A DNA stretch of 32,881 bases from Actinomyces polynesiensis (lineage in GTDB: Bacteria; Actinomycetota; Actinomycetes; Actinomycetales; Actinomycetaceae): assembly GCF_000820725.1 (NCBI RefSeq), contig NZ_CCXH01000302.1, positions 1 to 32,881 of the forward strand, read 5' to 3'. The notes below the pieces were generated by a model. That model worked only from the letters and a program-made list of their open reading frames with translations, was not told where the DNA came from and ran no database searches. Each line of letters begins with the position of its first letter. Within the stretch, counting starts at the first letter, position 1. Both the position numbers and the translations under genes were made by a program. Positions 1 to 32,881 of the stretch are shown piece by piece.

Positions 1-462
1 GACCAGGTGCGCGAAGTCGCGCAGCGGTCGAGGGAGGCGGCCAGGTGCGTCAGCGACGATCACCAGGCCGAGAACATCGACGCCGGGCACCAGACCCGCC
101 GCCCATTGCGTTGCGGCCGCTTGAGCGGCCCGCAGGCCCCGCATGTTGGAGCGAGCCACCAGGACGACGCGCGCGGGCTGCTCGCCCGGTGTCTGGGGCC
201 ACCCGTGGTCTGCCGCCGCGCTGCCGGGGAGCACCCCCGACAAGCTCGACTCGCCCGCGCCTCCGTGAACTCCCAGCCACCACACATCGGCGTTCTGACG
301 CCTATCGAACAGCGGAAGCTGGTCTGCGCGGTCAGGTGCAGGGACGCCGCGCTGAGGGGCTACAGGCCCCGTCGCGGGCCTCACACGCTCCTCGATCGCC
401 ACGGGGGTGTCGGGGTCCGGCGTGGACGGATGAGACAGCCACGGGTTCTTGGCTTCTGTCAC
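1..462 (-). CDS. DUF6668-type protein, N-terminal part (gene crosses the window ends)
   Basis: Minus-strand reading frame of 154 codons that starts at GTG 462 and is open to base 1. It continues in frame at the other end of the window (32881 to the stop at 32726), giving about 205 aa in total. A Shine-Dalgarno GGGAGG lies on the minus strand at plus positions 471-476, 8 nt before the GTG, which decides the start. Residues 61-74 read WWLGVHGGAGESSL, a degenerate P-loop-like stretch without the usual lysine, and an alanine-rich helix follows. This is the pattern I know from the DUF6668 family of actinobacterial conjugative elements; no biochemical function is known to me. It is the first gene of the long minus-strand transfer operon and is divergent from the HTH gene at 608. 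Family call from memory, gene reality very likely. Confidence 0.82.
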   Translation of the reverse strand, partial: MTEAKNPWLSHPSTPDPDTPVAIEERVRPATGPVAPQRGVPAPDRADQLPLFDRRQNADVWWLGVHGGAGESSLSGVLPGSAAADHGWPQTPGEQPARVVLVARSNMRGLRAAQAAATQWAAGLVPGVDVLGLVIVADAPGRLPRPLRDFAHLV

Positions 463-509
463 GACGTCACCCTCCCTTGATAATGGTCTACGTAGTTTCC
501 TACATCACG

Positions 510-538
510 AGTCTAGCGGTAGCAAGTGAAAACGACAA
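510..538 (-). promoter_or_regulatory. Promoter of the transfer operon
   Basis: On the minus strand a -35 TTGTCG (plus 533-538) and a -10 TAGACT (plus 510-515) are separated by exactly 17 nt, which predicts a transcript starting near 503 with a leader of about 40 nt before the GTG at 462. The -35 box is overlapped by the first of three direct repeats. The leader carries an 8-bp palindrome CTACGTAG at 488-495. Matches are by eye: 4 of 6 at -35, and TAnnnT at -10. Confidence 0.55.
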
Positions 539-596
539 GAGAGAGTGAGACCCAATGAAAGCGACATGTCTATGGCGATATCGAGTGAAATCGGTT
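527..596 (+). repeat. Three phased direct repeats, candidate operator
   Basis: TGAAAACGACA (527-537), TGAAAGCGACA (556-566) and TGAAATCGGTT (586-596) start 29 and 30 bp apart, about three helical turns. The first overlaps the -35 of the minus-strand transfer promoter and the third touches the -10 of the HTH gene at 608. This is what a cooperative, divergently acting repressor or activator site would look like. The HTH protein next door is the obvious candidate to bind them, by position only. Confidence 0.5.
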
Positions 597-601
597 AGGA
601 T
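596..601 (+). promoter_or_regulatory. -10 box for a probably leaderless HTH gene
   Basis: TAGGAT fits the TAnnnT form and ends 6 nt before the ATG at 608, so the transcript would begin at or next to the start codon. No Shine-Dalgarno is present upstream of 608, which agrees with a leaderless mRNA. No convincing -35 was seen, so activation or a weak promoter is possible. Confidence 0.4.
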
Positions 602-607
602 CGACGC

Positions 608-883
608 ATGCGGACCGCGGCCGAGGTGTTTCAAGTGACCGATGGCCTCGACGAACTCTTCGAGGGCCAAGGGCCCACCATGACCGCGCGCGACGTCACG
701 GAGTTGCTTGGGATCACCAAGCAGACGGTGCACAACTGGCTACGGGATGGAGTGATCCCCGGCTACAAGGTCGGCACGACCTGGTTCATCGTCACGAAGG
801 AGCTGAAAGAGACGCTGCGCGAGGGCGAGAACGCCCCACGGGTGCGCCCGCCGAAGAACCAACCGAAGAACGAGGAGGGGTGA
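608..883 (+). CDS. MerR/excisionase-like helix-turn-helix DNA-binding protein
   Basis: A 91-aa protein. Residues about 25-65 (MTARDVTELLGITKQ, then a tryptophan-containing recognition region and GYKVGTTWFI) have the layout of the small winged HTH domain of excisionases and MerR-type proteins (HTH_17 class). The C-terminus is lysine/proline-rich. The start at 608 is supported by a -10 box placed for a leaderless message; ATG 680 would remove the N-terminal extension. It is divergent from the transfer operon and first in the run 608-4766, next to three phased repeats, so a role as regulator of transfer genes is the simplest inference. It could also be an excisionase or recombination directionality factor, but no integrase is present on this molecule. 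Confidence 0.75.
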   Translation: MRTAAEVFQVTDGLDELFEGQGPTMTARDVTELLGITKQTVHNWLRDGVIPGYKVGTTWFIVTKELKETLREGENAPRVRPPKNQPKNEEG

Positions 884-884
884 C

Positions 885-1439
885 ATGCGACGCACGCCGA
901 TAGCAGGGGTCGCCGCTGTGGCGATGGCCGTCGTCTTGGCTGGTTGTGCGAGCCAGGACGACGCCCCTGGAACGCCCAGTCCAGCCACGTCCAGCAGCAG
1001 TCCCGCATTTCCTGACCCCAGCCAGTTCAGCACGCCATCGAGCGGTGTCGTCGCAGAAGATGATGACGGCAGCGAGTACACGATCAGTCCTGGCCCCGTG
1101 CCTGAGTGGGATGATGCGTCGCAACGCGCGGCGCTCGACGCTGCGACTGCTGCGATGCGTGCATTCGCTCAGCCAGACCTCGACTATGACACGTGGTGGA
1201 GCAAGCTCTCTCCTCTGCTGACACAGCAGGCCCAACAGGATTATGCCTACGTCGTTCCCGCGAACATTCCCGTTCGTGAGGTCACTGGCAACGGGGAACT
1301 CGTCGACAAAGAAAGCGCATTCGTCGGACACGTCGAGGTCCAGACCGACGTCGGCACCTACACCGTGATCGTCATCCGTGCTGACGGAGCCTCGCCCTGG
1401 CTAGTCAGCCGGTTCACGCCGCCGGAGGGAGTGCACTAA
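885..1439 (+). CDS. Secreted lipoprotein, transfer-associated
   Basis: A 184-aa protein with a lipoprotein signal: hydrophobic residues 5-20 and the lipobox VLAGC, lipidated Cys at 21. A Ser/Thr/Pro-rich linker follows, then a globular domain from about residue 80 (ALDAATAAMRAFAQPDLDYD, then a WW-containing helix and a beta-rich end). The shape is like NTF2-fold proteins that serve as extracytoplasmic parts of Gram-positive conjugation machines (TcpC/VirB8-like), but I cannot prove that. GAGGAGGGG just before ATG 885 is a strong ribosome site. It begins one base after the HTH gene and is followed 2 nt later by the cell-wall hydrolase, so the three are likely co-transcribed. Confidence 0.75.
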   Translation: MRRTPIAGVAAVAMAVVLAGCASQDDAPGTPSPATSSSSPAFPDPSQFSTPSSGVVAEDDDGSEYTISPGPVPEWDDASQRAALDAATAAMRAFAQPDLDYDTWWSKLSPLLTQQAQQDYAYVVPANIPVREVTGNGELVDKESAFVGHVEVQTDVGTYTVIVIRADGASPWLVSRFTPPEGVH

Positions 1440-1441
1440 CC

Positions 1442-2500
1442 ATGTCTGACCGCAAAACAGGAGCCATCGGAGCGATCGCACTGGTGCCAGCACTTGTGCT
1501 CGGCACCATGTTCAGCATCCTGCTCCTGGGCGGATCAGACGAAGCCTCAGCGTGCAACCCAGAATCGGGCTCGGCATCGAGCATCAGCATTGACCCCGAT
1601 ACCGTCCCCGACACCACCATCTCCGGTTACGGGCACGAGCAGCTTGTGAACGCGGCCTACATCGTGCAGGCCGGCAAGGACCTGGACCTCGGTGTCAGAG
1701 ACCAGACCATCGGCGTCATGACCGCAATGGGTGAGTCGAGCCTCACCGTCGTCGACTACGGCGACGCCGCAGGCCCCGATAGCCGCGGCCTGTTCCAGCA
1801 GCGCGACAACGGCGCATGGGGGTCCTACGAAGATCGCATGGACCCGTACATCTCGGCCACCAACTTCTTCAAAGCCATGATGAAGGTCGACGCCCGAGAC
1901 TCCCTCGAACCGACCATCGTTGCGCACCGCACCCAGGGCAACGCCGACCCATACCACTACACGAAGTTCTGGGACTCGGCCGTGGCCGTCGTCGAAGCTC
2001 TCTCCGGCGTCGACACAGGGCTGAACGCCGGCAACGGCGATCAAGTGTGTGCCGGGGACGATGCCACACCCGGTGAGGTGAGCTCAGAGGGATGGGCCAC
2101 ACCCGCAGCCGGACCCATCACCAGTGTCTATGGCATGCGAACCAACCCCGTGACGGGCGTCTACCGCCTCCACGCGGGTGTCGACCTCAACGGAGGCGGC
2201 TGTGACGGTCCTATCTGGGCTGCGCAGGCAGGCACCGTCACCAAGGCCGGCATGGACTCGTACGGAACCGGAACGATCATTATCGACCACGGAGGAGGCG
2301 TCGAAACCGCGTACCTGCACGAGTACCAGAGCGGCATTCTCGTGCGCGAAGGAGACAAAGTCACCGCCGGTCAGCAAATCGGCAAGGTTGGCAACACCGG
2401 AAACTCCACCGGATGTCATCTGCACTTCGAGGTCCGCATCGACGGCTCCCCCACCGATCCGGTCCCGTACATGCAGAAGGTTGGAATCAAGCTCGGGTGA
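1442..2500 (+). CDS. Two-domain peptidoglycan hydrolase (lysozyme-like plus M23 peptidase)
   Basis: A 352-aa protein. A membrane segment at residues 7-30 anchors it outside the membrane. Residues about 65-195 resemble soluble lytic transglycosylases, with E98 in AMGESS as the candidate catalytic acid. Residues 217-345 are an M23 metallopeptidase with the zinc ligands H244 and D248 (HAGVD) and the HLH pair H326/H328. Such proteins open the cell wall for the type IV secretion channel of Gram-positive conjugative elements (the VirB1/TcpG role). GGAGGGA at 1424-1430 supports ATG 1442. The transglycosylase half is recognised less surely than the M23 half. Confidence 0.88.
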   Translation: MSDRKTGAIGAIALVPALVLGTMFSILLLGGSDEASACNPESGSASSISIDPDTVPDTTISGYGHEQLVNAAYIVQAGKDLDLGVRDQTIGVMTAMGESSLTVVDYGDAAGPDSRGLFQQRDNGAWGSYEDRMDPYISATNFFKAMMKVDARDSLEPTIVAHRTQGNADPYHYTKFWDSAVAVVEALSGVDTGLNAGNGDQVCAGDDATPGEVSSEGWATPAAGPITSVYGMRTNPVTGVYRLHAGVDLNGGGCDGPIWAAQAGTVTKAGMDSYGTGTIIIDHGGGVETAYLHEYQSGILVREGDKVTAGQQIGKVGNTGNSTGCHLHFEVRIDGSPTDPVPYMQKVGIKLG

Positions 2501-2532
2501 CGCCCGAATCTACGAGAGAAATGGAGAACGTT

Positions 2533-3909
2533 ATGAGCGTCGAGACACCAGCCACCTGGCCACGGGTCCAGGGCACGATCAACGAGGACGGGACCGGCGA
2601 GGTCACGATCAGTGGCAGCGTTCACCCTGTCAGCACCGATTCCCTCGACGACGCGCGGACCGCGATCGTCGGCCTGGTGGCTGAGACCGCCCGCAAGCTC
2701 GGCCGAGACGTGCGAGCGACGATGACCGACCCCGACGGGCAGTGGCCACTCGTGATCCACGGTGACGGCACCGTGGAGTCGGATGCTACGGCGGAGGCGA
2801 AGCCCCGCACCGTCCCCGACGTGGCCGACGAACCGCCGGCCGCTCCCGTGGAGCCCGTGACCGAGGCGGCCGAGGAGCCGGCCGCTGCGCCGGCACCGGC
2901 CGAGGAGGCCGAGCCGGAACCCGCTCACGGATGGGTGCGGGCCGCCGACGGTTCCGCGCCGGCGACGGCAGCGCCGTTCCCCACCAGGCGCGAGCGGCGG
3001 CAGTCGTTCCTCACCCAGCAGCAGTCCGAGGAACCCGCCACCCAGGGCTGGCGCGGCCTCATGACCCATCTCGGGCTGCGCCTGAGCCCCAGCGAGGCCG
3101 AGCGCGCAGAGCGCGCCGACGTCCAGGCCGTGAGTCAGCACTGGCCTGGCCCCCGCACGATCGCCATCGTCAACGGCAAGGGCGGCGCGGGCAAGACCCC
3201 GACCACCGTTCTGCTCTCGGCCGTGTTCGCCCGCTTCGGCGGGGCCGGCGTGCTCGCCTGGGACAACAACCAGACCCGCGGCACCCTGGGATGGCGCACC
3301 GACCAGGGGCCGCACGAAGCGACCCTGCTCGAACTCCTCCCCCAGGTCGATCGTCTCCTGAGCACGGGTGCGCAGTCCGCCGATCTGGCGCACTACGTGC
3401 ACCACCAGCCGCGCGACCGATTCGACGTGCTGCGCTCGAAGCCGATGGAGCTGGCAGCCGAGCAGCGCATCGACGCCAGCGACGTCGACGCGATCCACCA
3501 GGTCGCGGCCAAGTACTACCGCCTGATCTTCATCGACTCCGGCAACGACGAGTCCGACCCGATGTGGCGGCGCATGATCGACCACACCGACCAGCTCGTC
3601 GTGGCCACGACGACCCGCGACGATCACGCCGAGGCCGGCGCGCTCCTCCTCGAAGCCCTGGCCGACCGCGACGAACGCGCCGCGGCGCTGGCCGAGCAGG
3701 CCATCGTCGTTGTGACCCAGGCAGACCCCAAGGCCCACAGCGCCGACGTCCAGCGCGTGGCTGCCGGCTACAAGGACCTTGCCCGCGACGCCATCACGAT
3801 CCCGTTCGACCCCGCAATGGTCGACGGCATCCTGCGCTACGGATTGCTCCGACCCGCGACACAGCGCGCCTGGCTCGCCGCCGGCGCTGCCGTCGCACGG
3901 GGACTGTGA
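2533..3909 (+). CDS. MinD/ParA-like ATPase with an N-terminal accessory domain
   Basis: A 458-aa protein. Residues 9-81 form a small domain shared with the next gene, followed by an acidic Ala/Pro/Glu-rich linker (about 90-150). The C-terminal half is a deviant Walker A ATPase: KGGAGKT at 216-222, unusually followed by Pro223, with a later FIDSGNDES stretch as the likely Walker B/switch region. Start chosen at ATG 2533 because GGAG at 2523-2526 sits 6 nt upstream; ATG 2521 is in frame too. The stop overlaps the next start (GTGA). ParA/MinD relatives on conjugative elements can position DNA or the secretion machine. This one is separate from the ParA at 10024 and lies in the transfer-associated block, so a role in transfer is more likely than partition. 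Confidence 0.8.
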   Translation: MSVETPATWPRVQGTINEDGTGEVTISGSVHPVSTDSLDDARTAIVGLVAETARKLGRDVRATMTDPDGQWPLVIHGDGTVESDATAEAKPRTVPDVADEPPAAPVEPVTEAAEEPAAAPAPAEEAEPEPAHGWVRAADGSAPATAAPFPTRRERRQSFLTQQQSEEPATQGWRGLMTHLGLRLSPSEAERAERADVQAVSQHWPGPRTIAIVNGKGGAGKTPTTVLLSAVFARFGGAGVLAWDNNQTRGTLGWRTDQGPHEATLLELLPQVDRLLSTGAQSADLAHYVHHQPRDRFDVLRSKPMELAAEQRIDASDVDAIHQVAAKYYRLIFIDSGNDESDPMWRRMIDHTDQLVVATTTRDDHAEAGALLLEALADRDERAAALAEQAIVVVTQADPKAHSADVQRVAAGYKDLARDAITIPFDPAMVDGILRYGLLRPATQRAWLAAGAAVARGL

Positions 3910-4766
3910 CCGCCCCGCTGACCCTCCCGGAGTCCGAGAGGGTCGCAGACTGGCCCCGTATCTCGGCAACCCTGCGTGCTGACGGCACGGGCAGCATCAC
4001 CGTCAACGGCACCGAGCGCCCGTGCGTGGCCGACAACGTGACCGCGCTGCGCACGGGCATGATCGCCCACGTCGCCCTGATCGCGGCCCGGCTGCGCCGG
4101 CCCGTGCGCCTGGTCGTCACGGAGGACACGGACACCTGGGCTCTCGCCGTCCGCCCCGAGGGAATCGTGCAGCTCGTCGACGATGACGGCACAATCCCGC
4201 CAGCAACGGGCCTGAGCGTCCACGAGGGGCCGTGCCGATCCTGCCGGCACGTCCAGCCCGTCACCGCCACGTCATGCTCGCAGTGCGGCATCGAGCGGCC
4301 GCACAGCGTGGAGGCCGGCCCCCGAGAGACCTACCAGCGTCGACGTGGGTCGACGCCGACCGAGCACGTCCCCCTGCCTCCCAGGCCACGGAGGGCGGCC
4401 AAGGCCGCCACCACTCCCCTGCCACCACTTCCGCCGCGGCGACGTCGCCCCACGCTCACCCTCACGTTCGACGCTCAGCCGAGCGTCACCGTGACGGGCG
4501 GGGCGGCCATCGGCCGCAACCCCGCCAGCGTTGGCGGGCGCACCCCCGTGGCGATCGCCAGCCCTGGGCGTCTCCTGTCGCGCACGCACGTGCTCGTCGA
4601 CGTCGACGAGCACGGCCGCATCATCGTCACGGACGCTGACAGCGCGAATGGCGTCGAGCTGGCCACGACGCCAGCCGTGCAGCTCACGCCCGGAGTCCCC
4701 AGCGTGATCGCCGCCGGCACGACCCTGCTGCTGGGAGACGTTTACTGCACGGTGAATCTGGCATGA
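3906..4766 (+). CDS. FHA-domain protein with zinc-ribbon and shared N-terminal domain
   Basis: A 286-aa protein starting at a GTG inside the GTGA overlap with the ATPase gene, so the two are translationally coupled. Residues 16-88 align without gaps to residues 9-81 of the ATPase. A CRSC...CSQC motif (about residues 107-124) suggests a zinc ribbon. The C-terminal 95 residues are an FHA domain: GRNP, LSRTH and SANG are the typical glycine-arginine, serine/histidine and asparagine-glycine positions. FHA domains bind phosphothreonine partners, usually substrates of Hank-type kinases. No kinase is encoded here, so a host kinase would have to supply the signal. A regulatory partner of the upstream ATPase is the likely role. 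Confidence 0.82.
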   Translation: MTAPLTLPESERVADWPRISATLRADGTGSITVNGTERPCVADNVTALRTGMIAHVALIAARLRRPVRLVVTEDTDTWALAVRPEGIVQLVDDDGTIPPATGLSVHEGPCRSCRHVQPVTATSCSQCGIERPHSVEAGPRETYQRRRGSTPTEHVPLPPRPRRAAKAATTPLPPLPPRRRRPTLTLTFDAQPSVTVTGGAAIGRNPASVGGRTPVAIASPGRLLSRTHVLVDVDEHGRIIVTDADSANGVELATTPAVQLTPGVPSVIAAGTTLLLGDVYCTVNLA

Positions 4767-4782
4767 CACGCCGTGCATGCAG

Positions 4783-4813
4783 TTGCAGATATAGGTTCCG
4801 TCACCGATATAGT
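4783..4813 (+). promoter_or_regulatory. Promoter of the small DNA-binding gene, leaderless start
   Basis: TTGCAG at 4783-4788 and TATAGT at 4808-4813 are 19 nt apart. The -10 ends 7 nt before ATG 4821 and no Shine-Dalgarno is visible, so transcription probably starts at the ATG. A short direct repeat GATATAG lies at 4788-4794 and 4806-4812, the second copy inside the -10, which could be an autoregulatory site. Confidence 0.45.
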
Positions 4814-4820
4814 GGCTTTT

Positions 4821-5057
4821 ATGAGTAACGTTCGTCGCCGCGACCGCGGCTCCCTCGTAGACGCGAGGAAGGTGGGCCTCTGGATCGAGGGGCCGGCCGA
4901 CGCACGCCTCACTGCTCTGGCTGACGCCGCAGACACCACCCGTTCCGCGCTCACGCAATGGCTTATCGAGCGTATCGACGTGGACGCCAACGGGGTGCCA
5001 GTCGGATGGACCAGCGACCATCCCCGCGAGGAGGAGCTACCCATAGACACCCGCTAA
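4821..5057 (+). CDS. Small ribbon-helix-helix-like protein
   Basis: A 78-aa protein (MSNVRRRDRGSLVDARKVGL...). A basic start is followed by a strand and two helices containing DARLTALADAADTTRSALTQ and WLIERID, the layout of CopG/Arc-type ribbon-helix-helix regulators. ATG 4821 is preferred over the upstream in-frame GTG 4773 because a -10 box is placed for a leaderless message. It lies directly upstream of the replication gene, the usual place for a copy-number repressor, and a hairpin terminator follows at once. It could also be the regulator that binds palindromes elsewhere on the plasmid. Function inferred from size, fold and position only. Confidence 0.65.
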   Translation: MSNVRRRDRGSLVDARKVGLWIEGPADARLTALADAADTTRSALTQWLIERIDVDANGVPVGWTSDHPREEELPIDTR

Positions 5058-5064
5058 AACCAGC

Positions 5065-5094
5065 GAACCCCCGCCCTTGGCGGGGCGGGGGTTC
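5065..5094 (+). terminator. GC-rich hairpin after the small regulator gene
   Basis: GAACCCCCGCCC (5065-5076) pairs perfectly with 5083-5094 around a 6-nt loop, 8 nt after the stop of the upstream gene. There is no T-run, so it may be a weak terminator or one that works in both directions. It also forms the first of several hairpins in the leader of the replication gene. Confidence 0.55.
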
Positions 5095-5108
5095 GGAAGC
5101 TGAACGCC

Positions 5109-5205
5109 TGATCTGTCGAAGTTTGGCGACAGACACAGATCAAGCGGCTAGAGAAAGCCCGACTGGCTAGGTCGGGCGGACCTCTAACGTCCTAGAACTA
5201 GGAGG
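5109..5205 (+). promoter_or_regulatory. Structured leader of the replication gene
   Basis: Three more inverted repeats follow: TGATCTGT/ACAGATCA (5109-5116 with 5135-5142), GCCCGAC/GTCGGGC (5157-5163 with 5171-5177) and CCTAG/CTAGG (5191-5195 with 5198-5202). The last hairpin overlaps the strong ribosome site AGGAGG at 5200-5205 and could mask it. Alternative pairings exist, for example CTGTCG with CGACAG (5113-5118 with 5127-5132). This is typical of copy-number control by an antisense RNA, attenuation or masking of the ribosome site. No clear promoter was found on either strand. Confidence 0.5.
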
Positions 5206-5237
5206 TTGCTGCCATCATACAGCCAACCACTGCGAGA

Positions 5238-7178
5238 GTGTACTCTGACGCGCCCTGGGCGCTGACCGCTGCGCTCAGCCCGCGGCCGAGCGTGCGCGTG
5301 GCCACCAGAGACGCCCACGGCACCGTGCTCAACCAGTACACGAGCCAGCACCGCATCGACGGTCCCGAACCCGACCGCCCCTGGGCCGTCTACCTGGCCG
5401 ACACCGAGCGTCGCTTCCACCTCCTCGCCTTCGACCTCGACGCCAAGACCGCCGGCAGCGCCGCCGCGGCCGAGCGCGACGCTGACACGATCGCCGGACT
5501 CCTCGACGACGCCGGACTGACCGCCGTCGTGTGCGAGTCCGGTCCCGGCGGCGGCCGCCACGTCTGGACGGCCCTGGCCGAGCCCGCCGACCCGGAGAGC
5601 GTGGCCACGCTGGCGCGCCTGGCGCGCCACCTGTGCCCCACACTCGACCTCGCACCGCTGAGCAACCCCGTGACCGGCTGTGTGCGGCCACCAGGTGCCC
5701 CACACCGATCCGGCGGCCGCTCAGTCGTGCTGCGCGGCGACACAACGGCTCTCACAGCACCCACGGGCACCAGGGCGCAGGTCCGCGCCCTGATTGAGCG
5801 CCTGGCCCAGCTCGTCGACGACGCCGAGCCCTCCCAGACGCCAGACCCCCGCCGGCCGCTCCCCCTCGACGACCACGGCCGGCTCTACCTGCCAGGCCCC
5901 CGCCGGCCCCTGCCGGCAGTCAGCGCCGCGGCGCTGCGCGAGGACGCCGCCGCAGGCGACGCCTCAGCGGTCCTATGGCGGGTCCTGATCGGCGCGGCCG
6001 CCGCCAGGTGGCACTACGTCGACGTCGCCGCCCTCGTGGACACCGAGCCCGGCCTAGAGCATGTCCGCACCTACCGCGACCGATCCCACCGCACGCCGCG
6101 CGGCCGTATCGGCGCCGAGCGCGTGCTGCGCCGGCAGTGGGACAAGGCCGTGCGCTACGTGGCCACCAGCGGCCGCCAGGTGGGCGACGATCCCACGTTC
6201 GACGCACGCGCCGACGCGATCGCCGCTCACGTCCGCCAGGTGCAGTCCCGCGCCGACGCGGCCGCCGGCCGCTGGACCCGCGGCGGCGGCCCCGCCGACC
6301 GCCGCGTGCTCGACGTGCTGTGCGTGCTCGCCCTACAGGCCCTCAGAGCCTCCGTGGAGGCCGACACCCGCCGCCTGGCCCTCCTGGCAGGCATCGGCCG
6401 CGAGACGGCCCGCACGGCGCTGCTGCGCCTCGCGGAGGACGGCTGGATCGCCCAGGCCCAGGCAGCCGACGGACCCCACGGGGCGGCCTGGTCGATCGAC
6501 CCCACCGGCGCTTTCCACAGGGATGCAGGTACGAGTCGGTCACAAGCGGACCCGCGCCCCGCAGGGGCCGGGGCCGCAGAGAGAACTACCCTCCTCGAAG
6601 CTCTCACCGCTCGCATGACCGATGCCCGGCACGATCTGTTCACCCCCGGACCAGGGCTCGGCCATCACGCAGGAAACGTCTATGCCCGCACCTCGACCGA
6701 TCCCCAGGACCTCGACGAGCTGAGTCAGGCCACCGGTGCTGACGCGGGCACCACCAGGCGCACCCTCAACCGACTCACATCGGCCGGCGTGCTGATCCAG
6801 ACCCGCGACGGCTGGCGCAGACGCGCCACCGACTACCGTCGAGCGGCCGCTGCTCACCTCGACGTCGCAGGACGCCTCGACGACCGAGCACGCCGCTACC
6901 GCATCGAGCGCGAGCTGTGGGCATGGTGGCAGGCCGAGGAGGCATGGATGCGGGCACCGCGGCGCACAGCTCCGAGCCGACGACCTGGCCCCGGCCAGCT
7001 CGCACTCCTGCCCGAGCTGGGGACCAATGCGTACGGAGCACACCCCCGCCGAGCAGACGGCCGAGCCGACTATCGAGCGGCCCGAGCGATGCTCTCCGGC
7101 CCGTCGGCAGACACCGACGAGCCGTGGACCGCAGAGCGCGACCTGGTGCACGTCCTGGGAGCCGTGCGGATCGCGTAA
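5238..7178 (+). CDS. Replication protein: AEP-type primase with winged-helix domains
   Basis: A 646-aa protein. The N-terminal third has archaeo-eukaryotic primase motifs: the acidic pair FDLD (D66, D68), SGPGGGRH at 101-108 and a later PPGAPHRSGG region. A helical middle follows. Residues about 355-420 (GRETARTALLRLAEDGW) and about 480-530 (AGTTRRTLNRLTSAGV) look like two winged-helix DNA-binding units. This primase-plus-DNA-binding design is common in replication initiators of actinobacterial plasmids, and no other Rep candidate is present. GTG 5238 has no good ribosome site. The strong AGGAGG at 5200-5205 is 8 nt before an in-frame ATC (5214) and 11 nt before ATA (5217), so a non-canonical start is possible. 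A terminator follows the stop. Confidence 0.8.
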   Translation: MYSDAPWALTAALSPRPSVRVATRDAHGTVLNQYTSQHRIDGPEPDRPWAVYLADTERRFHLLAFDLDAKTAGSAAAAERDADTIAGLLDDAGLTAVVCESGPGGGRHVWTALAEPADPESVATLARLARHLCPTLDLAPLSNPVTGCVRPPGAPHRSGGRSVVLRGDTTALTAPTGTRAQVRALIERLAQLVDDAEPSQTPDPRRPLPLDDHGRLYLPGPRRPLPAVSAAALREDAAAGDASAVLWRVLIGAAAARWHYVDVAALVDTEPGLEHVRTYRDRSHRTPRGRIGAERVLRRQWDKAVRYVATSGRQVGDDPTFDARADAIAAHVRQVQSRADAAAGRWTRGGGPADRRVLDVLCVLALQALRASVEADTRRLALLAGIGRETARTALLRLAEDGWIAQAQAADGPHGAAWSIDPTGAFHRDAGTSRSQADPRPAGAGAAERTTLLEALTARMTDARHDLFTPGPGLGHHAGNVYARTSTDPQDLDELSQATGADAGTTRRTLNRLTSAGVLIQTRDGWRRRATDYRRAAAAHLDVAGRLDDRARRYRIERELWAWWQAEEAWMRAPRRTAPSRRPGPGQLALLPELGTNAYGAHPRRADGRADYRAARAMLSGPSADTDEPWTAERDLVHVLGAVRIA

Positions 7179-7183
7179 CCACG

Positions 7184-7202
7184 CGGCCCTCCGGGCCGTT
7201 TT
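7184..7202 (+). terminator. Rho-independent terminator of the replication gene
   Basis: CGGCCC (7184-7189) and GGGCCG (7193-7198) pair around a 3-nt loop and are followed by TTTT, 6 nt after the rep stop codon. A second hairpin CGGCCGC/GCGGCCG follows at 7206-7223. Confidence 0.75.
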
Positions 7203-7243
7203 CGACGGCCGCTTGCGCGGCCGGCAGCGAACGCGCCACGGCG

Positions 7244-7421
7244 CTCATTTTTTACCATTGAAGCCTTCGGCAGCATACGGTCGTCCGGCCTCCGCGCAAG
7301 TGCTTTCGCGGCATATCCTCCCTCACTCGCTGCGCTCCCTCAGTCCGGTATTCCACGGTCACTTGCACTCCGACCTCCCTCCCTAGCGGCACATGCGTGC
7401 CTTCAATGGCAAAAAAACGAG
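7244..7421. other. Large imperfect hairpin element, copy 1 (candidate ssDNA promoter or priming site)
   Basis: A 178-bp palindromic element upstream of ardC. The outer arms pair as CCATTGAAG (7255-7263) with CTTCAATGG (7401-7409), extended by TTTTTT (7248-7253) with an A-run (7411-7417). An inner arm pairs GCAGCAT (7270-7276) with 7393-7400 (one bulge). The core 7294-7372 has GCAAGTG (7296-7302) with CACTTGC (7360-7366), and 7307-7317 pairs with 7347-7357 with two mismatches. The core is nearly identical to copy 2 (8832-8911) while the arms differ in sequence yet stay self-complementary. T-rich left and A-rich right arms are the wrong way round for a terminator. On the minus strand of the left arm, TTGCGC and TATGCT lie 16 nt apart, a possible promoter inside the stem. 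Confidence 0.6.
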
Positions 7422-7443
7422 GGGGAAGAACCACACACACCCC

Positions 7444-7455
7444 GTTAGTACTATC
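7444..7455. promoter_or_regulatory. TAGTACTA palindrome upstream of ardC
   Basis: GTTAGTACTATC, a one-mismatch version of the perfect palindrome GATAGTACTATC seen at 8370. It lies 21 nt before the ardC ATG, just ahead of the ribosome site AGGAGG (7465-7470). One of at least seven copies confined to 7444-10002 and absent from other intergenic regions. Confidence 0.65.
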
Positions 7456-7475
7456 ACCGTCACCAGGAGGACACG

Positions 7476-8360
7476 ATGGCCCGCAAGATCAAGCACACCA
7501 AGAGCCCCGAGCAGCGCCGCGCCGAGGTCGAGGCCCTGCAACAGTCGATCGCGGAGCAGGTCGAGCAGCTGCGCCAGTCCGAGCAGTGGACCCGGTTCCT
7601 CGCGTTCGCGCAGACCTTCCACCGCTACAGCCTGAACAACCTTCTGCTGATCCTCGCCCAGAACCCCGAGGCGACCCACGTCGCCGGCTACCGCACGTGG
7701 CAGAGCATCGGCCGCCAGGTGCGCAAGGGAGAGCGCGGCATCCGCATCTTCGGCGGCCGCGAGGTGCGCCGCACCGTCGAGGACGAAAAGACCGGCGAGG
7801 AAAAGGAGGAGCGCGGCATGCGATTCTTCCCCGTCAGCGTGTTCGACAAGGCCCAGACCGACCCCATCGACCCCGAGGCCGACGACCCCGGCGAGATCGC
7901 CCACCAGCTCACCGGCGACGACCCCGCCGGCATTGCCGAGGCCGTGACCGACTGGCTCACCGGCCAGGGCTGGACCGTCGAGCGCGAGACGATCCCCGGC
8001 GAGACCAACGGCTACACCACCACCGACGGCAGCCGCCGCGTCGTCATCGACGCGGACCTGTCCCCCGCTCAGGCCGCCAAGACGGCGCTGCACGAGGCCG
8101 CGCACGTGATCCTGCACGCCGAGGAGGACGCCGCCGAGTACGTCGCGCACCGTGGCGTCAAGGAGACCGAAGCCGAGTCCGTCGCCTACATCGTGGCCGG
8201 GACGCTCGGCCTGGACACGGCCGCCTACAGCATCGGCTACGTCGCCGGATGGAGCGGCTGCGAGGCCGAGACGATCAAGGCCACCGCTGCCAACGTGCTG
8301 CGCGCTGCGCACACCCTGGCCGACGCCATCACCGAGGAGGAGACCCGGACCGCCGCATAA
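7476..8360 (+). CDS. ardC: ArdC-family antirestriction protein
   Basis: A 294-aa protein. The N-terminal 125 residues match the ArdC ssDNA-binding domain: a helical start, then FHRYSLNNLLLILAQNPEAT and a RTWQSIGRQVRKGERGI region. The C-terminal part is a zinc metallopeptidase-like domain with HEAAH at residues 206-210 and a downstream EAESVAY that supplies the third ligand. ArdC proteins enter or are expressed early in conjugation and protect incoming DNA from restriction. AGGAGG at 7465-7470 supports ATG 7476. A palindrome and the large hairpin element lie just upstream, and the gene is read toward the presumed oriT, as expected for a leading-region gene. Confidence 0.9.
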   Translation: MARKIKHTKSPEQRRAEVEALQQSIAEQVEQLRQSEQWTRFLAFAQTFHRYSLNNLLLILAQNPEATHVAGYRTWQSIGRQVRKGERGIRIFGGREVRRTVEDEKTGEEKEERGMRFFPVSVFDKAQTDPIDPEADDPGEIAHQLTGDDPAGIAEAVTDWLTGQGWTVERETIPGETNGYTTTDGSRRVVIDADLSPAQAAKTALHEAAHVILHAEEDAAEYVAHRGVKETEAESVAYIVAGTLGLDTAAYSIGYVAGWSGCEAETIKATAANVLRAAHTLADAITEEETRTAA

Positions 8361-8369
8361 AACACCCCG

Positions 8370-8415
8370 GATAGTACTATCACCGCTGCGAACCCGTGGC
8401 GGTGATAGTACTATT
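8370..8415. promoter_or_regulatory. Paired TAGTACTA palindromes in inverted arrangement
   Basis: GATAGTACTATC (8370-8381, a perfect 12-bp palindrome) and GATAGTACTATT (8404-8415). The two sites are arms of a larger inverted repeat: 8371-8386 pairs with 8399-8414 over 16 bp with a 12-nt loop. It can act as a double operator, and as RNA it would form a strong hairpin after ardC. An SD-like AGAGG follows at 8416-8420 but no ATG or GTG start is near it. The interval to the next site could encode a short peptide tail (VKNEGHYVYRNTPRP) without a normal start. Confidence 0.65.
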
Positions 8416-8465
8416 AGAGGTAAAGAACGAAGGCCACTACGTCTACCGCAACACACCCCGACCCT

Positions 8466-8477
8466 GATAGTACTACT
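8466..8477. promoter_or_regulatory. TAGTACTA palindrome variant
   Basis: GATAGTACTACT, directly followed by AGAGGAGG (8478-8485), the ribosome site of the small disrupted gene at 8493. Same position relative to the ribosome site as the copies at 8404 and 9263. Confidence 0.6.
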
Positions 8478-8492
8478 AGAGGAGGTAACGCC

Positions 8493-8602
8493 ATGAGTGC
8501 CGGAACCGTCATCATCGAGACCCGCCCGTTCAAGACGTGTTCCCCGACGCGCCGCGCGCCGAGCGCGAGGTCATCATCAGCGGCACGCACCCGAGCTGCT
8601 GA
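8493..8602 (+). pseudogene. Small gene with an apparent one-base frameshift
   Basis: ATG 8493 has a strong ribosome site (AGAGGAGG, 8478-8485) and opens with MSAGTVIIETRPFKT. After codon 15 the frame turns into arginine/serine-rich text. The +1 frame instead gives VFPDAPRAEREVIISGTHPS and a Cys before TGA at 8600-8602. Joining the two gives a plausible 36-37-aa protein. The most likely cause is a lost base near 8535-8540, either a real mutation or a sequence error. No family recognised. Its operator and ribosome site match those of the neighbouring genes, so it was part of the same regulon. Confidence 0.5.
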
Positions 8603-8786
8603 GCCGAAATGTTCGGTCCGGCACCGGCCGATGATTAGGCTCGTCGTGTTAGTCCCTCGTCGAGGCTCGTCCCCCCAGGGCCGACGCGAGGGGCTGCGCC
8701 CCTCGCGCTCCCCCACCGCCTGGGGCGACGGAGCTCCCCAGGCCAGAAGCGGACGCCGGCCACAGGCTGGCGACGGCAACCGAGTG
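8603..8786. other. Non-coding structured stretch before hairpin element 2
   Basis: No convincing gene on either strand. It holds at least two strong hairpins: GCGAGGGG/CCCCTCGC (8686-8693 with 8699-8706, 5-nt loop) and GCCTGGGG/CCCCAGGC (8718-8725 with 8736-8743). A CCCCAGG earlier at 8673-8679 could compete with the second. Together with the element at 8787-8957 this makes about 350 bp of folded, untranslated DNA before the redoxin gene. Copy 1 of the element is likewise preceded by two hairpins (7184-7223). Confidence 0.5.
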
Positions 8787-8957
8787 TTTTTCATTCGTTC
8801 CTGGCGCTCCATCATGGCCGCCACGCCCTGCGCGCAAGTGCTTTCGCGGCATATCCTCGCGTCTCTCGCTGCGCTCGGCCGCTCCGGTATTCCACGGTCA
8901 CTTGCACTCCGGGCTCAGCCGGCGGCCATTGCTCCGCTATCAGGAACGAAGGAAAAA
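8787..8957. other. Large imperfect hairpin element, copy 2
   Basis: A 171-bp palindromic element ending 23 nt before the redoxin ATG. The outer arm TTTTT (8787-8791) pairs with AAAAA (8953-8957). TTCGTTCCTG (8794-8803) pairs perfectly with CAGGAACGAA (8941-8950), and ATGGCCGCC (8814-8822) with GGCGGCCAT (8921-8929). The 80-bp core 8832-8911 shares its first 27 and last 29 bases, plus a 12-base centre, with copy 1. The arm sequences are unrelated to copy 1 but have the same architecture and the same T-run/A-run bases. That argues for selection on folded structure. Confidence 0.6.
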
Positions 8958-8980
8958 GATGATCGAGGGAGGAGACCGAC

Positions 8981-9244
8981 ATGCTGACCATCACCGTCTA
9001 CACCACCGGCCCCGGCTGCGGCCGTTGCCTGCTGACGAAGCGAGCACTGGACAAGGAGGGCATCACCTACCGCGAGGTGAACATCCGAGAGAACCCGGCA
9101 GCGCGCGAGTACGTCACCGAGGAGCTGGGATACTCCGAGGCCCCCGTGTGTGTCGTCGAGGACGGCACCGGCGAGGATCACTGGTCAGGCTTCTGGCCCG
9201 ACGAAATCGAGCGTGTGGCCGCCGCACGGAAAGCCACCACATGA
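8981..9244 (+). CDS. NrdH/glutaredoxin-like redoxin
   Basis: An 87-aa thioredoxin-fold protein. The active site is C13-G-R-C16 after the VYTTGPG strand. A cis-proline follows in EAPVCVVEDG, and the end WSGFWPDEIERV has the NrdH-type WSGF pattern. Such redoxins reduce ribonucleotide reductase or other thiol enzymes. On plasmids and phages they may support dNTP supply, which would fit second-strand synthesis after transfer. GGGAGGAG lies just upstream of ATG 8981. Preceded immediately by hairpin element 2 and followed by a TAGTACTA site. Confidence 0.85.
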   Translation: MLTITVYTTGPGCGRCLLTKRALDKEGITYREVNIRENPAAREYVTEELGYSEAPVCVVEDGTGEDHWSGFWPDEIERVAAARKATT

Positions 9245-9262
9245 TGCGAAAGACCGGCCCCC

Positions 9263-9274
9263 CATAGTACTATT
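9263..9274. promoter_or_regulatory. TAGTACTA palindrome between the redoxin gene and the next gene
   Basis: CATAGTACTATT followed directly by AGAGGTAA, the same extended sequence as at 8404-8423. It lies 18 nt after the redoxin stop and 30 nt before ATG 9305. The embedded TACTAT (9268-9273) fits a -10 box, but no -35 was seen. Confidence 0.6.
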
Positions 9275-9304
9275 AGAGGTAACAGAGGACAGAAGGGAAT
9301 CGAC

Positions 9305-9559
9305 ATGCTGACCATCACGTTCACCGAGGAGCAGGCCCGAGGGCTGGCCGAGCTGATCGACCTGGCCGAGCGCGGCCGCGAGGGCTTCGAGTATCAGGCG
9401 AGCTTCGGTGACTACACAGAGGACGACATGCAGGCCGCAGAGGTGAGCTGGCAACGAGCGCAGGTCACCGCCGAAATGCTCCGCTCGGAACCATTGACCC
9501 CTATCAACCCTGTTAGTACTGTCAGAGTCAGTATTACTAACCCAAGGAGGAACCCATGA
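9305..9559 (+). CDS. Small hypothetical protein upstream of ssb
   Basis: An 84-aa protein, MLTITFTEEQARGLAELIDL..., with a predicted helix-rich N-terminal half. GAAGGGA lies 7 nt before ATG 9305. The stop overlaps the ssb start (ATGA), so the two are coupled. Its last 20 codons run through a palindrome and promoter (9494-9541), so the tail may be of little functional weight. No family recognised. It belongs to the palindrome-controlled block and could be the regulator itself, but has no clear DNA-binding motif. Confidence 0.6.
   Translation: MLTITFTEEQARGLAELIDLAERGREGFEYQASFGDYTEDDMQAAEVSWQRAQVTAEMLRSEPLTPINPVSTVRVSITNPRRNP
9494..9541 (+). promoter_or_regulatory. ssb promoter overlapped by a palindrome pair
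   Basis: TTGACC (9494-9499) and TACTGT (9517-9522) are separated by 17 nt, the best sigma-70-type promoter in the block. The -10 lies inside the palindrome GTTAGTACTGTC (9512-9523). A degenerate inverted copy ending in ATTACTAAC follows (about 9527-9541). A protein bound to the palindrome would sit on the -10, which argues for repression. AAGGAGG (9544-9550) then leads into ATG 9556. Confidence 0.65.
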
Positions 9560-9945
9560 GCTACATCACCCGCACCGGAAACTTGGCCGGAACCCCCGAG
9601 CTGCGCGAGGGAGAGCGCGGCCCGTACACCTACGCCCGCGTCATCGTGTCCGACTGCATCCGTCAGGAGGACGGCAGCTACACCGACGGACCGGCGATCG
9701 CCTACGACGTCCTGGTGAGTGGCAACCAGGCCGTGAACCTGGTCGCCGCCGCCGAGGCGAGCGGCAACATCCGCATCACGTTCGCGGGCCGCTACCGCGT
9801 CACGGAGTGGCAGGGCGAGCAAGGCACTCGCGTGCAGCACGAGGTCCGAGCCGACGAGGTGAGCGTGAGTCTGATCGGTCAGAAGGTGACCGTTGAGCGC
9901 TCCCGAGGCGACGCAACGCCGCTCGACGAAAACTCGCCGTTCTGA
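9556..9945 (+). CDS. ssb: Single-stranded DNA-binding protein
   Basis: A 129-aa OB-fold protein with the SSB layout: an initial strand MSYITRTGNLAGTPELREG, then ARVIVSD, and a central basic/beta region ending in VSVSLIGQKVTVER. The C-terminus DENSPF is the acidic tail with terminal Pro-Phe that recruits partner proteins. Plasmid SSBs coat the incoming strand during conjugation and can blunt the SOS response. Start supported by AAGGAGG at 9544-9550. Shorter than chromosomal SSB, with only a brief linker. Followed by a hairpin and then the parA operon. Confidence 0.9.
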   Translation: MSYITRTGNLAGTPELREGERGPYTYARVIVSDCIRQEDGSYTDGPAIAYDVLVSGNQAVNLVAAAEASGNIRITFAGRYRVTEWQGEQGTRVQHEVRADEVSVSLIGQKVTVERSRGDATPLDENSPF

Positions 9946-9953
9946 TCGAGCCC

Positions 9954-9990
9954 AGGGGCGCGGCCGCCGATTCGTCGGCACCGCGCCCCT
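9954..9990. terminator. Stable hairpin after ssb
   Basis: AGGGGCGCGG (9954-9963) pairs with CCGCGCCCCT (9981-9990), and an inner GCCGA/TCGGC stem closes on a TTCG tetraloop (9971-9974). There is no T-run, so termination is probable but not certain. It separates ssb from the palindrome that controls parA. Confidence 0.6.
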
Positions 9991-10002
9991 GACAGTACTA
10001 TT
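9991..10002. promoter_or_regulatory. TAGTACTA palindrome upstream of parA
   Basis: GACAGTACTATT, followed by a partial half site (GACACTATT, 10003-10011) and the ribosome site GGAGG (10012-10016) before GTG 10024. Last of the seven copies. Its presence links partition-gene expression to the same control as ardC and ssb. Confidence 0.6.
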
Positions 10003-10023
10003 GACACTATTGGAGGTATCACC

Positions 10024-10821
10024 GTGACCGCTCAAATCTTCGCCCTCTGCAACCAGAAGGGCGGCGTCGGCAAGTCGACGACGACATTTCACCTGGCGCG
10101 CGCCGCGGTGCTGCGCGGCCAGCGCGTGCTTGTGGTCGACAACGATCCCCAGGGAAACCTGACGTCCGTCGCGGCTGCCGAACCCGTGGGGGAGGACCAG
10201 GCAGGGCTGGCCGACGCGCTCAGTGCGCGCGCGCCTGAGACCATCCGGGACGTGATCGTGCCGGGAGTCTGGCCCGGCCTCGACGTCGTGCCGACGTCGG
10301 GAGTCACACTCGGCTACGTGCGCGACGAGCTCGTGATCGCCGGGGCCGGCCGAGAGGGCCGGCTGCGCGAGGCCCTGGCCGCCGTCGCCGGCGACTACGA
10401 CGTGATCCTGATCGACTGCGCCCCATCGCTCGACCAGCTCACGATCAACGGCCTAACGGCCGCGCAGGGCGTCGTCGTCGTGACCCACTCGAAGCTGTGG
10501 AGCGCCAACGGCCTCGCCCAGTTGCTCGACACCATCGAGAGCGTGCGCGGCTACTACAACCCCGAGCTGGGCGTGGCGGGCATCATCGTCAACCAGCACG
10601 AGGAGAACACCGTCAGCGGAAAGACCTGGCTCGACGAGCTGCACCAGGCCGCCGAGTCCCGAGGGCTGAGCGTGCTCAGCCCGCCGATCCCGAAGCGCGT
10701 CGTCATCGCAGACGCCACCGAGGCCGCGCGCGGCCTCGACGAGTGGGGGAGTGCCGAGGCAACCGCGCTCGGCCAGTTGTACGCCGACCACCTGACCAGC
10801 ATCGAAGGAGCCCTGTCATGA
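10024..10821 (+). CDS. parA: ParA partition ATPase
   Basis: A 265-aa protein with the deviant Walker A KGGVGKSTTT (residues about 12-21), VVDNDPQGN as switch I/A', and LIDCAPS as Walker B. It lacks an N-terminal DNA-binding extension, so it is the short type Ib-like form. It drives plasmid segregation together with the protein encoded next. GTG 10024 follows GGAGG with normal spacing. The stop overlaps the next ATG (ATGA). Distinct from the larger ATPase at 2533. Confidence 0.92.
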   Translation: MTAQIFALCNQKGGVGKSTTTFHLARAAVLRGQRVLVVDNDPQGNLTSVAAAEPVGEDQAGLADALSARAPETIRDVIVPGVWPGLDVVPTSGVTLGYVRDELVIAGAGREGRLREALAAVAGDYDVILIDCAPSLDQLTINGLTAAQGVVVVTHSKLWSANGLAQLLDTIESVRGYYNPELGVAGIIVNQHEENTVSGKTWLDELHQAAESRGLSVLSPPIPKRVVIADATEAARGLDEWGSAEATALGQLYADHLTSIEGALS

Positions 10822-11231
10822 GCAGCCGTCCATCCCCCCGGAAGTCCTCACTGAGCGGATCGAGCCCGGTCGCCCCGCCGCCGGCAGAGACGCCCGAGGC
10901 GAAGCCGACACCGGCCGCCGCGCGGGCGGCGGCCGCCAAGCCGGCGGCCGCGCCCGTCACGCGCAAGGCCGAGGAACCGTCGACGAGCGGCAAGAAGAAG
11001 TGGCGGCACAAGGTGTCGTTCTACCAGGACCCGGCCGACACCGACCGGGTGCGAGGAGCGATCCTGCACACGATGGTGCAAGAGGGCAACCGGAACCTGA
11101 GCCAGTTCGTCAACGACGCCGTGATGGCCAAGGTTGAGGAGCTGGAAGCCAAGTACAACCACGGCGAGCCCTTCCCCGCCGTGGGAGCCCGAGAGCTGCC
11201 CCAGGGCGGCGCGGCCGCCGCTGGCGAGTAA
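10818..11231 (+). CDS. ParB-like centromere-binding partner of ParA
   Basis: A 137-aa protein. The first 55 residues are disordered and Ala/Pro/Lys-rich. A compact domain follows from about residue 60 (KKKWRHKVSFYQDPADTDRV, then a helix and NLSQFVNDAVMAKVEELEAK), the layout of ribbon-helix-helix centromere binders used with short ParA proteins. Translationally coupled to parA by ATGA, with AAGGAG upstream. No parS repeat array was found close by; the TAGTACTA palindromes upstream are one candidate site, since small RHH partners often repress their own operon. Function inferred from position and fold. Confidence 0.75.
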   Translation: MSSRPSPRKSSLSGSSPVAPPPAETPEAKPTPAAARAAAAKPAAAPVTRKAEEPSTSGKKKWRHKVSFYQDPADTDRVRGAILHTMVQEGNRNLSQFVNDAVMAKVEELEAKYNHGEPFPAVGARELPQGGAAAAGE

Positions 11232-11237
11232 GAACCC

Positions 11238-11687
11238 ATGAAGGCGCGCGCCATCGCCACAGTGGCCCTGCTGGGCCTGCTGGCCGGGTGCGCACCGAGC
11301 ACGCCGGCCGCCTCGACGGCGACCGTCACCGTCGGCACCCACCAGTTCCAGGTGCAGGTCGCAGACACCGCGGACGAGCAACGAGCCGGCCTCAGCGGAC
11401 GACCCGAGGTGCCCAAGGGCACCGGCATGCTGTTCACGTTCGCCGGCCGCCAGGAGCGGCAGGTGTGGATGGCCGGCATGCAGACCCGGATCGACGCGGC
11501 ATGGATCGTCGATGACCAGGTGCTCGTCATCGAGACCCTTGACCCGTGCACGATGACCGACCAGAGCAAGTGCCCGCGCTGGACGTCGCCTGGCGACGTC
11601 GACGCACTGCTGGAAGTCCCCGCCGGCGCACTCGAAGGTGTGCAGGTAGGAGAGACCGTCACCACCCGAGAGGACACACCATCATGA
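11238..11687 (+). CDS. DUF192-domain lipoprotein
   Basis: A 149-aa protein with a lipoprotein signal (lipobox LLAGC, Cys at about 18). A DUF192 domain follows: DEQRAGLSGRPEVPKGTGML, FTFAGRQERQVWMAGM, then a DDQVLVIE strand and the cysteine-containing DPCTMTDQSKCP loop. The biochemical role of DUF192 is not known to me. It sits in the parAB transcript, 6 nt after the ParB-like stop, and has a weak ribosome site. It is surface-exposed by its signal, so envelope protection or entry exclusion are possible guesses only. Confidence 0.82.
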   Translation: MKARAIATVALLGLLAGCAPSTPAASTATVTVGTHQFQVQVADTADEQRAGLSGRPEVPKGTGMLFTFAGRQERQVWMAGMQTRIDAAWIVDDQVLVIETLDPCTMTDQSKCPRWTSPGDVDALLEVPAGALEGVQVGETVTTREDTPS

Positions 11688-12100
11688 CCACGACAACCGC
11701 CGACGCACTGCGCGCCTGGGCGAAAGGCATCTACCCGACCGAGGCCGGCGTCGAGCTGCTGATCCGATCCGGCCGAGCCGTCTCCGACGGCGCACCCTGG
11801 ATCACCCGAGACGGCGACATGGCATGGATCGACGTCGACGAGCTGCTGCGCGAGACCGGAGCCTGGTCGGGAGGAGAGCGACGCCTGGTGCGCATTGCCG
11901 CGTCGCTGCTGGGCGGCCCCGCCGTCGACCTGTCCGAGGACGTGCCCGGCCTCGACCGTCAGGCGGCCGCCCTGGTGCTCGCTGCCATCGCACACGCCAA
12001 CGGCTCGCACGAGCACTCAGAGATTCAGTTCAACGAGGACGGCACACCGCGAGGCTTCTCGCGGGTGCCCACGCTGTATCCCTGGCCAGAGACCCGATAG
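11684..12100 (+). CDS. Hypothetical protein of the parA operon
   Basis: A 138-aa protein starting at ATG 11684 within the ATGA overlap with the DUF192 gene. Acidic and tryptophan-containing (LRAWAKGIYPTEAGVELLIR, then DMAWIDVDELLRETGAWSGG). The second half has a mixed alpha/beta appearance and ends PTLYPWPETR. No transmembrane segment or signal. I do not recognise a family with named function; tight coupling to its neighbours says it is a real part of the operon. Confidence 0.7.
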   Translation: MTTTTADALRAWAKGIYPTEAGVELLIRSGRAVSDGAPWITRDGDMAWIDVDELLRETGAWSGGERRLVRIAASLLGGPAVDLSEDVPGLDRQAAALVLAAIAHANGSHEHSEIQFNEDGTPRGFSRVPTLYPWPETR

Positions 12101-12124
12101 CGCACTACCCGAGGAGATGCGGCA

Positions 12125-12358
12125 ATGGCCACGAAGTGCCCACACTCAGACGTCGACGTCAACGGCTACTGCTACGCATGCGGAGCCTACGTCGAGGGCC
12201 GCGCCGCCGGCGCGGCGATCGCGGCGCTGTTCCCGGAGTTGTACGAGGCCGTGACCGAGCGGCCGGCCTGGCTGGACGCCAAGAGCGACGGCCCGATGGC
12301 CGACGCGCTCCGACCGCTGCGCGCGGCGTCGCCGGACGAGGACGGCGAGGACCGGTAA
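12125..12358 (+). CDS. Small zinc-ribbon-like protein
   Basis: A 77-aa protein. It opens MATKCPHSDVDVNGYCYACG: a CPH...CYAC pattern of four possible metal ligands (C5, H7, C16, C19), then an alanine-rich helix and an acidic end. GAGGAG 8 nt upstream supports ATG 12125. No known family. It closes the plus-strand block that starts at parA. Confidence 0.6.
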   Translation: MATKCPHSDVDVNGYCYACGAYVEGRAAGAAIAALFPELYEAVTERPAWLDAKSDGPMADALRPLRAASPDEDGEDR

Positions 12359-12383
12359 CGATCGATTATGAGAGGCTGGGAGC

Positions 12384-13466
12384 ATGGCCGAGAAGAAGAG
12401 GCCCTACGACCTGCACGTGGGGGATGTGGCGGACGCCTACGCGTCCTGGCCGTCGCCGACGTGCATCATCAGCGACGGCGCCTACGGCGTCCGCGGTTTT
12501 CACGGGGACACCACCGACGAGGAAGGGCTCGTTGACTGGTACGCCCCGCACATCGAGCAGTGGACGAAGGCTGCCGCCCCGGGCACGGCGCTGTGGTTCT
12601 GGGGTACGGAGGTGGGCTGGGCCACGGTGCATCCTGAGTTGAAGCGTCAGGGCTGGGACTACGTCCAGACCGTGGTCTGGGACAAGGGTCTGAGCCACAT
12701 CGCGGGCAACGTCAACGGCAACACCATCCGCCGCTTCCCCGTCGTCACGGAGGTCTGCGTCCTCTACCAGCGCCGCTTCGAGGCGGCGACCGACGCGGGC
12801 ATTCTCGATGCCCAGCAGTGGCTGCGGCACGAGTGGCGCCGCTCTGGTCTGCCGATGTACCTGGCCAATGAGGCCTGCGGCGTGAAGAACGCCGCCACGC
12901 GCAAGTACCTGACGAACGACTGGCTCTGGTACTGGCCGCCGGGAGTCGCCGTGGCCGCCATGGCCGCGTACTGCAATCAGCACGGCCTGGAGAGCGGCCG
13001 CCCGTACTTCTCGCTCGACGGTGTGACGTCGGTCACCGCGAAGCAGTGGGACCGGATGCGGCACCAGTGGCACCACGTCCATGGCCTGACCAACGTGTGG
13101 AGCCGCCCCCCGCTGCACGACGGCGAGCGTATGAAGGGCTCGATGCGTCGGTCGGCGCCGCGCGTGTACAAGCCCACGAAGGCCAGCACGACCCATCTGA
13201 ACCAGAAGCCACTGGAGCTCATGGAGCGCCTGGTGCACGCCGTCACGAAGGAGGGCGACGTCGTATGGGAGCCCTTCGGCGGGCTTGGCACGGGCTCCGT
13301 GGCTGCGGTGGCCCTGCGTCGGCAGGCTTTCCTTGCCGAGCGTGACCCCTACTTCGCGGAGCTTGCGCACGAGCGGCTTGACGTCGCCGCCGAGGAGGCC
13401 GAGACCAACGACGAGCTCGTGGCCCTCTTCGACGCCAACCCCGAGGAGGAGAGCAATGTCGGTTGA
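12384..13466 (+). CDS. Type II DNA methyltransferase (N4/N6-type, beta-class order)
   Basis: A 360-aa protein. Motif IV appears first (ISDGAYG, residues 29-35, an unusual form of the DPPY/SPPY signature) and the AdoMet-binding motif I near the C-terminus (EPFGGLGTGSVA, about 296-306). That order is the beta-class arrangement for amino-methyltransferases. THLNQKPLELMERLV just before motif I is the usual motif preceding it. GGGAG upstream of ATG 12384. It overlaps the following gene by 11 bp; together they form a restriction-modification pair. Recognition sequence cannot be told. Confidence 0.88.
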   Translation: MAEKKRPYDLHVGDVADAYASWPSPTCIISDGAYGVRGFHGDTTDEEGLVDWYAPHIEQWTKAAAPGTALWFWGTEVGWATVHPELKRQGWDYVQTVVWDKGLSHIAGNVNGNTIRRFPVVTEVCVLYQRRFEAATDAGILDAQQWLRHEWRRSGLPMYLANEACGVKNAATRKYLTNDWLWYWPPGVAVAAMAAYCNQHGLESGRPYFSLDGVTSVTAKQWDRMRHQWHHVHGLTNVWSRPPLHDGERMKGSMRRSAPRVYKPTKASTTHLNQKPLELMERLVHAVTKEGDVVWEPFGGLGTGSVAAVALRRQAFLAERDPYFAELAHERLDVAAEEAETNDELVALFDANPEEESNVG

Positions 13467-14388
13467 TGCAGTGGCGACGAGCGCCCAGGTGGGTGCGGGT
13501 CCTGCCCGCCCGGTGCTGGATCCCAACGATCCGCATACCAAGCTCCAGAAGGGGGTCTCCGCGGCCCTCCAAGCCCTTCCGGGCGAGTTCGAGTCGAAGA
13601 ACGAGATCAGCGGGGTCAACGCCACCGACCTGTTCAGCCTCAACAGCTTCTTGGGCTCGGGCATCGAGCTGGAGGTCGTGCGCACGCTGAACAGCCTTCG
13701 GCAGATCTGGGACCCGGACTCCGAGTGGTCGACCTACCGGTTCGAGCGGTCGGCGCAGGCCTTCCCCGACGTGCGTCTGGTGAATCGTGGAACCGAGGGT
13801 GAGCCCCTCGCGATCGGCATCGAGCTCAAGGGCTGGTGGATGCTGGCCAAGGAGAAGGTCCCTTCGCTGCGGTACCAGGTCTCCCCCGATGCCTGCACCG
13901 ACTGGGACCTGGTGTGCTGCGTGCCGTGGCACCTCGACAGCGCCGTCAGCGGCGTGCCGGTGGTGGCCGAGCCGTGGGTCGAGTCCGCCAAGTACGCCGC
14001 CGAGTGGCGCGACTACTGGTGGACCAACATCAAGGAGACCGATGGCAGTGCGGAGCTGGAGTACCCGGCCGACGCGACGCCGTACCCGTCGAAGGCTGAC
14101 CGCGTGACGGTGCATCCGGTGAACGATGGCGGTGGCAACTTCGGACGACTGCCTCGGTGTCGCCCCCTCATGGATTCGTTCGTTGAGTCGACGATGCGTG
14201 TGCCCATCCTCGGTATCGAGACGCGTGCTTGGGTACACTTCCTGAAGCTCCACAGCGAGTCCGCTGGTTCCGACGCAGTCATCGAGAAGATGCAGCGTCA
14301 GCTCAAGCAGCTGGACAAGAATGTCGCTCCCGACCAGGCCGAGCGGATCCTTGAGCAGCTGCGAGAACTGGCTGAGCTGCTGCCGTAG
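13456..14388 (+). CDS. Type II restriction endonuclease, PD-(D/E)xK type
   Basis: A 310-aa protein starting at ATG 13456 inside the methyltransferase gene; GAGGAG precedes it. P104-D105 and, 17 residues on, E123-L-K125 (FPDVRLV ... GIELKGWW) form a PD-(D/E)xK nuclease core. The C-terminal 45 residues are a helical, probably coiled-coil tail (MQRQLKQLDK ... LEQLRELAELL). Position directly behind a methyltransferase makes the restriction role likely. The pair can act as an addiction module that stabilises the plasmid. No controller (C) protein gene is seen. Confidence 0.8.
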   Translation: MSVDAVATSAQVGAGPARPVLDPNDPHTKLQKGVSAALQALPGEFESKNEISGVNATDLFSLNSFLGSGIELEVVRTLNSLRQIWDPDSEWSTYRFERSAQAFPDVRLVNRGTEGEPLAIGIELKGWWMLAKEKVPSLRYQVSPDACTDWDLVCCVPWHLDSAVSGVPVVAEPWVESAKYAAEWRDYWWTNIKETDGSAELEYPADATPYPSKADRVTVHPVNDGGGNFGRLPRCRPLMDSFVESTMRVPILGIETRAWVHFLKLHSESAGSDAVIEKMQRQLKQLDKNVAPDQAERILEQLRELAELLP

Positions 14389-14824
14389 GAGGTCAACCAA
14401 ACCTTCAGCGGACCCTTCTTCATGCCCGGCGGGAGCCGGGCCACGGCCTCCCACGAAGCGGTAGCGGATGTGGGGGCCGGTCTTCTCCTAGGTCGTGTCT
14501 CCCAATAGTCGGACCCAGGTGAGGATGGCGCAGAGGGTGACGCCGGCGCGGTACGTGATGGCGAGTTTGTCGAAGCGGGTCGCAATGTTCAGCGCGGCGC
14601 AGACGGTCGAGGTGCCGTGCCGGACGTGGTCGGGAATGCACTGCGCGGACTTCCCGGGCGTAAAACCAGGGTGCGACACGACCGGTTTTGAGACGCGTTG
14701 TGGACGCTCCGGGAGCGGCTAACGGTGTGGCTTCGGTCGCTATGTGGCGGGGTTCTGTCCACGCTCGGTGGCGGGGCTGGACGGGCAGCCCTCGGGGGAC
14801 CGAGCGGATTCCCGCGCGCTGGGC
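14389..14824. other. Insertion-sequence debris between the R-M genes and the broken resolvase
   Basis: No intact gene. A hairpin GCCCGGC/GCCGGGC (14424-14430 with 14435-14441) may end the R-M transcript. From 14488 to about 14590 the minus strand holds the tail of an IS5-type transposase. The rest reads as relic sequence. Confidence 0.55.
14488..14590 (-). pseudogene. C-terminal remnant of an IS5-family transposase
   Basis: The minus strand reads TRFDKLAITYRAGVTLCAIL then TWVRLLGDTT and a stop at 14488-14490. This is the conserved tail of IS5-group (IS427-like) transposases. Only about 33 codons remain and the sequence before them no longer matches, so the element is a decayed end. Confidence 0.75.
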
Positions 14825-15411
14825 TCAGCGCTCGGTGACCGCAGTGGAACCGAGACCGCCGGCGCGCTGGATAGCCCGGTAGATGGTGGAGCGGCCAACG
14901 TTGAAGAGCTCGGCCAGTTCGAGCGTGGTGCTCGCCGACGCGTGCCAGGGAGACCAGGTGTGCTTCCTGGCGGGGCGTGAGCTTGGGCTGCTTGCCTCGG
15001 AGCCGGCCCTTGGCCTTCGCGACGGCCATGCCTTCGCGGGTCCGAGCACGGATCAGGTCGGCCTCGAACTCGGCCACCATCGCCAGAACATTGAAAAGCA
15101 GCCGGCCGACGGGATCGGTCGGGTCGTGAACGGAGGCGCCGAGCTGGAGGCAAACACCGCTGGCGATCAGTTCGGCAACGATGTCTCGCGCGTCAGGCAC
15201 CGAGCGGGCAAGCCGGTCGAGCTTGGTCACGACAAGGGTGTCGCCAGACCGGCACGCGGCTAGCGCCTCGCGCAGGCCGGGCCTCGCTCGCGTGGTGCCG
15301 GTCAGGCCATGGTCGACGTAGGTGCGATCGGTCGGCACGCCGAGGGCGTCCAGGCCGGTGCGCTGCGCCGTGAGGTCCTGTTCGTTGGTGGAGACGCAGT
15401 AGAGCCCCCTA
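14825..15411 (-). pseudogene. Truncated and frameshifted serine resolvase
   Basis: Minus-strand remnant of a Tn3-type resolvase/invertase. It begins at the IS256 boundary with YCVSTNEQDLTAQRTGL, so the first residues including part of the catalytic serine loop are lost. The catalytic core is recognisable (GDTLVVTKLDRLARS, FEADLIRARTREGM). Near 14945 the frame shifts, and the C-terminal HTH (TTLELAELFNVGRSTIYRAI) continues in another frame to the stop at 14825. It was probably the resolvase of an older transposon that carried the flanking cargo. Confidence 0.8.
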
Positions 15412-16784
15412 GAGTGGTGTAGCCCCCACAGTGGCCGTGGCCGTCGATGACGGCAGGGCGGTCACCGTGGGATCCTTCGAGTTCACCTACCAAAGCTCTC
15501 TCAAAGGAAATCAACCACGATGACCGCTCCTCACATTGTCGACCCCGCCCGCGTGCTGGGCAACCTGCTGACCGAAGCCTCTCCGGACATGATGCGCCAG
15601 CTGCTGCAGAACATGATCAACGCCCTCCTCTCGGCCGATGCCGACGCCGTGTGCGGCGCCGAATGGGGACAGCCCTCAACCGAGCGGGTCGCGCAGCGCA
15701 ACGGCTACCGCCACCGCCCGCTGGACACCCGCGTCGGCACCATCGACGTGGCCGTCCCGAAGCTGCGCTCCGGCAGCTACTTTCCCGAGTGGCTGCTGGA
15801 GCGCCGCAAACGAGCCGAAGCGGCCCTGATCACGGTGATCGCTGACTGCTACCTCGCCGGCGTCAGTACTCGTCGGATGGACAAACTCGTCAAGACCCTG
15901 GGCATCGACGGCCTGTCGAAGTCACAGGTCTCACGCATGGCCGCCGACCTCGACGAACACGTAGCGCAGTTCCGGCACCGCCCCCTGGGCGAGGCCGGGC
16001 CGTTCACGTTTGTTGCAGCTGACGCGTTGACGATGAAGGTCCGCGAAGGCGGACGCGTGATCAACGCCGTGGTCCTCGTCGCCACCGGCGTCAACGGCGA
16101 CGGACACCGCGAGGTCCTGGGCCTGCAGGTCGTCACCTCCGAGACCAAACCGGCGTGGAACACGTTCTTCGCCGATCTGGTGGCCCGCGGCCTTGCGGGG
16201 GTCCGACTGGTCACCAGCGATGCCCACGCCGGGCTGGTGGAGGCGATCGCGGCGAACCTGCCTGGCGCGTCCTGGCAGCGCTGCCGAACCCACTACGCCG
16301 CGAACCTGATGTCCGTGACCCCGAAGAGCATGTGGCCCGCGGTCAAAGCGATGCTCCATTCGGTCTATGACCAACCCGACAAAAAGTCGGTCCAGGCGCA
16401 GTTCGACCGTCTGCTCGACTACACCGCCGAGAAGCTACCCGAGGTTGCAGAGCACCTCGAAGCCGCCCGGGCAGACGTGCTCGCGTTCACCGGCTTCCCC
16501 AAGGACGTGTGGACCCAGATCTGGTCGAACAACCCCGCCGAACGCCTGAACCGTGAGATCCGCCGCCGCACCGACGCGGTCGGGATCTTCCCCAACCGGG
16601 AAGCGATCATCCGCCTCGTCGGCGCTGTCTTGGCCGAGCAGACCGATGAGTGGGCAGAAGGGCGCCGCTACCTCGGCCTCGACGTCCTCGCACGATGCCG
16701 ACTCAGCACCATCACCAACGCCGTTGAGGAGGTGACCGAACCCCTCGCCCTCACCGCCTAGACGAAGGAACCGCTACACCACTC
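15412..16784 (+). mobile_element. IS256-family insertion sequence
   Basis: Terminal inverted repeats GAGTGGTGTAGC (15412-15423) and GCTACACCACTC (16773-16784) are perfect over 12 bp and frame one intact transposase. The true ends may extend several bases further out, since partial similarity continues. No 8-9-bp target duplication is visible: the flanks GCCCCCTA (15404-15411) and CACTGGAC (16785-16792) differ. The left flank cuts a resolvase gene and the right flank cuts a small gene of the SMR operon. Confidence 0.82.
15520..16761 (+). CDS. IS256-family (Mutator type) transposase
   Basis: A 413-aa protein, full length for the family. A short N-terminal helical domain is followed by the catalytic core: candidate acidic residues in VAADALTMKV (first Asp), VTSDAHAG (second Asp) and NNPAERLNREIRRR (Glu). 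RCRTHYAANLM is the family CxxH block. AAAGGA lies upstream of ATG 15520. It cuts and rejoins the ends of the element in trans or cis. No frameshift seen, so it should be active. Confidence 0.93.
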   Translation: MTAPHIVDPARVLGNLLTEASPDMMRQLLQNMINALLSADADAVCGAEWGQPSTERVAQRNGYRHRPLDTRVGTIDVAVPKLRSGSYFPEWLLERRKRAEAALITVIADCYLAGVSTRRMDKLVKTLGIDGLSKSQVSRMAADLDEHVAQFRHRPLGEAGPFTFVAADALTMKVREGGRVINAVVLVATGVNGDGHREVLGLQVVTSETKPAWNTFFADLVARGLAGVRLVTSDAHAGLVEAIAANLPGASWQRCRTHYAANLMSVTPKSMWPAVKAMLHSVYDQPDKKSVQAQFDRLLDYTAEKLPEVAEHLEAARADVLAFTGFPKDVWTQIWSNNPAERLNREIRRRTDAVGIFPNREAIIRLVGAVLAEQTDEWAEGRRYLGLDVLARCRLSTITNAVEEVTEPLALTA

Positions 16785-16887
16785 CACTGGACTTGACCGC
16801 GGCCGCCCAGTGCTGTTCCTGCACACGGCGCACCGCCAGCTCGTTGACGAGCTGCGCGGCCGCGGTGATGACCCCGGCCGACCGCAC
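16774..16887 (-). pseudogene. 5' fragment of a gene cut by the IS
   Basis: A GTG at 16887-16885 overlaps the stop of the preceding gene (TAGTG), the mark of translational coupling. It reads VRSAGVITAAAQLVNELAVR then RVQEQHWAAAVK before entering the IS end and stopping at 16774. About 33 residues of the original protein remain. Family not recognised. Confidence 0.45.
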
Positions 16888-17084
16888 TAGTCCAATGGGC
16901 GGGAGGCGTTGCGCAGCTCGTCGACGACTTCGCGATGCTGTGGGTGTACGAACAGGATGAGGGCCTGGCCGTGCGTGCTCAGAAGATGACTGTCGACGGT
17001 GATTGCGTCCACGAATCGGATGTCGACGGCAGGATCTTCCAGGAGGGCGCGGCGAATTGCCGCGAGGGTGCGAGCGACGGTCAT
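16887..17084 (-). CDS. Small hypothetical protein in the SMR operon
   Basis: A 65-aa protein, MTVARTLAAIRRALLEDPAV..., ending NASRPLD. A helical start is followed by an alternating strand/helix pattern (FVDAITVDSHLL, ALILFVHPQHREVVDEL). It lies 15 nt after the second SMR gene on the same strand but has no clear ribosome site. No signal or membrane segment. Coupled by overlap to a truncated gene beyond it. No function can be given. Confidence 0.45.
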   Translation of the reverse strand: MTVARTLAAIRRALLEDPAVDIRFVDAITVDSHLLSTHGQALILFVHPQHREVVDELRNASRPLD

Positions 17085-17099
17085 GGCCGTGTCGGCAGG

Positions 17100-17420
17100 C
17101 TAGTGGGCCGCGCCGAGTTCGACGAGGAGGACGCCGCCGATGATGAGGGCGATGCCGAGCGCCATGACCCAGGTGAAGGGCTCTTTGAACAGGAACTTGC
17201 TGGCCACTGCGGTGAGGGCGACGCCGGAGGCGGCCCAGATGCCGTAGGCAACACCGATGCCGAGCCCGAGGGCAAGGACTTGGGTGAGGAAGAAGAACGC
17301 GCCGAGGTAGCCCACGACGACGGCGATGTAGAACAGTTTCCGTCCGCCGGTTGCCAGGCGCAGGGAGAGCGCCGCGCCGACTTCGAGGACGATCGCGAGG
17401 ATGAGGAAGAGCCAGACCAT
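17100..17420 (-). CDS. SMR-family multidrug efflux subunit B
   Basis: A 106-aa protein with four membrane helices, the standard length for small multidrug resistance proteins. The essential membrane glutamate is in LAIVLEVGAAL (E13). The helix 3 to 4 region (AYGIWAASGVALTAV, then FLFKEPFT) and the end ALGIALIIGGVLLVELG match the family. SMR proteins export quaternary ammonium and other cationic compounds in exchange for protons. It overlaps by one base the preceding SMR gene, so the two probably form a paired heterodimer like EbrAB or YkkCD. Confidence 0.92.
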   Translation of the reverse strand: MVWLFLILAIVLEVGAALSLRLATGGRKLFYIAVVVGYLGAFFFLTQVLALGLGIGVAYGIWAASGVALTAVASKFLFKEPFTWVMALGIALIIGGVLLVELGAAH

Positions 17421-17767
17421 CAGATGCTCGCCTCCCTCTTGCGCTGCGCCGCTTGCGATCCGAGTTCGACGGTGAGAACACCGCCGATGATCAACGCCAG
17501 GCCGAGGATCATCACGCCGGTCAAGGGCTGTCCGAACAGAAGTGCCGCCAGCACCGCCGTCAGGGCGACGCCCATCGCGCCCCAGATCCCGTACGCAACC
17601 CCGAGGGCCATCCCCTCGCGTAGAACGAGCGCGAGAAGCGTGAACGCGCCGACGTAGCCGATCGCGACGAGGATGTACCAGGCGGGGTGGTCCTGGCCGG
17701 CTTGGAGGGCGAGGGAGCCGGCGACTTCACTGATGATCGCGCCGGCAAGCAGGAGCCATTTCTTCAT
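17420..17767 (-). CDS. SMR-family multidrug efflux subunit A
   Basis: A 115-aa protein from ATG 17767 (MKKWLLLAGAIISEVAGSLA). Four membrane helices, with the conserved glutamate E14 in helix 1 and the AYGIWGAMGVALTAV signature. The C-terminal tail (SQAAQRKREASI) is longer and basic, the usual asymmetry in paired SMR proteins that sets opposite membrane topologies. The start lies 2 nt after the TetR stop, so regulator and both pump genes are one transcript. Confidence 0.92.
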   Translation of the reverse strand: MKKWLLLAGAIISEVAGSLALQAGQDHPAWYILVAIGYVGAFTLLALVLREGMALGVAYGIWGAMGVALTAVLAALLFGQPLTGVMILGLALIIGGVLTVELGSQAAQRKREASI

Positions 17768-17769
17768 AG

Positions 17770-18300
17770 TCAGTCCTTCACGAGGTTGTGGGCGAAGGCG
17801 CGGAGCTGCGCCAGGTCGCCGGGGGTAGGAGGGGAGACGTTGGCGGCTTCGGCAAGCCACCCGCCGTCGGCCAGGAGGCGGGCGGCGAGCAACCGGGTGC
17901 GTTCGTCCGGGGCGACGTCATCGGGCACGACGAGCCAGGGCGCGAGACGTTCGGCCCAGCGCTGCGTGAGCGAGCGGCGCAGCTTCGGATCACTCATCGC
18001 CACCAGGTCGGTTTCATCGAAACCCCCGGACAGTGACCAGTCGACATACGCGCCGATGCGCGCGGCCGGCGCCGCGCCCTCCGGCGACGACCCGAGGCGT
18101 GCGACCAGCGCCTCTTCCCAGCGGTCCAAAACGGAGTCCACCAGGGCGAGCATGAGGGCTTCCTTCGTGGGGAAGTGATACATCACCCCCGGCTTGGTCA
18201 GCCCCACACTTCGGGCCACGGAATCCAGAGACACCGCCCGCCCCTCGTCGAGCTGAGAGAAGGCGGCCGCCAGGATCGCGGGGCGAGGATCGGTGCGCAT
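17770..18300 (-). CDS. TetR/AcrR-family repressor of the SMR pump
   Basis: A 176-aa protein. An N-terminal TetR HTH (ILAAAFSQLDEGRAVSLDSV, then RSVGLTKPGVMYHFPTKEAL) is followed by an all-helical ligand domain. It probably represses its own operon with the two SMR genes and is released by cationic biocides. The inverted repeat at 18308-18329 directly upstream is its likely operator. The -10-like TAACCT on the minus strand ends 6 nt before the ATG, so a leaderless message is possible. Confidence 0.9.
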   Translation of the reverse strand: MRTDPRPAILAAAFSQLDEGRAVSLDSVARSVGLTKPGVMYHFPTKEALMLALVDSVLDRWEEALVARLGSSPEGAAPAARIGAYVDWSLSGGFDETDLVAMSDPKLRRSLTQRWAERLAPWLVVPDDVAPDERTRLLAARLLADGGWLAEAANVSPPTPGDLAQLRAFAHNLVKD

Positions 18301-18307
18301 GAGTGTA

Positions 18308-18329
18308 GGTTACCATTCGGAAGGTAACC
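18308..18329. promoter_or_regulatory. Probable TetR operator
   Basis: GGTTACC (18308-18314) and GGTAACC (18323-18329) form a perfect 7-bp inverted repeat with an 8-bp spacer, 8 bp upstream of the tetR start codon. It covers the candidate -10. Size and place are typical for a TetR dimer site. Confidence 0.72.
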
Positions 18330-18386
18330 AGGCCATCCAGCAGATTGCCGGCGCATAGGTTCATCACCGCGAGCCGAGTAGGCCGA

Positions 18387-18466
18387 AAACGATCGTTTAT
18401 GGGCCGATGGTCGACGAGGGTCGACGGAGACCGACACGCCGGACCGAAACCCAGGACCGAAACCCA
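18387..18466. repeat. Palindrome and tandem 13-bp repeat upstream of the Fic operon
   Basis: AAACGATCGTTT (18387-18398) is a perfect 12-bp palindrome. GGACCGAAACCCA occurs twice in tandem at 18441-18453 and 18454-18466. CCGAAAACG (18383-18391) has an exact inverted copy CGTTTTCGG at 18491-18499, inside the promoter spacer. These may be operator sites for the toxin operon or resolvase sites; nothing in the sequence decides. Confidence 0.5.
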
Positions 18467-18485
18467 TACGGCCCAAAACTACCCC

Positions 18486-18514
18486 TAGACCGTTTTCGGG
18501 AAATCAGCTAGAAT
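18486..18514 (+). promoter_or_regulatory. Promoter of the Fic toxin-antitoxin operon
   Basis: TAGACC (18486-18491) and TAGAAT (18509-18514) are exactly 17 nt apart. The ribosome site AGAGGAG and GTG 18545 follow. The spacer contains the inverted copy of the upstream CCGAAAACG, so repressor binding there would block transcription. Confidence 0.62.
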
Positions 18515-18544
18515 GGACTTAGCACCGAGCGAGAGGAGCACCCC

Positions 18545-18742
18545 GTGGCCACCAAGACAGCAACCACCGCGACGACCGCGGCTGAGCGCGAGCTGCGCGT
18601 GGCAGAGGCGATCCACAGCGGCGAGATGGAGGGCCTGCCGGTGACGGCTGCCGGCCGCCAGGACGCCGCCGAGTACGTCGCCGGCCGCATCGACTCTGAC
18701 GAGCTGGTGGCCCGCGCGCGCGCACGCTATGGCCTCGACTGA
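18545..18742 (+). CDS. VbhA-type antitoxin of the Fic protein
   Basis: A 65-aa protein with the class I Fic inhibitory motif (S/T)xxxE(G/N): S25-G-E-M-E29-G30. The glutamate reaches into the Fic active site and blocks ATP positioning. The rest (VTAAGRQDAAEYVAGRIDSD) is the helical bundle of VbhA-like antitoxins. GTG 18545 follows AGAGGAG. The last 14 bp overlap the Fic gene, which ensures antitoxin is made first. Confidence 0.88.
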   Translation: MATKTATTATTAAERELRVAEAIHSGEMEGLPVTAAGRQDAAEYVAGRIDSDELVARARARYGLD

Positions 18743-19523
18743 GTTCGTCGACCCGTATCTCGATCCCGAGACGGGTCTGCTGAGGAACAAGGTCGGCGCA
18801 CAGACGAAGGTCGCCCTCGATGAAGCCGAGGGCGACCTTTCGTTTGCCCGTTTGGTGCAGCTCATGGATCACCCGGTGAAGCCGACCGGCGACCTCGACG
18901 AGCTGCGCGCGATCCACCGCCATCTGTTCCAGGACGTCTACGACTGGGCGGGGGAGCTGCGCACGGTCGACATTCGCAAGAACGTGGAGGGAGCCCAGTT
19001 CTTCCTTCCGGTGTCGATGATCGGTCGCGCCGCCGGCTACGCCGAGGGCGAGCTGCGCGCCGACCACGAGCTGCGCGGCATGAGCCGCGAGCAGTTCATC
19101 GACCGCCTGGCGTACCACTACGACCAGCTCAACTACGTGCACCCGTTCCGAGAGGGCAACGGCAGGACGCAACGAGTGTTCTGGAACCGCGTCGCCCGCG
19201 ACGCCGGCTGGCAGCTCGACTGGCGCGCGGTGCACGGCGCGACCAACGACCAAGCGAGCCGAGCGGCATCCGAGCAGCAAGACTTCGGGCCGCTGCGCGA
19301 GATGTTCGATCAGATCGTCAGCAAGGCGACCCCGCAGGGTGAACGAGACGCCGCCTGGCGCGTCGCAGAGCGCGCCCGTCTGTCGTTCCCCACGAGTGCC
19401 ACCGAGGCCGTGCGCCGACCCCAGAGCGGCCCGTCGAGCGCACCGCAGGCGCGCACCACTATGCACATGCCAGGGCAGAGTCACCGAGGGCCTGGCAATG
19501 ACGGACCAGGAGCGAGCCGATGA
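18729..19523 (+). CDS. fic: Fic-domain AMP-transferase toxin
   Basis: A 264-aa protein. The Fic motif HPFREGNGRTQR (residues 138-149) is complete, with the catalytic His138 and the phosphate-binding GNGR. The N-terminal part (LRAIHRHLFQDVYDWAGELR, then TVDIRK) is the usual Fic lead-in with the flap. The C-terminal 60 residues are disordered and basic. Fic enzymes transfer AMP to target hydroxyl groups, often on topoisomerases in the VbhT/FicT group. Overlap with a matching antitoxin makes a stabilising toxin-antitoxin pair the likely job. Its stop overlaps the next start (ATGA). Confidence 0.93.
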   Translation: MASTEFVDPYLDPETGLLRNKVGAQTKVALDEAEGDLSFARLVQLMDHPVKPTGDLDELRAIHRHLFQDVYDWAGELRTVDIRKNVEGAQFFLPVSMIGRAAGYAEGELRADHELRGMSREQFIDRLAYHYDQLNYVHPFREGNGRTQRVFWNRVARDAGWQLDWRAVHGATNDQASRAASEQQDFGPLREMFDQIVSKATPQGERDAAWRVAERARLSFPTSATEAVRRPQSGPSSAPQARTTMHMPGQSHRGPGNDGPGASR

Positions 19524-20062
19524 ACGATGACTACCGACTGTCACACCGCGCGCCAGGACCCGAGGGGGACGGCACGACGGTTCGACTCGACCAGGTTGGG
19601 GGAGAGCACGACGAGGTGTTTCCGGCCGACGTGGGACAGCACCCAGAGCGCTACGGTGCGCTGCACTCGACGACAGTCGACCAGGTGCGTCGGGCATCCG
19701 GCCGGCCGGATGCCCGCGTGCGGGTCTGGCGCGCTGTCCCCGAAGGCGTGACCGAGATCAGTCCCGGCGATTGGGTGGCACTGTCCGAGAAGTACGCCCG
19801 AGCTGAGAGCCAGATCGAGCACGCCCAGGTCATCACCGCTGAGGCCACCGCATCGGAGCTGTGGTCGGAAGGTCTGCTAGAGGAATGGGGGTACCAGGGC
19901 ACGGCACCGCTACGCGCCGAGCCAGCGGCCGCCGAGCGGCCGCTGAGCCGTGCCAGCTTTCCTCAGAGCGCGCGAGCGGCGGTCGCTTCAACACGGACCG
20001 CCGAGGTCCACACACAGGCCATGACGCGAGCTAACAGGATCGGCCCGGAGGTGGGGCGATGA
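19520..20062 (+). CDS. Candidate ADP-ribosyltransferase-like protein
   Basis: A 180-aa protein coupled to fic by ATGA. The order of motifs resembles small R-S-E type ADP-ribosyltransferases found in actinobacteria and their phages: an arginine at the end of a strand (VRVWRAVPEG), a GDWVALSEKYA stretch in the place of the STS motif, and LLEEWGYQG in the place of the ExE motif. The last 45 residues look disordered. The catalytic assignment is from memory of family shape, without alignment. If right, the operon carries two different protein-modifying enzymes. Alternatively it is an uncharacterised partner of Fic. It overlaps the resolvase start. Confidence 0.5.
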   Translation: MNDDYRLSHRAPGPEGDGTTVRLDQVGGEHDEVFPADVGQHPERYGALHSTTVDQVRRASGRPDARVRVWRAVPEGVTEISPGDWVALSEKYARAESQIEHAQVITAEATASELWSEGLLEEWGYQGTAPLRAEPAAAERPLSRASFPQSARAAVASTRTAEVHTQAMTRANRIGPEVGR

Positions 20063-20658
20063 CGAGTGTCGTCGGCTACGCGCGGGTGAGCACGCGCGAG
20101 CAGAATCCCGAGGCCCAGGAGGCCGAGCTGCGCGCCGCAGGAGCGACGCGAGTGTTCGTCGATCGTGGCGAGTCGAGCCGCGTCAAGGACCGGCCGCAGT
20201 GGATCGCGTGCCTGGACTATCTGCGCGACGGTGACACGCTCTTGGTGCGCCGGCTGGATCGCATCGCCGGCAGCGAGAAGATGGCCATCGAGACGATCAA
20301 CGACCTGGCCGAGCGTGGTGTGAACATTCGGAGTCTGACCGAGCCGGACATCGACACGACAACGCCGATGGGCCGAGCCCTGTTCGGCATCGTCGCCGTG
20401 TTCGCTCAGCTCAGGGTCGACACGATCAGAGAGAACACCAAGCGGGGTCTGGCACACGCTCGCGCCCAGGGGCGCGTCGGCGGACGGCCATCGGTGATGA
20501 CGCCGAGGCGCGTCGCCGCTGCTGCGCAGATGCGCGGCGAGGGAAAGACCCTCGCGCACATCGCGGCAGTGCTCGGAGTCGGCAAGTCGACGGTGGCTCG
20601 CGCGCTGGCCAAGCACGACGAGGAGACGCCGGAGCGGGTCGGAGCTGCGAAGCCCTAA
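20059..20658 (+). CDS. Serine resolvase
   Basis: A 199-aa small serine recombinase. It opens VVGYARVSTREQ, with catalytic S11 and R9. The core continues with LRDGDTLLVRRLDRI and AVFAQLRVDTIRENTKRGLA. The C-terminal HTH has AAVLGVGKSTVARAL. Full length and intact. It is the fourth gene of the Fic transcript (ATGA overlap). It probably resolves plasmid multimers, acting at a res site that should lie nearby, possibly in 20659-20980 or 18387-18514. Independent of the broken resolvase at 14825. Confidence 0.92.
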   Translation: MTSVVGYARVSTREQNPEAQEAELRAAGATRVFVDRGESSRVKDRPQWIACLDYLRDGDTLLVRRLDRIAGSEKMAIETINDLAERGVNIRSLTEPDIDTTTPMGRALFGIVAVFAQLRVDTIRENTKRGLAHARAQGRVGGRPSVMTPRRVAAAAQMRGEGKTLAHIAAVLGVGKSTVARALAKHDEETPERVGAAKP

Positions 20659-20701
20659 CCGTTCTTCCCCCTTCCCCTGATAAATGCCGCCCTGCACAGA
20701 A

Positions 20702-20770
20702 CAGACCCCCGTCAAGGGTGCGGCGGAGCCGCATCACGTAGTGACGCGAAGCGCCCTTGACGGGGGTCTG
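20702..20770. repeat. Long perfect inverted repeat with internal hairpins
   Basis: 17 bp at 20702-20718 (CAGACCCCCGTCAAGGG) pair perfectly with 20754-20770. The closed part contains two further small hairpins: CGGC/GCCG (20721-20724 with 20728-20731) and TCAC/GTGA (20734-20737 with 20741-20744). The result is a branched, cloverleaf-like fold or a DNA cruciform. Convergent genes flank it, so a bidirectional terminator is the modest explanation, but there is no T-run and the internal branching is unusual for one. Confidence 0.6.
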
Positions 20771-20915
20771 AGCTGTGTGAGAATCACGGCGTCAGGGGGA
20801 GGGGGAACTCTGTACCCAACTAGGCCGTGCACGGGCCGCACTAGCGTGACTGCAACGTGTCCCGATGACGTGACGGTGCGGCCGGTGTGCGGGCGGTCAC
20901 CAGGGGTCCCGCTGT

Positions 20916-20967
20916 CCACCTGTGGGCGGGTCCGGCCCCGGCGATAGCCGGAGCCGTCCACAGGTGG
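20916..20967. repeat. Nested inverted repeat
   Basis: CCACCTGTGG (20916-20925) and CCACAGGTGG (20958-20967) are exact complements enclosing a second hairpin CCGGC-GATA-GCCGG (20938-20951). It lies just past the end of the minus-strand gene at 20981 and could serve as its terminator or as a protein site. Confidence 0.55.
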
Positions 20968-20980
20968 TCAGGGGGTGACG

Positions 20981-21391
20981 CTACGCACCTACAGACGGAC
21001 CCTCGCCACCGTTCACGGTGGCGTCGACTGGACCACTTTCGGAGGGCGCAGACGCCGGCCTGGCCGAGGTCGTCGACAGGGACGACCGACCCGAGGAGCG
21101 CCGGCGCGTGCGCTTCTTCTTCTCAGGTTCCGCGTAGCCGATCTTGCGCAGTTCCTCGATCGACCAACCGGCGCTCAGCGCCGCGTTGTACGCCTTTACG
21201 TCAGCCCGCTCAGCCTCGCGCACGCGCTCGGTGATCTTGGCCTGTAGCTCGGCCAGCTCGCGCTCGGTGACCTCGCGGACGTCCGCGAGGTTCTGGCGCG
21301 CCTCACCGACACCGCGGATGGCGTTGATCCGGTCCTCTTGTGCGCGCTTGGCGCGCTCGATCGCTTCTTCGATGCTCGGTTCTTTGCTCAT
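20981..21391 (-). CDS. Coiled-coil hypothetical protein beside oriT
   Basis: A 136-aa protein from ATG 21391 (MSKEPSIEEAIERAKRAQED). Residues about 5-75 are a long charged helix typical of a coiled coil. A short globular part follows (YNAALSAGWSIEELRKIGYA), then a basic and disordered tail. ATG 21391 is chosen because the -10 TACGAT on the minus strand ends 6 nt upstream, for a leaderless message; GTG 21412 is also in frame. It is divergent from mobC across the presumed oriT and could be a relaxosome accessory or regulator. Family not recognised. Confidence 0.65.
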   Translation of the reverse strand: MSKEPSIEEAIERAKRAQEDRINAIRGVGEARQNLADVREVTERELAELQAKITERVREAERADVKAYNAALSAGWSIEELRKIGYAEPEKKKRTRRRSSGRSSLSTTSARPASAPSESGPVDATVNGGEGPSVGA

Positions 21392-21397
21392 GTCTCT

Positions 21398-21439
21398 ATC
21401 GTACGAATTCACCCGCTTTACGTCGACGTTTGTCGACGT
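21398..21439 (-). promoter_or_regulatory. Promoter and operator of the minus-strand oriT-side gene
   Basis: On the minus strand TCGACG (plus 21421-21426) and TACGAT (plus 21398-21403) are 17 nt apart, placing the transcript start at ATG 21391. The -35 lies inside the inverted repeat ACGTCGAC/GTCGACGT (21420-21427 with 21432-21439, 4-nt loop), a likely binding site for a regulator or relaxosome protein. Confidence 0.5.
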
Positions 21440-21614
21440 CGAAACAGCATGGCGCGGCGGAGCCGCGACCGCTCCCGTCTACCGACGTGAGTCAACAGCG
21501 ATAGGAGTCCCGGACGGAGCAAGCTAAACACTTAGCACGGCTAAGTGGCTTGGATCCTCGACTTGGCGTCGCGGATCGGGCACACTAGGAGTGTGGTCCC
21601 CGCACGAGGCGGGG
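21420..21614. other. Probable oriT region
   Basis: About 200 bp between the minus-strand gene and mobC, the usual home of oriT in MobC/MOBP plasmids. It carries five inverted repeats: 21420-21439; CGCGGC/GCCGCG (21453-21458 with 21462-21467); CACTTAGC/GCTAAGTG (21529-21536 with 21540-21547, 3-nt loop); CACACT/AGTGTG (21581-21586 with 21590-21595); and CCCCGC/GCGGGG (21598-21603 with 21609-21614). The CACTTAGC hairpin followed by GCTTGG is the best candidate for the relaxase site, since nic usually lies just beyond such a hairpin. The nick cannot be placed from sequence alone. Confidence 0.55.
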
Positions 21615-21647
21615 TCGCTGCGCTGGGCTGGAAGGGCAGGTGATCTG

Positions 21648-22046
21648 ATGGGCGACGAGGCTCCCAAGGGTCGCCTGTTCGCGCGACGTCGCCGGGCGAA
21701 CGTCGACGGTGGGCGGCAGCACCGTCACGAGGTGAAGGTGTCGCCCGAGGAGGAGGGCATGCTGCTGCGTCTCGCGGAGGCGCAGCACGTGACCATCCCG
21801 CGGCTGCTCGTCGAGTGCGCGCTAGCGTCCGCGACGTCGGAGACTCCCACCGAGCGGCGCAACGCGATGGCCGAGCTGTTCGCGCTGCACCGGCTGCTCG
21901 CGGCCATCTCGACCAACGTCAACCAGATGGCTCGTGCGACCAACGCGACCGGTGAGGTGCAGGCGGGGATGAGCGCGACGCTCGACGCCGTGCGCCGCAC
22001 CGCGCAGCGCATCGACGACGCGATCGACGGGCTGAGCCTGCCATGA
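21648..22046 (+). CDS. MobC-like relaxosome accessory protein
   Basis: A 132-aa protein. A basic N-terminal part (GRLFARRRRANVDGGRQH) leads into a ribbon-helix-helix-like start (RHEVKVSPEEEGMLLRLAEA, then VTIPRLLVECAL). The helical C-terminus, LHRLLAAISTNVNQMARATN, is the MobC/NikA family signature that contacts the relaxase. It binds oriT and loads the relaxase at nic. ATG 21648 is preferred (AGG 7 nt upstream); an upstream GTG at 21591 lies within the oriT hairpins. The stop overlaps the relaxase start. Confidence 0.87.
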   Translation: MGDEAPKGRLFARRRRANVDGGRQHRHEVKVSPEEEGMLLRLAEAQHVTIPRLLVECALASATSETPTERRNAMAELFALHRLLAAISTNVNQMARATNATGEVQAGMSATLDAVRRTAQRIDDAIDGLSLP

Positions 22047-23758
22047 TGCCGAACGTTGTCCGCGGCGACAGGATGGCCGGACTGCTGACGTACCTGGTGG
22101 GACCGGGGCGCGCGAACGAGCACACCGAACCTCACCTCGTTGCCGGTGACGAGGCGATGATGGCGTGGCACGACGACGACGAGCTGGGACGCGATTCGGC
22201 GCTGGCGATCGCGCGTCACCTCGACCGCCCGCGCACCGCGTACGACGTGGAGGTCAAGGGCGGCCACGTGTGGCACTGCTCGCTGTCTCTACGAGCCGAC
22301 GAGGGCGCCCTGACCGATGAGCAGTGGGGAGCGATCGCCCGCGACTTCATCACCGCGATGGAGTTCGACGACAACGAGGGCACGAAGGCTCCGTGCCGGT
22401 GGGTTGCCGTGCGCCACGGTGTGTCGACGAACGGCAACGACCACATCCACATCGCCGTGAACCTGGTGCGCGAGGACGGCACCAAGGCGTCGACGCACCA
22501 CGACTTCCGACGCGCGCAGACTGCCGCCCGTGCACTCGAAGCGAAGTACGGGTTGGAGGAGTTGGAGTCGGTGCGCGCGGAGCGCTCGACGCGCGGCTAC
22601 AACCCCGCCGAGCGCGAGGCTCAGGCACGTGCCCGCGCGCGTGCCAAGCACGAGCGAAGCCGGTCGAAGCTGGGCGCGGACGCACCGACCTGGGAGGCGT
22701 TGGCCGGCGACGACCGGCAGGCACTCATTGCGTCGGAGTTGCGCACCGATCAGCCGCGCTACCTCCTGGCATTGAAGGTGCGTGCGGCCTCGACAGCGAG
22801 CGACAGTGAAGCCGAGTTCGTGCGTCGCATGCGGCGGTCTGGGCTGCTGGTCCGACCCCGCTATGCGGACGGCCGAACTGACGTCATTACCGGCTACTCA
22901 GTGGCCGAGCGGCCGCAGGCCGGCGAGCGGCCGATCTGGTACGGCGGCGGCCACCTGGGCCGCGACCTCACGCTGCCCAGGCTGCGCGATGGCTGGCCCG
23001 ACACGGTCACCGGCGCGAGCGAAGCGGCGGACGAATGGAACGCCGCCAAGCGGGGCCGGCGCGTGGTCGCACCCGGACGCGAAGCGAGCGAACCAGACCC
23101 GGAGCTGTGGGATAAGCGCAACGCCGAACTGAGCCAGCTCGTGGACCGGCTGCGCTCGATCCCCGTCGACGATCGGGACACCTGGGCGACCGTTGCACGC
23201 CAGACGGCGGGAGCCCTCGCCGCGTGGTCCAACGCGACTGAGGAGACGCCGGGAGACCTGGCCGCGGCAGCGGATGCACTGTCGCGCTCGGCACAGACGT
23301 ACCGGCGCACCGTGAAGCCGCAGAAGGCCGGCACGGTTGCCATCTCTGGCGCCGCGATGCTGCTCGCCAGCGCAGCGCGCGGCGGGCAGGGTGCTGTGGC
23401 GCAGGCGGCCATGATCCGGCAGTTGCTCCGTCTGACTCAGGCGGTCTACGACGCCTCCGTGGCGGCCGGTCAGGCACGCCAGGCTCAGCTCCTCGCAGAG
23501 GACACACGAGCACGCTTGGTGCGCGTCCGTGACGCGATGCCGAGCCCGGCGCCGGCGACCGCACCGAGCGGCACCGCGACGGCCACGATGACACGACCGG
23601 CGGACCTCGATCCCGAGGCCCAGGCCATGCTCGACCGGCTGCAAGCCGGGCAAGCGAAGTCGGCCACGGAAGCAGCGTCGCCCGTGCCGAACAAGATCGA
23701 GCCGGCACGGACGCGACAGCACAGCACACCGGGCGCAGCCCGCGGACCGGAACGATAG
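22043..23758 (+). CDS. MOBP-type relaxase
   Basis: A 571-aa protein. The N-terminal relaxase domain has a candidate catalytic tyrosine in MAGLLTYLVGPG (about Y17) and the metal-binding histidine triad H125, H134 and H136 in HGVSTNGNDHIHI. It nicks one strand at oriT, stays bound to the 5' end and pilots it into the channel. The rest is helical, with an alanine-rich C-terminal third (about 370-571) that probably contacts the coupling protein. No helicase or primase domain seen. Start at ATG 22043 or the adjacent ATG 22046, in overlap with mobC. Confidence 0.92.
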   Translation: MMPNVVRGDRMAGLLTYLVGPGRANEHTEPHLVAGDEAMMAWHDDDELGRDSALAIARHLDRPRTAYDVEVKGGHVWHCSLSLRADEGALTDEQWGAIARDFITAMEFDDNEGTKAPCRWVAVRHGVSTNGNDHIHIAVNLVREDGTKASTHHDFRRAQTAARALEAKYGLEELESVRAERSTRGYNPAEREAQARARARAKHERSRSKLGADAPTWEALAGDDRQALIASELRTDQPRYLLALKVRAASTASDSEAEFVRRMRRSGLLVRPRYADGRTDVITGYSVAERPQAGERPIWYGGGHLGRDLTLPRLRDGWPDTVTGASEAADEWNAAKRGRRVVAPGREASEPDPELWDKRNAELSQLVDRLRSIPVDDRDTWATVARQTAGALAAWSNATEETPGDLAAAADALSRSAQTYRRTVKPQKAGTVAISGAAMLLASAARGGQGAVAQAAMIRQLLRLTQAVYDASVAAGQARQAQLLAEDTRARLVRVRDAMPSPAPATAPSGTATATMTRPADLDPEAQAMLDRLQAGQAKSATEAASPVPNKIEPARTRQHSTPGAARGPER

Positions 23759-23771
23759 GAAGGAGGCCGTC

Positions 23772-24620
23772 ATGGCTGAGGAAACCGATGGAATCGAGGA
23801 GGCGTTCGAGGGCCAGCTACGGGTCCTCGTGACGGCCGCCGGACAGGTGGGCGAGAGGATCGCCCGCGGCCGCGAGGAGGCCCTACGGCGCGCCCAGGCA
23901 CAGAGCGAGCAGGAGGCGCGCGAGCTGCAATCACGACTGGCCGCCGAGCAGCGCGCCGCACGCGCCGAGCTGGCCAACGTGCACCGCTCCGACTGGTGGG
24001 ATCGAGCGACGCCCGAGGTGATCGGACGCACCTACCAGGTCGCTCGCGCGTGGTCCCAGGAGGACCCCGAGGCGGTGCGAGCCGAGCAGCGGATGAACGA
24101 CGAGCTGCGCACGCGCTACGGCGTCGACGTCAACAGCACGAACGCCGATCCGGCGGCGGTGCGAGCAGCGGTAGAGAGTGCCGAGCAGGAGCGCGCCCAG
24201 GCTGATGCCGAGCGCACCCGTGCGGCGTCGGAGAACGCGGAGGCACAGCGTCTCGTGGCTCAGGCCAACCAGGAGGATCAGCGAGCGGCGGAGGCGCGGG
24301 CAGCGGCAGAGTACGAGCCCGATCCCGACGAGCGCGCACGCGCGCTGGCCGAGGCCGAGCAGCGCGAGGCCATCGCTGACCGGGCACGAGAGGACGGTCG
24401 CACGATGTACGACAGTTCCGAGCGTCGCGAGGGCACAGCGCGGGACCTGGAATCGCGCGGCATCAGCGAGGAGACCGTGGCCACGAGGATGCGAGCGGAC
24501 GTCAGCCAGGCCAAGCCGGCGACGGAAGCCGTCAAGGCCGATCGCGGCAAGTCCCCGAAGGCGCGCAAGACGCGCGGCTCACGAGGGGCGCAGATTCAGC
24601 GCACCGGCCTGAGCCGGTGA
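23772..24620 (+). CDS. Coiled-coil protein of the mobilisation operon
   Basis: A 282-aa protein made largely of long charged helices: residues 10-70 and 135-215 are rich in Glu, Arg, Ala and Gln with heptad character. A short conserved-looking part, HRSDWWDRATPEVIGRTYQV, lies at about 73-92. The C-terminus is lysine-rich. AGGAAGGAGG precedes ATG 23772, 13 nt after the relaxase stop. A role as relaxosome scaffold or relaxase partner is inferred from position only. Its stop is followed by a strong terminator. Confidence 0.72.
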   Translation: MAEETDGIEEAFEGQLRVLVTAAGQVGERIARGREEALRRAQAQSEQEARELQSRLAAEQRAARAELANVHRSDWWDRATPEVIGRTYQVARAWSQEDPEAVRAEQRMNDELRTRYGVDVNSTNADPAAVRAAVESAEQERAQADAERTRAASENAEAQRLVAQANQEDQRAAEARAAAEYEPDPDERARALAEAEQREAIADRAREDGRTMYDSSERREGTARDLESRGISEETVATRMRADVSQAKPATEAVKADRGKSPKARKTRGSRGAQIQRTGLSR

Positions 24621-24646
24621 GCGCGCCGGCCTCGACCGCAACGAGA

Positions 24647-24677
24647 GAGGGACCGCACCCACCAGGTGCGGTCCCTC
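24647..24677. terminator. Bidirectional terminator between the mob and tra operons
   Basis: GAGGGACCGCACC (24647-24659) pairs perfectly with GGTGCGGTCCCTC (24665-24677) around a 5-nt loop. It sits between the convergent ends of the mobilisation genes (plus, 24620) and the transfer operon (minus, 24694). Confidence 0.82.
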
Positions 24678-24693
24678 CTTGCGTGTCGTGTGG

Positions 24694-25161
24694 TCAGTCG
24701 TCGGCCGACTCCCGCACGTCCGGGAACAGACCGGCCGGCGGCGGCGTGTAGGGCAGCGGTTGGCCCTTGCTGCATTGGTTCTCCGAGGCGGTGGCGTCGG
24801 CGGCCGCGAACGGGCCTTGCGGGTCCATCAGCACCGACATGTGGTGGTCGGCGTGGTCGCGCCACCACACGCTCATGCCGGTGCTCGGGTCCTGGCGCAG
24901 ATGCTCCCAGGACCGCCACAGCGCCTCGATGCGGATCACCGCCTCGTCGTACTCCCACCAGCGGGCCGCCCACACGCGCGTCTTGCCGTCGATCTTGCGG
25001 CGGTAGACGTTGCGCAGGTACTCGCGCAGGAACTCGTCGACGGAGCCGTAGTAGAGCGTGGGCTCGGGGGCCGGCTGATCGTCGGTGGCGTCGCCGTCGA
25101 CGTCGACGGGCTGCGCCTCGATACCGCCCTCGTCCAGCTCGTCATCTCCCCAGTCGCTCAT
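24694..25161 (-). CDS. DUF4913-family protein
   Basis: A 155-aa protein. An acidic N-terminus is followed by the DUF4913 pattern: LYYGSVDEFLREYLRNVYRR, then RVWAARWWEYDEAVIRIEAL, WRSWEHLRQDPSTGMSVWWR, DHADHHMSVLMDP and GPF. The family is common behind coupling-protein genes of actinobacterial conjugative elements, with no known activity. It overlaps the VirD4-type gene by 4 bp (ATGA) and is the last gene of the transfer operon. Confidence 0.85.
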   Translation of the reverse strand: MSDWGDDELDEGGIEAQPVDVDGDATDDQPAPEPTLYYGSVDEFLREYLRNVYRRKIDGKTRVWAARWWEYDEAVIRIEALWRSWEHLRQDPSTGMSVWWRDHADHHMSVLMDPQGPFAAADATASENQCSKGQPLPYTPPPAGLFPDVRESADD

Positions 25162-26951
25162 GATGCTCCCTCCGCTTCTACGGTGGCCTCCACGGTGGCC
25201 ACCTCCGTCTCGGCTTCTCGGATCGTGCGCTCGGCCTGGGGGTCGTGCGCGGCGATCGACGCCCGCACCTCGTCGGCGTGCGGGCCGGTCATCCAGGGCT
25301 GAGTGCGAATGAGCGTCGGGCGAGATCCCGATGCGACCACGACGGCGCGCCCCTTCGGCATGGCCGCGAGGTCCGCGACGTCGAGGATGCGTTCACGGTG
25401 GAGCTGCTGCGAGACCGTGCGCTGACCGCGGCCGTAGGACGACGACGTGGCGAGCCGGTCGTAATCCCCGATCGTGCGAGACAGGTCCTCCAAGAACGCG
25501 GCCTCGCTGACACCGCCGCCGTAGACCTTCACGTTCGAGGCCGACCAGAGCTTCTTCATGCCGGACTCGCCCCAGACCTCGACGCCCTGGGACCACGACT
25601 GCAAGATCGTCATGAGGACGATCCCGCGCGAGCCGTAGTGGCTGTAGAGGTTCGGCAGCTCGCGCCAGCGGCAGACGTTCGCGGCCTCGTCGAGCACACC
25701 GACCAGAGGTGTGCTCAGGCGGCCGCCGGCCGAGTGAGCGGCTAGCTCCTCGGCCGCCTCGACGACGGCGACGGTGAGTGCCGTCACGAGAGGGCCGGCC
25801 GTTCCCCGACCCTCCTTGGAGAGGCTGTAGAGCGTGCCACCATCGCGCACGAAACCCGCCGGGTCGAAGTGCGGCCGAGTGTCGGCTGCACCGCGTGGGG
25901 TGACCCACGCCGCGACCTGGCGATTCGTGAGGCAGGAGGCCATCTGCTGCGCGGTGCCGAACACGCCGCCGCGCTGCTTCTCCGGTGCGTCGACGACGCC
26001 GGCCACCTGATCGGCGGTCAGCGTGAAGTCGTGCGCGCGCAGAATGTCGACCGCCGTATCGTCCATCGGGCGCGTCAGCCACGTGTACACGTCAGTGATC
26101 GCCCGGTTGTCCAGGGCGGCCGCGAGCAAGAGCCCCGCCAGGAGGTCTTGGCCGGCCGGGTCGAAGTACGCATCGGTCTTGGCCCCAGGGTCGCGGCTGC
26201 CGGCGGCGAAGTGCTCGGCCAGCTTGGCCGCCTTCACCTCGTCGGTGACGTAGCTGAGCGGGTTCCACCACCAGCTCGGTTCTTCCAGCGCGATCGCCTG
26301 GGGATCGAACACCCAGACCGGGCCGGCCTTGGCCCGCACGTCGCGCGTGGCGTCTACGACGTCGCGCTTGTTCGAGGTCACGAGAACTGCCCCAGGAGCG
26401 TCCAGGATCGCCGGGACCGCCCGCGAGGTGGTCTTACCGGTTCGAGGCCCCCAAATGTCGATGTGCATGTCCTCCCAGGAGCCGTAGAGCGGGTGCGCAC
26501 CGGTCACGGTGCGACCGATCGGCACACCGGGAGAATCGGCCACGCCCAGGCGCTTCGCGGTCGCCTGGGCTGACTTGCGGCTCAGTGCCTCGACGTCGCG
26601 GCCGCGGCCCATGTAGGTTGCCGCGCGGTCGACGCGGCTACGGCCCCGGCGGATGCGATGCACCACCAGGGCGAGCAGGACACCGAGGGCCAGGAACACG
26701 GCGAGCATGCCGCCGAGCACCCACCAGCCGGCCGCCCCTGGCCAGTCCAGCTTGCCGCCCAGCAGACCGAACAGCAGCGAGAACGGATCGCCCGGCAGCT
26801 CCGCTCCCGAGCCGGCGATGCGATGGCCGAGCTGCATCGCCACGTAGACCGAGCCGACGATGACGACGACGGCCAGGATGCCGACCCACAGCAGGATCGC
26901 CTCAGCTCCGATCCCGCCCGGATCGCGGCGACGGTTGTTCGGGGTGCTCAT
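25158..26951 (-). CDS. VirD4/TraG-type coupling protein
   Basis: A 597-aa membrane ATPase. Two membrane helices at about 20-40 and 75-97 are followed by Walker A GPRTGKTT (168-175) and Walker B LVGVLDEAANV. The motifs around FDPAGQDLLAGLLLAAALDN and LSKEGRGTAGPLV are those of TraG/VirD4 hexamers. It receives the relaxase-DNA complex and feeds it to the channel. The C-terminal 30 residues are acidic. It overlaps both neighbours by 4 bp, so it is translated within the operon. Confidence 0.93.
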   Translation of the reverse strand: MSTPNNRRRDPGGIGAEAILLWVGILAVVVIVGSVYVAMQLGHRIAGSGAELPGDPFSLLFGLLGGKLDWPGAAGWWVLGGMLAVFLALGVLLALVVHRIRRGRSRVDRAATYMGRGRDVEALSRKSAQATAKRLGVADSPGVPIGRTVTGAHPLYGSWEDMHIDIWGPRTGKTTSRAVPAILDAPGAVLVTSNKRDVVDATRDVRAKAGPVWVFDPQAIALEEPSWWWNPLSYVTDEVKAAKLAEHFAAGSRDPGAKTDAYFDPAGQDLLAGLLLAAALDNRAITDVYTWLTRPMDDTAVDILRAHDFTLTADQVAGVVDAPEKQRGGVFGTAQQMASCLTNRQVAAWVTPRGAADTRPHFDPAGFVRDGGTLYSLSKEGRGTAGPLVTALTVAVVEAAEELAAHSAGGRLSTPLVGVLDEAANVCRWRELPNLYSHYGSRGIVLMTILQSWSQGVEVWGESGMKKLWSASNVKVYGGGVSEAAFLEDLSRTIGDYDRLATSSSYGRGQRTVSQQLHRERILDVADLAAMPKGRAVVVASGSRPTLIRTQPWMTGPHADEVRASIAAHDPQAERTIREAETEVATVEATVEAEGAS

Positions 26952-28519
26952 GCGTCGACCTCCTGGGCGCTATGGGCCGCACGCCGGCCGACGCGCGACT
27001 GCTCATGCCAGAGCCGGTTGGTGTCGTTGATCGACTTCTCGATGCTCGTCAGCTGCACATCGACGGGGATACCCGGACGGCCGCCCACCTTCACGAGGAA
27101 CTTGCCACGGCCGGGAGGCTCCGCCTCGCGGCCCGTCGACGGGTCCCACGCCGGCGGGTCCTGCCAGCCGATCAGCAGCTCTTGCTCGGCCTCAGAGAAC
27201 GGCACCGCGGCCGTGAGCTGAGGCATCTCGGCGGCCGGCAGACCGCCGCAGATCACCATTCCCGAGCGCTCGACGAAACCGCGAGCCTTCATGCGGTCCT
27301 CCTCCGTCGGAAGCGCCAGCAGGTCGCTCATGGTGTGCGAAATCATCGCCATCCCGACGCCGCGCTGCCGGTTGAGGCGCGTCAGGGCGTCGACACGATC
27401 GACCATGCCGCGGCCGGCGCGCAGCGCCCGCCACAGCTCGTCGAGGACGACGAAGTAGTGGCGTCGCGGTTCGAGGCCAGCATCGGCCAGGGCGTTGGCC
27501 ACGTTCACCGTGCCGAAGCCGGCCGACCAGCACGCCAGCAGCGTCGCGGCCTGTAGGTCCATCTCCGAGTCGTCGATCGCGGAGACGTCATAGACCACGG
27601 GGGCGTCGCGTCGCATCGGGTTGGTCGTCTGGCGCGAGAACGTCTCACCGAGGCGGCCGCCGCCAGTGAGGCCGATCAGGGAGGCTTCCAGGCTCTCCGT
27701 GATCGCCTTGTAGCGCTCGTCGCTGCCACGGTCCAGGGCCACGGCGCGCACCTCCTCGGGACCCTCCTGGATGACCCTCAGCAGGTCGCCCAGGACCGGA
27801 ACGCCGTCGTGGTGCTCGTCGAGCCACTTCAAGGAGCGGTCGATGATCGTCTCCTCGCGGTCCGTCGGAGGCGCGGCGCGCAGGATCGTCAGCAGTGCCG
27901 AGACCATCGTCTGCCGGCGACCGTGAGCGTCGGCCATGACCTGCATGGCCTCCTTCTCATGGCCGGCAGCGCGGAGCTGGGCGGCCGCTTCCGTGGCCTC
28001 GCCGGGGTCGAGCACGTTCAGGTAGCCGCGGCCGCGGCCCAGAGTGATGATCTGACCGCCCATCGCCTCGATCAGGTCGACGTAATCGGGCTTCAAGTCG
28101 CCCAGGACCAGCGGCATCACGCCGTAGCCGGCGAGGCCGGTCGCCATCCGGCGAACGATCGTGGACTTGCCGAGGCCGGGCTTCCCGAGGACGAACGTCG
28201 ACGGGTTGCTAATGAGCTTCGCGCGCTGGAACCAGCTAATCGGATCGCAGCACAGCGTCGCGCCGGTGTGGATATGACGGCCCAGCGGCACGCCGACCAT
28301 CGGCGTGCCAGTCCCGATCGCATAGGGCCACATGCCGCAGACCTGCACGGTGGTGCCGCGCCACTCGTCGGCCTGTTGCACGTAGACCGACTGGCCGCGG
28401 CCGCGGCCGATCCACCCCCGCATCGGTGGGCGGATAGGGCGCAGCTCGCGCTCGGCAGCCTTCTTCTCCTTGCGCTCTTTGCGGCTGATCTTCTGCTTCT
28501 TCGCCTTCTTCGCGCTCAC
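26948..28519 (-). CDS. VirB4-type secretion ATPase
   Basis: A 523-aa protein starting at GTG 28519 within a GTGA overlap with the upstream gene (the frame is open much further upstream, but that is shadow sequence). A lysine-rich start precedes a domain with GTPMVGVPLGRHIHTGATLC. Walker A is GKPGLGKST (112-120) and Walker B is YFVVLDELWRAL. It powers assembly of and transfer through the type IV channel. Shorter than Gram-negative VirB4, as usual for the SCO6881-like actinobacterial form. Confidence 0.9.
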   Translation of the reverse strand: MSAKKAKKQKISRKERKEKKAAERELRPIRPPMRGWIGRGRGQSVYVQQADEWRGTTVQVCGMWPYAIGTGTPMVGVPLGRHIHTGATLCCDPISWFQRAKLISNPSTFVLGKPGLGKSTIVRRMATGLAGYGVMPLVLGDLKPDYVDLIEAMGGQIITLGRGRGYLNVLDPGEATEAAAQLRAAGHEKEAMQVMADAHGRRQTMVSALLTILRAAPPTDREETIIDRSLKWLDEHHDGVPVLGDLLRVIQEGPEEVRAVALDRGSDERYKAITESLEASLIGLTGGGRLGETFSRQTTNPMRRDAPVVYDVSAIDDSEMDLQAATLLACWSAGFGTVNVANALADAGLEPRRHYFVVLDELWRALRAGRGMVDRVDALTRLNRQRGVGMAMISHTMSDLLALPTEEDRMKARGFVERSGMVICGGLPAAEMPQLTAAVPFSEAEQELLIGWQDPPAWDPSTGREAEPPGRGKFLVKVGGRPGIPVDVQLTSIEKSINDTNRLWHEQSRVGRRAAHSAQEVDA

Positions 28520-30024
28520 AGCTTCTCCCTCAGCTCGGCCGGGACCTGAATGTGCTTGGGCAGCACCAGGCCCAGGGGAAGGGCGGCAGCGAACGCCGAA
28601 TCCTGCGACCCGTACACGGGCCGCAGCCTCAGTCGCGCTGTCGCTCCCAGGTTGTCGATCGCCGCGCGAGCGTCGGCCTCCTTGTCCAGGTCGGCCACCG
28701 TGGCGGTGACCAGCATCCCGAACTGGACCAGGCCGGCCCCGGAGGCTTCCTCGCTGGCGGTGGCCGCCGCGGCGCGCACCGCCAGGCTGTCGCGGGCGGC
28801 CGGCTTGCTCGTCGACGTCATGCGGAACTCCGCGGCGCGCAGGTCCGCCTCGACGATCGCGGCCGCCTTGGCCGCGTCGATCGGCCGGTACAGCAGCGTC
28901 ACGCGCTTGCGCGCTATATCGCGGTGCGGGGCGAGCAGCCGCGCGAGTACGCCCGACTGGACGTTGCCGCGCGGAGCTGACGTCATCGCCCACGTGCAGG
29001 AGTACGCCGAATCGTGGCGGTATCCGTCCCAGGACGCTTGCGCGGCCGAGGGGCCGACGTCGGGCCAGCTCAGCTCGGGCGTCTCGCCGGAGGCGTGTGC
29101 CTCGTCGATCAGCACCGCGGCGGCCGGATCGTAGGCGATGCGGATCGCCTCGCAGAGTTCCTGGGCGGACAGCGGGTGCGCTGCACCCGCGCCGGTTGCC
29201 TGCAAGCCGGCCGTGAGCCCGGGTAGGCGTGCCGCCAGCTCGCGGGCCATCTCCTCGGCCTTGCGCTTCTTACTGCCGGATCGGTGCGAGGCGTTGAAGC
29301 TGATCGCCACGTATGCCTTCACCGTCGACGAACCCGACGGATACCGGGTGACAACCTCGCGCAACATCTCCTGAGCGAACTCCGGGGCGTTGTGGTCGGT
29401 GTTCATCTCGACCTCGCGGCGCAGCCGCGTGCCCGAGTCAGGCGCGGTCTCGATCGTGACCGACGCGGCCTCGATGCCCGGCTCGTCTCCGAGATTGGCC
29501 AGCCAGTGGCCCCAGTCGGCCACCCACACGTCGATCTGTTCCTGATCGACGAGTGCGGCACCGTCGGGCTCGGTGCCGATTACGACGGAGAACGTCGAGG
29601 TGGCCGGCGTGTAGAGCAGTGCGAACGGCCGGCCGTAGCTGTCGGTGTGCTCGCTGAGGCGCGTTGGAGCCGCGAGGCCGGGGAGCTGGTAGGTGCCCCA
29701 CAGTGCGCGGCCGAGCGGGCCGGAACGGTAGACGTTCGTCCCGCGTGAGCGGGCCGACCACCAGGCGATGCGGGCACCGCCGCGGCTCAGCACGTTCTTT
29801 CCGTGGGAGTCCTTGGTCAGCACGGCCAGCATGACGCAGCCGAGGACGGCCGTCACGATGACCGCTTCGAGCAGGTCGGCGACCATCACCGTGATAACTA
29901 TGGCCACCAGGCCCGCCAGCAGCAGGCCGGTACCGACTGAGCCGAGGCCCAAGATTCCGGGCGACGTGGGGCGTCGCCAGTTCCCATAGGTCCGCGGACC
30001 CTTGCTTGTCTCAACGGCTGCCAT
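28516..30024 (-). CDS. SCO6880-family type IV secretion protein
   Basis: A 502-aa protein from ATG 30024, after GGGAGG at a normal distance. It opens with RTYGNWRRPTSPGILGLG, then two membrane helices (about 30-72, PrgI-like). The soluble part contains RSGPLGRALWGTYQLPGLAA, the family mark. The cytoplasmic domain resembles the N-terminal half of VirB4 proteins. In actinobacteria SCO6880 and the following ATPase seem to divide the VirB3/VirB4 job between them. Overlaps both neighbouring genes. Confidence 0.9.
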   Translation of the reverse strand: MAAVETSKGPRTYGNWRRPTSPGILGLGSVGTGLLLAGLVAIVITVMVADLLEAVIVTAVLGCVMLAVLTKDSHGKNVLSRGGARIAWWSARSRGTNVYRSGPLGRALWGTYQLPGLAAPTRLSEHTDSYGRPFALLYTPATSTFSVVIGTEPDGAALVDQEQIDVWVADWGHWLANLGDEPGIEAASVTIETAPDSGTRLRREVEMNTDHNAPEFAQEMLREVVTRYPSGSSTVKAYVAISFNASHRSGSKKRKAEEMARELAARLPGLTAGLQATGAGAAHPLSAQELCEAIRIAYDPAAAVLIDEAHASGETPELSWPDVGPSAAQASWDGYRHDSAYSCTWAMTSAPRGNVQSGVLARLLAPHRDIARKRVTLLYRPIDAAKAAAIVEADLRAAEFRMTSTSKPAARDSLAVRAAAATASEEASGAGLVQFGMLVTATVADLDKEADARAAIDNLGATARLRLRPVYGSQDSAFAAALPLGLVLPKHIQVPAELREKL

Positions 30025-31658
30025 CGGGACCGCCTCCCTCTCCTGTCGATTGCTCACCGAGGTTCTGCGCCGCTCCGGCGGCGGCCTGGCCGGCCTTCTT
30101 GCCCGCGTCGAGCGCCGCGCCGGCGGCGATCCCGATCGGACCACCAGCCGCTCCGGCGGCGGCTGCACCACCGCCCGCAGCGGCTCCACCAGCAGCACCA
30201 CCACCGCCGGCCGATGCCGCGGCCGCGCCCGTGCTGGGTTGCTGCACCCGTCCCGGCACCAGCGCCGTTGCCGGCCCCGGCTCCGCCGCCCGCGCCCCCG
30301 CCGGCCTGTTGAGGACCGGCGCTCTGCGCCGCCTGGGGGGCGGAGCTACCGCTACCGCTGCCACCAGACGGACCCTGGGGGCCGCTGGCACCGTCGGACC
30401 CCCAGCTGCCGCCGCCACTGCCGGACGCCAGACGTCCGACAGCCGCCGCACCGGTCGGAACCGCTGCCATTGCGCCGACGGCCATTGCTCCGCCGGCTGC
30501 ACCACCAGCCATTGCACCCACCATCGGCGTCACAAAGCGCATCAGGGCAGGCATAGCGAACAGGGCAATAATCATGAGCATCAGGCCGGTGAGGACCGCC
30601 AACAAGCCGCTGCCGTCGTCTGAGAACACGTCCGTGCCGGCGAGCTGGAAGGCCGCCGCGTAGACGATCGCCGCGGCCGGCTTGTAGAGGATGAACGCGA
30701 TCAGCCAGGCCAGGCACTTCTTGAACCAAGCCTTTCCCATCTCGGTGTTCGTGAACGACGCCGACAGCGGGAGGATGCCCGTCAGAATGACGAGCATGCC
30801 GCCGCGGGCGACCATGAGCACGATCTGGAAGATCGTCGCCAGGATCGCAATGAGGCCGAGCACGATAATGAGGATCGCGCCCAGGCCGCCGGCCGGCCCG
30901 GAGGTCAGCGCGAGCAGCGCGGTCATGTTCTCGCCGAAGCAGGCGGAGCCCTCGACGTTCACCTGGCAGTCCAGCGACGAGTTGATGACCCACACCGAGA
31001 ACGAGTCGGCGGCCGTGACCAGCAGGCCGACGATCGTCGTTCCCGCGCCGGCGACCACGACGAGGGTCAGCAAGCTCTTGACGGTCTCACGCCCAGGCTC
31101 GGCCCGCTGTTCCCAGGCCATCCGTGCCCCGCCGATCACGACGGAGACGATCGCCGCTGCACCCATGTACCACCACAAGCTCGATTGAAGGAACAGGACC
31201 GCCCCCGAGGCGTTGTTCGGCCCCGACGGCATGAGCCCCGACACGATCGCACTGGCAGCGGATATTAGGACCACCGCGCCCAGAACCAGGCCGATCCTGC
31301 CGACGGCCGCGATGCCCTCGCCCGCACGCATGCGCGTGGCGATGATCCCGCCCAGAGCAAACAGGCTCAGCACCGCCACCGCGAAGCTGATCCACGTCAC
31401 GTAGGACAAGACCGTGGTGATGTTGCCCGAGTTCGGCGCGGACGATCCCGCAGAGATAGACGACGACCCGCCCGAACCCGTCAGGTTCGGCGTGCCGAGG
31501 TGAACCCAGATCGTGCCGAGCGACGCAACCGCCTTACCGAACGCCTCCATGACGGCGTTGGCCATGTTCTCGATCGCATCACCGACGACAGCTTCGACGC
31601 CCTCGCTGACGTGGCACATTGGGTTGAAGAAGCTCCAACCGCTGCATCCGTCAGCCAT
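30011..31658 (-). CDS. VirB6/TrbL-like channel protein, frameshifted near its 3' end
   Basis: A polytopic membrane protein of about 548 residues, with at least six hydrophobic helices between residues 80 and 400 (for example LFALGGIIATRM, AGTTIVGLLVTAA, LGLIAILATIF) and a long Gly/Ala/Ser-rich tail. The frame from ATG 31658 is good to about 30235. There it turns into Trp/Cys/Arg-rich text that stops at 30054. The +1 frame from the same place gives the expected Gly/Ala tail (GPIGIAAGAALDAGKKAGQA) and stops at 30011, overlapping the next gene. One extra base near an ACCC run at 30230-30240 explains this. The start overlaps the upstream stop (TAATG). Forms the inner channel. Confidence 0.82.
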
Positions 31659-32395
31659 TACGCCCCCCAGGTGATATATCCGGCCAGGTCCGGGATCGTG
31701 GCCACGTCGATCGGTGCGCTGGCATCGGTGACGTTGAGCTTCCAGTCGCCGTCCTCCCACACCAGCGGGTAGACCATCGAGAGATTGAGGGTCTTTCCCG
31801 AGGCAGAGCCGCGCACAGCGACGTCGATCCGAGCGGAGTCGCCGTCGTAGGCCAGGACCCGGAAGCCCGCGATTTCCACGCGGGTGCCCGAGCCGGTCGA
31901 GGAGCCGGCCCCGGCTGAGAGCACCTGGTCACGGGCGGAGCCCGTCACGAAGTAATCGAGCCACGCTTTCACCGTGGACTCGTCGCTGCCCTGCACGACG
32001 GCGTTAGCCGCCGCGAACAGGGCACCTTCGGGCGAGTGCTGGAAGCAGGTCCGCACGCCGTTCTTGGTGTCCGCCGGCCCCGCTTCGCTGGACGTCGGAT
32101 AAGCCACCGTGCCCTGGTACTCCCACTTGGCGGCGGGTGCTGTCGAGATGGACCCGCTCAGCACCTCCCCACTCAGCCCACAAACACTTGCGCCGCCCGC
32201 AGCCGCCGACTCGTCGGCAGTTGGGGCGGCGCTCGATTCTGACGGCGACGGCGAGGACTGGGACTCGGGATCGGATCGGGTGGCGTTGACCACGCCGACG
32301 ACGACCCCGAGCACGACGACGAGAGCGACCACAACCGCCGCGAGGATGAAGCCTGGGCGGGTAAACGGATTCTTCTGATCGGTGTCTTCAGCCAT
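31658..32395 (-). CDS. Membrane-anchored NTF2-like transfer protein (VirB8/TcpC-like)
   Basis: A 245-aa protein. One membrane helix (about 15-38, FILAAVVVALVVVLGVVVGV) puts the rest outside the membrane. A Ser/Glu/Ala linker and a Cys pair (VCGLSG ... RTCFQH) follow. The C-terminal 100 residues (VKAWLDYFVTGS to VWEDGDWKLNV) have the helix-then-beta pattern of NTF2-like domains, as in TcpC/VirB8 parts of the channel. Located between the small two-helix protein and the VirB6-like gene. The assignment to VirB8 is structural inference. Confidence 0.78.
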   Translation of the reverse strand: MAEDTDQKNPFTRPGFILAAVVVALVVVLGVVVGVVNATRSDPESQSSPSPSESSAAPTADESAAAGGASVCGLSGEVLSGSISTAPAAKWEYQGTVAYPTSSEAGPADTKNGVRTCFQHSPEGALFAAANAVVQGSDESTVKAWLDYFVTGSARDQVLSAGAGSSTGSGTRVEIAGFRVLAYDGDSARIDVAVRGSASGKTLNLSMVYPLVWEDGDWKLNVTDASAPIDVATIPDLAGYITWGA

Positions 32396-32411
32396 TGCAG
32401 TACCTTTCGGG

Positions 32412-32714
32412 TCAGCTCACCAGGAAGCCCACGAGCGAGCCGGCCGCGGAGATGACGATGACGCCACCAAGCGCCATCCCGATCTTGCCGACGTGCTCGC
32501 CGCCCTCCCCGCGGCGAGACTGAATGGCCATGAGCGCACCAGCGGCGATCAGACCGAGGACGCACACGGCGAGGGCGACCCACTTGGCCCAGCCCATGAT
32601 CGACGTGAATCCCTCAGTTCCCGGCGGCTGCACCGGGTTCGGGTCCGGCACCTGGAGCGGCAGGAGAGCCACGACGTCCGTCGCGGCCTGGGTCAGGGTC
32701 AGAGCGATGCTCAT
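32412..32714 (-). CDS. Small two-helix membrane protein, VirB2/TrbC-like
   Basis: A 100-aa protein from ATG 32714, with AAAGGAA just upstream. Two hydrophobic helices (about 46-66 and 80-99) are joined by a short charged loop (QSRRGEGGEHVGK). That is the layout of processed VirB2/TrbC pilin-type subunits and of the SCO6878-like proteins in the same operon position. No clear signal-peptide cleavage site. It starts 12 nt after the DUF6668 stop. Confidence 0.75.
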   Translation of the reverse strand: MSIALTLTQAATDVVALLPLQVPDPNPVQPPGTEGFTSIMGWAKWVALAVCVLGLIAAGALMAIQSRRGEGGEHVGKIGMALGGVIVISAAGSLVGFLVS

Positions 32715-32725
32715 CGTTGTTCCTT

Positions 32726-32881
32726 TCAGTTGGTGGTGCCGTCGGCACCGGGGCGGATCAGTGCGTGCAGCTCGTCGACAAGTCGGCGGACCTCGCGCGG
32801 GGCGTCGGAGAGAGCCGGCGGCTCCCCCAGACGCCACGATTCAATCCACGGGACGGTCCACGTCCGTGGGACTCCCCCGCC
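32726..32881 (-). CDS. DUF6668-type protein, C-terminal part (continues at base 1)
   Basis: The last 51 codons of the gene that begins at 462. Read from 32881 leftward they give GGGVPRTWTVPWIESWRLGE, then PPALSDAPREVRRLVDELHA and a stop at 32726-32728. The VPWIESWRLGEPP block is the conserved C-terminal end of DUF6668 proteins. It joins the residues at base 1 (PLRDFAHLV) in frame, since both pieces are whole numbers of codons (156 and 462 bases). This is the evidence that the molecule is circular. Confidence 0.85.
   Translation of the reverse strand, partial: GGGVPRTWTVPWIESWRLGEPPALSDAPREVRRLVDELHALIRPGADGTTN

Follow-up and report, generated by a model that had tools for sequence, protein, structure and literature searches.

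The minus-strand origin of M13 is a single-strand hairpin used by RNA polymerase, and the sso of rolling-circle plasmids carry conserved motifs, CS-6 and others. Transcription from incoming single-stranded DNA (ssDNA) is reported for the plasmids F and ColIb-P9 (PMC9849209, PMC11541004, PMC7690428), and the published plasmid-wide searches considered here began from the sequences of these two plasmids. The sso1 of ICEBs1 is described as resembling the sso of pBAA1 (PMC4595007). For the EGeRS of pLS20-type plasmids, a role as ssDNA promoters is argued against on the ground that it is the non-template strand that is transferred (PMC8708921).

The window analyzed here, a 32,881-nt stretch of Actinomyces polynesiensis DNA (contig NZ_CCXH01000302.1), carries two folded elements, at positions 7244 to 7421 (copy 1) and 8787 to 8957 (copy 2), where the preliminary description had placed them. 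Both were assigned to the minus strand, which is the folding strand and the presumed transferred strand. Comparison of the two copies gave one common block of 35 nt (94%) and a second of 55 nt (85%), and the identical runs of 27, 12, and 29 nt reported earlier are visible in the alignment. The family model matched copy 1 at 7274 to 7387 (minus strand, 77.2 bits) and copy 2 at 8812 to 8926 (minus strand, 67.4 bits). The invariant core is bipartite. On the minus strand of copy 1, its 5′ half is CGTGGAATA (7349 to 7357) and its 3′ half is TATGCCGCGAAAG (7303 to 7315); the corresponding halves of copy 2 lie at 8888 to 8896 and 8841 to 8853, also on the minus strand. The core of copy 1 is flanked by stem 1, whose 5′ arm (7360 to 7366) pairs with the 3′ arm (7296 to 7302), both on the minus strand. 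By eye, further hairpins appear to lie ahead of each element.

Selection on structure, as proposed earlier, is supported by covarying, self-pairing arms and by shuffle and swap controls. First, the outer stems on the minus strand are inverted repeats that are self-complementary within each copy. The left arm of copy 1 (7248 to 7263) holds a T-run and pairs with a right arm that holds an A-run (7401 to 7416; 16 nt, 94%), and the same order of T-run and A-run is found in copy 2 (8787 to 8803 with 8941 to 8957; 17 nt, 94%). The outer-arm duplex energy was −21.1 for copy 1, with 1 of 1,000 shuffles equally low, and −32.3 for copy 2, with none of 1,000 equally low, and the energies fell off to −13.4 and −18.5 when arms were exchanged between the copies. 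Second, the stems covary across the family. Among 75 representatives with less than 80% arm identity, stem 1 (8 bp) formed 7.41 pairs with its own partner compared to 4.96 once partners were swapped (at most 5.31 over 200 permutations), the outer arms reached −22.3 with their own partners compared to −12.75 when swapped, and two-sided changes were found at 8 of the 17 consensus pairs. In the relatives inspected, the outermost stem varies by compensation (CATTG/CAATG, CGTG/CACG, and CTTG/CAAG) with its T- and A-rich ends kept. Pairing was also retained in core variants ranging from ACC/GGAT to AAA/TTTAT. Loss of arm pairing in homologues, which the preliminary description had named as evidence against such selection, was absent; pairing was retained across them. 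Third, the minus strand of copy 2 folded well as DNA (z = −4.89); that of copy 1 on its own gave a weak DNA fold (z = −1.60). The fold of the apical loop was no better than that of shuffles (P = 0.12).

The two elements belong to one family, in which a near-invariant core sits inside stems that vary in sequence and still pair. On the folded strand the family core reads CGYGGAATA ... TATGCCGCGARAG, an invariance that is partly a product of the first search pattern. Its members come from Actinomycetota, Pseudomonadota, and Bacillota, from filamentous-phage-like contigs, and from one MAG contig each with the label Bacteroidia or Desulfovibrio. F itself carries a copy at 53,979 to 54,089 (NC_002483) and ColIb-P9 carries one at 13.7 kb (L165), each upstream of a DNA-methylase gene. 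The earlier suggestion of an actinobacterial equivalent of the F promoters is too narrow for a family that spans several phyla, phage-like contigs, and F. Its occurrence near home is patchy. The family model was positive in 6 of 98 relatives, the own genome included, and the core pattern in 9 of 213 genomes of the Actinomycetaceae. Only 2 of 296 genomes in a phylum sample were positive, by model and by pattern alike, one of them being the own genome; the model search of this sample scored 13 candidates per genome and may lose some.

For copies away from oriT, strand and gene layout are consistent with a site that works on the transferred strand (T-strand); copies beside a relaxase gene have the opposite polarity. 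Within the 75 representatives, G·T wobbles outnumbered A·C by 28 to 6 on the folded strand, and the presumed T-strand was the better-folding strand in 71. The mobC and MOBP relaxase genes of the window (21591 to 23758, plus strand) suggest an oriT at about 21.5 kb, a position taken from these genes, with the elements on its leading side, and the minus strand is presumed to be the one transferred. Away from oriT, the folded strand was opposite the coding strand of the relaxase or traM gene in 14 of the 15 copies for which either was visible, which matches the T-strand expectation; the T-strand was assigned here from layout, a nic-like site being seen only in ColIb-P9. The exception was L132, where the folded strand is the relaxase coding strand; L113 and L115 fit. 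Domain matches bore out the genes named earlier as lying 3′ of the elements. Copy 1 is followed by its presumed target, an ArdC-like anti-restriction gene (7476 to 8360, plus strand; PF08401 and PF06114), and copy 2 likewise by its presumed target, a glutaredoxin/NrdH-like gene (8981 to 9244, plus strand; PF00462), with a plasmid SSB gene (9556 to 9945, plus strand; PF00436) in the same leading-type block. In a hand count over 16 annotated plasmid stretches, whose gene tables are incomplete, and the window, the nearest right-hand gene was co-directional for 26 of 31 copies, and 5 of 31 faced a convergent gene. Domain families among 100 downstream ORFs (98 of 99 rule-picked ORFs plus the two window genes, which replaced the picked window ORF) included ParB_N (9), N6_N4_Mtase (4), ArdcN (4), and SSB (3), both window genes being counted. 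The same simple rule supplied 106 ORFs for a second scan, which covered the first 100.

A promoter-like signal was found on one arm. It was counted in 172 copies, which remained from 197 exact copies after removal of copies from the duplicate loci of the own genome (L001 and L002), copies flanked by less than 60 nt, and identical repeats. The −10 sequence TAnnnT at a spacer of 14 to 18 occurred in 76 of 172 3′ arms compared to 3 of 172 opposite arms. At 18 to 40 nt from the core, it occurred in 98 of the 3′ arms compared to 17 of the opposite ones (shuffles, mean 23 and maximum 35). The 3′ arm of copy 1 (7272 to 7299, minus strand) reads, from hairpin apex to base, TTGCGC (7294 to 7299), 16 nt, and TATGCT (7272 to 7277), aimed at ardC; that of copy 2 (8811 to 8837, minus strand) reads TTGCGC (8832 to 8837), 15 nt, and CATGAT (8811 to 8816), aimed at nrdH. 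The F copy has no −35/−10 arrangement near the core. Presentation of −35 and −10 by a single strand would depend on the predicted fold.

We consider it probable that the elements are a second family of ssDNA promoters or priming sites, unrelated to Frpo in sequence and working in a Frpo-like manner, a reading built on what was computed for the fold and its covariation, for strand and arm polarity, for gene layout, and for the spread of the family. Strand, arm polarity, layout, and the one-sided −10 signal favor the ssDNA promoter of the preliminary description; copies of reversed polarity on the relaxase side count against it, as do the viral copies, which show no −10 enrichment, the F copy, the copies that face a convergent gene, a microvirus copy that folds on the strand opposite its genes, and the weak fold of copy 1. 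RNA polymerase binding, promoter activity, priming, and an off-switch, which we infer along with the transferred strand of the window, would work as follows. The promoter and priming site would be present only while the transferred strand, minus in the window, is single-stranded. This strand would form a long imperfect hairpin, whose 3′ arm, from the apex outward, would provide the −35 and −10 as non-template strand and whose 5′ arm, paired with it, would be the template. The predicted stretch around the spacer and −10 is unpaired in copy 1 and more tightly paired in copy 2, and the outer A/T-rich stem would shut the hairpin base. RNA polymerase would load on the hairpin, exit via the base, and transcribe toward the 5′ end of the strand, making early mRNA of ardC from copy 1 and of nrdH and the genes behind it from copy 2. 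This RNA could also serve as a primer for the complementary strand. Duplex formation would remove the hairpin, and since the gene-ward sequence of the duplex has no good −10, the promoter would switch off.

It is unlikely, in our estimate, that the element acts chiefly as an origin of the complementary strand, of the ssi/sso type, at which RNA polymerase makes a short primer on the folded strand and gene expression is incidental. This explanation draws on the presence of the element in contigs that carry genes of filamentous phages or encode replication initiators. Zot or a replication initiator was found in 8 of the 10 viral contigs whose proteins were scanned, and the folded strand was the coding strand of that gene in 8 of 8, an agreement that also counts for the ssDNA promoter reading. 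The −10 enrichment was absent from the viral subset (3 versus 3 of 23), and some small plasmids carry the element with no co-directional gene downstream. In a microvirus copy, the folding strand was opposite that of the microvirus genes. BLAST gave no match between the window element and named phages, and for the elements of three viral contigs it returned a microvirus, an unannotated 1.9-kb record, or no match. Against an origin with incidental expression stand the up to five copies on one plasmid, each directly ahead of a co-directional gene, and the co-directional nearest gene of 26 in 31 copies. Moreover, promoter and origin roles are compatible, because Frpo is credited with both (PMC7690428).

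Less probable again is a conventional double-stranded site on the 3′ arm, either a promoter or a site of protein binding, with the palindromic arms serving as operators or cruciform sites. The −35/−10 of the 3′ arm is plausible as such a promoter, and the copies beside mobC and relaxase genes also speak for it. At 45 to 1,115 nt ahead of the relaxase match, the folded strand was the relaxase coding strand in 18 of 18 copies, opposite the presumed T-strand, and was the same strand as mobC in 16 of 16 oriT-side copies, so that as duplex DNA the 3′-arm promoter would point at the mobC and relaxase genes. The leading-region copies, however, would then read away from their genes, and a double-stranded site has no need for compensating covariation of the arms or for a bias of G·T over A·C on one strand. 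An invariant internal core within covarying stems also resembles many RNA families, but a structured leader RNA or a small RNA is very improbable, as the strand with the better fold and the wobbles is antisense to the gene that follows, and the fold itself contains the promoter signature. Rfam at gathering score had no match in the window, and for nine family-bearing loci it listed only the traJ 5′ UTR, FinP, and sok, all in F. Finally, a small mobile palindrome would explain several copies per plasmid and the spread over phyla but is hardly credible, because polarity to neighboring genes is fixed, the stems diverge and the core does not, and no annotated mobile-element feature, including the transposable element around the core that would have favored this origin, lay under the matches listed (60 of 119 and 60 of 195 BLAST records).

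Beyond the ssDNA promoter reading, we propose more tentatively that these sites may form a single promoter/priming module with a near-invariant core, used across phyla wherever DNA turns single-stranded. On the T-strand it might express leading genes in the recipient; on the opposite strand beside oriT, it might supply the primer for the replacement strand made in the donor; and in filamentous phages, on the viral strand, it might act as the complementary-strand origin. Some conserved component of the host transcription machinery might then recognize the core, and the F site before the DNA-methylase gene may be one that has not been described and is separate from Frpo1 and Frpo2. If the ssDNA promoter reading holds for this family, which is unrelated to Frpo in sequence and spread over several phyla, early expression from incoming ssDNA would be general and not confined to F and ColIb-P9. 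It would hint that bacterial RNA polymerases share a way of recognizing such sites, and an incoming plasmid would turn on its protective genes at once. The family would also serve as a marker for leading regions and for new anti-defense genes in Gram-positive and environmental plasmids. As F and ColIb-P9 carry copies, the promoter reading is testable at once in Escherichia coli K-12.

The preliminary description knew of no described family that matches, which is consistent with Rfam and the literature searched; enterobacterial members may already stand in the supplementary Frpo lists. Motif strings gave 7 hits in paper texts, all unrelated as judged by titles and abstracts. Several likenesses to known systems are apparent. 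First, filamentous-phage contigs with the element follow a strand logic similar to that of the M13 minus-strand origin; a suspected resemblance of the present core to that origin was dropped, as there was no model match in M13 5400 to 6407 even with filters off. Second, rolling-circle sso and ICEBs1 sso1 are, as described, likewise strand-specific, orientation-dependent folded ssDNA sites (PMC4595007). Third, EGeRS are similarly repeated and lie ahead of establishment genes (PMC8708921). Finally, the Frpo/ssi of F and ColIb-P9 are described as having traits that the present elements would share, namely, a place in the leading region and upstream of ssb- or anti-restriction-type genes, T-strand polarity, and a stem-loop with −35/−10 (PMC9849209, PMC11541004, PMC7690428). 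Two repeats in L017 were taken as Frpo1 and Frpo2 by their place before ssb and a DUF932 gene. With filters off, model R1 had no match at 15459 to 16012 of L017 and a background-level partial match only at 10071 to 10622 (5.9 bits, E value 8.6); an 11-nt opposite-strand match to Frpo1/Frpo2 was dropped for this reason. The F and ColIb-P9 copies sit elsewhere than the Frpo or Frpo-like stretches of these plasmids, which in ColIb-P9 (L165) lie at 17.9 to 18.2, 24.9 to 25.2, and 28.0 kb. Unlike Frpo, the present elements have an invariant bipartite core and also occur outside Enterobacteria and in phage-like contigs.

The two folded elements of the preliminary description, at 7244-7421 (copy 1) and 8787-8957 (copy 2), are indeed present, with a common core and outer arms that differ in sequence but pair within each copy. 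The duplex energy of the outer arms was -21.1 for copy 1, a value reached by 1 of 1,000 shuffles of the arm pair, and -32.3 for copy 2, reached by 0 of 1,000, whereas arms exchanged between the copies paired more weakly (-13.4 and -18.5). The minus strand was the better folder; folded as DNA, that of copy 2 gave z = -4.89, and for copy 1 z was only -1.60. Neither element matched a family in an Rfam search of the window.

The elements belong to a widely spread family. BLASTN with copy 1 found 119 plasmid records (45 from Burkholderia and 22 from Pseudomonas, plus actinobacterial genera), and copy 2 found 195. A core pattern occurred in at least 118 stretches (contigs, one genome per species) and in 27 viral contigs; hosts among the matches listed were Actinomycetota, alpha-, beta-, and gammaproteobacteria, and Bacillota, along with one MAG contig each under the labels Bacteroidia and Desulfovibrio. 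When loosened to CGYGGAATA ... TATGCCGCGARAG, the pattern matched 9 of 213 genomes of the window organism's family and 2 of 296 of its phylum, compared to 0 for its reversed control in those sets. A family model built from 75 representatives located copies directly upstream of a DNA-methylase gene in both F (53,979-54,089) and ColIb-P9 (23,692-23,802), each at 64 bits. By BLASTN, the F copy occurred in at least 5,000 plasmid records; among the matches listed, almost all had enterobacterial names. The annotation of F also has a short hypothetical ORF that overlaps this copy (5980-6090 of the F stretch, L017) and may have been called in error.

Several trends point to selection on the fold. First, since the first pattern fixed the core, core invariance in that set is partly by construction; with the looser pattern, the inner core pairs changed jointly (ACC/GGAT to AAA/TTTAT) and the outer core was constant. 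Second, no position of stem 1, adjoining the core, was fixed, and several kinds of Watson-Crick pair occurred, yet the stem formed 7.41 of 8 pairs with its own partner compared to 4.96 with swapped partners (maximum 5.31 in 200 permutations). RNAalifold kept 17 pairs, with two-sided changes in 8. Third, the family's outer arms scored -22.3 with their own and -12.75 with swapped partners, and in the window's near relatives changes in the outermost stem were compensated and the T- and A-rich ends retained. The apical loop folded no better than shuffles (p = 0.12).

With registers picked from Watson-Crick pairs alone, stem 1 on the folded strand held 28 G.T versus 6 A.C pairs, and this strand out-folded its complement in 71 of the 75 representatives. 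The strand that functions is thus probably the one antisense to the downstream gene, a point against an mRNA leader. The nearest right-hand gene was co-directional for 26 of 31 copies (16 annotated plasmid stretches plus the window; five exceptions), as tallied by hand from incomplete plasmid gene tables, skipping the small ORFs overlapping the F and ColIb-P9 copies. A single plasmid had as many as five copies, each followed by a co-directional gene. Pfam matches among 100 downstream ORFs included ParB_N (9), N6_N4_Mtase (4), ArdcN (4), and SSB (3), compared to MobC (9) and NikA-like (5) among 100 ORFs on the other side.

In the window, an ArdC gene (7476-8360) lies directly 3' of copy 1 and a glutaredoxin/NrdH-like gene (8981-9244) directly 3' of copy 2, followed by genes for SSB (9556-9945) and ParA (10024-10821); a Mutator-family transposase gene (15520-16761) separates this block from MobC and a MOBP relaxase (21591-23758). 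ColIb-P9 has a nic-like CATCCTGT on the minus strand, 94 nt upstream of nikA, and by this comparison the window's oriT should lie directly upstream of mobC. The element region would then be on the leading side with genes reading toward oriT, in which case the strand transferred, and used as their template, would be the minus one. Three other loci (L003:12330-12450, L010, and L015) have a different folded motif (GAGAACTTCGGC ... GCCGAACTTCTC), located where the window has copy 2, upstream of a glutaredoxin gene; it occurs in 68 plasmid records, chiefly Clavibacter and Curtobacterium. Nine matches to TAGTACTRTY (0.02 expected) also lie at 7446-10000, close to leading-type gene starts. These are probably operators of a plasmid repressor and, if so, would provide a second, derepression-based path to early expression.

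Read from apex to base, the 3' arm often carries TTG(ACA/CGC) at the base of stem 1. A TAnnnT followed 14 to 18 nt beyond it on 76 of 172 3' arms compared to 3 of 172 opposite arms; at 18 to 40 nt from the core the counts were 98 and 17 of 172 (shuffles, 23; maximum, 35), or 38 and 11 for the 75 representatives only. Copy 1 reads TTGCGC-16-TATGCT and copy 2 TTGCGC-15-CATGAT; the F copy is without this near-core arrangement. In the single-stranded form, the 5' arm would be the template for the predicted promoter, and transcription would leave the hairpin toward the folded strand's 5' end, into ardC or nrdH. In the duplex form, the gene-ward sequence is mostly without a -10, which would limit activity to the single-stranded form.

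Polarity was compared at loci with a relaxase match and, by traM, in F and an Enterobacter plasmid. Away from oriT, the folded strand was opposite the relaxase/traM coding strand in 14 of 15 copies, as expected of the T-strand; the misfit was L132, and the 14 include an element beyond the relaxase (L113) and a relaxase assigned from a weak match (L115). Beside oriT, polarity was reversed: the folded strand was the relaxase coding strand in 18 of 18 copies (for example, L078:2618-2663), 45 to 1,115 nt upstream of the relaxase match, and likewise the mobC coding strand in 16 of 16 (124 to 762 bp away). At 17 oriT-adjacent loci, the -10 was on the 3' arm in 15 and on the other arm in 0, with the -35, by inspection, mostly about one helical turn further out. 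These copies, the chief unexplained result of the family analysis, could be donor priming sites for the replacement strand or plain mobC promoters.

On viral contigs, the folded strand was the majority coding strand in 34 of 41 cases, many near-duplicates of one another. Eight of ten contigs scanned encoded Zot or a replication initiator, with the folded strand being that gene's coding strand in 8 of 8. Viral copies showed no -10 enrichment (3 versus 3 of 23). A near-perfect copy in microvirus PQ006669 (L202:4026-4097) folds on the strand opposite its genes.

Earlier work cited in the papers named below includes that of Masai and Arai in 1997, Nomura in 1991, and Nasim in 2004. Our literature search found no published description of the core; supplementary Frpo/ssi lists lay outside it, so enterobacterial members may already count as Frpo or ssi. 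One study used five known Frpo/ssi sequences as BLAST queries and then gave candidates in four islands (PMC11541004), another searched PLSDB with 18 Frpo sequences (PMC12826799), and a third mentions, ahead of the ecoGIX methylase gene, a Frpo (ssi) that may be the site described here (PMC7736820). The literature covered also included PMC7690428, PMC7314908, PMC8708921, and PMC4595007.

We conclude that these folded single-stranded DNA elements form a widely distributed family, which has a conserved core and bears strong signs of selection on one strand. The family model did not match M13 5400-6407 or the F Frpo1 stretch and matched Frpo2 only at background level (5.9 bits, E 8.6); ColIb-P9 has its own Frpo-like stretches, at positions other than its family copy. 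In F, early leading-gene expression requires Frpo1/2, according to PMC9849209. The family described here is outside the Frpo sequence family, but its most likely mode of action is Frpo-like, with single-stranded DNA providing a candidate promoter and a site for priming.
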